A stretch of DNA of 64,000 bases from Saccharothrix ecbatanensis. Lineage in GTDB: Bacteria; Actinomycetota; Actinomycetes; Mycobacteriales; Pseudonocardiaceae. The DNA is taken from contig NZ_JACHMO010000001.1 of the NCBI RefSeq assembly GCF_014205015.1, positions 7,440,001 through 7,504,000 of the forward strand, written 5' to 3'. Under the pieces are notes generated by a model. That model saw nothing but the letters and a program-made list of their open reading frames with translations. It made no database searches and was not told the origin of the DNA. Positions 1-64,000 of the stretch are shown here, piece by piece; position 1 is the first letter of the stretch, and every line of letters begins with the position of its first letter. Position numbers and translations under genes: made by a program.

Positions 1-110
1 GCGGGTAGACGCGGGCCGTGCCGACCAGGCGGGGCAGAGCCGCCGCCACGCGGACCGCAGGTGCTCGGGAGCAACGGGGGGACCGCTGCGCGCCGAGCCG
101 CGTTCGTGCA

Positions 111-163
111 CAGTTGTGGATAACTCTGTGGATGCCTCTATTCTCCGTGTCCACGTCGTGGAT
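111..163 (+). promoter_or_regulatory. dnaA promoter with DnaA boxes
   Basis: TGTGGATAA at 115-123 is the exact complement of the DnaA box TTATCCACA, and a weaker copy follows at 127-135. A -35-like TTGTGG (114-119) and a -10-like TATTCT (139-144) are 19 bases apart, so the boxes overlap the promoter. TCCACG-T-CGTGGA at 151-163 is a further box-like inverted repeat. This layout fits the autoregulation of dnaA known in many bacteria. The promoter call rests on motifs only. Confidence 0.6.
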
Positions 164-214
164 GTTCCCGGGGACTGACCGCGGAGCCGTCACCGAGGGG
201 AGGGGAGCGCGGAG

Positions 215-1786
215 GTGTCCGACCACCAGGCCGATTTGGGTCTCGTGTGGGAGCAGGTCGTGCAGGAGCTAGCCGCCAGCACGCTGTCTCCCCAGCAACG
301 CGCATGGATGCGCGTGACCAGACCCATCGGGCTGCTCGACGGGACCGCCCTGCTCGCCGCGCCGAGCGACTTCGCGAAGGAAGCGATCGAGCGCGCGCTC
401 CGCGAACCCATCACCGCGGCGCTGTCACGTCGCCTCGGCCGTGCGGTGTCGTTGGCCGTCAAGGTCGACTCGCCCGACCCTCCCGTGACCAAGCCCATCC
501 CGGTGCCCGGCGCCATGCCTGTCGCCATGTCGACATCGGTGCCGAACGGTAACGGCGGCATCGGGGGCATCGGCGGTTTCGCCGTCGAGACGGAGACCGA
601 GGGTGACGCCGAGGGCGAGGGTGAAGAGGTCGACGAAGAAGGCGAAGCGCTCGCCGCCGTCACCGAGATCTGGCCCACGTACGGCGGTGGCAACGCCGCC
701 CCGAGCGGCACCCCGTACACCCGGCCGGCGAACCCTGTGGCCTCGCAGACGAGGTTGAACGAGAAGTACAACTTCGACACGTTCGTGATCGGCGCGTCCA
801 ACCGCTTCGCGCACGCCGCCGCCGTGGCCGTGGCCGAAGCACCGGCCCGCGCGTACAACCCCTTGTTCATCTGGGGTGAGTCCGGTCTCGGCAAGACGCA
901 CCTGCTGCACGCGGTCGGGCACTACGCCCAGCGCCTGTTCCCGGGGATGCGCGTGCGGTACGTGTCGACCGAGGAGTTCACCAACGACTTCATCAACTCC
1001 CTGCGTGACGACCGGAAGGTCGCGTTCCAGCGCCGGTACCGGGACATCGACGTGCTGCTGGTCGATGACATCCAGTTCCTGGAGGGCAAGGAAGGCACGC
1101 AGGAGGAGTTCTTCCACACGTTCAACACGCTGCACAACGCGAACAAGCAGATCGTCGTGTCGTCCGACCGTCCGCCCAAGCGGCTGGAGACGTTGGAAGA
1201 CAGGTTGCGGACGCGGTTCGAGTGGGGCCTGATCACGGACATCCAGCCGCCCGAGCTGGAGACCCGGATCGCGATCCTGCGGAAGAAGGCAGCGCAGGAC
1301 CGCCTGGCCGCGCCCGCCGAGGTGCTGGAGTTCATCGCGGCGCGGATCGAGCGGAACATCCGTGAGCTGGAAGGCGCCCTGATCCGGGTGACGGCGTTCG
1401 CGTCGCTGAACCGGCAGCCGGTCGACGTGCAGCTGGCGGAGATAGTGCTCCGCGACCTCATCCCGGACTCGCACGCGCCCGAGATCACCGCGCCGACCAT
1501 CATGGCCGTGACGGCGGAGTTCTTCAGCGTGTCCATAGACGATCTTTGTGGGCCCGGTAAGACGAAGGTGCTGGCGCAGGCGAGACAGATCTCGATGTAC
1601 CTGTGCCGGGAGCTGACGGACCTGTCACTGCCGAAGATCGGGCAGACCTTCGGTGGCCGGGACCACACGACGGTCATGCACGCGGACAAGAAGATCCGCA
1701 AGGAGATGGCCGAGCGCCGGCGCGTCTACGAGCAGGTGCAGGAACTGACGTCGCGCATCAAGCAGCGCGCCCGCCACACCCCCTGA
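215..1786 (+). CDS. dnaA: Chromosomal replication initiator DnaA
   Basis: AAA+ initiator that binds DnaA boxes and opens oriC. The 523 residues show the N-terminal helicase-loading domain, an acidic, Gly-rich linker (about 95-165), the AAA+ core with Walker A GESGLGKT near residue 221 and Walker [12 protein letters not shown], and the C-terminal DNA-binding signature [11 protein letters not shown] from residue 480. The GTG start follows GGGGAGCGCGGAG. The gene is followed by about 1.95 kb without coding sequence and then dnaN, the usual actinobacterial origin layout. Confidence 0.98.
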
Positions 1787-1990
1787 CACGACGCAAACGC
1801 TTGCGCCACCTCGCCGGCGAGGGCGGCCTGCTCAACACGTTTGGGTGATCATCGCCCAAATATGTACGGAAACACCGTTCCCGTACCTCGGTTGATCAGA
1901 CCGCCCCCGCAACCACCCCTCCCGCCTCCACACCCCCAGCCACACCCACACTCCGCCCCACCCCACACTCCGCCCCGCGCTGCCTACCCC

Positions 1991-2057
1991 CACCGCGCCT
2001 GCCCACCGCGCCTGCCCACCGCGCCGAGCCCGATGTCCCGTGCCCACCGCGCCTGCC
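1991..2057 (+). repeat. 13-bp repeats in C-rich origin half
   Basis: CACCGCGCCTGCC occurs in tandem at 1991-2003 and 2004-2016, a diverged copy follows at 2017-2029, and an exact copy returns at 2045-2057. The surrounding plus strand is strongly C-rich and G-poor (for example 1905-1980), so the minus strand carries G-runs that could fold as quadruplexes. No function is known to me. Confidence 0.7.
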
Positions 2058-2910
2058 CGGCGCCGCCAGCACGCGCCGCCCGGCGTGCCGCGCCAGGACT
2101 GCCCACTGCGCCGCCCTCCTGTGCCCGCCGCCCGCCCGCGCCCGCCGTACTACCCGTCGCCCGGCAGCCGCGCCTGCTGGCCGCGCCAGCCCCCGGCCGT
2201 GTCAGGCGCCCGCCCGCAGCCCGCCGCGGCTCGTTGGACCCCGGCGTGCCACCCACCAGCGACCTGTAGCCCGCCGCATGCTGCTCCGCCTGCCGCGCCA
2301 GTCCCCGGCCGAGCCGCCGACAGACCCGACCGAGGCGCAAGCCCGCAAGCCGGCCCACTTGCCAGCCGGCTGTGACGTAGCCCAGCAGCCACCCGCAAGG
2401 GCAGCCCACCCGCCGAGCCGAGCCGCTCGTCGCTGCGAACGAATCCGCCACCTCCGAGTGCGCGAACGAACGCGCCCGAATCTGGCCGGGCCACCCACCC
2501 CGCATGTTCACCCACGTTGCCTGCCCGCCAGCCCCACCGACCGCGCCGCCTGCCCGCTCTGCCCGCTGCCCGCCCGACCCTGGGCCATGGCCAGCCCTCG
2601 ACCGCTGCGTCCCACACCGCTGCGGCGCGGCACACAGCTGCCGTGCCGCCGCCGGTCGGTTGGTCACCGGCTCGCTCGCGGTCCCCGCGGCGGTCCATCG
2701 GGCAGCCGGTCGCGCGGCGGGTCGGTGGCGGTCGGGTCGTGAGCCGACCGGACACGTGATGGGTCGGGGCGGTAGTCGCGCAAGCGGTCGGGTGGGAATT
2801 CGGTGGGGTCGGCCGGCACGGGTCGGCGTGCACGGGTCGCGGTGGGGCGGTGGGCTGTCGTGGAGAGAGGTAGCCGTCGCGGGGCCGGGGCGGGATTCGG
2901 TCTTCCTCCT

Positions 2911-3586
2911 CCCCGGGTGTCGTCCCCGGGTGTCGCCGTCGCACCCGGGGACGACGCGAACCGCACCCGGGTGCGGTCGGGATCTGTCGGCGGACTGTCG
3001 CCGGCACCCGGGTGCGACGCCCACAACGGCCGCCAGAGCCGTGCCGAGCCCGGGTGTGGAGGCGGCTTCGACCCCCGAACCAGGGCCGGTTTCGGCTGGT
3101 TTGGCGCCAATACCCGCGGATCACCCTGACGTGGTGGGAAATCCCGATGGGGCGTGGTTCCCGGGCGGGGCTTGAGGTTCTCGTCGTCCGCCGGCACCCG
3201 AAGACGCAGGTGAACGGCTGGCTACGAGTTGTCCACAGGCACAGAAAAGTCCCCCGCCGGGGGAGATCCGGCCCACCGTCACCCTGTGCAGCACCCGGGT
3301 ACAACTCGGCCCACACCCGGGGATTAACCCGGGGACAACTCGGCCTACCTGTGGACTGATCGGACCATCCCCATAGTTCTCCCCGGGGACGCCGAGTTGT
3401 CCCCGGGTGACGGGGGGTACTTGTCCACACGCCCAAGTGGGCGACACGCTGCAGGAACAAGGGTTGTCCACACAATCCACAGGCCCTACTGCTGTTGCTG
3501 TTGTCTTCCCTTGAAGATGAAGAACAAAAGAAAAACAGCCGGCGGTCGAGCCCGGGGACGAACGCTCGGCAGCGCCTCGCCCCGGG
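2911..3586. repeat. Cluster of CCCGGG-core motifs in oriC
   Basis: Fourteen CCCGGG cores start at 2912, 2925, 2944, 2966, 3007, 3049, 3160, 3294, 3316, 3328, 3382, 3402, 3551 and 3581. Most extend to CCCGGGTG or its complement, and several to GTCCCCGGGTG. Two copies form a perfect 14-bp inverted repeat (2919-2932 with 2942-2955). At 3397-3405 the motif is fused to a DnaA-box-like TTGTCCCCG. About one copy would be expected by chance in this length at 70% GC. Confidence 0.7.
3464..3540 (+). promoter_or_regulatory. Putative DnaA unwinding element (boxes, GC spacer, triplets, AT-rich tract)
   Basis: Two adjacent boxes (TTGTCCACA 3464-3472, CAATCCACA 3473-3481) are followed by GGCCC and then by triplets TAC TGC TGT TGC TGT TGT (3487-3504). 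A tract poor in GC for this genome follows (to about 3540). The order box, GC cluster, T-led triplets matches the basal unwinding system with DnaA-trios described in Bacillus subtilis. Assignment here is by pattern only. Confidence 0.5.
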
Positions 3587-3737
3587 TGTGGCCCCGAGGT
3601 GACGAACCGCGTCCCGACGCTCTACGGTGGGGACCCTCCGCTCCGTGGGTCGAAAGATCCGGCGAGGGACGCGGCTCCCCAACCCCCACCGCAACGCATG
3701 CTGTTGTCGGTCATGCCGACTTGAGGAAGGACGCCTC

Positions 3738-4874
3738 ATGAAGATCCGCGTCGAGCGCGACGGCTTGGCCGACGCCGTCGCCTGGGTCGCCCGCAGCCTG
3801 CCGTCCAGGCCGCCTGTCCCGGTGCTCGGTGGCGTCCTGCTCGACGCCGGGGCGGAGGACGGCTCCGGCGAAGCGCTGACGGTCTCCGGCTTCGACTACG
3901 AGGTGTCCGCCCAGTGCGGCGTCCCGGCGACCATCGCCGACGGCGGCAAGGCGCTCGTCTCCGGCCGCCTGCTCGCCGACATCACCAAAGCCCTCCCGAA
4001 CCACCCGGTCGAGATCGCGGTCGACGGCTCCCGGATGACGATCTCCTGCGGCAGCGCCCGGTTCAGCCTGCCGACCATGCCGGTCGAGGACTACCCGCAG
4101 CTGCCGTCCATGCCGCAGCACGCCGGCGAGCTGCCGGGCGAGATCTTCGGCGAGGCCGTCGCCCAGGTCGCCGTCGCGGCCGGCAAGGACGACACGCTCC
4201 CGATGCTGACCGGCGTCCGGCTGGAGATCGGCGAGGGCAACCTGACCCTCGTCGCCACCGACCGCTTCCGCCTCGCCATGCGCGAGTTCCCCTGGGAGCC
4301 GAACGAGTCGCTCGGCGAGGTCGCCGTGCTCGTCCCGGCCAAGACCCTCAACGACGCCGCGAAGACGCTCGGCGCGTCCGGCGCGAAGATCACCCTCTCC
4401 CTCGCCGCGAACGACGGCCTCCTCGGCCTCTCCGGCACGAACCGCCGCACGACCACCCGCCTGCTCGACGCCGACTTCCCGAAGTACCGCCAGCTGCTGC
4501 CCACCGAGCACTCGGCCGCCGCGATCATCGAGGTCGACGCGCTGGTGCAGGCGATCAAGCGCGTGTCGCTGGTCGCCGAGCGCGGCACCCAGGTGCGGCT
4601 CGAGTTCGTGGACAACAGCCTCCGCCTGTCCGCCGGCGGCGACGACGAGGGCAGCGCCGAGGAAGAGCTCCCCGTCGACTACACCGGCGACGCGGTCACC
4701 ATCGCGTTCAACCCGACGTACCTGCTGGAGGGCCTCCAGGCCGTCCGCACGCCGAGGGCGCACTTGTCCTTCACCACACCCAGTCGGCCCGCGCTGCTCA
4801 AGCCGGTGGACGAGGATGGGAACGTGGCGCCGGGCTACCTCTACCTGCTGATGCCCGTGCGCCTGCCCGGCTGA
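3738..4874 (+). CDS. dnaN: DNA polymerase III sliding clamp (beta subunit)
   Basis: Ring-shaped processivity clamp of the replicative polymerase. The 378-residue product starts [20 protein letters not shown] and ends with the typical C-terminal [10 protein letters not shown]. The ATG at 3738 is chosen because GAGGAAGG lies seven bases upstream; an in-frame upstream extension to 3627 reads as origin sequence, not protein. Followed 40 bases later by gnd. Confidence 0.97.
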
Positions 4875-4914
4875 TCCACAACGCCATCCACAGACGTAGG
4901 GAAGAGGAACGACC

Positions 4915-5829
4915 GTGCAGCTCGGACTCGTCGGCCTCGGCAAGATGGGCTTCAACATGCGCGAGCGGATCCGCCGCGCGGGGCACGAGGTGGTCGGCTA
5001 CGACCGCAACCCCGAAGTCTCCGACGCCGCCTCGCTCGCCGACATGGTCGGCAAGCTCAGCGCGCCGCGCCTGGTGTGGGTGATGGTGCCCGCCGGCGAC
5101 ATCACCCGGCAGACGATCACCGACCTCGGCAACGTGCTGGAAGCCGGCGACCTGGTGATCGACGGCGGCAACTCGCGCTACACCGATGACGAGATCAACG
5201 CGAACGCGTTGGCCGACAAGGGCATCGGCTACATGGACGCCGGCGTGTCCGGTGGCGTCTGGGGCCTGGAGAACGGCTACGGCCTGATGGTCGGCGGCGA
5301 CGCCGAGCACGTCGAGCGCGCCATGCCGATCTTCGACGCGCTGCGCCCGGAGGGTCCGCGTGAAGAGGGCTTCGCGCACGCGGGCCGGATCGGCGCCGGC
5401 CACTTCGCGAAGATGGTCCACAACGGCATCGAGTACGGCCTGATGCAGGCGTACGCCGAGGGCTTCGAGCTGCTGGAGGCCTCCAAGCTGGTGGACAACG
5501 TGCCGGCCACGATCAAGGCGTGGCAGCGCGGCACGGTGGTCCGCTCGTGGCTGCTCGACCTCCTCGTCCGCGCGCTGGAGTCCGACCCGGAGCTGGACGA
5601 CCTGCGCGGTCACGTGGAGGACTCCGGCGAGGGCCGGTGGACGGTCGAGGAGGCGATCAAGCACGCGGTGCCCGCACCGGTGATCTCCGCCGCGCTGTTC
5701 GCCCGGTTCGCGTCCCGCCAGGACGACTCGCCGGCCATGCGGGCGGTCGCGGCGCTGCGCAACCAGTTCGGCGGTCACGCCGTGCAGGCCGCGGGCCCTT
5801 CGTCCGGTTCCGGCTCCACCCAGAGCTGA
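4915..5829 (+). CDS. gnd: 6-phosphogluconate dehydrogenase, short form
   Basis: Oxidative decarboxylation of 6-phosphogluconate to ribulose 5-phosphate in the pentose phosphate pathway. The 304 residues show the Rossmann motif [12 protein letters not shown] at the N-terminus, [24 protein letters not shown] and the catalytic segment [19 protein letters not shown]. The length fits the short, usually NAD-dependent class rather than the roughly 470-residue E. coli type. GTG start after GGGAAGAGG. Its position between dnaN and recF is also seen in Streptomyces; recF begins four bases after its stop. Confidence 0.93.
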
Positions 5830-5833
5830 CCCG

Positions 5834-6949
5834 TTGTACGTCCGGCACCTGCAAGTCGCCGACTTCAGATCGTGGGAGCACGCCGACCTGGCGTTCGAGC
5901 CGGGGGTGAGCGTGCTCATCGGGCGCAACGGCCAGGGCAAGACGAACCTGGTCGAGGCGCTCGGGTACGTGGCCACCCTGGGTTCGCACCGGGTGGCCAC
6001 GGACGCGCCGTTGGTCAGGCACGGCGCACAGCGCGCGGTGGTCCGCACGGCGGTGGTCAACGAGGGGCGCGAGCTGCTGGTCGAACTGGAGATCACGCCG
6101 GGCAAGGCGAACCGGGCGCGGATCAACCGCGGCCCGGTGCCGCGCCCGCGTGACGTGCTGGGCATCCTCCGCACGGTGCTGTTCGCGCCGGAGGACCTGG
6201 CGCTGGTGCGCGGCGACCCGGGCGAGCGGCGGCGGTTCCTGGATGAGCTGCTGACGACGCGCGCGCCGCGTTACGCGGGAGTCCGCAGCGACTACGAGCG
6301 GGTGCTCAAGCAGCGGGGCGCGTTGCTGAAGAGCGTGCGCGCGTCGCGGAACGCGGACATCAGCACGCTCGACGTGTGGGACGGGCACCTGGCCCGGCAC
6401 GGCGCCGAGCTGCTGGCCGCCCGGCTGGACCTCGTCGCGGACATCGCGCCGCACGTGGCCGCGGCGTACGCGGAGGTGGCGCCGGAGTCGCGGCCCGCCC
6501 GGATCGCGTACCGGTCGAGCCTCGGCGAGGCGTTCCCGGGGTCGCACGACCGCGAGGTGCTGGAGGACGCGTTGCTCGCCGAGCTCCACCGGGTGCGCGG
6601 GCAGGAGATCGACCGGGGCGTGTGCCTGGTCGGGCCGCACCGCGACGACGTCGACCTGGCGTTGGGCGACCTGCCCGCGAAGGGCTACGCCAGTCACGGA
6701 GAGTCATGGTCCTTCGCGTTGGCTCTGCGACTCGGAGGGTACGAGTTGCTGCGTGTCGAGGGCTCGGAACCGGTGCTCGTGCTGGACGATGTGTTCGCCG
6801 AACTGGACCGCGGCAGGCGACGCCAGTTGGCGAAGGTGGCCGCCGGCGCGGAGCAGGTGTTGATCACGGCGGCGGTCGCGGAAGACGTGCCCGAGGAGTT
6901 GGACGGGCTGCGGTTCGATGTCCGCGACGGGGAGGTGCGTCGTGTCTGA
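5834..6949 (+). CDS. recF: Recombination mediator RecF
   Basis: SMC-like ATPase that acts at single-strand gaps with RecO and RecR. The 371 residues include Walker [10 protein letters not shown] near residue 35 and the C-terminal Walker [13 protein letters not shown]. The start is TTG, giving [19 protein letters not shown], the usual RecF N-terminus, four bases after gnd. The 3' end overlaps the start of the next gene by eight bases, so translation of the two is probably coupled. Confidence 0.96.
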
Positions 6950-7568
6950 CGAGTTGCCCCAAACGGGTGTGACCCCTCGCACATCTGGGGACAACCCTGT
7001 GGATGGTGTGGATAACTCGGGGTTGGAACCGGACATATCCACACCTGGCGCCACTCCATCGAGTGGATTGAGGGGTCCGGACCTGGCACGGGCGGCACTC
7101 GAAGCCGCTCGCGCCTCGGCCAAGGCACGCGGTGCGCGGGGTGCGCGGAAGGGTTCGGCGCCCGCCACGGGCCGTCGTCGGCGGCGCCGTTGGTCGGGTC
7201 CCGGCCCGGACGACCGCGACCCGCAGCCGCTCGGCCGGCTCGCGTCCCGGATGGCCGCCGACCGCGGCTGGGCGGAACGGCTGGCGGGTGGCCAGGTGTT
7301 CGCGCGATGGGCGAAACTGGTCGGTGAGGACGTGGCCGAGCACGCGAAGCCGGTTGCGCTGAGTGACAACGAGCTGACCGTCCAGGCCGACTCGACGGCG
7401 TGGGCCACGCAGCTCCGGCTGTTGCAGCGGGACCTGCTGAAGCGCATCGCGGCGGGTGTCGGCGAGGGCGTGGTGAAGAAGCTGAAGGTGCAGGGCCCGG
7501 CGGCGCCCAGCTGGCGCTACGGCCCCAGGCACGCTCCGGGGCGCGGACCACGTGACACCTACGGGTGA
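6942..7568 (+). CDS. dciA: DciA-family (DUF721) replicative helicase loader
   Basis: Family known to interact with the replicative helicase DnaB. The 208-residue product has a low-complexity N-terminal half and a C-terminal DUF721 fold from about residue 105 ([20 protein letters not shown] and the [20 protein letters not shown] region). GTG at 6942 overlaps the recF stop and follows GGGGAGG. The N-terminal coding stretch contains DnaA-box-like sequences (see the separate entry), so this end may be kept for its DNA as much as for its protein. Confidence 0.88.
6998..7043. promoter_or_regulatory. DnaA-box cluster inside dciA
   Basis: TGTGGATAA at 7007-7015 is an exact box on the minus strand. 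TGTGGATGG at 6998-7006 and ATATCCACA at 7035-7043 are near matches. They lie in the N-terminal part of dciA, about 3.5 kb from the origin boxes. Seen directly; binding by DnaA is inferred. Confidence 0.55.
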
Positions 7569-7790
7569 CAAGCGCCAGGGCCGCAGCGGCGATTCTGTGG
7601 CGCGGTGAGCGCTCACGAGTCGATTTTGACCCCTTGAACGGCGGTGGGCACCCATCTGCGTTCACTTCGGGCCGCCTGTGAGCAAACCAGGGGTGTCCTC
7701 GGTGGGTTTCTGTCGGACTGCCCCGGTAGGATCGAGGGGTAGCGTGACCCCAGCGTCGCCAGGCGACGAACGCAGTCGCTAGAAGTCTGA

Positions 7791-9776
<1,986 letters not shown>

Positions 9777-9826
9777 TCCATCCCCGGGCCTGATCCGCGC
9801 TGGCTGCCTGTTAAGGAAGTAGAACT

Positions 9827-13720
<3,894 letters not shown>

Positions 13721-13746
13721 CGCGAACGAGAGGTTGAGGACTGCTC

Positions 13747-14706
13747 GTGACTCCACCCGAGAAGCCAGAGGACAAGACCGCGGTGATCACCCGGCCCGGT
13801 GCCGAGCCGACACCGGCGGCCGGCGCCACCCCGCCCGGCGCCGAGAAGCCGGCGGTCGACGCCTCGGGGGCGTCCGAGCAGCCCGAGACGTCTGCGGCCG
13901 GTGCCAACGCGGTCAGTGCGAACGCGGCCGGCGCGGCGTCGGCTGGTGCGGCGCCGGTCGGTGCGGCCGGCAAGACGGCCGAAGCCAAGACGGAACCCGA
14001 GTTCAAGCCGGAGAAGGCCGAAAGAGCGGCGCCGGAGAACGAAGGGCACCAAGTGGCCGCGCCGCCGCCGTGGCAGCGCGTCACGAGCGACGCGCAGTAC
14101 GCGCAAGCGCAGCAGGTCGGTCCGGCCGACCTGATGGCGGCCCCCGACCAGCCGACGGCCGAGGCGCACCAGCCCCCGTACCCGTCGAGCGACCCGGACA
14201 CGGTGGCGGTGGCCCGACCTGTGGTGACGGGGACGGCCGCGCCGGGTGGCCACGGTCTGCCGGGCGGCGCCCGGACGCAGGTGAACCTGGGTGCGGCGAA
14301 CGGTCGTCCGGCCGCCGCGCCGTCGGCCCGCCGTCCGGGGCGTGGACCGCGTCGGGCGAGCCTCCAGGTCAAGCGGATCGACCCGTGGTCGGTGTTGAAG
14401 CTCGCGCTGGTGCTGAGCGTGGCGCTGTTCTTCGTGTGGCTCGTGGCGGTCGGCGTGCTGTACGGCGTGCTGAACGGCATGGGCGTGTGGGACAAGATCA
14501 ACAACACCGCGAACGACCTGCTCCAGGGCAACGACGCGGGCGGTGACCCGCTGATCAGCGCGGGACGGGTGTTCGGCGTGGCGGCGATCATCGGCGCGGT
14601 GAACATCGTGTTGTTCACCGCCCTGTCGACGGTCGGAGCGTTCGTCTACAACGTTTCCGCTGATCTTGCGGGGGGTCTCGAAGTGACCTTGTCCGAGCGG
14701 GAGTGA
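13747..14706 (+). CDS. DUF3566-domain membrane protein
   Basis: 319 residues: a long Ala/Pro/Glu-rich, probably disordered N-terminal region (1-205), then a domain with two membrane segments (about 218-240 and 276-300) flanking [19 protein letters not shown]. This corresponds to the DUF3566 protein found directly after gyrA in mycobacteria (Rv0007 position). Function unknown; gyrase-linked co-transcription is likely with only 26 bases between the genes. GTG start after GAGAGGTTGAGG. Confidence 0.85.
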
Positions 14707-14769
14707 TCAAGGACCACCCGATTTGGGGCCGCGACGGAGGGTGCTGTAGTCTTGCCGTCGTTGCCCCGA

Positions 14770-14843
14770 GGGCCTATAGCTCAGACGGTTAGAGCGCTTC
14801 GCTGATAACGAAGAGGTCGGAGGTTCGAGTCCTCCTAGGCCCA
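14770..14843 (+). tRNA. tRNA-Ile (GAT)
   Basis: 74 bases that fold as a cloverleaf. The acceptor strands GGGCCTA and TAGGCCC pair, the anticodon GAT is at 14804-14806 in the loop CTGATAA, and the T-loop is GTTCGAGTC. The 3' CCA is not fully encoded (CCG follows). The ileT position after gyrA is conserved in actinobacteria. Confidence 0.97.
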
Positions 14844-14878
14844 CCGGAAGTTCACAGGTGTTGCAGAGGGGAATCGCC

Positions 14879-14998
14879 GTGAAGAAGATCATCGCACTGG
14901 TCGCCGTCGCGGGTGCGGTCCTGTTCTTCGTCAAGCGCAGCCGCTCGACGAAGGCTGACGCGGACCTGTGGCGCGAGGCCACCGCACCCACCGACTGA
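14879..14998 (+). CDS. DLW-39 family small membrane protein
   Basis: 39 residues: MKKIIALVAVAGAVLFFVKR, then a short polar tail with DADLWREA. The single hydrophobic helix and the DLW motif near the end define the DLW-39 family, commonly found between these two tRNA genes in actinobacteria. GTG start, with GCAGAGGGG upstream. Function unknown. Confidence 0.85.
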   Translation: MKKIIALVAVAGAVLFFVKRSRSTKADADLWREATAPTD

Positions 14999-15030
14999 CC
15001 CGCGAGGGCGGTACATCTGCCGCCCCGTGA

Positions 15031-15103
15031 GGGGACGTAGCTCAATTGGCAGAGCACCGCCTTTGCAAGGCGGGGGTTAGGGGTTCGATTCCCCTCGTCT
15101 CCA
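15031..15103 (+). tRNA. tRNA-Ala (TGC)
   Basis: 73 bases; acceptor GGGGACG pairs with CGTCTCC allowing one G-T pair. Anticodon TGC is at 15064-15066 within CTTTGCAAG. CCA is not encoded. Confidence 0.97.
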
Positions 15104-15109
15104 CGATCC

Positions 15110-15155
15110 AAGAGGCGAGCTGTGTTCGCGGAGTACGCGAACCGGCTCGCCTCTT
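15110..15155 (+). terminator. Hairpin after tRNA-Ala
   Basis: AAGAGGCGAGC (15110-15120) pairs perfectly with GCTCGCCTCTT (15145-15155). An inner hairpin TTCGCG/CGCGAA sits in the loop. There is no U-tract, as is usual in high-GC genomes. Confidence 0.7.
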
Positions 15156-15316
15156 CGTGTTTCCGGGTGGAGGCGTTCCGGGGGCGCGTCGGACACTTTC
15201 CGGGACGCTGCCGTTCACTTGGGGGCAGCGCAACTTTCGGTTCTCGTGTTAACTGGGTGTTGCGATCCGCATGTCCGGTTGGGCGTGCGGTCGCGTTCGC
15301 GGTATGGCAGCAAGGT

Positions 15317-15353
15317 GAGGGCCCGCACCCAATGCCGCTGGGTGCGGGCCCTC
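15317..15353. terminator. 14-bp hairpin downstream of DoxX gene
   Basis: GAGGGCCCGCACCC and its exact complement enclose a nine-base loop. It lies 13 bases beyond the stop of the leftward DoxX gene and is the likely end of that transcript. The 15156-15316 stretch before it holds nothing I recognise. Confidence 0.75.
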
Positions 15354-15366
15354 GTTGTGCCCACTG

Positions 15367-15792
15367 CTATGCCGAGACGAGCGGCTTGTCCTGCTTCTGC
15401 TTGCGTGCGGCGAGCATCGTGTCGACGGCCCAAGAGCCGGGACCGGTGAACGCCAGCAGCAGGAACACCCAGCAGTACACGGCGGCCAGCTCGCCGTGGT
15501 TCTGGATGGGCATCAGCGCTTCAGGCTGGTGAACCACGAAGTACGCGTATGCCATCGCACCGGAAGAGAGCAACGCGGCCCACCTGGTGCCGAGTCCGAT
15601 GATGATCAACGCACCACAGACCAGCTCGATCAGACCAGCCGGGCCGCCAGGCCAGCTGGTGATCGACACGGCGCCCTTGGTGGACCCGAGCACGCCGAAG
15701 AGGGTCTTCGCGCCGTGGCACAGGAACAGGAAACCGACGACCATTCGGAACACAGCGATAACAGGCTCTCGACCGCGGTCAAAGATGTTCAT
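15367..15792 (-). CDS. DoxX-family membrane protein
   Basis: 141 residues with four hydrophobic helices (for example VFRMVVGFLFLCHGAKTLFG, LIELVCGALIIIGLGTRW and LAAVYCWVFLLLAFTGPGSW), typical of DoxX/YphA proteins. Some relatives join oxidoreductase complexes; the role here is unknown. The ATG at 15792 (MNIFDRGREPVIAVF) is preferred over an upstream extension because AAGGAC precedes it and the extra residues look non-coding. Confidence 0.85.
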   Translation of the reverse strand: MNIFDRGREPVIAVFRMVVGFLFLCHGAKTLFGVLGSTKGAVSITSWPGGPAGLIELVCGALIIIGLGTRWAALLSSGAMAYAYFVVHQPEALMPIQNHGELAAVYCWVFLLLAFTGPGSWAVDTMLAARKQKQDKPLVSA

Positions 15793-15918
15793 CTTGACTC
15801 TGTCCTTACATTGCAGGGGCGGCCGGCAGGGTAAGGACAACCTAACGGGCATCACGTCATGTGCCTAGATGGTGACCCTGTCGATTACAGGTTCGCCATC
15901 TGATTGACTGGCGACCCT

Positions 15919-16467
15919 ATGAACCGAGCGCTGCACACCGCCCTGCCGTCCCTGTTGGTCCTCGGTGCGTTGGTCGCCTGTGGCACCGCAGATCCTCACC
16001 CGGCACCGGCCACCCAGACCAGCACTGTCGTGACCACGACGACCGCGGGCCCCGCCGAACCACCGCCCGCGCCGGAGCCCGCGACCGACGGCCAGTGTCC
16101 CTACCTGGCTTCTTCGGTCGTGCAGGAGGCGAACGGGCAGCTCGTGCGAAAGGTTCGGCTTTCCGCCGACCAGCCAAACCCGGCGTGTTTCTTCTACGCC
16201 GACGCAAGTGACGTCCAGCTGTCGATCTGGGTGTTCCAGGGTGACGCGAAGATCGCCAAAGCGGTGGTGGACCGGGCCGCGCCGGTCGCCGACTCGAACC
16301 CGGCGTCGGAGCCCGCGGGGTGGAGCGGCGGGTCATTGACCACCGACAAGGGCGCGGTCTACGCGATCGCCAAGGACGGCAGCGCGGTGGTCGTGACGAG
16401 CAACCAGAAGCAGACGATCAAGGCCCGCCGAGTGGCCGAGACGGTCGTCGGCAACCTAGGCCTGTAG
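15919..16467 (+). CDS. DUF2020-like lipoprotein
   Basis: 182 residues. The signal peptide ends in the lipobox LGALVACG, giving a lipid-anchored Cys. A Thr/Pro-rich linker follows, then a domain starting DGQCPYLASSVVQEANGQLV with a second Cys in PACFFYADASDVQLSIWVF, resembling DUF2020/DUF3558-type actinobacterial lipoproteins. Function unknown. ATG at 15919 puts the signal peptide at the N-terminus. Confidence 0.75.
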   Translation: MNRALHTALPSLLVLGALVACGTADPHPAPATQTSTVVTTTTAGPAEPPPAPEPATDGQCPYLASSVVQEANGQLVRKVRLSADQPNPACFFYADASDVQLSIWVFQGDAKIAKAVVDRAAPVADSNPASEPAGWSGGSLTTDKGAVYAIAKDGSAVVVTSNQKQTIKARRVAETVVGNLGL

Positions 16468-16521
16468 CAACCCCGCCGGTAGGAATCGGGTCGGTACGAA
16501 TCGGGCCGATAGGGGCACACG

Positions 16522-16558
16522 ACTTCGCGCCCGTCCCGGAGCGGGTCGGGCGCGAAGT
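16522..16558. terminator. Bidirectional hairpin between convergent genes
   Basis: ACTTCGCGCCCG (16522-16533) pairs with CGGGCGCGAAGT (16547-16558); the loop contains a further CCCG/CGGG pairing. It lies between the ends of the lipoprotein gene and the leftward gene and could serve both. Confidence 0.7.
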
Positions 16559-16569
16559 GGTTCCTGCGG

Positions 16570-17169
16570 TCAGCTGCGGCTGTGCTGGTCGGAGACCTGG
16601 CCGTTGCGCGCCGCGTGCGGGTGCACGGACTCGGCGGTGGGGTCGGTCGTGTCGACGGTTTCCAGCGTCGGCTCGACGTCCTCGTCCAAGCGCACCTCCT
16701 GGGGCCGCTTGGTCAGCGCGATGTACCCCGCCACGGCGGCAGCCGCGAACACGCCCAGCACCCACGGCCAACGGCGGCTCTTGTGCTGCGCCGAGCCCTT
16801 GCGGACATGCTTCGCGGCCTTGCGCGCGTCCTTCGCGCGCACCTTGGCCTCCTTGCGTGCCCGCTCGGCGGCCTTGATCACGTCCTTGCGGACGGACTTG
16901 GCCCGCTTCGCGAGCTGCTTGCGACCGCGCCGGGTGGACTTCTCGTACTCCTCGGCCTTCTCCACCAGCGTGCCCGCCTTGTCGGCGACGATGCCCCGGA
17001 CGTAGTCCCTGGTCATGCCGCGCTCGGCGAGCTTGCCCTCGGCGCGTCCAGCGAGCTGAACGGCTGCGTCCGCACCGGCGTGACCAGCGCGGACGGCACC
17101 GAGGCGGGCAGCGCGCACCGCCTTGCCGACCGACTCCCCGGCCCGGGTCATGGCGTCTACCTCATCCAT
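16570..17169 (-). CDS. Lys/Arg-rich coiled-coil protein with membrane anchor
   Basis: 199 residues from MDEVDAMTRAGESVGKA. The central part (about 90-140) is rich in Lys, Arg and Ala (RKDVIKAAERARKEAKVRAK) and likely helical. One membrane segment follows (WPWVLGVFAAAAVAGYIAL), then an acidic tail. I do not recognise the family; a histone-H1-like basic region suggests nucleic-acid or envelope association, but this is speculation. GGAG precedes the ATG at 17169; an ATG at 17217 with GGGAAGGGG upstream would add 16 residues. Confidence 0.65.
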   Translation of the reverse strand: MDEVDAMTRAGESVGKAVRAARLGAVRAGHAGADAAVQLAGRAEGKLAERGMTRDYVRGIVADKAGTLVEKAEEYEKSTRRGRKQLAKRAKSVRKDVIKAAERARKEAKVRAKDARKAAKHVRKGSAQHKSRRWPWVLGVFAAAAVAGYIALTKRPQEVRLDEDVEPTLETVDTTDPTAESVHPHAARNGQVSDQHSRS

Positions 17170-17256
17170 ATCTCGCTCCAGCAGCTGTCGGTCAGTCACG
17201 TTCCAGGCAATACCCATCGTGCCCCTTCCCCAACCACCTCGCCCGGTGATGGCACG

Positions 17257-17814
17257 ATGGTGTGCGTGGCTGACAGCAACGAATCGTTCGTCGGGACCAA
17301 GGTGACGGCAACCCTGCACACGACGCAGGGCGCTATCCGCATCAACCTGTTCCCCGACCACGCTCCCAAGACGGTGGCCAACTTCGTCGGTCTCGCCGAA
17401 GGCACGAAGAGCTACTCCGACCCCAACGCGAAGGGCGAGGCGTCCGGCCCGTTCTACGACGGCTCGATCTTCCACCGGGTGATCGCCGGTTTCATGCTCC
17501 AGGGCGGTGACCCGACCGGCACCGGCCGCGGCGGCCCCGGGTACAAGTTCGCCGACGAGTTCCACCCCGAACTCCAGTTCAACAAGCCGTACCTGCTGGC
17601 GATGGCGAACTCCGGGCCCAACAGCAACGGCTCGCAGTTCTTCATCACGGTCGGGCCGACCACGTGGCTGAACTTCAAGCACACGATCTTCGGTGAGGTC
17701 GCGGACCAGGAGTCGCGCAACGTGGTGGACGCGATCGGCGCCACCCCGACCGGCTCCGGTGACCGCCCGGTCACCGACGTGGTGATCGAGAAGGTCACGG
17801 TGGAGCGGTCCTGA
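17257..17814 (+). CDS. ppiA: Peptidyl-prolyl cis-trans isomerase, cyclophilin type
   Basis: About 185 residues of cyclophilin fold that speed prolyl isomerisation. Visible motifs: FHRVIAGFMLQGGDPTGTGRGGPGY, MANSGPNSNGSQFFITVGPTTWLN and HTIFGEV. No signal peptide, so cytoplasmic. ATG 17257 is used; GTG at 17260 or 17266 (VADSNESFVG) are equally possible. The position matches ppiA (Rv0009) near the mycobacterial origin. The next gene starts immediately after its stop. Confidence 0.92.
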   Translation: MVCVADSNESFVGTKVTATLHTTQGAIRINLFPDHAPKTVANFVGLAEGTKSYSDPNAKGEASGPFYDGSIFHRVIAGFMLQGGDPTGTGRGGPGYKFADEFHPELQFNKPYLLAMANSGPNSNGSQFFITVGPTTWLNFKHTIFGEVADQESRNVVDAIGATPTGSGDRPVTDVVIEKVTVERS

Positions 17815-18699
17815 GTGGCCGACTCGCCGACATCCCCGCCGCCCGGTGAGCCGATCGGGGCGCGTCAAGGCCAACCGGTCTGCGTGCGCCACCCCGATCG
17901 GGCCACCGGGTTGCGGTGTGTCCGCTGCGACCGGCCGGCGTGCCCCGCGTGCCTGCGCGAGGCGTCGGTCGGCCACCAGTGCGTCGACTGCGTGAACGAG
18001 GGCCAGTCCACGGTGCGCCGGGCGCGCACCGCCGTCGGCGCCGAGGTCTCGCAGACCGTGGTCGTCACGCCGGTGCTGATCGCGATGAACGTGCTGATGT
18101 TCTTGATCACCGCGGTGCAGGCGCGCAGCCTGGCGGACAACGCGCTGTCGCCGCTGTTCGGCGACTTCGTGATGTGGACCAGAGCCGTCGCCGTCGGCGA
18201 CCAGTGGTGGCGGATGGTGACGTCCGGTTTCCTGCACTACGGGCCCTTCCACCTGGCGTTGAACATGATCGCGCTGTACGTCCTGGGCCGGCTCCTGGAG
18301 CCGCAGTTCGGCAAGCTGCGGTTCTCCGCGATCTACCTGGTGTCGCTGCTCGGCGGCAGTGTCGCGGTGTACCTGTTCGGCGAGGTCGACAGCTTTCCCG
18401 CCGGTGCGTCCGGCGCGGTGTACGGCCTGATGGGCGCGCTGCTGGTGGCCGTGCTGAAGTTCAAGCTCAACGCGACCTCGGCGCTGGTCGTGATCGGGTT
18501 GAACCTGGTGCTCAGCGTCACCCTGCCGGGTATCTCGCTGCTGGCGCACCTCGGCGGGCTGGTGATCGGCGCGGCCGTGACGGCCGGGATGGTGTACGCG
18601 CCGCAGGAGAAGCGGGCGAACTGGCAGGCGGCGGCCGTGGTGGGCGCGTTCGTGCTGCTCGTGGTGATGACGGTCGTGCGGACCGGGCAGCTGCTCTGA
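17815..18699 (+). CDS. Rhomboid-family intramembrane serine protease with zinc-binding N-terminus
   Basis: 294 residues. Residues 20-62 have paired cysteines and histidines (CVRHPDRATGLRCVRCDRPA, CPACL, HQCVDC), a B-box-like zinc motif. The rhomboid domain follows with HYGPFHLALNMIALY, the catalytic GASGAVYG (Ser199) and AHLGG (His245) in about six to seven membrane helices. Substrates are unknown. GTG start directly abuts the ppiA stop, so the two are one transcript with the next MBL gene. Confidence 0.92.
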   Translation: MADSPTSPPPGEPIGARQGQPVCVRHPDRATGLRCVRCDRPACPACLREASVGHQCVDCVNEGQSTVRRARTAVGAEVSQTVVVTPVLIAMNVLMFLITAVQARSLADNALSPLFGDFVMWTRAVAVGDQWWRMVTSGFLHYGPFHLALNMIALYVLGRLLEPQFGKLRFSAIYLVSLLGGSVAVYLFGEVDSFPAGASGAVYGLMGALLVAVLKFKLNATSALVVIGLNLVLSVTLPGISLLAHLGGLVIGAAVTAGMVYAPQEKRANWQAAAVVGAFVLLVVMTVVRTGQLL

Positions 18700-18701
18700 C
18701 C

Positions 18702-19427
18702 GTGCGACTGACGGTCCTCGGCGGAGTCGGCGCGTGGCCGACGGCAAGCCAGGCGTGCAGCGGTTACCTGGTGGAACACGACGGGTTCACCCTGCTGGTG
18801 GATCCGGGGTACTCGACCTTCCCGGCGTTGCAGGCGTTGATGCCCGCTTCGGCCGTGGACGCGGTCCTGGTCAGCCATGGGCACCCGGACCACTGCGCGG
18901 ATCTCAACCCGTTGCTGCGGGCCCGAGCGCTCGGAGGCTCGGCGCCCGTCCTGCCGCTCTACGCGCCGGAGGGTGCGCTCGACCGAGTGCTGGCGCTGGA
19001 CCAGGTGCGGCTCGACTCGGCGTACTCGGTGCACCCGGTCGAGCGGGCGTTCGAGGTCGGGCCGTTCAGGGTGGACACCTACGACCTGCCGCACTTCGTG
19101 CCCAACGCCGGGCTGCGACTGACCGCCGGGGGACGGGTGCTCGCGTACACGGGTGACACGGGGCCGAGCCCGGTGCTGCTCGACCTGGCGCGGGACGCCG
19201 ACGTGTTCGTGGCGGAGGCGACGTTCGCGCGGCAGGTGGCGCCGGCCGACAACGCGCCGTACCTGTCGACCGCGGTCCAAGCGGGGGCGAACGCCGACCG
19301 TGCCGGGGCGGGTCGGCTCGTGCTGGCGCACCTTTGGCCGGGTTCCGACCCGGCGGAGTACCTGGAGGCCGCCGACTACCCGGGTGACGTGGACGTCGCC
19401 GCGCCGGGGTTGGTCATCGACCTGTAG
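18702..19427 (+). CDS. Metallo-beta-lactamase-fold hydrolase
   Basis: 241 residues, RNase Z/phosphodiesterase-like branch. The metal-binding motif is SHGHPDHCAD, with further ligands likely in DLPHFVPNAG, YTGDTGPS and VLAHLWPG. Cytoplasmic; substrate unknown. GTG start three bases after the rhomboid stop, so translation is probably coupled. Confidence 0.9.
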   Translation: MRLTVLGGVGAWPTASQACSGYLVEHDGFTLLVDPGYSTFPALQALMPASAVDAVLVSHGHPDHCADLNPLLRARALGGSAPVLPLYAPEGALDRVLALDQVRLDSAYSVHPVERAFEVGPFRVDTYDLPHFVPNAGLRLTAGGRVLAYTGDTGPSPVLLDLARDADVFVAEATFARQVAPADNAPYLSTAVQAGANADRAGAGRLVLAHLWPGSDPAEYLEAADYPGDVDVAAPGLVIDL

Positions 19428-19430
19428 CGG

Positions 19431-19844
19431 TCACGGGCGCAGGGCGTGCAGGACGTCCGCCACGTCACGGGGGTCGGTGCCGAGGTCGATCGGGGTCAGC
19501 ACGAACAGCTGCTCGTCCTCCCCGTGCTTCCAGTCGAGCTCCAGCGTCGCCGTCTCCCGGCCCAGTCGGCGGGTGCGGGCCAGGCGGACCTTCACCTCGT
19601 GCCACGGCAGCTGCCTCGCCCCGCTGAGGGTGCGGACGGTGAGGCCTGAGTCGTCCACCACCAGCCTGGGGCGCACGAATGTGCCGTAAGCGCCCAAGGC
19701 GAGCAGGAGCAGCGCGGCGAGGCCGATGAAGACGCGGCTGGTCGCGTCCGGACTGAGGATCGTGACCAGCAGTGACACGGCGGCAAGGCCCCAGGCGAGG
19801 CCGACCATGCCCGGTTGCGGTGACCAGGAACGCGTTGGGTTCAC
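19431..19844 (-). CDS. PH-domain membrane protein
   Basis: 137 residues: two hydrophobic helices (MVGLAWGLAAVSLLVTIL and VFIGLAALLLLALGAYGTF) and then a bacterial PH-like domain (PRLVVDDSGLTVRTLSGARQ, PWHEVKVRLARTRRLG). Corresponds in position to Rv0010c. Function unknown. The GTG at 19844 (VNPTRSWSPQPG) is my choice; an upstream extension to 19901 overlaps the DnaA-box-like sequences and looks non-coding. Confidence 0.75.
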   Translation of the reverse strand: MNPTRSWSPQPGMVGLAWGLAAVSLLVTILSPDATSRVFIGLAALLLLALGAYGTFVRPRLVVDDSGLTVRTLSGARQLPWHEVKVRLARTRRLGRETATLELDWKHGEDEQLFVLTPIDLGTDPRDVADVLHALRP

Positions 19845-19863
19845 GCGTTCGAGTCTGCCGCAC

Positions 19864-19935
19864 TTGTGGACAACTAGAGCCTTCGACCGGCGCTTGTGCA
19901 AACTGGCGCAAAGTTGTCCACAGGAGTTGTCCCCA
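19864..19935. promoter_or_regulatory. DnaA-box cluster outside oriC
   Basis: TTGTGGACAA at 19864-19873 (box on the minus strand), TTGTCCACA at 19914-19922 and TTGTCCCCA at 19927-19935 lie within 72 bases between the PH-protein gene and crgA, about 16 kb from oriC. The sequence style is the same as the oriC boxes. A DnaA titration or reactivation role is possible but unproven. Confidence 0.5.
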
Positions 19936-20006
19936 TTGGGGATGACTTACACCCGTGTGCTTCGGTGACCGTCCGGTGAACCAGGTGAACTACGGGGTAA
20001 CGCGAA

Positions 20007-20037
20007 ACGGCCCGGACGTGGTGCTCGTCCGGGCCGT
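20007..20037. terminator. Hairpin downstream of crgA
   Basis: ACGGCCCGGACG and its exact complement CGTCCGGGCCGT enclose a seven-base loop, 23 bases beyond the crgA stop. Confidence 0.75.
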
Positions 20038-20060
20038 CCGCCACTTGGCGTAGCGCGTGG

Positions 20061-20327
20061 TCAACGCCATTTCATGGTCATCAGCAAGCCGACGATCATC
20101 AGGGCGAATCCGATGCCGAAGTTCCAGGACCCTAGGTCCATCATCACCGGGACCTTCTCGCCCGCGATGTAGTTGACCACCAGCCACGCCAGTCCCAACA
20201 GCATCATGCCGAGCATCACCGCGACGTAGACGGGGTGCGACGGCCCCGCTGCCTTGACCTTCACCGGGGTGCGGCGATCGGCAGGCGCCGTGTAAGCGGC
20301 CTTCTTGCGGACCTTGGACTTGGGCAT
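20061..20327 (-). CDS. crgA: Cell division protein CrgA
   Basis: 88 residues: basic N-terminus [19 protein letters not shown] and two membrane helices ([21 protein letters not shown] and [19 protein letters not shown]), ending KWR. In Streptomyces and mycobacteria CrgA is a septum-associated protein that interacts with FtsZ, FtsQ and penicillin-binding proteins. Position next to the kinase/PBP cluster is conserved (Rv0011c). Confidence 0.95.
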
Positions 20328-20465
20328 GCTGTCCTCGCCTGACGGGTGGATAGGCCTCCAGTGGCCGCGAGTTCACGTCCACTGCTGGATGAACACGTTA
20401 ACGTAACCGGGCAGGTCCCTGAAGCACCGTGTAGTTCTGGAACGTTCGGCTTGGGAGGTTTTCCG

Positions 20466-22724
20466 GTGAGCTACGACCCGCCCCCGCCGCAAGGCGGCCC
20501 GCCGGGCCGACCGCCGCGACCCAGGCCACAGCCACCTCAGGCGCCAGGCGAACCGCCCCCAGCCGGCTACCGGCCACCCACTCCACCTGCGGGTTTCGAC
20601 CGTCCGTCGACCCCGGCGGGCGGGTTCGACCGGCCCGTTTCCCGCCCCGAGCGACCGCTCACGCCGCCCGGAGGGTTCGACCGACCGCCCCCTCCGCCGG
20701 ACGGGTTCGATCACCCGGTTGCCCGGTCCGGAGACCTGGACCGGCCGGCAACACCACCCGGTGGTTTCAGCCGTCCAGGTGACTACCGCCCGCCCCGCAC
20801 CGAGCCACCGCGCCCGGAACCGCCGTACGGCGAGCCTTCGTACGGCGAGTCTGGGTACGTCGAGCCCGCGTACGGCGAGCTGCCCCGGGTCGAGCCGCCG
20901 CCGACGGGCCGTCGTGCGCGCCGTGACGATGTCCCGCCTCGGGAGCCGAGGTCAGAGCAGCCCTACGCCGAGCCGGTTCGTCCGGAGCCGCCGCGCGCTG
21001 AGCCGCCGCCGACGGGTCGCCGTGCGCGCCGTGACGATGCGCCGCCTCGGGAGCCCAGGCCAGAGCAGCCCTACGCCGAGCCGGCTCGTCCCGAACCGCC
21101 GTACTCCGAGTCTGCGTACGGCGAGTCTGCGTACGGCGAGCTACCCCACGTCGAGCCGCCGCCGACGGGCCGCCGTGCACGTCGCGACGATGTCCCGCCC
21201 CGAGAGGCCAGGTCAGAACAGCCCTACGCAGAGCAGCCGCGCGCTGAGGCGCCGCCGTCCGGGCGTCGTGCACTGCGTGACGACGCCGGTTCGGGTGCCG
21301 AGCCGCTGCGCGCCGAGTCGTTGCCTGCCGAGCCGCCGTCAGGTCGTCGTGCGCGTCGGGCCGACGTGGGGCCGCCGGTCGAGCCGCCGCCGTCAGGTCG
21401 CCGTGCCCGCCGTGACGAAATGGGACCGGGTTCGGGACCGGGTGTGGACGGGACGTCCTACGTGAATCCCGCCGTGAACCCCGCGCGGGTGGAGCCGCTT
21501 GCCGGTCGGCTGGCCTGGTCCGATGCCGCCGAGCCGGTCCCGCCCGCCGTCGGTCGTCGTCACGCGCCCGACGACCCGCCGAACCGGCCTCCGACACCGC
21601 CGTCAACACCGCCGTCAACACCGCACCTGGCCGCGAGGCTCGGCGGAGCCGCCCCGGCCCCCGGCCCGCGCACCCGACCCACCCCACCGCCGGAGGCCGA
21701 CGCCACCCGGTACACCAACGCGTTCTCCGGCAGCCTCCCGCCGCCGCCCGGCGCACGCCCGCCGGCGCCGCAGCGCCGCCCTCGCCCCGTGGAACCGCCC
21801 ACCGAGTACATCGCGCCCGTCGAAGGCCAGTACGCCGACGACTACGCCGACGAGTACGAGGACTACGACGACGAGTACTACGAGGACGACGACTACTACG
21901 ACGAGGACGAGACGCCCCCGCCGCCGCCGGACAGCACCGCCCGCAAGGCCGTCCGCACCGTCGGCGAGCTGCTGATCACGGCGGGCCTGGTCATCCTGCT
22001 GTTCGTCGTCTACGAGGTGTACGTCACCGACCTCATCTCGGCGGGCAAGCAGGGCGACGCGACCCAGGCGCTGGACGACCAGTGGAGTTCGAACACGGTC
22101 GAGGCGGACCCGCAGCGGCAGGCCCAGTACGAGCTGCTGGACGGCCAGGCGTTCGCCAAGATGTACATCCCGGTGTTCGGCCCGGACTACAAGTTCTCCA
22201 TCGTCGAGGGCACCACCGACAAGGACCTGGAGATCGGCCCCGGCCACTACAAGGGCACCGCGCTGCCCGGCCACCCGGGCAACTTCGCGGTCGCCGGCCA
22301 CCGGGTCGGCAAGGGCGCCCCGTTCAACGACCTGGACCTGCTGAACCCGTGCGACGCGATCGTGGTCGAGACGCAGACCCAGTGGATCGTCTACCGGATG
22401 CTGCCGAAGGCCGGTGACGTGGCCGGCTGGGCGGAGAAGCAGGCGGCGAACCCCGACAAGTGCGCGAAGGTGTCACCGCTGGCCGCGCCGTACGACAAGA
22501 CGGTCGGCCAGCAGATCGTGCTGCCCACCCAGGGCGAGGTGATCGACGTGGTGCCGCACTTCGCCGGTGAGCCGCCCGCCGAGGCTCAGCGGGTGTCGTT
22601 GATGACGTTGACCACCTGTCACCCGAGGTTCTCCGACAAGCAGCGGTTGATCGTGCACGCGGTGCTCGCGATGACCTACGAGAAGGCACCGGGGTTCCTC
22701 CCCCCAGAGATGAAGGAGCAGTGA
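20466..22724 (+). CDS. Class E sortase with very long proline-rich N-terminus
   Basis: 752 residues. Residues 1-485 are Pro/Arg/Glu-rich, with FDRP repeats and several copies of EPPPTGRRARRDD, then an extremely acidic Tyr/Asp/Glu tract just before a membrane helix (about 497-520). The sortase domain follows, with HPGNFAVAGHRVG (catalytic His) and TLTTCHP with Cys718, then RLIVHAVL. Type II membrane topology would leave the long N-terminus in the cytoplasm. The GTG at 20466 is supported by GGGAGG nine bases upstream. Family members are usually far shorter. No LPXTG- or LAXTG-type substrate gene is seen nearby. Confidence 0.9.
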   Translation: MSYDPPPPQGGPPGRPPRPRPQPPQAPGEPPPAGYRPPTPPAGFDRPSTPAGGFDRPVSRPERPLTPPGGFDRPPPPPDGFDHPVARSGDLDRPATPPGGFSRPGDYRPPRTEPPRPEPPYGEPSYGESGYVEPAYGELPRVEPPPTGRRARRDDVPPREPRSEQPYAEPVRPEPPRAEPPPTGRRARRDDAPPREPRPEQPYAEPARPEPPYSESAYGESAYGELPHVEPPPTGRRARRDDVPPREARSEQPYAEQPRAEAPPSGRRALRDDAGSGAEPLRAESLPAEPPSGRRARRADVGPPVEPPPSGRRARRDEMGPGSGPGVDGTSYVNPAVNPARVEPLAGRLAWSDAAEPVPPAVGRRHAPDDPPNRPPTPPSTPPSTPHLAARLGGAAPAPGPRTRPTPPPEADATRYTNAFSGSLPPPPGARPPAPQRRPRPVEPPTEYIAPVEGQYADDYADEYEDYDDEYYEDDDYYDEDETPPPPPDSTARKAVRTVGELLITAGLVILLFVVYEVYVTDLISAGKQGDATQALDDQWSSNTVEADPQRQAQYELLDGQAFAKMYIPVFGPDYKFSIVEGTTDKDLEIGPGHYKGTALPGHPGNFAVAGHRVGKGAPFNDLDLLNPCDAIVVETQTQWIVYRMLPKAGDVAGWAEKQAANPDKCAKVSPLAAPYDKTVGQQIVLPTQGEVIDVVPHFAGEPPAEAQRVSLMTLTTCHPRFSDKQRLIVHAVLAMTYEKAPGFLPPEMKEQ

Positions 22725-22882
22725 TGTACGGGTGGATCTGGCGGCACCTCCCCGGCCCGCTGCCCGTGCGCATCCTCGAAGCGGTGGTGCTCGTGGCCGG
22801 TGTGGTGGCGCTGCTGATGTTCGTGGTGTTCCCGTGGGCGGAGCCGAAACTGCCGTTCAACAACGTGACGACGCCCCAGTAG
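22724..22882 (+). CDS. Small single-helix membrane protein after sortase
   Basis: 52 residues: MYGWIWRHLPGPLPVRILEA, a hydrophobic helix (VVLVAGVVALLMFVVFPW) and a short tail ending NNVTTPQ. The ATG overlaps the sortase stop (TGATG), so translation is coupled. It occupies the place of Rv0012 but is much shorter. Similar small proteins before pabA occur widely in actinobacteria; function unknown. Confidence 0.8.
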   Translation: MYGWIWRHLPGPLPVRILEAVVLVAGVVALLMFVVFPWAEPKLPFNNVTTPQ

Positions 22883-22934
22883 CCCGCAGCCGATATCACT
22901 TCGGGCGGCGGTCGGTCACGGCTACGCTGGCGAC

Positions 22935-23579
22935 ATGCGCGTGCTCGTGGTCGACAACTACGACAGCTTCGTCTACAACCTCGTCCAGTACCTGGCCCAG
23001 CTCGGGGTCGAGTGCGTGGTGCGGCGCAACGACGCCGTCGAGCTGGACGAGATCGGCGACGTCGGCGGCGTCCTCGTCAGCCCAGGCCCCAGCACGCCGG
23101 ACAAGGCGGGCAAGAGCATGGACGTCATCCGCCACTGCGCGGACCAGGGCGTGCCGGTGTTCGGGGTGTGCCTCGGCCACCAGGCGATCGGCGCGGTCTG
23201 GGGCGGCACGGTCGACCTCGCGCCGGAGCTCCTGCACGGCAAGACCAGCGTGGTGCACCACAACGGCGGCGGCGTCCTGGCCGGCGTGCCGGAGCCGTTC
23301 ACCGCGACCCGCTACCACTCGCTGACCGTGCTGCCGGACACCATCCCGGCCGAGTTCGAGGTCACCGGCCGGACCGAGTCCGGCGTGGTGATGGCCATGC
23401 GCCACCGTGAGCTGCCGGTGGAGGGCGTCCAGTTCCACCCCGAGTCCGTGCTGACCGACGGCGGTCACCGGATGCTGGCGAACTGGCTCGCGGTCTGCGG
23501 GTTCCAGGTGCCGGAGACGACCGTGGCGACCCTGGAGAACGGCATGCGCCAACTGGCTGCGGCGGCGGGCCAGAAGTAG
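22935..23579 (+). CDS. pabA: Glutamine amidotransferase, aminodeoxychorismate/anthranilate synthase component II
   Basis: 214 residues of class I amidotransferase that release ammonia from glutamine for folate or tryptophan precursor synthesis. Motifs: VDNYDSFVYNL, SPGPSTPDKAG, the nucleophile segment GVCLGHQAIG and the His/Glu pair in VQFHPESVLT. The partner chorismate-binding subunit is not in the window, so pabA versus trpG is not settled; the position equals trpG/pabA Rv0013. A TACGCT -10 ends six bases before the ATG, so the mRNA is probably leaderless. Confidence 0.93.
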   Translation: MRVLVVDNYDSFVYNLVQYLAQLGVECVVRRNDAVELDEIGDVGGVLVSPGPSTPDKAGKSMDVIRHCADQGVPVFGVCLGHQAIGAVWGGTVDLAPELLHGKTSVVHHNGGGVLAGVPEPFTATRYHSLTVLPDTIPAEFEVTGRTESGVVMAMRHRELPVEGVQFHPESVLTDGGHRMLANWLAVCGFQVPETTVATLENGMRQLAAAAGQK

Positions 23580-23612
23580 ACCCCCACCAGAAGACCGGAA
23601 GCGAAGCCCGAC

Positions 23613-23652
23613 ACGACGATGGCCCCCTCCACGCGGAGGGGGCCATCGTCGT
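23613..23652. terminator. 18-bp bidirectional terminator, pabA/pknB
   Basis: A perfect 18-bp stem (23613-23630 with 23635-23652) around the loop ACGC lies between the convergent ends of pabA and pknB, eight bases from the pknB stop. It likely ends both transcripts, including the whole fhaA-pknB operon. Confidence 0.85.
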
Positions 23653-23660
23653 GAGCGGAG

Positions 23661-25664
23661 CTATCTGCTCGTGGTCGTCGTGCCGATCTTGAAGTCGCCC
23701 ATCGACACGTTGATCCGGGCGGTCTTGCCCACCGGCGTGTCGGTCGCGATCTCCTGCCTCTGGATCTTCTTGTCCTGGGTCAGGTCGGAGACCGGCACCT
23801 TCTCGCTGATCACCAGGTCGTTGCCGGTCCACCCGGCCTGGGCGAGCTTGCTCCGGGCCTGGTTCTCGGTGAGCCCGCGCAGGTCCGGCATCTTGAACTG
23901 GTTGTTCTTGGACACGCTCAACGTGACCAGCGTGTTCTTCTCGGCCCGTCCCGGCCCGGGGTTCTGGGCGACCACCTCGTTGAGGTCTTCGAGGCTGTCG
24001 ACTTCCTTGGTCTGCACCTTGAACCCGCTGCCCTCCAGCGTGGCCCTGGCGTTGTCGAGCGTCTGCCCGGTCACGTCGGGCAGCTGGATGGTCTCCGGCG
24101 CCTTGCCCAGCGTCACGGTGATCGTGCTGCCCTTGGGCGCGGTGGTGCCCGCTGCCGGGTTCTGCTCGATCACCTTGCCGACCAGGTTCGGGTCCTCGGT
24201 CTCCACGGTCTCGGTGGCCTGCTGGTAGACCCAGCCCTCGGCCTCCAGCTTCTTCTGCGCGTCCTGCGGCGCCAGCTTCATCACGTCCGGCACCGGCGCG
24301 GGCTGCGGGTTGGTGCCGATCACCAGCTTGATCTCGGTGCGCTTCTCCACCTCGCGGTTCGCCGGCGGGTCGGTCGAGATCACGTTGCCGATCTGGTCCC
24401 TGGTGCAGGTCGGCTCGGGGCCCGGCTGGCACGGCACTGTCTCGACGATCGAGCGCAGTCCCAGCCCCTCCAACTCGGCCTGCGCCACCGTCTGGGTCTT
24501 GCCCACCAACGCGGGCATCGGGACCGTCTCCGGGGCCGCGGTCTTGCCGTCGTCGCTGTTCATCAGCGTCGTGGTGATCCACGTCGCGAGCGCGAGCACG
24601 GCGATGCACAGCAGGACGACCACGGTGACCATGATCGCCTTCTTGCGCCGCGCCTTCCGCTCCGCGTCTTCCTCGGCCAACGGGTCGTAGTCGTCCGGCT
24701 CGTCGCGCTGCTGCGCCGGCCGGTGCCGACCGCCGCCCGACGCGACCTCGGTGCGCGGCGACGAAGTCTGGTTGAGCACCGCGGTGCGGTCCTCGGCCGT
24801 CATCACGGCGGGCGCGGACGGGCGCTGGCCGGACAGCACGCGCACCAGGTCCGCGCGCATCTCGGCGGCCGACTGGTAGCGGTTGGCCGGTCCCTTGGCC
24901 ATCGCCTTCAGCACGATCGAGTCCAGCGCGGGCGTCACCTTCGGGTTCAGCGACGACGGGGACTTCGGCTCTTCCCGCACGTGCTGGTAGGCCACCGCCA
25001 CGGGCGAGTCGCCGGTGAACGGCGGCTCGCCGGTCAGCAGCTCGAACAGCACGCAGCCGGACGCGTACACGTCGGAACGGCCGTCAACGGCCTCGCCGCG
25101 CGCCTGCTCCGGTGAGAGGTACTGAGCGGTCCCTATCACCGCTGCCGTCTGGGTCACCGCGGCCTGGCCGTCGTGCACCGCGCGGGCGATGCCGAAGTCC
25201 ATCACCTTTACCGCGCCGGCCCGGGTGATCATGACGTTCGCGGGCTTCACGTCCCGGTGCACGATGCCGTGCCGGTGGCTGAAGTCCAACGCGGCCGACA
25301 CGTCGGCCATGACCTCCATCGCCCGCTTGCCCGACAGTGGCCCCTGCGTCTTCACGATGTCGCGCAGCGTGCGGCCGTCGACGAACTCCATCACGATGTA
25401 GGGCAGCGGGCCGTACTCGGTCTGGGTCTCACCGGTGTCGTAGACCGCGACGATGGCGGGGTGGTTCAGCGCCGCCGAGTTCTGGGCCTCCCGCCGGAAC
25501 CGCTCCTGGAACTGGGTGTCGCGGGCGAGGTCGGCGCGCAGGACTTTGATGGCGACGTCCCGGCCGAGTCGGACGTCCCGGCCCTTGTGCACCTCCGACA
25601 TGCCGCCGTAGCCGAGGGTTTCACCCAGTTCGTAGCGGTTGGAGAGCAGTCGCGGAGTGCTCAT
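23661..25664 (-). CDS. pknB: PASTA-domain Ser/Thr kinase PknB
   Basis: 667 residues. Hanks-type kinase domain with GYGGMSEV, VAIK (Lys40), HRDVKPAN (His136, Asp138), DFG and the activation loop ending GTAQYLSPEQARGE. One membrane helix (about 342-364) leads to four extracellular PASTA domains (starting near MPALVG, VPDVMK, LPDVTG and MPDLRG) that bind muropeptides or lipid II in homologues. Controls cell-wall synthesis and division. Last gene of the leftward operon; 72 bases separate it from pknA. Confidence 0.96.
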   Translation of the reverse strand: MSTPRLLSNRYELGETLGYGGMSEVHKGRDVRLGRDVAIKVLRADLARDTQFQERFRREAQNSAALNHPAIVAVYDTGETQTEYGPLPYIVMEFVDGRTLRDIVKTQGPLSGKRAMEVMADVSAALDFSHRHGIVHRDVKPANVMITRAGAVKVMDFGIARAVHDGQAAVTQTAAVIGTAQYLSPEQARGEAVDGRSDVYASGCVLFELLTGEPPFTGDSPVAVAYQHVREEPKSPSSLNPKVTPALDSIVLKAMAKGPANRYQSAAEMRADLVRVLSGQRPSAPAVMTAEDRTAVLNQTSSPRTEVASGGGRHRPAQQRDEPDDYDPLAEEDAERKARRKKAIMVTVVVLLCIAVLALATWITTTLMNSDDGKTAAPETVPMPALVGKTQTVAQAELEGLGLRSIVETVPCQPGPEPTCTRDQIGNVISTDPPANREVEKRTEIKLVIGTNPQPAPVPDVMKLAPQDAQKKLEAEGWVYQQATETVETEDPNLVGKVIEQNPAAGTTAPKGSTITVTLGKAPETIQLPDVTGQTLDNARATLEGSGFKVQTKEVDSLEDLNEVVAQNPGPGRAEKNTLVTLSVSKNNQFKMPDLRGLTENQARSKLAQAGWTGNDLVISEKVPVSDLTQDKKIQRQEIATDTPVGKTARINVSMGDFKIGTTTTSR

Positions 25665-25736
25665 CAGTGCTTCGTCCCGCTCCTCGTCAACGGTCTCACC
25701 ATCAAGCCTTGCGTTCGCTTTCGTACCGTTTCATCG

Positions 25737-27164
25737 TCAAGTCGGTACACACGTCACCGTGACCCGTGAGCCGATCGCAACCTCTCCGGTCGGCGTCATG
25801 TCCGACACCAGGCACCGCTCTGGGTCCCGCGGCACGCCTCCGTCGTCGGAGTGCACCTCGGGCGTCAAGCCGTACCCGGAGAGCTTCGTGGCGACCTCGT
25901 CCACCGGCAGGTCGACGTAGTCCGACTTCGTGATCGTCACCTTGGGTTTGCCGGGGAGCCGATCGGTGGAGTCGTCCAACGGGCGGGCGCTCGTGGTGCC
26001 CTGCAAGCTCGCTCCACCAGGCACCTCGTCCTTCAGCGCCCCTCGGAGGACGACCACGCCCAGCACCAGGAGCGCGACCACCAGCACAGCGACCATAACC
26101 CACACGACGGCACGGTAGCGCCCCGGTGGCCGAGGGCCGGACGGCAACGGACGGAAAGCGCCCGTGTGCGGAGTGTTCATCGCCGGCGGCACCGGCTGCA
26201 TCCCCGGACGTGACCCGGGGTGCGTGACCGGGATACCGGGATGGGTCGGCTGCGCGGGCGCCTGGGGGATCGCCGGGGCCAGCGGCGGCGCGCCGACGGC
26301 CATCGCCAGACCGGACGGCGCGGGCAGCGGCTGGCCGGCCCGCACCGCGCCCACCGCGGACGCGAACTCGCCGCCGTTGCGGTAGCGCTGGCGGGGGTCC
26401 TTGACCAGCGTCGCCTCGATCAGCGCCCGCGGGCCCGGCGGCACGTCGGGCGGCATCGGTGGCGCCATGTCGCGGATGTGCATCATCGCGACCGTCACCG
26501 CGTTCTCGGACAGGAACGGTCGGTGACCGGTCAGGCACTCATAGCCGCAGACGGCCAACGCGTACACGTCCGAAGCCGGTTCTGCGGCGTGGCCGAGGGC
26601 CTGCTCCGGCGCGATGTAGTGGGCGGTGCCCATCACCATGCCGCTGTGTGTGACCGGCGCCGCGTCGGCGGCCTTCGCGATGCCGAAGTCGGTGATCTTC
26701 ACCTTGCCGGTCGGCGTCACCATGATGTTGCCCGGCTTCACGTCCCGGTGCACCAGCCCGCGCTCGTGCGCCGCCTGGAGCGCGTTGCCCGCCTGCTCCA
26801 GCAGGTCGAGCGTACGGTCCGCGCCGAGCCTGCCGCGGGCGATGATCGCGGCCAGCGGTTCGCCCTCGACCAGCTCCATCACCAGGTACGCGGTGTCCTC
26901 CGGCCCGTCCGGGATCGACGCGGTCTCGCCGTAGTCGTGCACGGAGGCGATGCCGGGGTGGTTGAGCGACGCGGTGGTGCGCGCCTCGATCCGGAACCTG
27001 TTCAGGAACTCGGCGTCACCGCTCAGCTCCGCCTTCAGCACCTTCACCGCGACCTTGCGGTCCAGCCTGCTGTCGTCGGCCTCCCAGACCTCGCCCATGC
27101 CGCCGACCGCGATCCGCCTGCTCAGGCGGTACCGCTCGGCGAGCAACTGGCCGGAGGTCAGCAT
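25737..27164 (-). CDS. pknA: Ser/Thr protein kinase PknA
   Basis: 475 residues from [20 protein letters not shown]. The kinase domain has [26 protein letters not shown] and [14 protein letters not shown] Pro-rich juxtamembrane region and one helix (about 352-374) follow. The extracellular C-terminus ends in one divergent PASTA-like unit ([21 protein letters not shown]). The ATG overlaps the pbpA stop by one base (TGATG). Confidence 0.94.
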
Positions 27165-28627
27165 CAGCGGCCCCCGAGGTAGGCGCCGATGACCGAGCGG
27201 CCGATCGGCGCGGCGACCCGGCCACCGGTCGCCGAGAGGCCCTGCTGGCCGCCGTTCTCCACGATGACCGCGATCGCGATCTCCGGCTTCTCGGCCGGGG
27301 CGAACGCCACGTACCAGGCGTGCGGGTTGGTCGACTTCACGTCCTCGCCGTGCTCGGCGGTGCCCGTCTTGGACGCGATGGTCACGCCGCTGAGCTTGCC
27401 GCCGCCGCCGGTGTTGTTCTCCGACTTGATCATCATGTCGCGCAGCGCGATGGCGTCGTCGGGGTCCATCGCCTCGTCGACCTCGTCCGGGTCGGTCTCG
27501 CTGATCACCTGGAGGTCGGGCGCCAGGACCTTGCCGATCAGGTGCGGCTGCATCCGCACGCCGCCGTTCGCGATGGTCGCCGCCATCATGGCGTTGACCA
27601 TCGGCGTCACCCGGACGTCCTTCTGGCCGATGCCGGTCTGGTAGATCGACGGCTTGTCCGCGATCGGGCCGAGCGTCGACGGCACCACCGACAGCGGGAT
27701 CGACAGGTCCGGCTCGCCGTAGCCGAACTTGGCCGCCTGGTCGCGCAGCTTCTCCACGCCCAGCTCGTTCGCCAGCACCGCGAACGCCGTGTTGCACGAC
27801 TTGGACAGCGCCTCTTCGAGGGAGGCCGTGACGCCGTTGCCGCAGGTGGTGTCGTTGAAGTTCGGCAGCGGGGTGTTCGTGCCGGGCAGCGTGATCACCG
27901 GCCGGCCGTCGACCTCGCTCTCCTTCGTCTTGCCCTCGGCCAGCGCCGCCGCGGTCACGACCAGCTTGAACGTCGAGCCGGGCGGGTAGCTCTCGTGCAC
28001 CGAGCGGTTCAGCATCGGCTTCGACTTGTCCGCGTCGAACGACGTCCACGCCTCTTCCTGCGCGTCCACGTCGTGGCTGGCGAGCGCGTTCGGGTCGTAC
28101 GACGGGGTGCTGACCATGGCCAGGATCTCCCCGGTCTGCGGCCGGATCGCCACCACCGTGCCGGTCACGCCGTTGAGCCGCTCGTACGCCACCTGCTGGA
28201 GCTTCGCGTCGATCGTCAGCTGGAGGCTGCCGCCCTTGGGGTCGCGGCCGGTGATCAGGTCGGACACCCGGCGCGCGAACAGCCGGTCGTCCGAACCGTT
28301 GAGCAGGTCGTCCTCGGCGCGTTCCATCCCGCCCGTGCCGTAGATCGTGGAGAAGTAGCCGGTGACGGGCGCGAACGCGGGCCCGTTCGGGTAGGTCCGC
28401 AGGTACCGCAGCCGGTCGTTGGTCTTCTCCACCCCGGCCAGCGGCACGCTGTCCGCGGAGATGATCTGGCCGCGCTCGCGCGAGTACTGGTCCAGGATCA
28501 CGCGCCGGTTCAGCGGGTCCTTGCGGTAGTCGTCGGCCTTGATGACCTGCACGTACGTGGCGTTGCCCAACAGCAGCAGCATCATCGCCATCATGGCGAG
28601 GCCGACCCGGCGGAGCGGTGTGTTCAT
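27164..28627 (-). CDS. pbpA: Class B penicillin-binding protein PbpA
   Basis: 487-residue transpeptidase that cross-links peptidoglycan with the partner glycosyltransferase RodA. N-terminal membrane anchor ([20 protein letters not shown]); transpeptidase motifs STFK (Ser218), SKSCN and KTGT (Lys420). Substrate of PknB in mycobacteria. Its ATGA overlaps the rodA stop by four bases. Confidence 0.95.
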
Positions 28628-30087
28628 TTCGGACGCTCCACCATGACTGTGAACTGGTCGGCGATGGCCGGCTGCTGAGGCCTGGGCTTCGGTGTGCTCT
28701 TGGGGGCGCGCGCGGCGTCCGAGATCCGCAGCAGCAGCGCGACCAGGATGTAGTTCGCCAACAGCGACGAACCGCCGTAGGACAGGAACGGCGCGGTGAT
28801 GCCCGTCATCGGGATCAGCTTCGTCACGCCGCCGACGACGATGAAGATCTGGAACGCCACCGCGAACGCCAGACCGCCGCCGAGCAGCTTGCCGAACGTG
28901 TCACGCACGGCGAGCGCGCCGCGCAGGCCGCGCATGGCGAACACCATGTAGATCATCAGCACCGCGGCGAGGCCGACGAAGCCCAGCTCCTCGCCGATCA
29001 CGGCGGTGATGAAGTCGGTGTTGGCCTCGGGGATCTGGTCCGGCCGGCCACCGCCCAGGCCCGCGCCGAACATCGAGCCGGTGCCGAGCCCGAACAGCGA
29101 CTGCACGATCTGGTAGCCCGCGCCGGACGGGTCCGCGAACGGGTCCAGCCAGTTCTGCACCCGCACCTGGACGTGCGTGAACAGCTTCCACGCCACGAAC
29201 GCGCCGACGCAGAACATCATCACGCCCAGCACGACCCACACCGCGCGTTCCGTCGCCACGTACAGCAGCACCAGCACGATGCCGAAGAACAGCAGCGAGC
29301 TGCCCAGGTCCTTCTGCAACACCATGATGCTCACGCCGACCGCCCACGCGGCGATCAGCGGACCGAGGTCACGTGCGCGCGGCAGGTCCAGGCCGAGCAC
29401 CCGGCGGCCGGCGATGGTGAACAGGTCCCGCTTCGACACCAGGAACGCCGCGAAGAACACCATCAGCAGGATCTTCGCGAACTCACCGGGCTGGATGGAG
29501 AACGCGCCGAAGCTCAGCCAGATCTTCGCGCCGTTGATCTCCGGCGCGATGAAGCCCGGCAGCACACCCGGCAGCACCAGGGCGACCAGGCCGAGCAGGC
29601 CGAACGTGTAGCCGTAACGGGCGAGCGTGCGGTGGTCGGACAGCACCTTCAGCACCGTGCAGAACAGCACGAGCGCGATCGCCGTCCACAACACCTGCTT
29701 GGGCGCGGCGGCCGACCACACCCGGTCGCCCGGCAGCTTCACGTCCGCCATGGCCAGGTCGATCCGGTGGATCATGACCAGGCCCAGGCCGTTCAGCAGC
29801 GCGACGCACGGCATGATCACCGGATCGGCGTAGGGCGCCCACTTGCGCACCGCGAGGTGCGCCACGGTCAGCAGCCCCAGGTACGCCAGACCCAGCCACA
29901 GGATGCGCAGGCTCAGCTCCTGCTCCTGGTTGGCTTCCACCAGGATCAGGGCGCCTGTGACCAGCATCGCGGCGAACGCGAGCATGAACAGTTCCGTGCT
30001 GCGTCGCGTGGGCGGCCTCAAGCCGGGCGACGTGCTGCTCGCCGCCGCGAGCGGTGTGCCCTCCGCGCCGGGGACCGGCGAACCCAT
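28624..30087 (-). CDS. rodA: SEDS glycosyltransferase RodA/FtsW
   Basis: 487 residues with about ten to twelve membrane helices. SEDS features: [33 protein letters not shown] and [18 protein letters not shown]. Polymerises glycan strands, paired with PbpA. Start at ATG 30087 ([10 protein letters not shown]), four bases after the pstP stop; a longer N-terminal frame is Arg/Pro-rich and unlikely. Confidence 0.94.
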
Positions 30088-30091
30088 GCGA

Positions 30092-31480
30092 CTACTGGCC
30101 CTTTCGACAATCCGTGCCCGGCTTCTGCACGGGCGTGGTGAGGGGGGTCCCCTCCACCGTGGTGGACGCGGGGGCCTCGGTCGAGGTTGCCGGCGGCGCC
30201 TCGGTCGTGGAGGTCCCCGCGGTGTTCTCCGTGGTCTCCTTCGAGCACAGCGGCAACGTCTGCTCCGTGCGCAGCCTGCGGATCGCCTCACGGGCGCCCT
30301 CCAGGCCGTCCACGTCGGTGATGCCGTTGCGCACCACGTCCCGGGTGGCCACCTTCAGGTCGTCCACCGTGATCGGCTCGCAGGCCTGCGCCCCCGGCGG
30401 GCACGAGCCCTCCACCCGGCTGTGCAGGTCGAAGCCGAACACGCTGCCGGTCACGCCGCGGAACACCGACACCTCGCCGTTGTCCGCGTTCGTGCCGACG
30501 TAGTACTGGCGCAGCACGTACCAGCGGGTGCCCAGACCGGCCGCGACCAGCATCAGGAGCAGGAACACCACCAGCGCGAGCGCCTTCAGCCGGTTGTTGC
30601 GCGCCCGCCGGGGGTCCGGTGGCGGCTGCATCGGCTCGACCCGCTGCGGGATCGGGCGGGGGCCGGTGATGGAACTCGCCCGCGAGGCGGGCGAGTCGGG
30701 TGGTGGTGGGTCTTCGCTGCCGTCTCCGGCCGCGCCGCCCACTATCGGGGCGTCCTCCCCGAAGTCGACGTCGACCACGTCGGCGACGACGACCGTCACG
30801 TTGTCGGGGCCGCCGCCCTTGAGCGCCAGCTCGATCATCCGGTCCGCGCACGTCTGCGGATCCGGGATGCGGATCGCCTCGTCCAGCGTCTCCATGCTGA
30901 CCACGCCGGACAGGCCGTCCGAGCACAGCAGGTAGCGGTCGCCCGGTCGGGTCTCCCGCACCATCAGCCTCGGTTCCACCTCGTGGCCGGTCAGCGCACG
31001 CAGCAGCAACGAGCGCTGCGGGTGCGTGGCGGCCTCCTCTTCGGTGATCCGGCCCTCGTCGATCAACGACTGGACGAACGTGTCGTCGTGCGTGATCTGC
31101 GTGAACGTGCCGTTGCGGAGCATGTAGGCGCGCGAGTCGCCGATGTGCACCATGCCCAGCCGCGTGCCCGCGAACAGGACGGCGGTGAGCGTGGTGCCCA
31201 TGCCGTCCAGGTCGGGGTCGCTCTGGACCAGTTCGGAGATGGCGCCGTTGCCCGCGATCACCGCGTCGCGCAACTGGCCGAGCAGGTCGTCGCCCGGCTC
31301 GTCGTCGTCGAGCGGGGCCAGGGCGGCGATCACCACCTTGCTGGCGACCTCGCCCGCGGCGTGGCCACCCATGCCGTCGGCGAGTGCGAGCAGGCGGGGG
31401 CCCGCGTACACGGAGTCCTGGTTGTTCGAGCGGACCAGGCCCCTGTCGCTGCGGGCCGCGTATCGGAGGACGAGGGTCAT
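30092..31480 (-). CDS. pstP: PP2C-type Ser/Thr phosphatase PstP
   Basis: 462 residues. The PP2C domain (about 1-240) has RSDRGLVRSNNQDS, LALADGMGGHAAGEVAS, HIGDSRAYMLRNG, LCSDGLSGVV and GGPDNVTVVVADV. Membrane helix near 305-325, then an extracellular Thr-rich tail. It reverses phosphorylation by PknA and PknB. It overlaps fhaB by four bases. Confidence 0.95.
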   Translation of the reverse strand: MTLVLRYAARSDRGLVRSNNQDSVYAGPRLLALADGMGGHAAGEVASKVVIAALAPLDDDEPGDDLLGQLRDAVIAGNGAISELVQSDPDLDGMGTTLTAVLFAGTRLGMVHIGDSRAYMLRNGTFTQITHDDTFVQSLIDEGRITEEEAATHPQRSLLLRALTGHEVEPRLMVRETRPGDRYLLCSDGLSGVVSMETLDEAIRIPDPQTCADRMIELALKGGGPDNVTVVVADVVDVDFGEDAPIVGGAAGDGSEDPPPPDSPASRASSITGPRPIPQRVEPMQPPPDPRRARNNRLKALALVVFLLLMLVAAGLGTRWYVLRQYYVGTNADNGEVSVFRGVTGSVFGFDLHSRVEGSCPPGAQACEPITVDDLKVATRDVVRNGITDVDGLEGAREAIRRLRTEQTLPLCSKETTENTAGTSTTEAPPATSTEAPASTTVEGTPLTTPVQKPGTDCRKGQ

Positions 31481-31938
31481 GAGCGCAGCTCGATCACCGT
31501 TTTGCCAATTCGGATCGGGGAGCCGAGCGGGACCCGGAGTGGGGCCGTGACCTTCGCCCGGTCGAGATAGGTGCCGTTCGTGGAGCCCAAGTCCTCCACG
31601 TACCAGTCGGTTCCGCGCATCGACAACCGCGCGTGCCTGGTCGACGCGAAGTCGTCGTCCAGCACGAGCGTGGAGTCGTCGGCCCGGCCGATCATGATCG
31701 GCCGGCCGTCCAGGGAGATGCGCGTGCCCGCCAGCGCGCCGTGTGTCACGACGAGCTGCCGGGCCGCCTTGTTGCCCCGGGCGGCCTTGTTAGCGCCTCT
31801 GCCGAACTTCGGCGTCGGCACGCGAAGGCCCGACGCCGCGTAGAGATCGGAGCGGACGACTCGAAGCGCAGCCAACACGAACAACCAGAGCAGGACGAGG
31901 AAACCCGCTCTGGTCAGCTGCATCACCAGCTCTGGCAC
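31477..31938 (-). CDS. fhaB: FHA-domain membrane protein FhaB (FipA)
   Basis: 153 residues: one N-terminal helix (AGFLVLLWLFVLAALRVV) and a C-terminal FHA domain (GRADDSTLVLDDDFASTRHA with GSTNGTYLD) that binds phosphothreonine. In mycobacteria it links PknA signalling to the divisome. GTG start. About 70 bases from fhaA. Confidence 0.93.
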   Translation of the reverse strand: MPELVMQLTRAGFLVLLWLFVLAALRVVRSDLYAASGLRVPTPKFGRGANKAARGNKAARQLVVTHGALAGTRISLDGRPIMIGRADDSTLVLDDDFASTRHARLSMRGTDWYVEDLGSTNGTYLDRAKVTAPLRVPLGSPIRIGKTVIELRS

Positions 31939-32008
31939 CGGTTGTAACCGCTCCTGACTTGAGTGCCGTCACGCCAACGCTCGATCCGACCCGACCGGAC
32001 CAACCTGG

Positions 32009-33247
32009 TCAGCCCTGGGTGCGGTAGACCAGCGATGAGTGGCCGATGCGGACGACGTCGCCTTCCGCGAGCTGCCAAGTCTGCACTGGAGTGCCGTTCA
32101 CCGTGGTGCCGTTTGTCGAACCGAGATCAGCGAGCATGGCACTGTGCCCGTCCCACGTGATCTCCAGGTGCCTCCTGGAGACCCCGGTGTCGGGCAGGCG
32201 GAAGTCCGCTTCCTGTCCGCGGCCGACCACATTGCCACCCTGCTTGAGGTTGTAAGTGCGGTTCGAACCGTCGTCCAGGTGCAGCGTCGCGTTCAGCTGG
32301 CGGGGCCCGGACTGGACCGCCGGGGGCGCGTAGCCCGCCGCCGGGTCGCCGTACCCCTGCTGGCCGTAACCCTGGTCGTAGCCGGCCGCCTGCTGACCGT
32401 AACCGGCCGCCTGCTGCTGCCCGTAGCCCTGGTCGTAGCCCTGCTGGCCGTAACCCTGGTCGTAGCCGGGCTGCGCGGGCTGCTGGCCGTAGCCCTGGTC
32501 GTAACCGGGCTGCGCCGGTTGCTGGCCATAGCCCTGGTCGTAGCCCTGCTGCTGGCCGTAGCCCTGCTCGTAGCCGGGCTGCGCGGGCTGCTGGCCATAG
32601 CCCTGGTCGTAGCCGGGCTGCTGGCCGTAGCCCTGCTCGTAGCCGGGCTGCGCGGGCTGCTGCCCGTAGCCCTGCTCATAACCGGGCTGGGCCGGCTGCT
32701 GGCCGTAACCCGGCTGGTCGTAGCCCGGTTGCTGCTGGCCGTAGCCGCCCTGTGCATAGGGGTCGTAGGCGGGCTGGCCCTGTCCTTGTCCGTAGCCGGG
32801 AGGCTGGCTCATGGATCCGTCTCCAGAAGTGCGAGGTGGTGCTGACCGTCGGCTGGCAACTTTCACGTCGGGGTCGACGGACGAGCTGGTTCGGAACTGT
32901 CCCGTGTGCAGCGCGTCGGAGCGCTCCAGGGAGACTACGACGTCACCATAGGTATCCCATCCGCTCTCTTCGAGGTGCTCCCGGACGGAGTCCCCCAGAA
33001 GCTGGGTGATGCGTAGTTCATCCTGGCCGTCCCCGGCAAGCCGATCGTGGTCCTGCGGACCCAGCAGGACCTTGAAGTGGTTCGGAGCGAGCAACCTGCC
33101 GCCCGCCAACTCGCGGACGTTGCCCTCCGCCTCCCGCTGCAGTGCCTGGGCCACTTCCTGCGGGACGACGTTGCCACCGAACACACGCGCGAAGGTATTG
33201 CCAACGATGCCTTCGAGACGGCGCTCGAAGCGCTGTACGAGGCCCAC
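32009..33247 (-). CDS. fhaA: DUF3662/FHA-domain protein FhaA
   Basis: 412 residues. The N-terminal DUF3662 domain ([20 protein letters not shown], about 1-125) is followed by a Gly/Tyr/Gln/Pro repeat region (about 165-315, unit near [13 protein letters not shown]) and a C-terminal FHA domain ([30 protein letters not shown]). It recruits the pseudokinase MviN in mycobacteria. The GTG at 33247 has GGAGGGTT six bases upstream; a longer frame runs into the tRNA promoter region. First gene of the seven-gene operon. Confidence 0.93.
32340..32755 (-). repeat. Degenerate tandem repeats coding the FhaA Gly-Tyr-Gln linker
   Basis: Repeats of roughly 24-39 bp encode [17 protein letters not shown] units, with many codon-level near-identities. 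This is a low-complexity coding repeat, prone to length change by slippage. Confidence 0.8.
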
Positions 33248-33363
33248 GGCAACCCTCCGACCCGGTCGACTTCTACTACCGATCGTATCCGGGCTGACGT
33301 GCCGGTACACGGGCCAATTGGTAACCCGTGCGGGCACCATGCTAGTGTTCCCCACGTCGCTCC

Positions 33364-33449
33364 GGGCGAGTGGCGGAATGGCAGACGCGCACGGTTCAGG
33401 TCCGTGTGTCCGAAAGGACGTGGGGGTTCAACTCCCCCCTCGCCCACCA
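33364..33449 (+). tRNA. tRNA-Leu (CAG)
   Basis: Acceptor GGGCGAG pairs with CTCGCCC. The anticodon CAG is at 33397-33399, a long variable arm (GTGTCCGAAAGGACGT) marks it as class II, and CCA is encoded at 33447-33449. Its position next to fhaA is conserved in mycobacteria. Confidence 0.96.
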
Positions 33450-33457
33450 AAATCATG

Positions 33458-33487
33458 AAGTCCCATCCACGGTCGTGGGTGGGACTT
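33458..33487 (+). terminator. Hairpin after tRNA-Leu
   Basis: AAGTCCCATCCAC pairs with GTGGGTGGGACTT (one G-T pair) around GGTC and is followed by CTGGTTTTCC, close to a classical intrinsic terminator. Confidence 0.75.
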
Positions 33488-33905
33488 CTGGTTTTCCGGG
33501 TGTTCGAGCCCACGGTGATCGCGTGATGTGTGTCACCCGGCCGGCTGCGGCCGAACGTGGTGGCGGTGGGCGGTCGGTCGGTTTCGCACGGCGAGCGGTC
33601 GGTGGGCGGTCGGGGATGCGGCTCGGGGCCTCGAGCCGGGGGCCGAACCGAGGTCGATCCAGGCGAGCCACGCACACGCTGAGCATTCAAAGCCCGGTCT
33701 TCGGGGTATTCGCGTCACCCAGACGGCAGCACCGCCGGGCCGAAGTCCCATTTCCGGTCGGCGACCGGTTACCGACCGCTCGACGCCGTCGATCGCAGGA
33801 GGCCCGTTGACCTGGGGGTGCCGCGGTTCGCACCTGGTACGCCTTATCCAGAGCACGAGTCGAACGCGGCGGACATCCCGCCGTGGTTGCCGAGGAGGCC
33901 CTGGC
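33488..33905. other. Gene-free spacer
   Basis: About 420 bases with GGTCGGT-type short repeats near 33560-33610 and no convincing ORF. TTGACC at 33807-33812 could be a -35, but no good -10 stands at the right distance. GAGGAGG at 33892-33898 belongs to the following gene. Confidence 0.5.
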
Positions 33906-34523
33906 GTGAGCAGCACACCAGCACGGATCGCGGACACCGATGACACCAGGGCGCTGTCGGCGACCGCTGTTCCGGTTCCCGAACTACCCGGGTCCGTCGA
34001 GGACCTGGCCACCGCCGCGGCCGTGCGTCTCGGCTGGCACGGCGTGGTGCTGCCCGAGATGGTCCTCATGGGGCGCAAGGTGATCGTGGTGGCGGAGCTG
34101 CTGGCCGACGCGCACGCCGAGCGGCTGTGCCTGGGCGCGGCCCCCGAGCCCGACCGCACCACCGTCTCCACCTGGGTGTGGCCCGAGATGGACGGTCGCG
34201 TGCCGCCCGCCGCGGTGCGGATCATCGGCGTGCTGGCGGTGGCCAGGCACTGGCGGACCGCGCTGGCCTCGGCGGTGCCGTTCGCCCGCTTCGGCAACGC
34301 CGCCGCCGTGCTGCCGTCGTCGGTCGCGTTCACGCACGACTACCTGGCGAACTGCCTGCCGCGGGTGCGCCGCTACGGCGTGTCGGTGCTGCTGGCCGAC
34401 GAGGACCAGCAGCTGAGCACGGATGTGGCCGGTCGCAACGAGACCGTGCCGGTGGAGGACACCCCGACCACGCGTTGGGTGAACGAGCTGGTCTACGAGC
34501 GGGTGCTGGCGACCGCGTCCTGA
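33906..34523 (+). CDS. Hypothetical protein, conserved-looking but unrecognised
   Basis: 205 residues, soluble, no signal or membrane segment. A single alpha/beta domain is suggested (VEDLATAAAVRLGWHGVVLP, LMGRKVIVVAELLADAHAER, WVNELVYERVLA). The GTG at 33906 is fixed by GAGGAGG seven bases upstream, and codon use is native from there on. I do not recognise a family. Confidence 0.7.
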   Translation: MSSTPARIADTDDTRALSATAVPVPELPGSVEDLATAAAVRLGWHGVVLPEMVLMGRKVIVVAELLADAHAERLCLGAAPEPDRTTVSTWVWPEMDGRVPPAAVRIIGVLAVARHWRTALASAVPFARFGNAAAVLPSSVAFTHDYLANCLPRVRRYGVSVLLADEDQQLSTDVAGRNETVPVEDTPTTRWVNELVYERVLATAS

Positions 34524-34537
34524 CCTACGGTCGGACC

Positions 34538-35170
34538 ATGCGAGTAGTGATTGCGGGCGGGCACGGCAAGATCGCGTTGCGGGTGGAGCGGCTGTTGGCC
34601 GCACGGGGTGACAGCGCCACGGCGTTGGTGCGCAACCCCGACCACTTCGCGGATGTCCTGGACGCGGGCGCGGTCCCCGTCCACTGCGACCTGGAGGCGG
34701 CGGACGTCGCTTCGGTCGCGGAATTCCTGAACGGTGCGGACGCGGCGCTCTTCGCCGCGGGCGCCGGGCCCGGCAGCGGGGTGGCGCGCAAGGACACGGT
34801 GGACCGGGCCGCGGCGGCGTTGTTCGCGGAGGCCGCCGAACGGGCGGGTGTTCGCAGGTTCGTGCAGATCAGCACCGTCGGCGTCGGCCGGAAGACCGGT
34901 GACGAGGGGTTCGACGCCTACCTGGCGGCCAAGGGCGCCGCCGAGGACGATCTTCGCGGACGCGACTTGGACTGGACGATCCTGCGGCCCGGTCGGCTGA
35001 CCGACGACGAGCCGACCGGCCTGGTCGAGTTGGCCGAAACGCCCCTGCGGGGTTCCGTAGCCCGCGGCGACGTCGCCGCCGTCGTGGTGGCCCTCCTCGA
35101 CCGCCCCGCCACCGTCCGCCGCACCTACGAGCTGATCGCCGGCTCCACCCCGATCCCCGACGCCTTCTAA
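34538..35170 (+). CDS. NAD(P)H-binding SDR-like protein (atypical)
   Basis: 210 residues, single Rossmann fold starting MRVVIAGGHGKIALRVERLL. Further markers are DAALFAAGAG, FVQISTVGVG and DWTILRPGRLTDDEPTG, the last typical of NmrA/YwnB-like atypical SDRs that often sense or modify small substrates. Substrate unknown. TACGGT ends six bases before the ATG, suggesting a leaderless mRNA. Its stop overlaps the stop of the convergent next gene. Confidence 0.88.
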   Translation: MRVVIAGGHGKIALRVERLLAARGDSATALVRNPDHFADVLDAGAVPVHCDLEAADVASVAEFLNGADAALFAAGAGPGSGVARKDTVDRAAAALFAEAAERAGVRRFVQISTVGVGRKTGDEGFDAYLAAKGAAEDDLRGRDLDWTILRPGRLTDDEPTGLVELAETPLRGSVARGDVAAVVVALLDRPATVRRTYELIAGSTPIPDAF

Positions 35171-36459
35171 CCCGCGGGCTGCCCGCCGAGGACGCGGTCC
35201 AGGTAGGGGTTGGTGAACTTGGCGGTCGGGTCGGTTTCGGCCCGTACCAGGCGGAAGTCCTCGAAGTGGGGGTAGCGGTCGCGGAGCGTTTCGGCGGTGA
35301 GGCCGTGCAGCTTGCCCCAGTGCGGACGTCCGCCGACCGCGCCCGCGATCTTCTCGAACGCGTCGAAGTACTGCCGGTACGGCATGCCGAGGTACTGGTG
35401 GACCGCGATGTACGCCGTGTCGCGGCCGTTCGCCGTCGACAGCCAGATGTCGTCGCCCTGCGCCACCCGGACCTCGATCGGCACGATCACGCCGTGGTCG
35501 AGTCGGGCCACGGCCGCGCGCAGTTCCCGCAGCACGTCGTGCAGCGCCGTACGGGGCACCGCGTACTCGCTCTCCACGAACCGCACCCGGCGCGGCGTGA
35601 CGAAAACGCGGTGCGAGACGTCCCGGTAGACGCGTTCGGACACCAGCGATCCGCAGACCCGGTTGAGCGTCCTGGTGGTGGACGGCACGGCTCGCGCCAG
35701 CTTGCAGACCAGCCCGAACGCCCCGTTCTCCATCACCTCGTACTCGTAGAACCGGCGCAACGCGGACAGCGGCGCGGCCGGCTCGTCCACCCGGTTGTTC
35801 CGCTTCACGATCACCCGGTCGGAATGCGGGAACCAGTGGAACTCCACGTGGTCCTCGACCGCGGTCAGGTGGTCGAACTCGTCCAGCACCGCGTCCAGCC
35901 GGCCGGGGAACTCACGGGCGTGCAGCACGAACGCGGGCACGCACCTCAGGGTCACCGTGCTGATCACGCCCAGCGCGCCCAGCCCGATCCTGGCCGCGGC
36001 GAAGAGATCGGGGCGTTCCGAAGTCGAGCACCGCGCCACCGACCCGTCGGCGAGCACCAGCTCCAGCGCGACGACCTGCGTGGCCAGCCCGCCGAGCTTC
36101 GCGCCGGTGCCGTGCGTGCCGGTGGAAATGGCGCCGGCCACGGTCTGCGCGTCGATGTCACCGAGGTTCGCCATGGCCAGCCCCAGCACGTCCAACAGCG
36201 CGTTGAGCTGGTGCAACGTCGTGCCAGACCGGACCGTCACCAGCGTGCCGGAGACGTCCACGATCCCGGTCCACGCGTCCAGGTCGATCGCCACACCGGG
36301 CGCCACCGCGATGTCGGTGAACGAGTGGCCGCTGCCACGAGGCCGCACCTGTGACGCGCCCGCCACGACGGAGGCGAGCTGGTCGACGCTCGCCGGGTGC
36401 TCCACCCGGTGTGGATTCGCGGACGCGGTGCGCGCCCAGTTCGTCCACGGGGTACCCAT
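35167..36459 (-). CDS. FAD-linked sugar-lactone oxidase (gulonolactone/arabinonolactone oxidase type)
   Basis: 430 residues of the VAO-type flavoprotein fold. RPRGSGHSFTDIA carries the His that binds FAD covalently in relatives; TGTHGTGAKLGGLATQV and the C-terminal PHWGKLH motif are ALO-family hallmarks. Oxidises an aldonolactone in known members; substrate here unknown. ATG 36459 follows GGAGGTGGGC. Divergent from the aldolase-like gene, with a palindrome between them. Confidence 0.9.
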   Translation of the reverse strand: MGTPWTNWARTASANPHRVEHPASVDQLASVVAGASQVRPRGSGHSFTDIAVAPGVAIDLDAWTGIVDVSGTLVTVRSGTTLHQLNALLDVLGLAMANLGDIDAQTVAGAISTGTHGTGAKLGGLATQVVALELVLADGSVARCSTSERPDLFAAARIGLGALGVISTVTLRCVPAFVLHAREFPGRLDAVLDEFDHLTAVEDHVEFHWFPHSDRVIVKRNNRVDEPAAPLSALRRFYEYEVMENGAFGLVCKLARAVPSTTRTLNRVCGSLVSERVYRDVSHRVFVTPRRVRFVESEYAVPRTALHDVLRELRAAVARLDHGVIVPIEVRVAQGDDIWLSTANGRDTAYIAVHQYLGMPYRQYFDAFEKIAGAVGGRPHWGKLHGLTAETLRDRYPHFEDFRLVRAETDPTAKFTNPYLDRVLGGQPAG

Positions 36460-36493
36460 GCCCACCTCCGGTGTGACGCGATCCACGAACCGT

Positions 36494-36512
36494 AGGTGAA
36501 AGCTATTCACCT
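36494..36512. promoter_or_regulatory. Palindromic operator candidate between divergent genes
   Basis: AGGTGAA-N5-TTCACCT is a perfect inverted repeat, seven bases upstream of a -10-like TACGGT (36519-36524) of the rightward gene. This is where a repressor would block that promoter. The regulator is not known; the TetR encoded at 37.7-38.3 kb is one possibility. Confidence 0.5.
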
Positions 36513-36531
36513 TTCAAGTACGGTGAGCCCC

Positions 36532-37719
36532 ATGCAACCCCGCACGCGCCTGGACGCCGCGACGAAGGAGCACGACCCTCCGTTCGCGATCGTCGACCTG
36601 GACGCCTTCGACAGCAACGCCGCCGACCTCGTGCGGCGCGCGGGCGGGCTGCCGATCCGGGTGGCGAGCAAGTCCGTCCGGGTCCGCGCGCTCCTCGAAC
36701 GGGTGCTCGCCAAGCCCGGTTTCGCAGGGGTCATGTGCTACTCACTGGCCGAGGCGCTGTGGTTGTCCGAAGTGGACCTCGCCGAAGACCTCCTGGTCGC
36801 GTACCCGATCGTGGACCACACGGCGTTGCGGCGACTGGCCAAGGACGACAAGGCACGCGGCCGGATCACGATCGTGGTCGACTCGACCGCGCACCTCGAC
36901 TTCGTCCAGACCACGCTCGGTGCCGGCCACCCGGAGATCCGGGTGTGCCTGGAGTTGGACGTGTCGTGGAGACCGGCGCCTGGCCTGCACATCGGCCCAC
37001 GACGTTCTCCCGTCCACACGGCACTCGAAGCGCGCGCTCTGGCCGAGGCGATCACGCGTCGGCCGGGGTTCCGGCTGGTCGGCGTGATGGCGTACGAAGG
37101 GCAGATCGCGGGTCTGGGCGATCGGCCGCCGGGCAAGCCGTTGCGCGGAGCGGCACTGCGCTGGATGCAACGCCACTCCGCCACCGAGCTGGTCGAACGC
37201 CGAACGGCCGCCGTCTCCGCCGTCCGCGACGTCGCCGACCTGGAGTTCGTCAACGGCGGCGGCACCGGCAGCCTGGAGATCACCGCCGCCGACCCGTCCG
37301 TGACGGAACTCGCGGCTGGCTCCGGCCTGATCGGGCCGACCCTGTTCGACGGCTACCGCGGCTTCCGGCCCAAGCCCGCGGTGCTGTTCGCGCTCCCGGT
37401 GGTGCGCCGGCCGAAACGGCACGTGGCCACGCTGTTCTCCGGCGGCTACATCGCCTCCGGCACCGCGACCGCCGACCGCCTGCCGTCGCCGTACCTGCCG
37501 GTCGGGCTGAGCCTGCTGTCGGTCGAGGGCGCGGGCGAGGTGCAGACCCCGGTGGTGGGCCGCGCGGCCGACTCGCTGCGCCTCGGCGACCGCGTGTGGC
37601 TGCGGCACGCCAAGGCGGGCGAGTTGGCCGAGCGGTTCACCCACTACCTCGTCGTCCGGGGCGACGTGGTGGAGCGGACGATCCCCACCTACCGGGGGGA
37701 AGACCGCTCGTTCGGGTGA
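36532..37719 (+). CDS. PLP-dependent amino acid deaminase/aldolase (alanine-racemase N-domain)
   Basis: 395 residues, D-threonine-aldolase-like fold type III. FAIVDLDAFDSNAADLVRR leads to the likely PLP lysine in IRVASKSVRVRALLE. FVNGGGTGS binds the phosphate, and VWLRHAKAGELAERF carries metal-site residues of this group. The exact substrate is unknown. ATG 36532 lies seven bases after a TACGGT -10, so probably leaderless. Paired divergently with the lactone oxidase. Confidence 0.85.
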   Translation: MQPRTRLDAATKEHDPPFAIVDLDAFDSNAADLVRRAGGLPIRVASKSVRVRALLERVLAKPGFAGVMCYSLAEALWLSEVDLAEDLLVAYPIVDHTALRRLAKDDKARGRITIVVDSTAHLDFVQTTLGAGHPEIRVCLELDVSWRPAPGLHIGPRRSPVHTALEARALAEAITRRPGFRLVGVMAYEGQIAGLGDRPPGKPLRGAALRWMQRHSATELVERRTAAVSAVRDVADLEFVNGGGTGSLEITAADPSVTELAAGSGLIGPTLFDGYRGFRPKPAVLFALPVVRRPKRHVATLFSGGYIASGTATADRLPSPYLPVGLSLLSVEGAGEVQTPVVGRAADSLRLGDRVWLRHAKAGELAERFTHYLVVRGDVVERTIPTYRGEDRSFG

Positions 37720-37729
37720 ATTTGGTGAT

Positions 37730-38344
37730 CTAGCTGGGCAGTCTGGTCGACAGGTACCCGCGGACCAGGGCCTTCGCCTCGTCCAGGATCCGCTGGTCGC
37801 CGGCCGCGTCCCGGCGGAACGCCAGGTTCAGCACGCCGTCCGCCGCCTCCACCGCGATCGAGATCGGCAGCTGGAGCTCGGGGAGCGGGATGTCGAACTT
37901 GGTCGAGATCATCTCCGCGATCCGGTCGGAGATGACCGTGTTGTTGTCGCGTCGGTCGTCCAGCAGTCGCATGTCGACCACGTCGCCGAAGTGCAGCTTC
38001 GAGAACGCGGGAACCTCGCGGTGCATCGACACGTACACGTCGAAGATCGAGTCGACGGCGTCCCACCAGTGGTCGAGCGTGGTCGAGGTGAACCGGCCGT
38101 CCACCGTCTGGATGAACTTCTCCAGGTTGCGCAAGGTCAGCGCCTGCACGACCGCCCGCTTGTCCGGGAAGAACTGGTACAGCGAGCCGACCGCGACACC
38201 CGCGCGTTCGGCGATCAATGTCGTGGTGACTCCGTCGTAGCCGACCTCCTCGATGAGCTGTGCGCAGGCTTCGAGCATCCGCTCGACGCGCTTGGCGCTG
38301 CGCTGCTGCACCGGTTGACGGCGCAGTGGGGTCGTACTGGTCAC
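37730..38344 (-). CDS. TetR-family transcriptional regulator
   Basis: 204 residues. N-terminal HTH at about 39-62 (TTTLIAERAGVAVGSLYQFF, PDKRAVV); the C-terminal ligand domain is divergent. GTG start. Divergent from the beta-glucosidase/MFS operon, which it most likely controls. A GTGGA-CCTT-TCCAC repeat sits between them. Confidence 0.9.
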   Translation of the reverse strand: MTSTTPLRRQPVQQRSAKRVERMLEACAQLIEEVGYDGVTTTLIAERAGVAVGSLYQFFPDKRAVVQALTLRNLEKFIQTVDGRFTSTTLDHWWDAVDSIFDVYVSMHREVPAFSKLHFGDVVDMRLLDDRRDNNTVISDRIAEMISTKFDIPLPELQLPISIAVEAADGVLNLAFRRDAAGDQRILDEAKALVRGYLSTRLPS

Positions 38345-38389
38345 GGCGACTCCTGCGGAATGGGCGACGGGTCTCCATAGTGCCCGGTT

Positions 38390-38403
38390 GTGGACCTTTC
38401 CAC
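38390..38403. promoter_or_regulatory. Inverted repeat between tetR and glucosidase
   Basis: GTGGA-CCTT-TCCAC lies 46 bases before the tetR start and 60 bases before the glucosidase start. It is a plausible TetR operator; it also resembles a DnaA-box fragment (TTGTGGAC), so the assignment is tentative. Confidence 0.4.
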
Positions 38404-38463
38404 TTCACTTCGCGCCACAACACGCCTACGATCCGAATCACTTTCATGTTCTGGGAGGCGCGC

Positions 38464-39708
38464 GTGACCTTGCCCGACCACTTCCCGAGCCCCGACGACT
38501 TCCTCTGGGGCGTGTCCACGTCCGCCTTCCAGATCGAGGGCGCACTCACCGCCGCCGGCAGGCAGCCGTCCGCCTGGGACGCGTTCCCGGCGTTCGAGGG
38601 GCAGGACGCCTCCGTCGCGTGCGACCACTACCACCGCTACCGCGAGGACGTCGCCCTCATGCGGTCCCTCGGCGTCGGCGCCTACCGGTTCTCCGTGTCG
38701 TGGCCCCGCGTCCTCGCCGGCGACCTGGCGTTCTACGACCGGCTGGTGGACGAGTTGCTGGCGTCCGACATCGCGCCGGTCGTCACGCTGTACCACTGGG
38801 ACACGCCGCTGGCGTTGGAAGAAGCGGGTGGCTGGCTCGCCCGCGACACCGCCCACCGGTTCGCCGACTACGCCGCCACGGTCGCCGAACGCCTGGCCGA
38901 CCGGGTCGCGATGTGGATCCCGATCAACGAGCCCGCGATGGTGACGCTGCTCGGGTACGCCATCGGGCAGCACGCGCCGGGCAAGACCCTGCTGTACGAC
39001 GCGCTGCCGACGGCACATCACCTCAACCTGGCGCACGGGCTGGCGGTGCAGGCGTTGCGTGCCGCCGGAGCGCGCGCTGTGGGCACGGCCAACAACCACA
39101 CGCCCGCGTGGCCGGCGAGCCCGTCCGACGTCGAGGCGGCGGCGGCCTACTCCGATCTGCACAACTGGCTCTACGCCGACGCGCAGCTGGCCGGGCGCTA
39201 CCCGGACTCGCTGGCCGACCGCTTGCCGATCGTGGACGGCGACCTGGCGATCGCCTCCGAGCGCCTCGACTTCTACGGCGTGAACTACTACAACCCGACC
39301 CGGCTGCGGTCGCCGTCCGAGGGCAACCCGCTGCCGTTCGAGCTGGTGGACATCGACGAGTACCCGAAAACGGGGTTCGGCTGGCCGGTCGTGCCGTCCG
39401 GGCTGTCGGAGATGATCACTTCGCTGCGAGATCGCTATGTCGACTTGCCGCCGGTCTACGTGACGGAGAGCGGGTGCAGCTACCCGCACTCGCAGGACGA
39501 CACCGAGCGGATCGAGTACCTGGACCGGCACATCGAGGAAGCCCTGAAGGCCGACGTCCGCGGGTACTTCGTGTGGTCGCTGATGGACAACTTCGAGTGG
39601 GACTCGGGGTACTCGCAGCGGTTCGGCCTGGTCCACGTCGACTACGCGACGCAGCGACGCACCCCGCGTGCCTCGTTCGAGTGGTACCGCGATCGGATCA
39701 GGCGGTGA
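38464..39708 (+). CDS. Glycoside hydrolase family 1 beta-glucosidase
   Basis: 414 residues, GH1 TIM barrel. FLWGVSTSAFQIEGA at the start, acid/base Glu156 in INEP, nucleophile Glu335 in VTESG and the aglycone-site SLMDNFEW near the end. No signal peptide, so it acts on imported disaccharides. The GTG at 38464 is preferred because GGGAGG stands six bases upstream; ATG 38446 is an alternative. The stop overlaps the MFS start (GTGA). Confidence 0.94.
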   Translation: MTLPDHFPSPDDFLWGVSTSAFQIEGALTAAGRQPSAWDAFPAFEGQDASVACDHYHRYREDVALMRSLGVGAYRFSVSWPRVLAGDLAFYDRLVDELLASDIAPVVTLYHWDTPLALEEAGGWLARDTAHRFADYAATVAERLADRVAMWIPINEPAMVTLLGYAIGQHAPGKTLLYDALPTAHHLNLAHGLAVQALRAAGARAVGTANNHTPAWPASPSDVEAAAAYSDLHNWLYADAQLAGRYPDSLADRLPIVDGDLAIASERLDFYGVNYYNPTRLRSPSEGNPLPFELVDIDEYPKTGFGWPVVPSGLSEMITSLRDRYVDLPPVYVTESGCSYPHSQDDTERIEYLDRHIEEALKADVRGYFVWSLMDNFEWDSGYSQRFGLVHVDYATQRRTPRASFEWYRDRIRR

Positions 39709-40928
39709 CCACCGAAGCGCTGGCGGAACCGGTCGTCCCGGTCCGCCGGTCGTGGATGACGTGGCTGTTCCTGGCCAACCTCGGGCTGTGGCTGGCCATC
39801 TACGCGCCCATCCAGGTGCTGCTGCCGCAACAGGCCGAACTGGTAGACGCGGCCGGCAAGGAAGCGGTGTTCGGCCTGGTCACGGGCGTGGGCGCGGTGG
39901 TGGCGCTGATCGCGAACCCGCTGATCGGGCTGTCGTCGGACCGGACCACGTCCCGGTTCGGGCGGCGGCACCCGTGGACGCTGGCCGGTGCGCTGGTCGG
40001 CGCGGCCGGGCTGGCGGTGCTGTCGTCGGCGGCCACCGTCGGGGCGATGGTGCTCGGGTGGTGCCTGGTGCAGGCCGGGGTGAACGGGATGCTCGCCAGC
40101 CTCACCTCCGCCGTCCCCGATCGGGTGCCGGTGCGGCAGCGGGCGAAGGTCGGCGGGCTGGTCGGCGTCGCGCAGATGCTCGGCACGGTGCTCGGCGCGG
40201 TCGTGGTGACGGTGCTCGTCACCGGCCTCACGTCGGGTTACCTGGCGTGCGCGGCCGTCGTCGTGGCAGGCGCCTTGGCGTTCGTGCTGATCACGCCGGA
40301 CGTGCGGCTGCCGCTCGACGCACGACCGGCGCTGCGGTGGCGTGAGCTGTGGGTGTCGCCGAGGCGGCACCCGGACTTCGCCTGGGCCTGGTGCGCCCAC
40401 TTCATGATCAACCTGGGCAACGCGTTCGGCACGCTGTACCTGCTCTACTTCCTCGGCGACGCGGTCCGGCACCCGTCACCCGAGGACGGTCTGCTGGTGT
40501 TGATGCTGCTCTACGGCGTGGCGCTGGCGATCGGCGCGTTCGTCGTCGGCGCCCACTCGGACCGGACCGGCCGGCGCAAGCCGTTCGTGCTGATGGCGGC
40601 CGGCGTGATGGCGGTGGCGGCGCTGATCCTCGCCGCCTGGCCAACGTGGACGGCGGCACTGGTCGCCGCGCCGCTGCTCGGGGTCGGGTTCGGCGGGTAC
40701 TGGGCGGTGGCGCTGGCCCTGTTGACGCAGGTCCTGCCCGCCGCGTCGGACCGCGCGAAGGACCTCGGCGTGCTGAACATCGCCAACTCGCTGCCCCAGG
40801 TGGTCGCGCCCCTGCTGGCGACGTTCGTGCTGGCTTCGCTCGGCGGGTACCGGGGGTTGTTCGCGGTGTCCGCGGTCGCCACGCTGTGCGCGGCACTGCT
40901 GGTGAGCAGGGTCCGATCGGTGGCTTAG
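39705..40928 (+). CDS. MFS transporter, sugar (GPH-like) type
   Basis: 407 residues, twelve hydrophobic helices. The cytoplasmic loop motifs DRTTSRFGRRHPW and HSDRTGRRKP are typical of sugar/cation symporters. The four-base overlap with the beta-glucosidase implies uptake of its glycoside substrate. TetR control is inferred from the divergent gene. Confidence 0.9.
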   Translation: MTTEALAEPVVPVRRSWMTWLFLANLGLWLAIYAPIQVLLPQQAELVDAAGKEAVFGLVTGVGAVVALIANPLIGLSSDRTTSRFGRRHPWTLAGALVGAAGLAVLSSAATVGAMVLGWCLVQAGVNGMLASLTSAVPDRVPVRQRAKVGGLVGVAQMLGTVLGAVVVTVLVTGLTSGYLACAAVVVAGALAFVLITPDVRLPLDARPALRWRELWVSPRRHPDFAWAWCAHFMINLGNAFGTLYLLYFLGDAVRHPSPEDGLLVLMLLYGVALAIGAFVVGAHSDRTGRRKPFVLMAAGVMAVAALILAAWPTWTAALVAAPLLGVGFGGYWAVALALLTQVLPAASDRAKDLGVLNIANSLPQVVAPLLATFVLASLGGYRGLFAVSAVATLCAALLVSRVRSVA

Positions 40929-40938
40929 GGGGAGTTCG

Positions 40939-41730
40939 TTGCGGTTGGCGGGTAAGACGGTCGTGGTGACCGGGGCGTCGCAGGGCATCGGAGCGGCGAC
41001 GGCCCTGACGCTCGCGGGGCGTGGATCCGTTGTCGTGCTCGTGGCACGCAGCGGTGAAGCGCTGGATGAACAGGTCGAACGGATCACGGCGACCGGTGGG
41101 CGTGCGGTGGCGATGCCGGCGGATCTCGCGGAGATCGACCAGATCCGCACGCTCGCCGAACGGGTGCGCGACGAGGTCGGCGTCCCGGACGTGCTGGTGA
41201 ACAACGCCGGCGTCGGCCGCTGGCTGTTCCTGGACGACACCCCGACCCCCGAACTGGCCGGGATGATCGCCCTGCCGTTCACCGCCGCACTCCACCTGAC
41301 CAGGGAGTTCCTGCCCGGGATGCGGGCGCGCGGCTCGGGCCGGGTGGTCAACGTCAACTCGCCGGTGTCCCGGCTGCCGATCCCCGGCGCGACGGGGTAC
41401 GCGGCGGCCCGCTACGCGTTGCGAGGGATGACGGCGGCGCTGCGGCTCGACCTGCGCGGCACCGGGATCGGGGTGAGTGAGGTCGTGCCGGGCAAGGTGA
41501 GCAGCCGGTACTTCGTGAACAACCCCGGCGCGGAGGACCGGATCCCGGCCGTGGCCAGGCTCATCCCGACCGTGACGCCGGAAGACGTCGCGGCGCGGAT
41601 CGTGTCGGCGGTGGAGCGGGAACGGGACGAAGTGGTGTTCCCGTGGCAGCTGAAGGCGTTCGACCTGGCCGGGCGGCTCTTCCCCGGGCTCACCGGCTAC
41701 CTGACCTGGCGGACCGGGACACACCGCTGA
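40939..41730 (+). CDS. Short-chain dehydrogenase-like protein with altered catalytic Lys
   Basis: 263 residues. GASQGIGAA cofactor loop, NNAGVGR and NVNSPVS are standard, but the catalytic YxxxK reads YAAAR (Tyr154, Arg158). The sequence from 41391 is clear. TTG start at 40939 with GGGGGAG upstream. The last codons are part of a 16-bp tandem repeat that runs past the stop. Either a weakly active SDR or one with a different role. Confidence 0.85.
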   Translation: MRLAGKTVVVTGASQGIGAATALTLAGRGSVVVLVARSGEALDEQVERITATGGRAVAMPADLAEIDQIRTLAERVRDEVGVPDVLVNNAGVGRWLFLDDTPTPELAGMIALPFTAALHLTREFLPGMRARGSGRVVNVNSPVSRLPIPGATGYAAARYALRGMTAALRLDLRGTGIGVSEVVPGKVSSRYFVNNPGAEDRIPAVARLIPTVTPEDVAARIVSAVERERDEVVFPWQLKAFDLAGRLFPGLTGYLTWRTGTHR

Positions 41731-41793
41731 CGGGACACACCGCTGACGGGACACACCGCTGACGGGACACACCGCTGACGGGACACCGCTGAC
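41716..41793 (+). repeat. 16-bp tandem repeat, nearly five copies
   Basis: GGGACACACCGCTGAC is repeated exactly at 41716, 41732, 41748 and 41764, then once more with two bases missing (41780-41793). The first copy encodes the last residues and stop of the SDR. Looks like slippage duplication of a gene end. Confidence 0.95.
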
Positions 41794-41802
41794 CACGCTA
41801 AT

Positions 41803-41843
41803 CGGCCCCGATGTCCGCGCGGGAGGTGCGGACATCGGGGCCG
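41803..41843 (+). terminator. 16-bp hairpin terminator
   Basis: CGGCCCCGATGTCCGC pairs perfectly with GCGGACATCGGGGCCG around a nine-base loop, ten bases after the tandem repeat. Likely end of the SDR transcript. Confidence 0.8.
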
Positions 41844-42094
41844 AAGTGGTGCCCGCGGACCAGTGTCGGTCGGGGAGGGAAGGTGTGCACAACACCGGCC
41901 CGCGGCTGTCTGTGTAGTTGTTCCCACTGCCGTGGCGGCGGGGCACTGTCGAGCGGTGGAGCTTTAGCGGTGGAGCTTTTAGCTGGCCGGCGGTCCGTTC
42001 GTCGCGGTCGGGGGTTCGCACGTCCCGGACCGCCGGCCAGTAGGCGGGTGCTCGACCTGGTCGCGTCGGGGGAACGACAGGTCGGGACCGCCCG
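41844..42094. other. Intergenic region with small repeats
   Basis: A 14-bp tandem pair AGCGGTGGAGCTTT (41952-41965, 41966-41979) is followed by a 14-bp inverted repeat, CTGGCCGGCGGTCC (41983-41996) with its complement at 42027-42040. The latter may terminate the leftward gene pair that ends at 42095. No ORF of interest. Confidence 0.6.
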
Positions 42095-42457
42095 TTAATG
42101 GGCTCGGGCCACCACTCCCCGGCGTGTCCTGGTGACCGGAGGGGTCACCGGCGCCGAACGGAGGTGCCGAGCCGGGCGCGGGGCCAAACCGCCCGCGACC
42201 AGGTGTTCGTACGCGGCGCGCCACACCGAGCACGGGCTCTTCTGCTGCCGCCAACGACCGGAGCACTCGGGGCAGTTGCCCTTCTCGTCCGGTTCGTGCG
42301 CGGCGAGCAGCGCCCGCCAACCCTCGGTCAGCCGAGGGAGCTCGGAACGAGCCACCGACAGGAGGGACGGGGCGTCGGCCTCGTTGGCCAGCTCTGTGAG
42401 CAGGTCCAACCGCTCCCACACCGCGTTGCGAAGAACTTGTCCGAGGATCTCGTCCAC
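42095..42457 (-). CDS. Small Cys-containing hypothetical protein
   Basis: 120 residues from the GTG at 42457: MDEILGQVLRNAVWERLDLL, helical, then GNCPECSGRWRQQKSPCSVW, a CxxC plus Cys arrangement that may bind zinc, and a basic tail. Starts 13 bases after the stop of the upstream gene. Unrecognised; resembles small regulators-associated proteins in related genomes, which I cannot confirm. Confidence 0.65.
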   Translation of the reverse strand: MDEILGQVLRNAVWERLDLLTELANEADAPSLLSVARSELPRLTEGWRALLAAHEPDEKGNCPECSGRWRQQKSPCSVWRAAYEHLVAGGLAPRPARHLRSAPVTPPVTRTRRGVVARAH

Positions 42458-42470
42458 CGAAACGTCACCG

Positions 42471-42800
42471 TCACCTTTCCGCCTGCTCGGCGGCCTCACG
42501 TAGCGCGGCCCTGAGTTGTACGAGTTGGTCGGCCGAAAGGACCGCCGTCTCACCCGGCGGACCGACCAGGACCACACGGCCCCGGTCGACCAGCACGGTG
42601 AGGCAGCGTTCCCGGTCGACCACGTCGCTGCAGCGAATACGCCACCAGCGACGCTGCCCGGTCGTGCCGCGCCATCCGGAGTCGAGGTCGGTCGACTCCT
42701 GGACGGACAGGGAAGCGGAAGCGGACGCGACCGTGGCGACGGCGGACGACGTCGGTCCACCAGTGGTGGTCACCGCCCGCTCGATCAGGTCCACGGCCAT
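42471..42800 (-). CDS. Hypothetical protein
   Basis: 109 residues from MAVDLIERAVTTTGGPTSSA. A central stretch (WWRIRCSDVVDRERCLTVLV, then DRGRVVLVGPPGE) looks like a small beta domain, followed by a helical tail (LVQLRAALREAAEQAER). GGAGAGG precedes the ATG. Two-gene operon with the 120-residue protein, divergent from the NsdA-like regulator; no known function. Confidence 0.65.
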   Translation of the reverse strand: MAVDLIERAVTTTGGPTSSAVATVASASASLSVQESTDLDSGWRGTTGQRRWWRIRCSDVVDRERCLTVLVDRGRVVLVGPPGETAVLSADQLVQLRAALREAAEQAER

Positions 42801-43010
42801 GTTCCTCTCCGTACTCACTCGCTTACCGGAACCTAGATTGCGATGATTCAACCCGGATCGGGACGTCATAGCGGTAGCCGGTGGGCGTTCCACGGTAAGC
42901 GGTCAACGGAGTTCGGCAGGGCCGATCAGCCTCGCCGATCGGTACTTCTCGCGGTCGGGGGAGTGCCCCTACTCTGCCGTTGACGCCCAATGGACTGTGA
43001 GGGGGCGCAA

Positions 43011-44393
43011 TTGAACACCATCGGTTCGCCAAGCTCTCCTGTTACACCAGACGTCTGGGACCAGCAGGAGATGCGGGACGCGCTGGCCAGACGGGAGATC
43101 AGCGCGGTCTACCGGCTGCTCCGCAGGCACGGCGTCTCGCAACGCCAGATCGCGGCGCTGACGGGCCAATCGCAGTCCGAAGTCTCGGAGATCCTCAAGG
43201 GACGCCAGGTCATGGCCTACGACGTCCTCGCCCGGATCGCCGCCGGCTTGGGTGTCCCAAGGGGGTACATGGGTCTCGCCTACGACGAGGCCACGGCAGT
43301 GAGGGTGGCCGCCACGGCGGAGTCACCCCATTCTGAGGAGGACGAGTCGGTGAAGCGAAGGAAGTTCCTCGCGCACGCCGCCGCCATCACCGTCGGCGCG
43401 GCCGTGTTCGGTACGGACTCCGGGTCTTGGGCTTCATCGCCCGCGCAGACTCCGGCCCCAGGCCGCATCGGCATGACCGACGTCCGCCAGGTCGAAGCGG
43501 CTACCAGGGCTTTGCGCACGTTGGACTACCAGTACGGCGGCGGCTCCTGCCGCGACGCGGTCGTGGCGCAGCTGTCGTGGGGGCAGCAGATGCTCGGCGC
43601 GAACGCCACCGACCTGGTCCGGGAGCGGCTGTACGTCGCGCTCGCCGACCTGCACAACCTGGCCGGCTGGACGTCGTTCGACACAGGCCTGTACGACTCG
43701 GCCCGCAACCACTTCGGCCAGGCGCTGGGGCTGGCGAAGCAGGGCCGCAAGGAAGAGCTCGTGGCGAACATCCTGTACCGGATGGGCCGCGTCTACCTGC
43801 ACCAGAACGCGCCGGACGACGCGTTGAAGGTGTTCCAGCTCGGCCAGCTGGCCGCGCAGAACTCCGGCTCCGAGCTCGCCGTGGGCATCCTGTGCGCGAA
43901 CGAGGCCTGGGCCTACGCGAAGATGGGCTCCGACGACCAGGCGATGAAGCTGCTCGGCCGGGCGCGGGACGAGTTCGCCCGCGCGAACATCGGCGAGGCG
44001 CCTGCCTGGGCGAAGTTCTTCGACGCCAACGACCTGTCCGCGATGATCGGCACGGTGCACACCGAGCTGGCGCAGACGGTGGACCCGAAGTACACCCGCA
44101 CCGCGGTGCCCGCGCTGACCAAGGCCATCGGCGGCTACGGCGAGGACATGACCCGCAGCCGGTCGTTCAACCTCACGTCGTTGTCGATCAACCACCTGCT
44201 GGACGGCGACATCGACCACGGCGCCCGGCTCGGCCGCCAGGCGATCGAGCTGTCCGAGGGCCTGAAGTCGGTCCGCACGAAGGACCGGATGAAGCCGCTT
44301 CAGCAGGAAGCGGAGAAGCGCCGCAACAACCCCGACGCCCGTGAGCTGGCCGAACGCCTGGCCAAGTTCACCGGCAGCGACAGCGCGGCCTGA
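43011..44393 (+). CDS. XRE-type HTH regulator with TPR domain (NsdA-like)
   Basis: 460 residues. HTH near 40-60 (VSQRQIAALTGQSQSEVSEI). A twin-arginine-like stretch, KRRKFLAHAAAITVGAAVFG, lies mid-protein, as is common in this actinobacterial family. The C-terminal part has TPR-like repeats (LYDSARNHFGQALGLAKQGR). NsdA-type proteins repress development and antibiotic production in Streptomyces; the link here is by architecture only. The TTG at 43011 has GAGGGGGC upstream and a TACTCT -10 at 42970-42975; ATG 42990 is the alternative. Confidence 0.8.
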   Translation: MNTIGSPSSPVTPDVWDQQEMRDALARREISAVYRLLRRHGVSQRQIAALTGQSQSEVSEILKGRQVMAYDVLARIAAGLGVPRGYMGLAYDEATAVRVAATAESPHSEEDESVKRRKFLAHAAAITVGAAVFGTDSGSWASSPAQTPAPGRIGMTDVRQVEAATRALRTLDYQYGGGSCRDAVVAQLSWGQQMLGANATDLVRERLYVALADLHNLAGWTSFDTGLYDSARNHFGQALGLAKQGRKEELVANILYRMGRVYLHQNAPDDALKVFQLGQLAAQNSGSELAVGILCANEAWAYAKMGSDDQAMKLLGRARDEFARANIGEAPAWAKFFDANDLSAMIGTVHTELAQTVDPKYTRTAVPALTKAIGGYGEDMTRSRSFNLTSLSINHLLDGDIDHGARLGRQAIELSEGLKSVRTKDRMKPLQQEAEKRRNNPDARELAERLAKFTGSDSAA

Positions 44394-44412
44394 GCCAGGG
44401 GGAGTCGGGCTC

Positions 44413-45303
44413 CTGGACGGCAGGTTCACCCCCGCCGCGTTGACCGCCGTCCTCGAACGGCTGTGCGCGCAGCTGGGGTTGGCGCACCGCGGTGCGAGGC
44501 TCGTGAAGTTCACCAGCAACGCCGTGTTCGACCTGCCCGTGGACCGGGTCGTGGTCCGGATCGTCGGGTCGATGAACCTGCGCCACCGGGCGCGGAAGGT
44601 GGTCCAGGTCGCGCGGTGGCTCGCGTCGCACGACGTGCCGGCCGTCCGGTTGGTCGAGGACGTGCCGCAGCCGTTGGAAGTGGGCGACCACCTGGCCACG
44701 TTGTGGCACACCGTGCCGTCGGGCGGCGCCCCCGTCGACGGCCGTGACCTGGGCCGGGTGTTGCGCCAGGTGCACGCGTTGCCGACGCCGGAGTTCACGT
44801 TGCCGCGGTGGGCGCCGTTGGACGACGTGCACCGCCGGATCGCCGACGCCGAGGAGCTGTCCGCGCCGGACCGCCGGTTCCTGGAGGACCGGTGTGCCGA
44901 GATGGAGCACCGCCTGACCGGCCTGCGGACCGTGCTGCCGCCGGGCGTGCTGCACGGCGACGCGCACCTCGGCAACCTGATCGCCAGCCCGGACGGCCCG
45001 GTGATCTGTGATTTCGACTCCACCAGCGTCGGGCCGCGGGAGTGGGACCTGAGCACCCTGCCGGTCGGCGTCGCCCGCTTCGGCCACCCCGCCGAGTGGT
45101 ACCGGCAGCTCGCCGACGAGTACGGGTTCGACGTCACCAGGTGGTCGGGGTTCCCGGTGTTGCGCGAGGTCAGGGAGTTGAAGCTGACCACGAGCGTGCT
45201 GCCGATCATGCGCAGCCACCCCGACGTCCGGGACGAGCTGCACGGCCGGCTCAAGGCTCTGCGTGCCGGTGACACCACGACCCGGTGGACCCCTTATCGC
45301 TGA
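44413..45303 (+). CDS. Aminoglycoside-phosphotransferase-fold kinase
   Basis: About 296 residues. Catalytic loop LHGDAHLGNLIASPDG, metal motif ICDFDSTSVGPREWDLS, N-lobe VKFTSNAVFDLPVDRVVVRI. Such proteins phosphorylate antibiotics or small metabolites; the substrate is unknown. The start is unsettled: GGGGGAG stands before CTG 44413, while GTG 44341 would overlap the previous gene and TTG 44440 would shorten it. Immediately follows the NsdA-like gene. Confidence 0.8.
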   Translation: MDGRFTPAALTAVLERLCAQLGLAHRGARLVKFTSNAVFDLPVDRVVVRIVGSMNLRHRARKVVQVARWLASHDVPAVRLVEDVPQPLEVGDHLATLWHTVPSGGAPVDGRDLGRVLRQVHALPTPEFTLPRWAPLDDVHRRIADAEELSAPDRRFLEDRCAEMEHRLTGLRTVLPPGVLHGDAHLGNLIASPDGPVICDFDSTSVGPREWDLSTLPVGVARFGHPAEWYRQLADEYGFDVTRWSGFPVLREVRELKLTTSVLPIMRSHPDVRDELHGRLKALRAGDTTTRWTPYR

Positions 45304-45353
45304 ACCGGAGGATGTCGGGCACGAACCGGTAACGCTCGGCGCACGTTTGACGA

Positions 45354-45701
45354 ATGACGCATCGACGGGATGCGGGACGCGGGACGCGGTCGGGCGAGGT
45401 GTACGTGGTCGGGAACCTGTTGGGTGTGCGGCGGCTGAGCGCGCGACGTGCGATGAAGGCCGCCCGGATGTTGGACAAGGTCGTGGACAACCAGCTGCCG
45501 CTGCTCGCGTCGTTCGACGAGCGGCGCCGCAGCCGGTCCGCCGACTACCTGGCCGAACTGGTCAAGCTCGCGCAGGACTACCGGTACTACGCGAACGGCT
45601 GGATCGACGCCAAGGAGCTCGAACGGCGGGGCAAGAGCGCGATGGCGGAACTGACCCGGCTCCGCGGTGAGGATTCTTCTGCGCGGGCGATCACCGAATA
45701 G
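45354..45701 (+). CDS. Hypothetical basic helical protein
   Basis: 115 residues, or 100 from GTG 45399 (VYVVGNLLGVRR), which fits the protein-like part better. Helical, with LDKVVDNQLPLLASFDERRR and YLAELVKLAQDYRYYANGWI. Family unknown. The 45702-45798 spacer to copD shows only a long-loop TTCGGCGC/GCGCCGAA pair. Confidence 0.55.
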   Translation: MTHRRDAGRGTRSGEVYVVGNLLGVRRLSARRAMKAARMLDKVVDNQLPLLASFDERRRSRSADYLAELVKLAQDYRYYANGWIDAKELERRGKSAMAELTRLRGEDSSARAITE

Positions 45702-45798
45702 GACGTTCGGCGCAGCTCGTCGCATCGAACGGACCACTCACCGATGGCCGTTCGCGCCGAAACCGAGCTTTCCGCGCTTTTGCGGGTAAGTCCACGGA

Positions 45799-46821
45799 TC
45801 AGGCGACTTGGGCGCGGGAGAGCACGACGGCCAGGCCGAAGGCGATGCCCATGACGGCCAGCTCGACCGACGCCCAGGCGACGATCGCCGTCGCCTTGTG
45901 CTGGGCGATCTGCGGCAGCAGGCGCCAGCGGATGTTCGCGGCCAGGACCGCCAGGAGCCCGGCGCACACGACCTTGCCCACCAGGACCAGACCGTACGAA
46001 GTGGTGAACAGCGATCCGGGCAGGGACACCGCGGGGTTCAGCGCCAGTTCCAGCACGCCGTTGAACAGGCCCGTCACCACCACCAGGACCAAGGCCACCG
46101 TGGCGAGCTTCGAGAACTTCGGCAACGCCTCGGCCAGCAGCCCTCGCCGGTGGGCCACCAGCACGACCACCGCCGCCAGGCCGCCGGTCCACGCCGCCGC
46201 GCCCAGCACGTGCAGCTCCATCGAGATCATCGAGTAGTCGTGGTACTTCCAGTTCGACGCGTGACCGGTCACCGGTAGCGGCAGCAGCCCGAACATCGAG
46301 ATCAGGATGCGCAGCTCCGCGGGCACCGACTCGCCCCGGCGCACCGCCATCACGCCGATCCACAGGTACACCAGCGCGCACACGGCGCTGAACAGGAGCC
46401 CCTGACCGGCGCCGACGCGTTGCACGTAGTCCACGACCATCGGCATGGTCAGCTCGGCGTCCGGCCGCGTCTCGTACGCCCGGATCACGATCGACAGCAG
46501 CGCGGTGAACGCCCACACCGCGGCGGCGACCACGGCGGCCGGCCGGGCGATGCGCAGCACCGGTTCGGTCATCGCGGGGCGGCTGAACCCGAGCAGCTTG
46601 GGCAGCAGCGACAACCCCACCACGATCGTCGCGGCCAGGTCCAGCAACGTCCGCACCAGCGGGTGGGCGAACCGGACCACCACCCCCGGCTCGGTCACGC
46701 CCACCGTTTCCGGTGTCGTGGACAGGCCGAGGCCCAGGAACACGCCGAGGGCTCCGCCTGCCAGCAGGCCGCCGACGATCCAGTACCTGCTCGTGGGGGT
46801 GGTGGTCCGGTTCACCGTCAT
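45799..46821 (-). CDS. copD: CopD-type copper membrane protein
   Basis: 340 residues with eight to nine membrane helices. MSMELHVLGAAAWTGGL-type His/Trp helices (SMISMELHVLGAAAWTGGLA) and VRFAHPLVRTLLDLAATIVV are typical of CopD/YcnJ copper-uptake proteins. ATG at 46821 overlaps the copC stop by four bases. Last gene of the operon. Confidence 0.9.
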   Translation of the reverse strand: MTVNRTTTPTSRYWIVGGLLAGGALGVFLGLGLSTTPETVGVTEPGVVVRFAHPLVRTLLDLAATIVVGLSLLPKLLGFSRPAMTEPVLRIARPAAVVAAAVWAFTALLSIVIRAYETRPDAELTMPMVVDYVQRVGAGQGLLFSAVCALVYLWIGVMAVRRGESVPAELRILISMFGLLPLPVTGHASNWKYHDYSMISMELHVLGAAAWTGGLAAVVVLVAHRRGLLAEALPKFSKLATVALVLVVVTGLFNGVLELALNPAVSLPGSLFTTSYGLVLVGKVVCAGLLAVLAANIRWRLLPQIAQHKATAIVAWASVELAVMGIAFGLAVVLSRAQVA

Positions 46822-47360
46822 CGCCTGTCGCCCTCCTTGGCGCCGCCGCGCAGCGCGAGGAACACCCCGCCGCCCAGCAGCACGACCGCGGCGGCGATCC
46901 ACACCCAGATGGGCACGGCGTCGCTGTCGGTCGGAGCGGTCGGCTCCGCGGCCGGCGTCGGCGCGGGCGTGCCGTCACCCGCCTTGGTCAGGGTGAACTT
47001 GAGCGAACCCGTCACCGGGTGCCCGTCCGCCGACAGGACGCGGTAGCCGATCGTGTACTCGGCGGCCGGTCCCAGCGGGCGGATCGGGAAGACGACGGTG
47101 TTGTTCTTGACCGTCGGCTCGCCCTCCGCCTCCCAGCGCGTGCCCTCCGGGCCGGTGACGGTGACCGTGTTGAACTTCTCCCCGGCGTTCACCGCCTGGT
47201 CGAAGACCAGCGTGATCGCCGCCGGTCCGGACTCCAGCTGCGACCCGTCCTTCGGGTCGCTGCTGACCAGCACGTTGTGCGCGAACGCGGGGGTGGCCGT
47301 GCCCAGCACGACCGCACCCGCGACGAGGCCGGTCAGCAGCAGCGAGACGACGCGGTTCAT
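46818..47360 (-). CDS. copC: CopC-domain copper-binding protein
   Basis: 180 residues: signal peptide ending ATPAFA, then mature HNVLVSSDPKDGSQLESGPA with the N-terminal copper-ligand His, and the second ligand in SADGHPVTGSLKF. A C-terminal helix (VWIAAAVVLLGGGVFLAL) anchors it outside the cell. It overlaps ycnI by four bases. Confidence 0.92.
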   Translation of the reverse strand: MNRVVSLLLTGLVAGAVVLGTATPAFAHNVLVSSDPKDGSQLESGPAAITLVFDQAVNAGEKFNTVTVTGPEGTRWEAEGEPTVKNNTVVFPIRPLGPAAEYTIGYRVLSADGHPVTGSLKFTLTKAGDGTPAPTPAAEPTAPTDSDAVPIWVWIAAAVVLLGGGVFLALRGGAKEGDRR

Positions 47361-48112
47361 GCCGTCGGCTTGCCCGCGCGACGGGACCGCAGCACGGCGC
47401 CCGCACCCAACCCGAGGCCCAGCGCGCCGACCGCGAGACCCGCGCCGCCGAGCCAGCGGGCGGTGTCGTCGGTCGACGTCGCCGCCGCCGTCGTCGTGCC
47501 GTGGCTGTCGTCGGCGGCCGGTGTGGCGGTGGCGTGGTCGTCCGCCTTCGCGGCGACCAGCTTCAGCACCGGCGCGGGGCGTTCCGGCTCCTCGGCGCCC
47601 TCGGCGGGCGGCGGGGCGTTCCAGTCCACGACTTCACCGCTGTCGTAGGTCTGCTTGGTCGGCAGGACCAGCTGGTCGGTGTTGTCCGGCAAGGGGCCGA
47701 CGGACAGGTCGAACTCGTTGAACTGGCCCGGCTCGATCCGGTTGCCCGCGTCGGCGGTCCACGTGACGGTGCGGACCGCCTCGGTGACGTCCCGGCCGTG
47801 GCTCTTGACCGGTGTGGCCAGCTTCTCCTTGACCGCCTCGACCTTCCAGCCGGGCGTCGGCTTGGTGCTGACCGACGCCAGCGGGAACTCGGCGGGCAGG
47901 GTCAGTTCGAGCTTCACCGTGCCCGCGTCGGCGCGTTCGTTGGGGACGCGCAGCGTGACCTTGGTGTACCCGCCCTTGACCGCGTCCTTCGGCGTGGACG
48001 CGCTGACGTGCGCGGATGCCGGACCGGCCGTGGTGAGAGCGAGGATCGCGGCGGTCGCGAGCACCGCGCCGCCCTTGGCGAGCGTGCGCACGCCAAATCG
48101 ATTTGTCGACAT
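47357..48112 (-). CDS. ycnI: YcnI-family (DUF1775) copper-associated protein
   Basis: 251 residues: signal peptide ending GPASA, mature start HVSASTPKDAVKGGYTKVTL whose first His is the conserved metal ligand of YcnI, a DUF1775 domain to about 165, a Thr-rich linker and a C-terminal membrane helix. Acts outside the membrane as a copper chaperone in Bacillus. Same operon as copC/copD. Confidence 0.92.
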   Translation of the reverse strand: MSTNRFGVRTLAKGGAVLATAAILALTTAGPASAHVSASTPKDAVKGGYTKVTLRVPNERADAGTVKLELTLPAEFPLASVSTKPTPGWKVEAVKEKLATPVKSHGRDVTEAVRTVTWTADAGNRIEPGQFNEFDLSVGPLPDNTDQLVLPTKQTYDSGEVVDWNAPPPAEGAEEPERPAPVLKLVAAKADDHATATPAADDSHGTTTAAATSTDDTARWLGGAGLAVGALGLGLGAGAVLRSRRAGKPTA

Positions 48113-48161
48113 GAAGTTCTGGCTCCTGAGACCTGGGAAGTTGTGCTGGGGACTCGGGTGA

Positions 48162-48686
48162 TCAGGAGCCAGGAGGACCGCGGCGGCCGTGCACCCGCCG
48201 CAACAGCACGCCGACCAGCGTGTTCGCCGACTCCGCAGGGGTGGGAGCCCACAGCGCCACGGCCGGCATGAGCGGTGTGTGCGGCGGCGGGACCAGCCGG
48301 GAGACGGCGCCGACCAACGCGTGCAGCGTGGCGTCGGCCCTGGCCAGCAGCAGGCCGGTGAGGAGCGCGGCGACCACGTGCGCGGCGGTCATGGCGGTCG
48401 GGCTGAACCCGAGACCGGGGCCGTCGGCGGCGTGGTGGCCGAGGTCGAGCAGCGTGTGCTGCCCGAGTTGGGCGACGCCGAGCGTGGCCAGGATCGTCCA
48501 CGGACGACGACCCCGTTCGGCGATCGAGCCACCGGCGAACGCGACGAGCACCGTCAGCGGCAGCGCGGGGGCGAACTCGGTGACCGAACCGCCCGCGGCG
48601 CCGTGCGCGGCGACGCTGAGTGCGGCGGACGTCACAGCCAGCATGACCGCCCGCGCGAAGCGGGTCGGAGCAGGCCGTGTGGTCAC
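48162..48686 (-). CDS. Membrane protein heading the copper operon
   Basis: 174 residues, four or so membrane helices. His-rich loop TLLDLGHHAADG and another His in TAAHVVAALLTGLLL could bind metal. Forty-nine bases upstream of ycnI, same strand, so likely co-transcribed. Family not recognised. GTG 48686 chosen (VTTRPAPTRFARAV); TTG 48719 is also possible. Confidence 0.7.
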   Translation of the reverse strand: MTTRPAPTRFARAVMLAVTSAALSVAAHGAAGGSVTEFAPALPLTVLVAFAGGSIAERGRRPWTILATLGVAQLGQHTLLDLGHHAADGPGLGFSPTAMTAAHVVAALLTGLLLARADATLHALVGAVSRLVPPPHTPLMPAVALWAPTPAESANTLVGVLLRRVHGRRGPPGS

Positions 48687-48777
48687 ACCACAGAGAGTAG
48701 GAGGTCGCACGTCGCTCAAGGGAGTCCCCTTGGTTCAGGACGGTTTGCGCTACTCCGTTCGAGGGTATGGGGTACCC

Positions 48778-50466
48778 GTGACGATCGAGAGCAAACCTGT
48801 CAAAGAACCATTGCCCGGTGAACCCCGAGCCGACCGGCCGGCCCGCACGGACCGCGTCGTCTTCGGTGTGGCGGCCGTGGTCGCGCTCGCGTTCGTCGGT
48901 TGGGGCATCCTCGGCACGGAGTCCCTGGCGACCGCGTCCAAAGCCGCGCTGAACTGGGTCATCAGCAACCTGGGGTGGGCCTTCGTGCTCACCGCGTCCG
49001 GGTTCGTCCTGTTCGCGCTGTGGCTGGCGGTGAGCCGCTACGGCCGCATCCCGCTCGGCCGCGACGAAGAGAAGCCGGAGTTCCGCACGGTCTCGTGGGT
49101 GGCGATGATGTTCAGCGCCGGCATGGGCATCGGCCTGATGTTCTACGGCGTGAACGAGCCGTTGTCGCACTTCGTGAAACCGCCGCCCGGCACCGTGGCG
49201 GGCGGCTCCGACGAGGCCGTGCAGACCGCGATGGCCACCACCCTGTTCCACTGGACGCTGCACCCGTGGGCGATCTACGCCGTGGTTGGCCTGGCCATCG
49301 CCTACGGCAGCTTCCGCCGCGGCCGCAGCCAGCTGATCAGCGCGGCGTTCGCGCCGCTGCTGGGCCGGCGCCGCGTCGAGGGCGGCGCGGGCAAGGCGAT
49401 CGACGTGCTGGCGATCTTCGCCACGCTGTTCGGGTCGGCCACGTCGCTCGGCCTGGGCGCGTTGCAGATCGGCAGCGGCCTCCAAGTGGCCGGGTGGCTC
49501 GGCGAGGTCGGCAACGGGATCGTCGTCGGCGTCATCGCCGTGCTGACCCTGGCGTTCGTCGCCTCGGCGGTGTCCGGCGTGGCCAAGGGCATCCAGTGGC
49601 TGTCGAACATCAACATGGTGTTGGCCCTGGTGCTGGCCGTGTTCGTGTTCGTGGTCGGGCCGACGGTCTTCGTGCTGAACCTGGTGCCCACCGCGATCGG
49701 CGACTACTTCCGCGAACTGACCGACATGGCGGGCCGCACCGCCGCGTCCGGTGGCGACGCCACCCAGACGTGGCTGTCCGGCTGGACGATCTTCTACTGG
49801 GCGTGGTGGATCTCGTGGACGCCGTTCGTCGGCATGTTCATCGCCCGGATCAGCCGTGGCCGCACGATCCGGCAGTTCGTGGCCGGCGTGATCGGCGTGC
49901 CCAGCCTGGTCAGCCTCGCGTGGTTCTGCATCTTCGGCGGCACGGCGATCTTCACGCAGCGGTCCGGCACGGATCTCGCGGGCACGGCCTCACCGGAAGG
50001 ACAGCTGTTCGGCCTGCTCGACCAGTTCCCGTTCGCCGCCATCGCCGGTGCGCTGGTGATGCTGCTCGTGGCGATCTTCTTCGTGTCCGGCGCGGACGCG
50101 GCGTCCGTGGTGATGGGCACCCTGTCGCAGCGCGGCTCGATCAAGCCGTCGAAGCCGGTGGTCGTGTTCTGGGGCGTGCTCACCGGTGTGGTCGCGGCGG
50201 TGATGCTGCTTGTCGGCGGGTCCAGCGCGCTGACCGGTCTGCAAAACCTCACGATCATCGCCGCGCTGCCGTTCATGCTGGTCATGGTCGGGCTGTGCGT
50301 GTCGCTGGCCCGTGACCTGCGCAGCGACCCGATGATCCGGCACTCGGAACGGGTGGCCGAGGTGATGGACGAGGTCACCTTGCAGTACAACCGGCCGGAC
50401 GGCGCCGAAGGGCCCGAGGACGCCGCCTACCGGGCGGTGGAGCAGGTCACACGCCGAGGCGTTTGA
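48778..50466 (+). CDS. BCCT-family transporter (glycine betaine/choline/carnitine type)
   Basis: 562 residues, twelve membrane helices. BCCT signature region WTIFYWAWWISWTPFVGMFI, ARISRGRTIRQF, and the GIGLMFYGVNEPLSHF segment. Imports trimethylammonium osmolytes in known members. GTG 48778 (VTIESKPVKE). The last 13 residues, AYRAVEQVTRRGV, recur exactly at the end of the kinase gene at 54.2 kb because of a 44-bp direct repeat. Confidence 0.93.
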   Translation: MTIESKPVKEPLPGEPRADRPARTDRVVFGVAAVVALAFVGWGILGTESLATASKAALNWVISNLGWAFVLTASGFVLFALWLAVSRYGRIPLGRDEEKPEFRTVSWVAMMFSAGMGIGLMFYGVNEPLSHFVKPPPGTVAGGSDEAVQTAMATTLFHWTLHPWAIYAVVGLAIAYGSFRRGRSQLISAAFAPLLGRRRVEGGAGKAIDVLAIFATLFGSATSLGLGALQIGSGLQVAGWLGEVGNGIVVGVIAVLTLAFVASAVSGVAKGIQWLSNINMVLALVLAVFVFVVGPTVFVLNLVPTAIGDYFRELTDMAGRTAASGGDATQTWLSGWTIFYWAWWISWTPFVGMFIARISRGRTIRQFVAGVIGVPSLVSLAWFCIFGGTAIFTQRSGTDLAGTASPEGQLFGLLDQFPFAAIAGALVMLLVAIFFVSGADAASVVMGTLSQRGSIKPSKPVVVFWGVLTGVVAAVMLLVGGSSALTGLQNLTIIAALPFMLVMVGLCVSLARDLRSDPMIRHSERVAEVMDEVTLQYNRPDGAEGPEDAAYRAVEQVTRRGV

Positions 50467-50467
50467 G
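50424..50467 (+). repeat. Left copy of 44-bp direct repeat
   Basis: Identical to 54190-54233. After one mismatch, five more bases (AGGTC) also match. It covers the 3' end of the BCCT gene and, on the other strand, a reading-frame remnant ending DLLKRLGV and stop, which is the real C-terminus of the DUF6474 gene at the other copy. Confidence 0.97.
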
Positions 50468-50644
50468 GAGGTCAAGTCCGGTCCCCGCCCTCCGCGTTCG
50501 ACGGTGCGCCGACAAAGTCGGCAGCGTGCCCGTTGGCGTCCCCTGTCGTGCTCACGGCGCAACGCACGCAGGTAGCGCGGCACGTCGACGCGGAGGGAGT
50601 CGGCTGTGGCGCCGTGGCGGCGGGCGGTCCACAGACGTCACCCG

Positions 50645-51370
50645 TCACCGCGGTGGTGCGGTCACCCTCTCGAGGACGGGAGCATGGCCGTTGTCCCGCG
50701 CGGGTGTGAGGGCGGCCCGGAGTTCGGCGAACTTCTCGCCCAACGGCCTGATCACGTTCTTCTCGACCTGGTAGTAGCTGGTCAGCGTGGCCAACGGCAC
50801 GCGGCGCAGGTACCAGCGGCCGGTGAGGTTGCACCCGATCGCGAGGTGGCTGCGGAACCCGCCGACCAACCAGCCGTCGTCCTCGTCCTCGACGGTGTTC
50901 TCCAGCCGGAAGTAGTTGAACAGGCTCTGCGCGGTGGTCCGGACGGTCTCGTCCTCGTCCTCCGGCTTCGGCTCGGCCACCCCGATCCAGCACTCCGGGT
51001 GGTCGGCGTCGCCGACGTAGGCGTCGTTGAACCCCAGCCACGGCCACACGTAGGCGATCAGCCGGACCCGGGACGTGAGCAGGGAGTCGGCGTCCTGCCC
51101 GGCGCGCACGTGGTCGGCGTCGACGTAGAAGCGTCCGAGCCAGGTCGGGGTCCACAGGTAGTACGGGTACGCGCTGTCGTCGGACAGCCGGTAGCTGTTG
51201 GCGTTGGAGAACAACTCGTTGCCCGCCAGCGGGCGCAGCCGCACCCCGTACTCCGGCAGGGCGAACCGGACCGCTAGGACTTCGAAGAACGCGCGGATGT
51301 CCCGGTAGTACTCGGTGAGCTGGTGGTACGCGGTCGCGGTCTCGGCGAGCACGTCTTCGCGAAAGATCAT
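50645..51370 (-). CDS. Orphan 241-residue protein of the inserted module
   Basis: Soluble, rich in aromatic residues (YYLWTPTWLGRFYVDADHVR; IAYVWPWLGFNDAYVGDADH; NLTGRWYLRRVPLATLTSYY) with an acidic run PKPEDEDETV. Looks like a beta-rich globular domain. Starts ATG 51370 after GCGGAGA. No family recognised. Divergent from the amine oxidase across 126 bases holding the palindrome GTTGGCCAAC (51446-51455). Confidence 0.75.
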   Translation of the reverse strand: MIFREDVLAETATAYHQLTEYYRDIRAFFEVLAVRFALPEYGVRLRPLAGNELFSNANSYRLSDDSAYPYYLWTPTWLGRFYVDADHVRAGQDADSLLTSRVRLIAYVWPWLGFNDAYVGDADHPECWIGVAEPKPEDEDETVRTTAQSLFNYFRLENTVEDEDDGWLVGGFRSHLAIGCNLTGRWYLRRVPLATLTSYYQVEKNVIRPLGEKFAELRAALTPARDNGHAPVLERVTAPPR

Positions 51371-51496
51371 CGGGTCTCCGCTCCGGCCGCACTCGGCAAC
51401 CCGTTCGGCACTGTCCGCGACGGCGACGTTACCGCAGGTTGCCAAGTTGGCCAACAGACAGTAACCATTTGGGTACATAGGGCTTACGGAGGCGAT

Positions 51497-52960
51497 GTGC
51501 TCGACCTGGCCGTGGTGGGAGCCGGGGTGGGCGGGTGCTACTGCGCCTACCGGCTCGTCACGGACACCGGACCCGGCGACGGGATCGCGCTGTTCGAACA
51601 GACCGACCGCATCGGCGGCCGGCTGTGGTCCGAACCCGTGCGCGACGCGCCGCACCTGATCGCCGAGCTCGGCGCGATGCGGCTGCACCGCGGGCTGCGC
51701 TCGGCGCTGGCCCTGGTCCGCCACCTCGGCCTCGATCTCGCACCGTTCGAGTTCGGCCGACCGGAGAACCTCGTGCACCGGCGCGGCGTCGCCATGCGCT
51801 GCCGCGAACTGCCCGGCGACCGGATCGTCGAGGCGGCCGAACGCCTCGTGCCCGGGTTCGCCGAACTCCGCCGCCGCCACCACGAGGCCGAGGAACGCGG
51901 CGACCGGCGCCGCTCCGAGTCGCTGCTGGACGTCTTCCGCGATCAACGGGACCAGACCCGCGTCAGCGGACGTCCGCTGGACGAGCTGACCTGGCCGCAC
52001 GCCCTGGACTTCGCGCTCGGCCCCGCCGCCGTCGCGTTCCTGCACGACACCGGCGGCTACGACCTCCGCCGCAGCGGGGAGAACGCGGCCACCCAGCTCG
52101 ACCTGGTCTTCCGCACCCCGCCCGACGCCGAGTACGTGACGCTGCGGCACGGCATGCAGGGCCTGCCCGACGCCCTGCACGCCCGGTTCACCGCCGCGGG
52201 CGGAACCACGCGCACCGGTCACCGGCTCGTGCGCCTGGACAAGGAAGCGGACCACTACCGACTGACCTTCACGACACCCGGAGGAGACCGGCACACCCTG
52301 GCCCGCGCCGTCGTCCTCGCCCTACCGCCGGAAGCGCTCCGCCGCCTCGACGGGCTGCCTCTCGCCCGACACCTGCGACCCGCGCTGGACGCCGTCGAAC
52401 CCGTCCCCGCGTTCAAGCTCTTCCTCGTCTACCCGCGGCCCTGGTGGCGCGAACTCGGCATCACCCGGGGGCGCAGCACCACGGACACCGCGCTCAGGCA
52501 GCTCTGGTACGGCGGGACCTGCCCCGCGACCGAGTCGACCGGGCCCGCGCTGCTCCTGGCCGCCTACCCCAGCGGCCACTCCGTCCACGCCTGGGCGCCC
52601 TGGCGCGGCGGCCCACCGCATCCCGCCGCAGAGGCCGGACACGCGGCCACAGCGGCGATGGTCGAGCACGCACACACCCTCCTCGCCCGGATGCACGACC
52701 TGCCGGACCTCGAACGCCCCCTGAGCGCGTGCCGGCAGGACTGGACCGCCGCCTGGCACGTGTGGCGCCCCGGACACGACCCCCGCGTCATCGGCCCGCG
52801 CACCCGGCAACCCATCCCCGGCGAGGCGATCCACGTCGTCGGCGACTGCTGGACCCCCGACCCCGGCTCGATCGAGGGCACGCTCGCGTCGGCCGACGAC
52901 CTCCTGCGCGTGTCCTTCGAACTGCCCGACCCGCAATGGCACACCGGCCCGCCCCGCTAA
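51497..52960 (+). CDS. Flavin-containing amine oxidase-like protein
   Basis: 487 residues. N-terminal FAD motif VVGAGVGGCYCAYRL and the second nucleotide motif DRIGGRLWS; substrate-side FAD motif near the C-terminus (IHVVGDCWTPDPGSIEGTLAS). Belongs to the monoamine/polyamine/L-amino-acid oxidase group; substrate unknown. GTG start with GGAGG upstream. mtnK-like gene follows 18 bases later, so one operon. Confidence 0.88.
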   Translation: MLDLAVVGAGVGGCYCAYRLVTDTGPGDGIALFEQTDRIGGRLWSEPVRDAPHLIAELGAMRLHRGLRSALALVRHLGLDLAPFEFGRPENLVHRRGVAMRCRELPGDRIVEAAERLVPGFAELRRRHHEAEERGDRRRSESLLDVFRDQRDQTRVSGRPLDELTWPHALDFALGPAAVAFLHDTGGYDLRRSGENAATQLDLVFRTPPDAEYVTLRHGMQGLPDALHARFTAAGGTTRTGHRLVRLDKEADHYRLTFTTPGGDRHTLARAVVLALPPEALRRLDGLPLARHLRPALDAVEPVPAFKLFLVYPRPWWRELGITRGRSTTDTALRQLWYGGTCPATESTGPALLLAAYPSGHSVHAWAPWRGGPPHPAAEAGHAATAAMVEHAHTLLARMHDLPDLERPLSACRQDWTAAWHVWRPGHDPRVIGPRTRQPIPGEAIHVVGDCWTPDPGSIEGTLASADDLLRVSFELPDPQWHTGPPR

Positions 52961-52978
52961 CCCACCGCGGAGGACACC

Positions 52979-54232
52979 ATGGACCCCACCGCCCCGAACC
53001 CCACGGACATCGCCGGCTACCTCGCCGCCGCCCCGGCCTTGGCCGCCCGTCTCGGCGGCGCCCCGGCGGACTGGGACGTGCGCGAGATCAGCGAGGGGAA
53101 CGTCAACTACGTCTTCTCGGTGCACGGCCCCGCCGGAGCCCTCTGCGTGAAGCAGGCGCCCGCGTTCGTGCGCGTCGCAGGCGCCTCCTGGCCGCTGACA
53201 CCCGAACGTGCCCGCTACGAGCACCGCGCGATGCTGGAACACCGACGGCACGCGCCCGACTACGTCCCCACCCCACTGCACTACGACCCCGCGCTGCACC
53301 TCCAGGTCATCGAGCACCTCGACGGGCACACCGTCCTGCGCGACGAGCTGATCGACGGCCGGGCACCCGCCGACCTCGGCCGCCACCTCGGCGACTACCT
53401 CGCCCGGACCCTGTTCCACACCAGCGACCTCGCACTGCCCGCAGCCCGCAAACGCCCGCTGGTAGCCGAGTTCGAGGGCAACACGGAGATGTGCGCGATC
53501 ATGGAGGAGATGGTCTTCACCGAGGTCTACCGCCCGTTCCACCGCAACCAGTGGACCGGGCCCCACCTCGACGCCGACGTCGACCGCCTCCGTGCAGACA
53601 CCGCCCTGCTCGTCGCCGTCGCGCGGCTCAAGGACCACTACCTCACCAGCAGGCAGGCGTTGCTGCACGGCGACCTGCACACCGGGTCGATCATGGTTTC
53701 GGCGCACCGGACCCACGTCATCGACCAGGAGTTCGCCTGCTACGGCCCCATGGGCTTCGACATCGGCAACCTGCTCGCCCACCTGCTCATCAGCTACTTC
53801 GCCAAGGACACGCCGGGACCGGAAACCACCGAGCAGGCCCGGTTGCTGGCCACCGTCGAGACGGTGTGGACGGAGTTCGACGCCCGCTTCACCGCCCTCT
53901 GGCGGTCCTCACCCACCGGCGACTCGTACCCGTCCGCTCTCTTCCCGCCGGGTTCCGATCTGCTGGACCACGAACGTCGTGCCTACCTCGGCAGGGTCCT
54001 GCACGACACCATCGGCTTCTGCGGCGCCGAGATCGTCCGCCGCGTCATCGGGTTCGCCCGGCCGGCCGACTTCACCACCATCCCCGACCCCGGCTACCGA
54101 GCCGCCCGCGAACGCCGGGCACTGCACCTGGCCCGCGCCCTGCTCGTCGACGACCACCACGACATCCGCGACGTCGTCACGGCCGCCCGCGCCTACCGGG
54201 CGGTGGAGCAGGTCACACGCCGAGGCGTTTGA
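52979..54232 (+). CDS. mtnK: S-methyl-5-thioribose kinase-like protein with acquired C-terminus
   Basis: 417 residues. MtnK-type motifs: SEGNVNYVF, CVKQAPAFVRVAGASWPLTP, LHGDLHTGSIM and IDQEFACYGPMGFDIGNLLA. Known MtnK phosphorylates methylthioribose in methionine salvage. No other salvage gene lies nearby, so the substrate may differ. GGAGGACACC precedes the ATG. The final 13 residues come from the 44-bp repeat and match the BCCT C-terminus, so this end is chimeric. Confidence 0.85.
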   Translation: MDPTAPNPTDIAGYLAAAPALAARLGGAPADWDVREISEGNVNYVFSVHGPAGALCVKQAPAFVRVAGASWPLTPERARYEHRAMLEHRRHAPDYVPTPLHYDPALHLQVIEHLDGHTVLRDELIDGRAPADLGRHLGDYLARTLFHTSDLALPAARKRPLVAEFEGNTEMCAIMEEMVFTEVYRPFHRNQWTGPHLDADVDRLRADTALLVAVARLKDHYLTSRQALLHGDLHTGSIMVSAHRTHVIDQEFACYGPMGFDIGNLLAHLLISYFAKDTPGPETTEQARLLATVETVWTEFDARFTALWRSSPTGDSYPSALFPPGSDLLDHERRAYLGRVLHDTIGFCGAEIVRRVIGFARPADFTTIPDPGYRAARERRALHLARALLVDDHHDIRDVVTAARAYRAVEQVTRRGV

Positions 54233-54233
54233 G
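54190..54233 (+). repeat. Right copy of 44-bp direct repeat
   Basis: Identical to 50424-50467. Here it supplies the last codons of the MtnK-like gene on the plus strand and the true 3' end (DLLKRLGV, stop) of DUF6474 on the minus strand. Confidence 0.97.
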
Positions 54234-54644
54234 CAGGTCCGCTTCCATCGCGTCGAGATCGGCCGAGACGGCGCGGTGCGCGGCTTTGCGCCGCGGTGTG
54301 GGCATGCGTTCCGCCGCCCGCACCGCGGCCAGCAGCTGCGCCAGCCGCCGCTCGGTGCTCTCGACGTACGTCCGCTCGGTGTCCCGCAGCTGGTCGAGGG
54401 CTTCACCGAAGCCGGCGATCCGGGCGTGCAGGCCCGCGCCCCTGCCCGAGTACCGGGTCAGCTGGTCGACCGGGATGCCGAGCCGTGCCGCCCGGTAGTG
54501 GTCGTAGCGGTCGCTCAGCAGGGCCGCGGCGCGGGCCGCCATCGGCGCCATCACCGGGATCAACGCCGGCGCCAGCACCTTGGCCACGCCGACGAGGTTC
54601 TTCGCCCTGCCCGGGGTGAAACCCTTGCTCTTCTCACGCGCCAT
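54213..54644 (-). CDS. DUF6474-family protein
   Basis: 143 residues: MAREKSKGFTPGRAKNLVGV, a hydrophobic Ala/Pro stretch (LAPALIPVMAPMAARAAALL), then helical segments to the end DLDAMEADLLKRLGV. Typical small protein of Pseudonocardiales; function unknown. Overlaps the 3' end of the MtnK-like gene by 20 bases in opposite orientation. Confidence 0.8.
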   Translation of the reverse strand: MAREKSKGFTPGRAKNLVGVAKVLAPALIPVMAPMAARAAALLSDRYDHYRAARLGIPVDQLTRYSGRGAGLHARIAGFGEALDQLRDTERTYVESTERRLAQLLAAVRAAERMPTPRRKAAHRAVSADLDAMEADLLKRLGV

Positions 54645-54764
54645 GGCCGTGCCCCTGTTCGCCGAGGTGCTGACAGCAGACCCTAGAGCCGTTCCGGGAA
54701 AAGATCGACTCGACTCCGCGAGGTTGCCGGTACAAGCACCGACCCGGCGTCATACGCTGCACTG

Positions 54765-56399
54765 GTGACTTCCCAGGTGCAGCTCGACGCCGGTGTGGTC
54801 ACTCGTTGCCGGCGGCGGGTGCACCTCGAACACGATCCGACCATGCGCGACGTGCCCAGGCTGCCGCCTGACCCCACGGGTCAGCAGCGCAAGGCCGACG
54901 CGATCGAACACCGGCGCGGCGTCGCCACGGCGCTCGGCCGGGTCGTCGGATCCGACCTGATGGAGATCCCGCAGGACGTCCCGTCGGCCGACCGCGAACG
55001 CGTGACGGCCGCCGCGATGCAGGCCGGGGTGCCGTTCATCTGGGGCGCCGCCCTGCCCCGCGACCCGCTCGGCGGCCGGCGTGGCGGCATCGACCTGCTG
55101 GTGAAGGAGACCACCGGGTACGTGCCGGTGCTCGTGGTCCGGCACAAGGTCAGCGACCCCGGCCAGGGCGCCCGCACGTCACCGCTGTCCTACCCGCTGC
55201 CGGGCGGCGCGCGGGTCGACCCGTTGCGGAAGGTCCGGCCCCAGCCGCGCGACCAGCTCCGGCTGGCGCACGCGCAACGGCAGCTCCAGGCGTCCGGGTT
55301 CGCGGCCCACGGTCGGGCGACCGGCGGCGTCATCGGCATGGACGCCGACGTGGTCGTGTGGCACGACCTGGAAGCGCCGAACTGGCCCGGCGGCAAGAGC
55401 GCGCTGTCCGAGTACGACACCAGGTTCTCCGACCGGCTCTCCGTGGCGTCGGCCGCCGCCACCGGCGCGGACCCGCTGGCCCGTCCGTCCCGGATCGTGG
55501 AGTGCCGCAGCTGCCCGTGGTGGTCGGTGTGCGAGGAAGACCTGAAGACCGCCCGTGACGTCAGCCTCGTGGTCCGCGGGGAGGACGCGGTGGCGCTGCG
55601 CAAGGTCGGCGTCGCCACCGTGGACGACCTGGCCGCGCTCGACCCGAACGAGCAGACCGTCCCGCTGGTCGGGATGCTGCACGCGGACGCCGTCATCCTG
55701 GCCCGTGCCTGGCTGCGCGACCTGACGGTGGTCCGCCGCGTGTCCCGCATGAACGTGCCGCGCGCCGACGTCGAGGTCGACGTGGACATGGAGAGCTTCG
55801 GCGATCTGGGCGCGTACATGTGGGGCTGCTGGCTGTCCGGCCAGGACGTCGGCGAGGAGCACGGCTACCGCGCGTTCGCCACCTGGGACCCGCTGCCGTG
55901 CGGGGACGAGGCCCGGTCGTTCGCCGAGTTCTGGTCGTGGCTGACCGGGGTGCGGTTGCGCGCCCGTGCGCGCGGGCTGTCGTTCAAGGCGTACTGCTAC
56001 AACGAGCTGGCGGAGAACCGCTGGCTGCTGGGGTCGGCCGAGCGGTTCAAGGGGCAGCCCGGCATCCCGACCGTGGCGCAGGTGCGGGAGTTCATCTCGT
56101 CCGACTCGTGGGTCGACCTGTTCGGCATCGTGCAGGAGCAGTTCCTGTGCGCCCACGGCAAGGGCCTGAAGACCATCGCCCCCGTCGCCGGCTTCCGCTG
56201 GCGCGATCCGGAGGCGGGCGGCGAGAACTCGATGCGCTGGTACCGCGACGCCGTCGGCATGGACGGGCAGCCACCGGACCCCGCCCAGCGCCGCCGACTG
56301 CTGGAGTACAACGAGGACGACGTCCGCGCCACCCACACCTTGCGGCTGTGGATGACGTCGGACGCCATGGACGACCTGCCCTTCGCGGGAGATCTCTAG
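54765..56399 (+). CDS. TM0106-family RecB-like putative nuclease
   Basis: 544 residues. N-terminal RecB/Cas4-like nuclease part (IDLLVKETTGYVPVLVVRHK, CysW cluster CRSCPWWSVCEED) and a C-terminal RNase-H-like exonuclease part (VDVDMESFGDLG, YNEDDVRATHTLRLWM). Helicase domains seen in larger relatives are absent. A TACGCT -10 ends six bases before the GTG, so probably leaderless. Confidence 0.88.
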   Translation: MTSQVQLDAGVVTRCRRRVHLEHDPTMRDVPRLPPDPTGQQRKADAIEHRRGVATALGRVVGSDLMEIPQDVPSADRERVTAAAMQAGVPFIWGAALPRDPLGGRRGGIDLLVKETTGYVPVLVVRHKVSDPGQGARTSPLSYPLPGGARVDPLRKVRPQPRDQLRLAHAQRQLQASGFAAHGRATGGVIGMDADVVVWHDLEAPNWPGGKSALSEYDTRFSDRLSVASAAATGADPLARPSRIVECRSCPWWSVCEEDLKTARDVSLVVRGEDAVALRKVGVATVDDLAALDPNEQTVPLVGMLHADAVILARAWLRDLTVVRRVSRMNVPRADVEVDVDMESFGDLGAYMWGCWLSGQDVGEEHGYRAFATWDPLPCGDEARSFAEFWSWLTGVRLRARARGLSFKAYCYNELAENRWLLGSAERFKGQPGIPTVAQVREFISSDSWVDLFGIVQEQFLCAHGKGLKTIAPVAGFRWRDPEAGGENSMRWYRDAVGMDGQPPDPAQRRRLLEYNEDDVRATHTLRLWMTSDAMDDLPFAGDL

Positions 56400-57148
56400 C
56401 GCGGCGCCATTCGGAGTGCGCCGTCCATGCGGATGACCTCGCCGTTCAGGTAGTCGTGCTCCACGATCGACACGGCCAGTTGCGCGTACTCCGCCGGCTG
56501 CGCCAAGCGCTTCGGGAACGGCACTCCCGCCGCCAGACCGGTCCGGATGTCGTCGGACACGGTCGCCAGCATCGGCGTGTCCACGATGCCCGGCGCGATC
56601 GTCATCACCCGCACCCCGACCGACGCCAGGTCACGCGCCGCCGGCAGCGTCATCCCGACCACCGCCGCCTTCGACGCCGCGTACGCGACCTGCCCGATCT
56701 GCCCGTCGAACGCCGCGATCGACGCCGTGTTGATCACCACGCCGCGCTGCCCGTGCTCCAGCGCCTCGGTCTTACCCATCGCCGCCGCACCCAGCCGCAG
56801 CACGTTGAACGTGCCGACCAGGTTGACGTCGATGACCTTCCGGTACAGGTCGAGCGGGTGCGGTCCGGACTTGCCGACCGTGCGCGTCGACGGACCGATA
56901 CCCGCGCAGTTCACCACGATCCGCAGCGGCGGACCGGAACCGGCGGCCGTGTCGACGGCGGCCTGGACGTCGTCCTCCGATGTCACGTCCGCCGCGAGGT
57001 AGGTGACACCCTCGACTTCCGGCGCGTTCTCGATCGAGAGGTCCAGCGCGAACACCGCCGCACCACGTGCCGCCAGTGCCCGCGCGGTCGCGTTGCCCAG
57101 ACCGGACGCGCCGCCGGTGACGATCGCCGAGGTACCCGAGATCTCCAT
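56396..57148 (-). CDS. SDR oxidoreductase, 3-hydroxyacyl-CoA dehydrogenase type
   Basis: 250 residues. IVTGGASGLGNATARALAARG, FALDL, NCAGIGPS and catalytic YAASK. Resembles HSD17B10-like 3-hydroxy(-2-methyl)acyl-CoA dehydrogenases of fatty acid or isoleucine breakdown. ATG 57148 with AGGAGG eight bases upstream is clear; upstream in-frame sequence is non-coding. Its stop overlaps that of the convergent nuclease gene. Confidence 0.92.
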   Translation of the reverse strand: MEISGTSAIVTGGASGLGNATARALAARGAAVFALDLSIENAPEVEGVTYLAADVTSEDDVQAAVDTAAGSGPPLRIVVNCAGIGPSTRTVGKSGPHPLDLYRKVIDVNLVGTFNVLRLGAAAMGKTEALEHGQRGVVINTASIAAFDGQIGQVAYAASKAAVVGMTLPAARDLASVGVRVMTIAPGIVDTPMLATVSDDIRTGLAAGVPFPKRLAQPAEYAQLAVSIVEHDYLNGEVIRMDGALRMAPR

Positions 57149-57174
57149 ACATCCTCCTGTCCTGGCCCAGGAGG

Positions 57175-57285
57175 TTAACGGTCGTTCAGCTCCCGGCGCG
57201 CGGAGAAGTGGAGCAATGCGACCAAGGGCACGGCCGCGAGCAGCGCCAGACCCACGAACAGCATCGCGATCACGACCAGTTCCAT
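57175..57285 (-). CDS. Putative 36-residue membrane peptide
   Basis: MELVVIAMLFVGLALLAAVP, then LVALLHFSARRELNDR. One hydrophobic helix and a charged end, 26 bases upstream of the SDR start on the same strand. The only SD candidate is GGGGG directly before the ATG, so expression is uncertain. Confidence 0.4.
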   Translation of the reverse strand: MELVVIAMLFVGLALLAAVPLVALLHFSARRELNDR

Positions 57286-57428
57286 ACCCCCGACACTGCT
57301 CCTGTCCAGCCGAAACCGCGTCCGCCGCGAGGGGTGTTTCGGCGTACACCCAGGGGACTACTTACCTCACTCTCCGCATACAGCTGGAGTTTGACCCACG
57401 GCCAACTTCGGCTGACACCGTCACCTGC

Positions 57429-58727
57429 ATGTTCGTCCGGCGGATCGCGGTCGTGGGAACGGGTTACGTGGGCCTGACGACGGGGGCGTGCCTCGCTTCC
57501 CTCGGTCATCGGGTCGTGTGCGCGGACGTGGACGCGCTGAAGGTCGCCCGGCTGCGCGCCGGGCAGGTCGACATCCTCGAACCCGACCTGGCCGACCTGG
57601 TCGTGGCGGGCCAGTCCGCGGGCCGGCTTGCGTTCGTGGAGGGCGCCCGGCACGCCGTCGCCGAGGCCGAGGTGGTGTTCCTGTGCCTGCCGACGCCCAT
57701 GGGCGCGGGCGGTGCGGCGGACCTCAGCGCGGTCGAGGCGGTGGCCGAGGAGATTCGCGGCGTCCTCCCTTACGGCGCGATCGTGGTGTGCAAGTCGACC
57801 GTTCCGGTGGGGACGTCCGTCAAGGTGGCCGAACTCCTCGGACGGGAGGACGTCGCCGTCGTCTCGAACCCCGAGTTCCTGCGCGAGGGCAGCGCCGTCC
57901 GCGACTTCCTGAACCCGGACCGCATCGTGGTCGGCTCCGACTCGCCGCAGGCCGCCGAACGCGTCGGAGCGCTGTTCACCAGGCTCGGCGCGCCCACCGT
58001 GCTGATGGACGCGGCCAGCGCCGAGATGGTCAAGTACGCGGCCAACTGCTACCTGGCGATGAAGCTCTCCTACGTCAACGCGGTCGCCGAGCTGTGCGAA
58101 CTCGTCGGCGCGGACGTCACGTCGGTGACCGAGGGCATGGGCTACGACAAGCGCATCGGCCAGTCGTTCCTCAAGCCCGGACCGGGCTGGGGCGGGTCGT
58201 GCCTGCCCAAGGACACCCACGCCATGGTCCGGATCGCGGACGCCGTCGGTGTCGACTTCTCCCTGGTCAAGGCCACCATCGAGACGAACGCGCGGCAGCA
58301 GCAGCGGGTGGTGGAGAAGGTCCGGCGGGCGGTCGGGTCGCTGGCCGGCGCGCGGATCGGCGTGCTCGGGCTGGCGTTCAAGGCGGGCACGAACGACCTG
58401 CGCGACTCGCCCGCGTTGGCGGTGGCCGAGCTGCTCGCGTTCGAGGGCGCGGAATTGGTGGCCTACGACCCGGAGATCACCCGGCCGTTGGTGGGCATGA
58501 CGGTGGTCGACTCGCCTTATACGGCGGTGCGCGGTGCGGACGCCGTGGTACTTCTCACGGAATGGCCGGAGTTCCGGACGTTGGACTGGGCGTTGATGGC
58601 GTCTTTGATGTCCGGATCGACCGTTCTGGACACCCGCAACCACCTCGATCCGGACGCGTTGACCCGCGCCGGCCTGGTCTTGCACGGTCTTGGGCGCGAG
58701 CTGCGGGTGCGTGACGAAGCGGTGTGA
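57429..58727 (+). CDS. ugd: UDP-glucose 6-dehydrogenase
   Basis: 432 residues; oxidises UDP-glucose to UDP-glucuronate for polysaccharides. Rossmann motif VVGTGYVGLTTGACLASLGH, KSTVPVGTS, NPEFLREGSAVRDFLNPDR, catalytic Cys in GWGGSCLPKD and LAFKAGTNDLRDSPAL. ATG 57429 lacks an SD; no better start is visible. No glycosyltransferases nearby. Confidence 0.93.
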   Translation: MFVRRIAVVGTGYVGLTTGACLASLGHRVVCADVDALKVARLRAGQVDILEPDLADLVVAGQSAGRLAFVEGARHAVAEAEVVFLCLPTPMGAGGAADLSAVEAVAEEIRGVLPYGAIVVCKSTVPVGTSVKVAELLGREDVAVVSNPEFLREGSAVRDFLNPDRIVVGSDSPQAAERVGALFTRLGAPTVLMDAASAEMVKYAANCYLAMKLSYVNAVAELCELVGADVTSVTEGMGYDKRIGQSFLKPGPGWGGSCLPKDTHAMVRIADAVGVDFSLVKATIETNARQQQRVVEKVRRAVGSLAGARIGVLGLAFKAGTNDLRDSPALAVAELLAFEGAELVAYDPEITRPLVGMTVVDSPYTAVRGADAVVLLTEWPEFRTLDWALMASLMSGSTVLDTRNHLDPDALTRAGLVLHGLGRELRVRDEAV

Positions 58728-58812
58728 CGAAGAGTCGTGTTCAGCCGATCTTCAGGATTCGATCTAGTTAGCCGGGGTAACAAAACCGGTTGAGCCGACG
58801 TAGGTTGTTGAA

Positions 58813-60594
58813 ATGTTCACCACCCGTCCTGAACTAGTCGGCACGCACGGAATGGTCGCGTCCACGCACTGGCTCGCGTCCAGCGCGGGCATGGCCGTCC
58901 TGGAAGACGGCGGCAACGCGTTCGACGCCGCGGTCGCGGTCGGTTTCGTGCTGCAAGTGGTGGAGCCCCACCTCAACGGTCCCGGCGGCGAGGTGCCCGT
59001 GGTGTTCGCCGCGGCCGGCGAGACCGTGCCCAGGGTGCTGTGCGGGCAGGGCGTGGCCCCGGCCGGCGCGACGATCGCGCACTACCGCTCGCTGGGCCTC
59101 GACCTCGTGCCGGGCAGCGGGATGCTGGCCGCCACCGTGCCGGGCGCGTGGGACGGCTGGTTGACGCTGTTGCGCGACTACGGCACCAAGACGCTGCGGG
59201 ACGTGCTGACGTACGCGATCGGGTACGCGCGGGACGGGTTCCCGCTGTTGGAGCGGGTGGCGAACACCATCTCGACGGTGGCCGACCTGTTCCGGGACCA
59301 CTGGACGTCGTCGGCCGCGCTGTGGTTGCCGGGTGGGCAGCCGCCGGAGGCCGGTGCGCGGTTCCGCAACCCCAAGCTGGCGGACACGTGGGAGTGGCTG
59401 CTGGCCGCCGCCGAGGCCGCCGGCACGTCCCGTGAGCAGCAGATCGAGGCCGCGCGGCGGGCGTGGTCGCAGGGGTTCGTGGCGGCGCAGGTGGACGAGT
59501 TCTTCCGGATCGCGCACCGGGACGACTCCGGCAACGACCACGCCGGCGTGCTGACCGGTGAGGACATGGCGTCGTGGGAGGCGTCGTACGAGGACGCCGT
59601 GTCGGTGGACTTCGGGTCGTGGAGCGTGGTCAAGCCGGGTGCGTGGACCCAGGGGCCCGTGCTGTTGCAGCAGTTGCTGCTGTTGGAGGGCTTGGACCTG
59701 TCGTATGCCGACGGCGTGCCTTCGGCGCAGACGGTGCACCTGGCGGTGGAGGCCGCGAAGCTGGCGTTCGCCGACCGGGAGGCCTGGTACGGGGACAGCG
59801 GCGAGGTGCCGTTGGACGTGCTGCTGTCGCGGGAGTACGCGGACGTGCGGCGGAAGCTGATCACCGATCACGCTTCGCTGGACCTGCGGCCGGGTTCGGT
59901 GTCGGGGGTGGACCCGAGGCTTCCCGCGCACGTGCTGCGCGGTCCGTGCGATGACGGTCGCGATGGCGGCGGGGCGATCGGCGAACCGACCGTGTCCAGC
60001 ACCGGTTCGGTCAAGGGCGACACGGTCCACGTGGACGTGGTCGACCGGTGGGGCAACATCGTGTCCGCCACCCCGTCCGGCGGGTGGTTGCAGTCGTCGC
60101 CGACGATCCCGTCGCTGGGGTTCTGCCTGGGCAGTCGGGCGCAGATGTTCTGGCTGGACGAGGGTCTGCCGAACTCGCTGGCGCCGTGGAAGCGGCCCCG
60201 GATCACGCTGTCGCCGACGCTCGCGCTGCGGGACGGTCTGCCGGCGATGGCGTTCGGCACGCCCGGTGGTGATCAGCAGGACCAGTGGCAGCTGGGGTTC
60301 TGGCTCGCGCACACGGTCGGCGGGATGAACTTGCAGGAGGCGATCGACTCGCCGATGTGGCACACGAACGCGTTCCCGAGTTCGTTCTACCCGCGGTCGT
60401 GGACGCCGGGTGAGGTCGTGGTCGAGTCCCGGTTCGGTGGGATGGACGAGCTGCGTGAGCGCGGGCACACCGTGGTGGACGCGGGGCCGTGGGCGCTGGG
60501 CCGGATGTCGGCGGTGGCGCGGGATTCCCGTGACGGGCTGCTCCGTGCGGCGGCGAATCCGCGTGGTGCGCAGGGGTACGCCGTCGGCCGGTGA
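58813..60594 (+). CDS. Gamma-glutamyltransferase-family protein
   Basis: 593 residues. Ntn-hydrolase of the GGT fold: GMVASTHWLASSAGM at the start, predicted autocleavage before Thr404 in SVKGDTVHVDVVDRWGN, then a small subunit with RMSAVARD. No signal peptide, so cytoplasmic YwrD-like rather than periplasmic. Substrate unknown. TAGGTT ends six bases before the ATG (leaderless type). Confidence 0.9.
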   Translation: MFTTRPELVGTHGMVASTHWLASSAGMAVLEDGGNAFDAAVAVGFVLQVVEPHLNGPGGEVPVVFAAAGETVPRVLCGQGVAPAGATIAHYRSLGLDLVPGSGMLAATVPGAWDGWLTLLRDYGTKTLRDVLTYAIGYARDGFPLLERVANTISTVADLFRDHWTSSAALWLPGGQPPEAGARFRNPKLADTWEWLLAAAEAAGTSREQQIEAARRAWSQGFVAAQVDEFFRIAHRDDSGNDHAGVLTGEDMASWEASYEDAVSVDFGSWSVVKPGAWTQGPVLLQQLLLLEGLDLSYADGVPSAQTVHLAVEAAKLAFADREAWYGDSGEVPLDVLLSREYADVRRKLITDHASLDLRPGSVSGVDPRLPAHVLRGPCDDGRDGGGAIGEPTVSSTGSVKGDTVHVDVVDRWGNIVSATPSGGWLQSSPTIPSLGFCLGSRAQMFWLDEGLPNSLAPWKRPRITLSPTLALRDGLPAMAFGTPGGDQQDQWQLGFWLAHTVGGMNLQEAIDSPMWHTNAFPSSFYPRSWTPGEVVVESRFGGMDELRERGHTVVDAGPWALGRMSAVARDSRDGLLRAAANPRGAQGYAVGR

Positions 60595-60615
60595 TGTCGG
60601 TTCTTCGTGTGGTTG

Positions 60616-60655
60616 GAACGGCCCCGGCCCGAGGGGGAGGGGGCCGGGACCGTTC
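60616..60655. terminator. Bidirectional hairpin
   Basis: GAACGGCCCCGGCCC (60616-60630) pairs with GGGCCGGGACCGTTC (60641-60655) with one mismatch, between the convergent GGT and small secreted protein genes. Confidence 0.7.
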
Positions 60656-60672
60656 CGGCTCGGGTGGCTCCG

Positions 60673-60999
60673 TCAGGAACCCAGGCTGACGCCGGTCTCC
60701 ACGGTCGGCAGCTCTCCGGACTTGTCCTGGAGGGTGTCCCGGGCGGAACCCGCCAGGCTCTCGACCGCGCTCTCGGGGTCGGTGACGTCGAGGTCCACGG
60801 TGCGGATCCCGTCGGCCAGGTTCTCGGTGTCGATGCGGGTGATGTCGCCGATGGTGGCGATCTTGCCGGGCTCCGTGTCCAGCTGCGGCCGGGCTTCGGC
60901 GCCGATCTCGGCAGCTTGAGCGGTGCCACCCAGGCCGAGCATGACTGCGGCGCCGCCGAGGGCGACCGCGGCCCCCGTGATGGTCTTCCTGAGGTTCAT
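60673..60999 (-). CDS. Small secreted protein
   Basis: 108 residues. Signal peptide MNLRKTITGAAVALGGAAVM with cleavage near GGTAQAA, then an acidic mature part of about 77 residues (IATIGDITRIDTENLADGIR and VDLDVTDPESAVESL) without Cys. Unrecognised family. Confidence 0.7.
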   Translation of the reverse strand: MNLRKTITGAAVALGGAAVMLGLGGTAQAAEIGAEARPQLDTEPGKIATIGDITRIDTENLADGIRTVDLDVTDPESAVESLAGSARDTLQDKSGELPTVETGVSLGS

Positions 61000-61064
61000 G
61001 GGCGGGAAAGTGTCGTAATCAGGAGGCCTGATTCAAGCTCGGTAATCCGTGCGAGTGGACTACT

Positions 61065-61322
61065 TCACCCGGTCCAGTGGAGCCCGACTGTGCAGACGCG
61101 CGTCGGCCCTCGCCACACCGCCACCGAGTAGACGCCCGGCTGCGCGTCCTGCCGTGCCAGGAACTCCTCGGCACACCCCCGCGTGTAGTGAGCCCGCCAC
61201 TCCTCGCCACGCGCGATGTACCAGCCGTGGTCGTCAACGGTCTCCACGTGCTCGCACAGGAGCGAGCCGTTGCGCTGACGCCGGAAGTACTCGATCCGGT
61301 GCAGGTAGGCCGTGTCCGTCAT
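61065..61322 (-). CDS. Hypothetical 85-residue protein
   Basis: MTDTAYLHRIEYFRRQRNGS start, then ETVDDHGWYIARGEEWRAHY and WRGPTRVCTVGLHWTG. Soluble, aromatic-rich. Divergent from the DUF5753 regulator. No SD evident. Unknown family. Confidence 0.6.
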   Translation of the reverse strand: MTDTAYLHRIEYFRRQRNGSLLCEHVETVDDHGWYIARGEEWRAHYTRGCAEEFLARQDAQPGVYSVAVWRGPTRVCTVGLHWTG

Positions 61323-61423
61323 GGAGCAACGGTCCGCGGTGGAAGCCCCGGTTGAGATTCCCACCCGCTGCTTCCGCCGCCGTAGCGTTGCGCGGTCAAG
61401 TGATCACGGGAGGTGGTGCCGGG

Positions 61424-62242
61424 GTGAGCAGGAACGAGCCGACCCATCGCATGCGCAGGCTGGGGGAGGTGCTCCGGGAACTGCGCCAACGCGCGGGCCT
61501 GTCACAGCTGGAGGCGGCCGACCGGCTGAACTACGACCACCGCAAGATAAGCCGGATCGAGAAGGGCCAGAAGCCGGACTACCACGGCATGCGCGCCATG
61601 CTCGACATCTACGGGGTGCCCGTCTCCCAGTGGGAGCCGTACATGGAGATGTACGCGCGGGCGCTGGAGAAGGGCTGGTGGACCAAGTACGACTTGGAGG
61701 ATCAGGGCTACATCAGCCTTGAACACGACGCCTCGAAGGTGTGCGACTTCCAGGTCGCCTACCTGCCAGGGCTCCTGCAGACCGCCGACTACATCCGATC
61801 CATCTTCGCGACCGCGCGGGTGCAGCGGTCGAAGCGGTGGATCGCGAACCAGATCGAGGTCCGGCTGCTCCGGCAGGAGCGACTGCTCGCCGCTGAACCG
61901 CTGACACTGCACGCGATCATCATGGAGAGCGCCCTCATGTACGCGTCGCAGGCGCAGTTGCTGCATCTGACCGAGCGGAGGTATCTGGCCAACGTGACAG
62001 TTCAAGTCCTGCCTCACCGGACTGGCTTCAACGACGGCCAGCGTGGCGCGTTCACCGTGTTGGACTTCCCGGTGAAAGCCGACCGGTCGGTGCTGTACGT
62101 CGAGCACGCCGCGGGCTCGCAACACATCGAGGATCCGTCGAAGGTCAAGGTTGCTAGGCTGACTTTCACCCACCTCTCGAAGTCGGCGTTGACCCCTGAA
62201 GAGTCCGCCGAGTGGATCGGGAGGCTGGCCGCTGAGCGATAG
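61424..62242 (+). CDS. XRE-HTH/DUF5753 regulator
   Basis: 272 residues. HTH at about 20-45 (RAGLSQLEAADRLNYDHRKI) and a DUF5753 sensor domain (YLPGLLQTADYIRSIFATAR, VQVLPHRTGFN). Family often paired with DUF397 proteins and linked to development or secondary metabolism in actinomycetes (BldB/WhiJ-like systems). GTG start after GGGAGGTGG. Confidence 0.9.
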   Translation: MSRNEPTHRMRRLGEVLRELRQRAGLSQLEAADRLNYDHRKISRIEKGQKPDYHGMRAMLDIYGVPVSQWEPYMEMYARALEKGWWTKYDLEDQGYISLEHDASKVCDFQVAYLPGLLQTADYIRSIFATARVQRSKRWIANQIEVRLLRQERLLAAEPLTLHAIIMESALMYASQAQLLHLTERRYLANVTVQVLPHRTGFNDGQRGAFTVLDFPVKADRSVLYVEHAAGSQHIEDPSKVKVARLTFTHLSKSALTPEESAEWIGRLAAER

Positions 62243-62258
62243 AGATCGAGGTGTCACC

Positions 62259-62435
62259 GTGTGGCGCAAGAGCAGCCGTAGCAACAACGGTGGTAACGGC
62301 AACTGTGTCGAGGTCGCGTTGGCGGGCCGGTCGGCGCGGGTGCGTGACTCGAAGAACCCGTCCGGTCCGACCGTGGCGCTCCCGAACTGGTCCGGCTTCC
62401 TGACCGCGGTCAAGAACGGCTCGTACGACGCCTGA
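62259..62435 (+). CDS. DUF397-domain protein
   Basis: 58 residues: MWRKSSRSNNGGNGNCVEVA, VRDSKNPSGPTVALP, WSGFLTAVKNG, all DUF397 hallmarks. GTG at 62259 after GAGGTG. Sixteen bases after the DUF5753 gene; they form the usual pair in which the small protein modulates the regulator. Confidence 0.92.
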   Translation: MWRKSSRSNNGGNGNCVEVALAGRSARVRDSKNPSGPTVALPNWSGFLTAVKNGSYDA

Positions 62436-62513
62436 TGTACGTCGGCTGACGTACGTGCGTGAACCGCCTTTCAGCTGACGCCGACCCGTCCGCCGACCCG
62501 TACCTTCATCTCC

Positions 62514-63428
62514 ATGGCGTGGTTGGCGTGGGTCTGGTTCGCGGCGACGTTCGTGCCGCTGATCTGGCGCAAGCGCTTCCCCGTGGCCGTCATCGCGATC
62601 ACCGGCGTGTCCACCTGGCTCTACTACGTCACCGGCCACTGGGGTCCGCTGATCGCCGCACCCGCCATCGCCGTCCTCTCCCTGCGCCGCACCCGAGTCC
62701 TCGAACAGCGGAGCCGCCAGGTGGAAGAAGAACGGCTGCGGATCGCGCGTGAAGTCCACGACGTCGTCGCGCACAGCCTCGCCATGATCAACGTCCAGGC
62801 CGGGGTCGCGGCGCACGTCGCGGACCGGCGACCGGAAGAGGCCGTCAAAGCGCTCAAGGCCATCAAAACCGCCAGCGGTCACGCGTTGGACGATCTCCGG
62901 GCGACGCTCGGCGTGCTCCGGACCGGCGAGGGCACCACGCCGGTGCCCAGCCTGGACCGGTTGGACGAGCTGGTGAAGCCCGTGCCGAAGGCCAGGGTCG
63001 TCGGCACGCCGGGCACGCTGCCGGCTCCCGTCGACGCCGCCGCCTACCGCGTCGTGCAGGAAGCGTTGACCAACGCGATGCGGTACGCGTCGGACGCGTC
63101 CGAGATCGTCATCTCGTTCGAGCACACCGAGGACGCCCTGGTCCTCACCATCACCGACGATGGCGGCGACGACGGCGGCACCGGCAGGGACCAGGCGCCG
63201 CAGGGCGCGGGCAGCGGTATCAGAGGTATGCGGGAACGGGTGGAAGCGCTCGGTGGCACGCTGGATGCGGGACCATCGGCCCAGGGCTTCGCCGTCAGGG
63301 CAGTCCTACCGTGGGAGGTTCGTGGTGATCAGAGTGGTGCTGGCCGACGACCAGGCGTTGGTGCGCGCGGGTTTCCGCCTGCTGCTCGACACCGAGGACG
63401 GGTTCGAGGTCGTCGGCGAGGCCGGTGA
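62514..63428 (+). CDS. Sensor histidine kinase (HisKA_3), short N-terminus
   Basis: 304 residues. Two or so membrane helices (about 1-55), phospho-acceptor REVHDVVAHSLAM (His82), and ATP-lid motifs NAMRYASD, TITDDG and GIRGMRERVEALGG. The N-terminus is shorter than usual for the NarL-type group. The last about 35 residues (Arg/Gly-rich) overlap the next gene by 104 bases; relatives stop near VLPW. TACCTT lies seven bases before the ATG. Confidence 0.85.
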   Translation: MAWLAWVWFAATFVPLIWRKRFPVAVIAITGVSTWLYYVTGHWGPLIAAPAIAVLSLRRTRVLEQRSRQVEEERLRIAREVHDVVAHSLAMINVQAGVAAHVADRRPEEAVKALKAIKTASGHALDDLRATLGVLRTGEGTTPVPSLDRLDELVKPVPKARVVGTPGTLPAPVDAAAYRVVQEALTNAMRYASDASEIVISFEHTEDALVLTITDDGGDDGGTGRDQAPQGAGSGIRGMRERVEALGGTLDAGPSAQGFAVRAVLPWEVRGDQSGAGRRPGVGARGFPPAARHRGRVRGRRRGR

Positions 63429-63984
63429 CGGCGCTGAAGCCGTCCGGCAGGCACACCTGCACCACCCGGACGTCGTGGTGATGGACATCCGGATGCCCGG
63501 CACCGACGGCCTCGCCGCCACCCGGCAGGTCTGCGCCGAGCTGCCGGACGTGAAGGTCCTCGTGCTGACCACGTTCAACGTGGACGAGTACGTGTTCGAG
63601 GCGTTGCGCGCGGGCGCGTCGGGCTTCCTGCTCAAGGACACCGACCCGGTCGAGCTGCTGCACGCCCTGACGGTGGTCGCTGAAGGTGACGCCCTCCTCG
63701 CACCGAGTGTCACCCGAAAGTTGATCGAGGAGTTCGCGAACCGACCGGAGCACCGCCGTCCGGACCCCAAGGCCCTCCGCGAGCTGACCGCGCGCGAGCG
63801 CGAGATCCTGGCGCTCGTGGCCGCCGGCATGTCCAACGACGAGATCGCCGAGCACCTGGTGATCAGTCCCGCCACCTCGCGCACGCACGTCAGTCGGGTG
63901 ATGACGAAACTGGGCGCGCGGGACCGCGCGCAACTCGTCGTGCTTGCCTACGAATCAGGATTGGTCTCACCGCGGCGAGGGTGA
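63325..63984 (+). CDS. NarL/LuxR-family response regulator
   Basis: 219 residues. Receiver with LADDQALVRAGFR, phospho-acceptor Asp in VVMDIRMPG and Lys in FLLKDTDP; LuxR HTH ELTAREREILALVAAGMSND and SRTHVSRVMTKLGARDRAQL. GTG 63325 with GGGAGG six bases upstream. Partner of the overlapping kinase. Confidence 0.93.
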   Translation: MIRVVLADDQALVRAGFRLLLDTEDGFEVVGEAGDGAEAVRQAHLHHPDVVVMDIRMPGTDGLAATRQVCAELPDVKVLVLTTFNVDEYVFEALRAGASGFLLKDTDPVELLHALTVVAEGDALLAPSVTRKLIEEFANRPEHRRPDPKALRELTAREREILALVAAGMSNDEIAEHLVISPATSRTHVSRVMTKLGARDRAQLVVLAYESGLVSPRRG

Positions 63985-64000
63985 ATATTCATTGTTCGGC

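Follow-up and report, generated by a model that had tools for sequence, protein, structure and literature searches.

How do gene cassettes that encode no recombinase enter bacterial chromosomes? We address this question at a locus of Saccharothrix ecbatanensis where a module separates a BCCT transporter gene from a DUF6474 gene, in the stretch of 64,000 nucleotides analysed here (hereafter the window). An earlier note, made from the sequence alone, had read the module as an insertion that duplicated the shared 3' end of these two convergent genes.

A direct repeat brackets the module

The repeat search recovered the 44-bp perfect direct repeat described in that note (49 of 50 bases equal over the full pair; Table 1), and the interval between the copies, given there as about 3.72 kb, measures 3716 bp (3766 bp from start to start). 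The pair scores 46, against at most 10 for 95% of 400 random pairs drawn from the region and at most 13 for 99% of 300 pairs in a wider control, so that chance is excluded; both controls include a few outliers (maxima 176 and 220), perhaps from near-coincident windows. When the repeat was sought elsewhere in the 9.69-Mb genome, as the note had advised, a 32-bp piece of it was found at exactly two sites with up to three mismatches, and at none in a backward-read control. The left copy does close BCCT (stop at 50466) while keeping the antisense DLLKRLGV* frame, and DUF6474 ends in the right copy. Two features had been overlooked: the last codons of MtnK, AYRAVEQVTRRGV, are supplied by the right copy and are the same as the BCCT tail, and the remnant of a fourth cassette gene lies just right of the left copy.

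Table 1. Features of the BCCT/DUF6474 locus, in window coordinates.
Feature	Position	Strand	Evidence or remark
BCCT transporter gene	48778..50466	+	Pfam BCCT, 3.9e-179; start codon chosen by us; 3' end inside left repeat copy
Left copy of duplicated host junction	50424..50473		carries antisense DLLKRLGV*, leftover of DUF6474
FMO remnant (fourth cassette gene)	50474..50648	-	GTG start overlaps HYP stop; C-terminal coding scrap
HYP, conserved protein, 241 aa	50645..51370	-	without Pfam or NCBIfam match
AO, flavin amine oxidase / L-amino-acid-oxidase family	51497..52960	+	Amino_oxidase, 3.6e-39
MtnK, S-methyl-5-thioribose kinase family	52979..54232	+	TIGR01767, 423 bits (cut-off 275)
Right copy of duplicated host junction	54190..54239		repeat search
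DUF6474 gene	54213..54644	-	Pfam DUF6474, 1.5e-41; 3' end inside right repeat copy

Empty sites in relatives and the direction of change

The empty site predicted by the note, with BCCT and DUF6474 overlapping tail to tail, is present in 13 of the 23 other Saccharothrix genomes that have DUF6474, the overlap being 20-23 bp. Seven of the 23 have a gap of 28-217 bp between the two genes, and in three (G021, G016 and the module-bearing G008) the 1.5 kb fetched contains no BCCT gene. The overlapping empty site is found throughout the rest of the window strain's subclade, in nine genomes with one repeat copy each, a 27-bp core of the repeat occurring once per genome with up to two mismatches; four of the 13 overlap genomes (G009, G010, G011 and G023) are too diverged for this core pattern. 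Among 390 family genomes the core is doubled only in the window genome (G000) at the same limit, beyond which diverged sites, including that of G008, are invisible, and by this measure no other element occupies the site in relatives. No module-less relative with two copies was encountered, and the two genes adjoin each other in relatives, which upholds the insertion. A rejected candidate for a second occupant, and so for a hotspot, is the interval of about 3.1 kb in G016: a single ORF was searched in that interval and proved to be a Crp-type regulator, and G016 has no copy of the core at up to two mismatches.

We found the module at this site only in G000 and its sister (100/99) G008, strain NRRL B-16314, two related soil bacteria. 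G008 has both repeat copies, the left one without its last three bases, and its BCCT is 95% identical to that of the window strain. These comparisons support the interpretation that the module is an insertion between BCCT and DUF6474 by which the junction was duplicated.

All four copies in the two genomes read GAGCAGGTCACACG, while the nine subclade empty sites have C, not G, before TCACACG. That both copies share a base absent from all nine empty sites makes it most likely that the duplicated DNA came from the host itself. Conversion between copies could mimic such a shared base.

When G000 is compared with G008, synonymous divergence amounts to 0.04-0.085 for the cassette, 0.195 for BCCT, 0.144 for RNH and 0.090 for DUF6474. 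The cassette thus lies below BCCT and RNH, though near DUF6474, which hints that it may have been exchanged later between lineages rather than having descended plainly. Such exchange would also suit entry by homologous recombination, of a circle or at two ends, with DNA that already bore the junction of about 48 bp from another strain of the same lineage, a route that would yield near-perfect direct repeats with host-like sequence. We regard it as improbable, since a stretch of about 48 bp is on the short side for RecA-dependent exchange and the proposal only shifts the first insertion to another strain.

A decayed four-gene cassette

The insert is a decayed cassette of four genes, HYP, AO, MtnK and the flavin monooxygenase FMO. 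For HYP, a search of a database of 5.8 billion yielded 37 proteins, and matches occur in only 5 of the 390 family genomes, those in G022 and G019 sitting at other loci. At 19 of 20 HYP loci in genome_contigs AO adjoins HYP, the exception (L062) lying on a cut contig, and MtnK is nearby at 11 of the 20. Carriage of HYP by phages or plasmids was considered and rejected: no relative appeared in viral_contigs or phages. One 3.1-Mb Embleya plasmid record was found. The nearest solved chains to AO are 8t8a and 8jt7, codes that appear in a paper on an L-arginine oxidase (PMC11694665). A homologue of mtnA is present in all four genomes tested, each time scoring under the curated cut-off, so that the cassette may have a part in methionine salvage. 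Searched against defence models, HYP and MtnK gave no match and AO a single one of 35 bits, to a model named for a desaturase.

FMO persists as a scrap in the window genome, where it has one copy only, and is gone in G008. The scrap matches 68 bp at 79% identity (best-matching part 50564-50628) within the FMO gene of G022, whose product is FMO-like (PF00743, 2.5e-61), and 106 bp at 75% of a decayed copy in G019.

A further reading is that the region was duplicated in tandem and then lost parts, with a module that was always local, and a repeat-flanked locus in G008 (845 bp) resembles such a history, its inserted gene standing in another order in several relatives. For the cassette this is highly improbable: the empty sites contradict it, an MtnK match at 1e-40 is missing from 22 of 25 genus genomes, MtnK in G019 is reduced to a scrap of 33 residues, and HYP has matches only in the 5 family genomes noted above.

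The search for a recombinase

None of the three insert proteins matched a recombinase family in profile searches, in agreement with the earlier statement that the module has no integrase or transposase, and none found next to either repeat is an integrase. The G008 module is too small to contain a further gene of recombinase size, and none of the four ORFs searched besides AO, HYP and MtnK at the G022 cassette locus is a recombinase. Transposon or IS hallmarks are likewise missing, with no transposase family match, a duplication of 48-50 bp rather than a short one, and, of 177 inverted pairs, none of the 25 longest at both borders.

The cassette sites of G022 and G019 were set aside as evidence on mechanism for lack of a clean empty site. 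In G022 the cassette lies beside a penicillin-binding-protein gene, a search around it turned up no long direct repeat, and the sequence of the relative G017 parts from that of G022 immediately beyond that gene.

Integrative elements that use gene 3' ends as attB are typically flanked by direct repeats of 40-50 bp and restore the host genes, and repeats of 44-50 bp at gene ends are typical of site-specific integration. The main rival that remains is a tyrosine integrase that has since disappeared or that worked in trans, with the BCCT/DUF6474 3' ends as its attB and the repeats as attL and attR. The earlier note's comparison with integration at gene ends stands as far as both host genes are intact; integration itself is only one of the possible mechanisms. 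Repeat length and gene-end location fit an integrase, whereas no integrase was found in the insert or among the four further ORFs searched at the G022 locus, no second copy of the core occurs in any of the 389 other family genomes within the limit that G008 escapes, and both copies look host type: an attP half would have brought the donor's base, unless converted.

A second insertion in the same genome

We compared 800 kb of G000 with G008 for indels of at least 300 bp on the long side and at most 60 bp on the short side, and obtained 26 clean ones. One of these is a second insertion in G000, 1862 bp long and about 190 kb from the cassette; it sits at a gene-gene junction between direct repeat copies of 75 bp that are 92% identical and unrelated to those of the cassette. 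Its site has a single repeat copy in G008 and in the outgroup G001, and the two G000 copies share bases absent from both. The insertion carries an SLFN_AlbA_2 / HATPase_c_4 gene, with Argonaute-type matches of up to 49 bits to defence models. It is an independent case with the same signature and no visible DNA-moving enzyme. At 24 of the 26 indels no repeat exceeds the score that bounds 95% of random pairs, so that long duplications are the exception in the surveyed 800 kb. The 845-bp locus of G008 (imperfect repeats of about 79 bp; gene methyltransferase-like by eye) was left uncounted, being judged a rearrangement because gene order varies in relatives.

The survey bears on the integrase in both directions. 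Two islands in the same 800 kb have flanking repeats of 42-43 bp and each a tyrosine integrase (PF00589), so that the loss of an integrase would leave comparable traces; two further islands, at tRNA ends, yielded no integrase among three complete ORFs tested, nor in a 129-aa piece of a fourth, so that integrase-less att islands may exist here. The unrelated 75-bp repeat of the second case speaks against an integrase. On balance we hold a lost or trans-acting integrase to be possible, and distinctly the less probable account.

Proposed mechanism

We consider it somewhat better than an even chance that a foreign cassette was inserted without a recombinase at the BCCT and DUF6474 3' ends, with duplication of about 48 bp of the junction and later decay. 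The four genes, HYP-FMO on one strand and AO-MtnK on the other, formed an insert that was once about 5 kb long. It would have been gained horizontally, either in the ancestor that G000 shares with G008 or in just one of the two strains, followed by exchange. The insertion point is at the overlapping 3' ends; as the comparison shows, duplication of the junction left both convergent genes with intact ends. We infer that the mechanism was insertion with a long target duplication and no dedicated recombinase. A linear fragment may have been captured either at a break whose staggered ends lay about 48 nt apart or through a template switch in the backward direction; gap filling would then have duplicated the stagger at each border, and the junctions would have been sealed by end joining. 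Ku is present in the window genome. Because the genes overlap by 20 bp and only insertions that duplicate the overlap spare both, selection would favour duplication.

FMO was afterwards lost by separate deletions in the window strain and G008. At the right border the two strains differ by about 60 bp, and the MtnK tail and stop of G008 differ from the window version; a deletion or conversion in the window lineage, the direction we infer, would have put the MtnK end on the duplicated BCCT tail.

Comparison with known systems

Insertion with long target duplication was described by Nobusato et al. (2000, Gene) from Helicobacter pylori 26695 and J99, as reported in PMC1643837, PMC3031569, PMC4978471 and PMC2869330. 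In the portions of that literature drawn on here, the pattern resembles ours in being seen by comparison of close relatives, with a gene block lying between long direct duplicates of a site that is single in the relative. The cassette has the flanking repeat in G000 and G008, single-copy relatives and no recombinase in the insert, the last being our own reading of the pattern. The H. pylori inserts are often, though not necessarily, restriction-modification genes, whereas the cargo here is metabolic, and our case differs further in its Ku-bearing actinomycete host, its overlapping convergent 3' ends and a direction fixed by many empty sites. In Arabidopsis, according to the part of PMC2869330 used here, transposed non-transposon genes likewise have long flanking direct repeats, which match the relative's orthologous site in 13 of 18 such genes; this is a eukaryote, and some of the transposed genes have an identifiable parent locus. 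Of the small variable segments of bacterial genomes, about 10% have direct repeats at their borders, and many were proposed to stem from illegitimate recombination (PMC2884548, in the sections considered); the repeats are discussed there as a deletion route, whereas the direction for the cassette is insertion.

Implications for actinomycete genomes

Two insertions with this signature were seen in 800 kb of the window genome. We suggest, tentatively and with well under even confidence, that NHEJ-bearing actinomycetes may recurrently capture foreign cassettes without a recombinase while duplicating 50-80 bp of target, so that genes slot between intact overlapping neighbours. With the direction fixed by empty sites, a host-like duplicate and a second case about 190 kb away, the locus offers a defined system for asking whether long target duplications arise from Ku/LigD or from template switching, and it shows a way for a densely packed genome to take up genes where the ends of its own genes overlap.

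The insertion at the BCCT/DUF6474 junction

The direct repeat described in the earlier note is real: 49 of 50 bases are identical between its copies, which are separated by 3716 bp, and a 32-bp part of it is present just twice in the 9.69-Mb genome. As that note had it, the left copy holds the end of the BCCT transporter gene and the right copy the end of the convergent DUF6474 gene; the methylthioribose kinase (MtnK) ORF inside the insert also terminates in the right copy, and its last residues are the BCCT tail.

A search of 60 genomes, that of the window among them, found DUF6474 in 38, and in 24 of 25 genomes of the same genus. The proposed empty site, with the two genes overlapping tail to tail, was found as an overlap of 20-23 bp in 13 of the 23 same-genus genomes other than the window's; a gap of 28-217 bp separates the genes in seven, and no BCCT gene lies near DUF6474, within the 1.5 kb fetched, in G008, G021 and G016. 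The DUF6474 of genome G005 has an apparent internal duplication of ~20 residues near its C-terminus. The tree of the neighbouring RNase-H-like gene (RNH) pairs the window genome (G000) with the sister strain NRRL B-16314 (G008; support 100/99) inside an 11-genome subclade, all nine other members of which have the overlapping empty site. Each of these nine carries a single 27-bp core of the repeat, as predicted for relatives lacking the module; the remaining four of the 13 overlapping sites are too diverged for the core pattern. We regard the insertion at BCCT/DUF6474, its direction and the duplicated junction as demonstrated.

The BCCT tail sequence differs from species to species. The base before TCACACG is G in all four copies of G000 and G008 and C in 9/9 subclade empty sites; the shared G fits a duplication of the host's own sequence, and conversion between the copies after insertion, as the source of the shared base, could mimic this. 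Following duplication of host sequence as our reading, we infer that both copies were of host origin at the time of insertion.

The cassette and its decay

Neither Pfam nor NCBIfam has a model matching the cassette protein HYP, a rare conserved protein (37 relatives in a protein search) found in Streptomyces, Streptomonospora, Planomonospora, Myxococcus, Corallococcus, Chitinophaga and a record labelled Comamonas. Across 20 genomic HYP loci, from actinomycetes to myxobacteria and Chitinophaga, a flavin amine oxidase gene (AO) adjoins in 19 and MtnK in 11. AO belongs with the L-amino-acid oxidases, and the kinase scores above the equivalog cut-off for MtnK.

HYP, AO and MtnK occupy the same site in G008 with both repeat copies, which are identical to each other over 34 bp, further matches being interrupted by an indel. 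Left repeat and HYP are ~171 bp apart in the window, a stretch missing from G008, and the MtnK tail and stop kept in G008 are missing from the window; both strain-specific changes arose later than the insertion. The 171 bp include the start of a flavin monooxygenase gene (FMO) and a C-terminal scrap of it. This gene is whole in G022 (Pfam FMO-like), with the gene order HYP-FMO and AO-MtnK, and the decayed cassette of G019 retains a whole AO, 30 residues of HYP, 33 of MtnK and two FMO scraps. Going by G022, the insert was probably ~5 kb long at first, with four genes. Between G000 and G008, dN/dS is 0.36-0.60 in the cassette versus 0.11-0.18 in its neighbours, as expected under relaxed constraint. 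The cassette dS is below the values for BCCT and RNH, a sign that the two lineages have exchanged DNA.

Other insertions and repeats

Comparison of G000 (6.88-7.68 Mb) with 800 kb of G008 gave 26 clean indels, most of which could be either insertions or deletions; 24 have no repeat scoring over the 95% level of random pairs. One of the other two, a second insertion in G000, of 1862 bp, carries an SLFN_AlbA_2-type gene and is flanked by a 75-bp repeat (92%) spanning one gene's end and the next gene's start. This junction is present once in G008 and in the outgroup G001, and both G000 copies have common bases absent from those two genomes. The last of the 26, an 845-bp locus in G008 holding a methyltransferase-like ORF (judged by eye), was rejected as an insertion with duplication; local rearrangement is the better reading, and relatives differ in gene order.

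Coordinates of the features discussed
Feature	Location	Remarks
Left repeat copy	window 50424-50473	
Right repeat copy	window 54190-54239	
HYP	window 50645-51370	
G005 DUF6474	G005:C10 152089-152577 (L023)	
Second insertion	G000:C1 7300996-7303007 (L143:996-3007)	~137 kb left of window; absent from G008 and G001
845-bp insertion in G008	L182:17563-18495 (G008:C1), opposite G000 7258997	~79-bp imperfect flanking repeats
~10.7-kb island	G000:C1 7280844-7291593 (L142)	43-bp bounding repeat
5.6-kb stretch	G000:C1 7628397-7634036 (L159)	tRNA-Ser at end; 35-bp bounding repeat

A direct-repeat scan of the same 800 kb of G000 yielded 18 pairs: those of the cassette and the second insertion, three at tRNA ends, two bounding one ~10.7-kb island, an 87-bp pair of no assigned class, and ten taken to be paralogous because they have spacing or sequence in common. 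Four islands, three of them at tRNA ends, were sampled with seven ORFs; two hold PF00589 integrases, and therefore classical integrase elements exist in this region and leave similar scars. The ~10.7-kb island encodes a tyrosine integrase and an FtsK-like gene. The 5.6-kb stretch encodes a SMODS/DncV-like nucleotidyltransferase, a candidate for anti-phage defence.

Mechanism

In what remains of the insert there is no recombinase, in agreement with the earlier claim that integrase and transposase are lacking. The BCCT/DUF6474 pattern is what Nobusato et al. 2000 named 'insertion with long target duplication', as described by citing papers; among the matches listed, 15 of 19 for the exact phrase and including a Rhodococcus island paper (PMC12915292), the titles and abstract openings name no actinomycete case. 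The insertion could have begun with a staggered break at the junction, or with a backward template switch, and been completed by gap filling and end joining. Ku is encoded in the window genome, and a Streptomyces ambofaciens paper (PMC5124664) offers as a hypothesis that NHEJ has a part in DNA acquisition.
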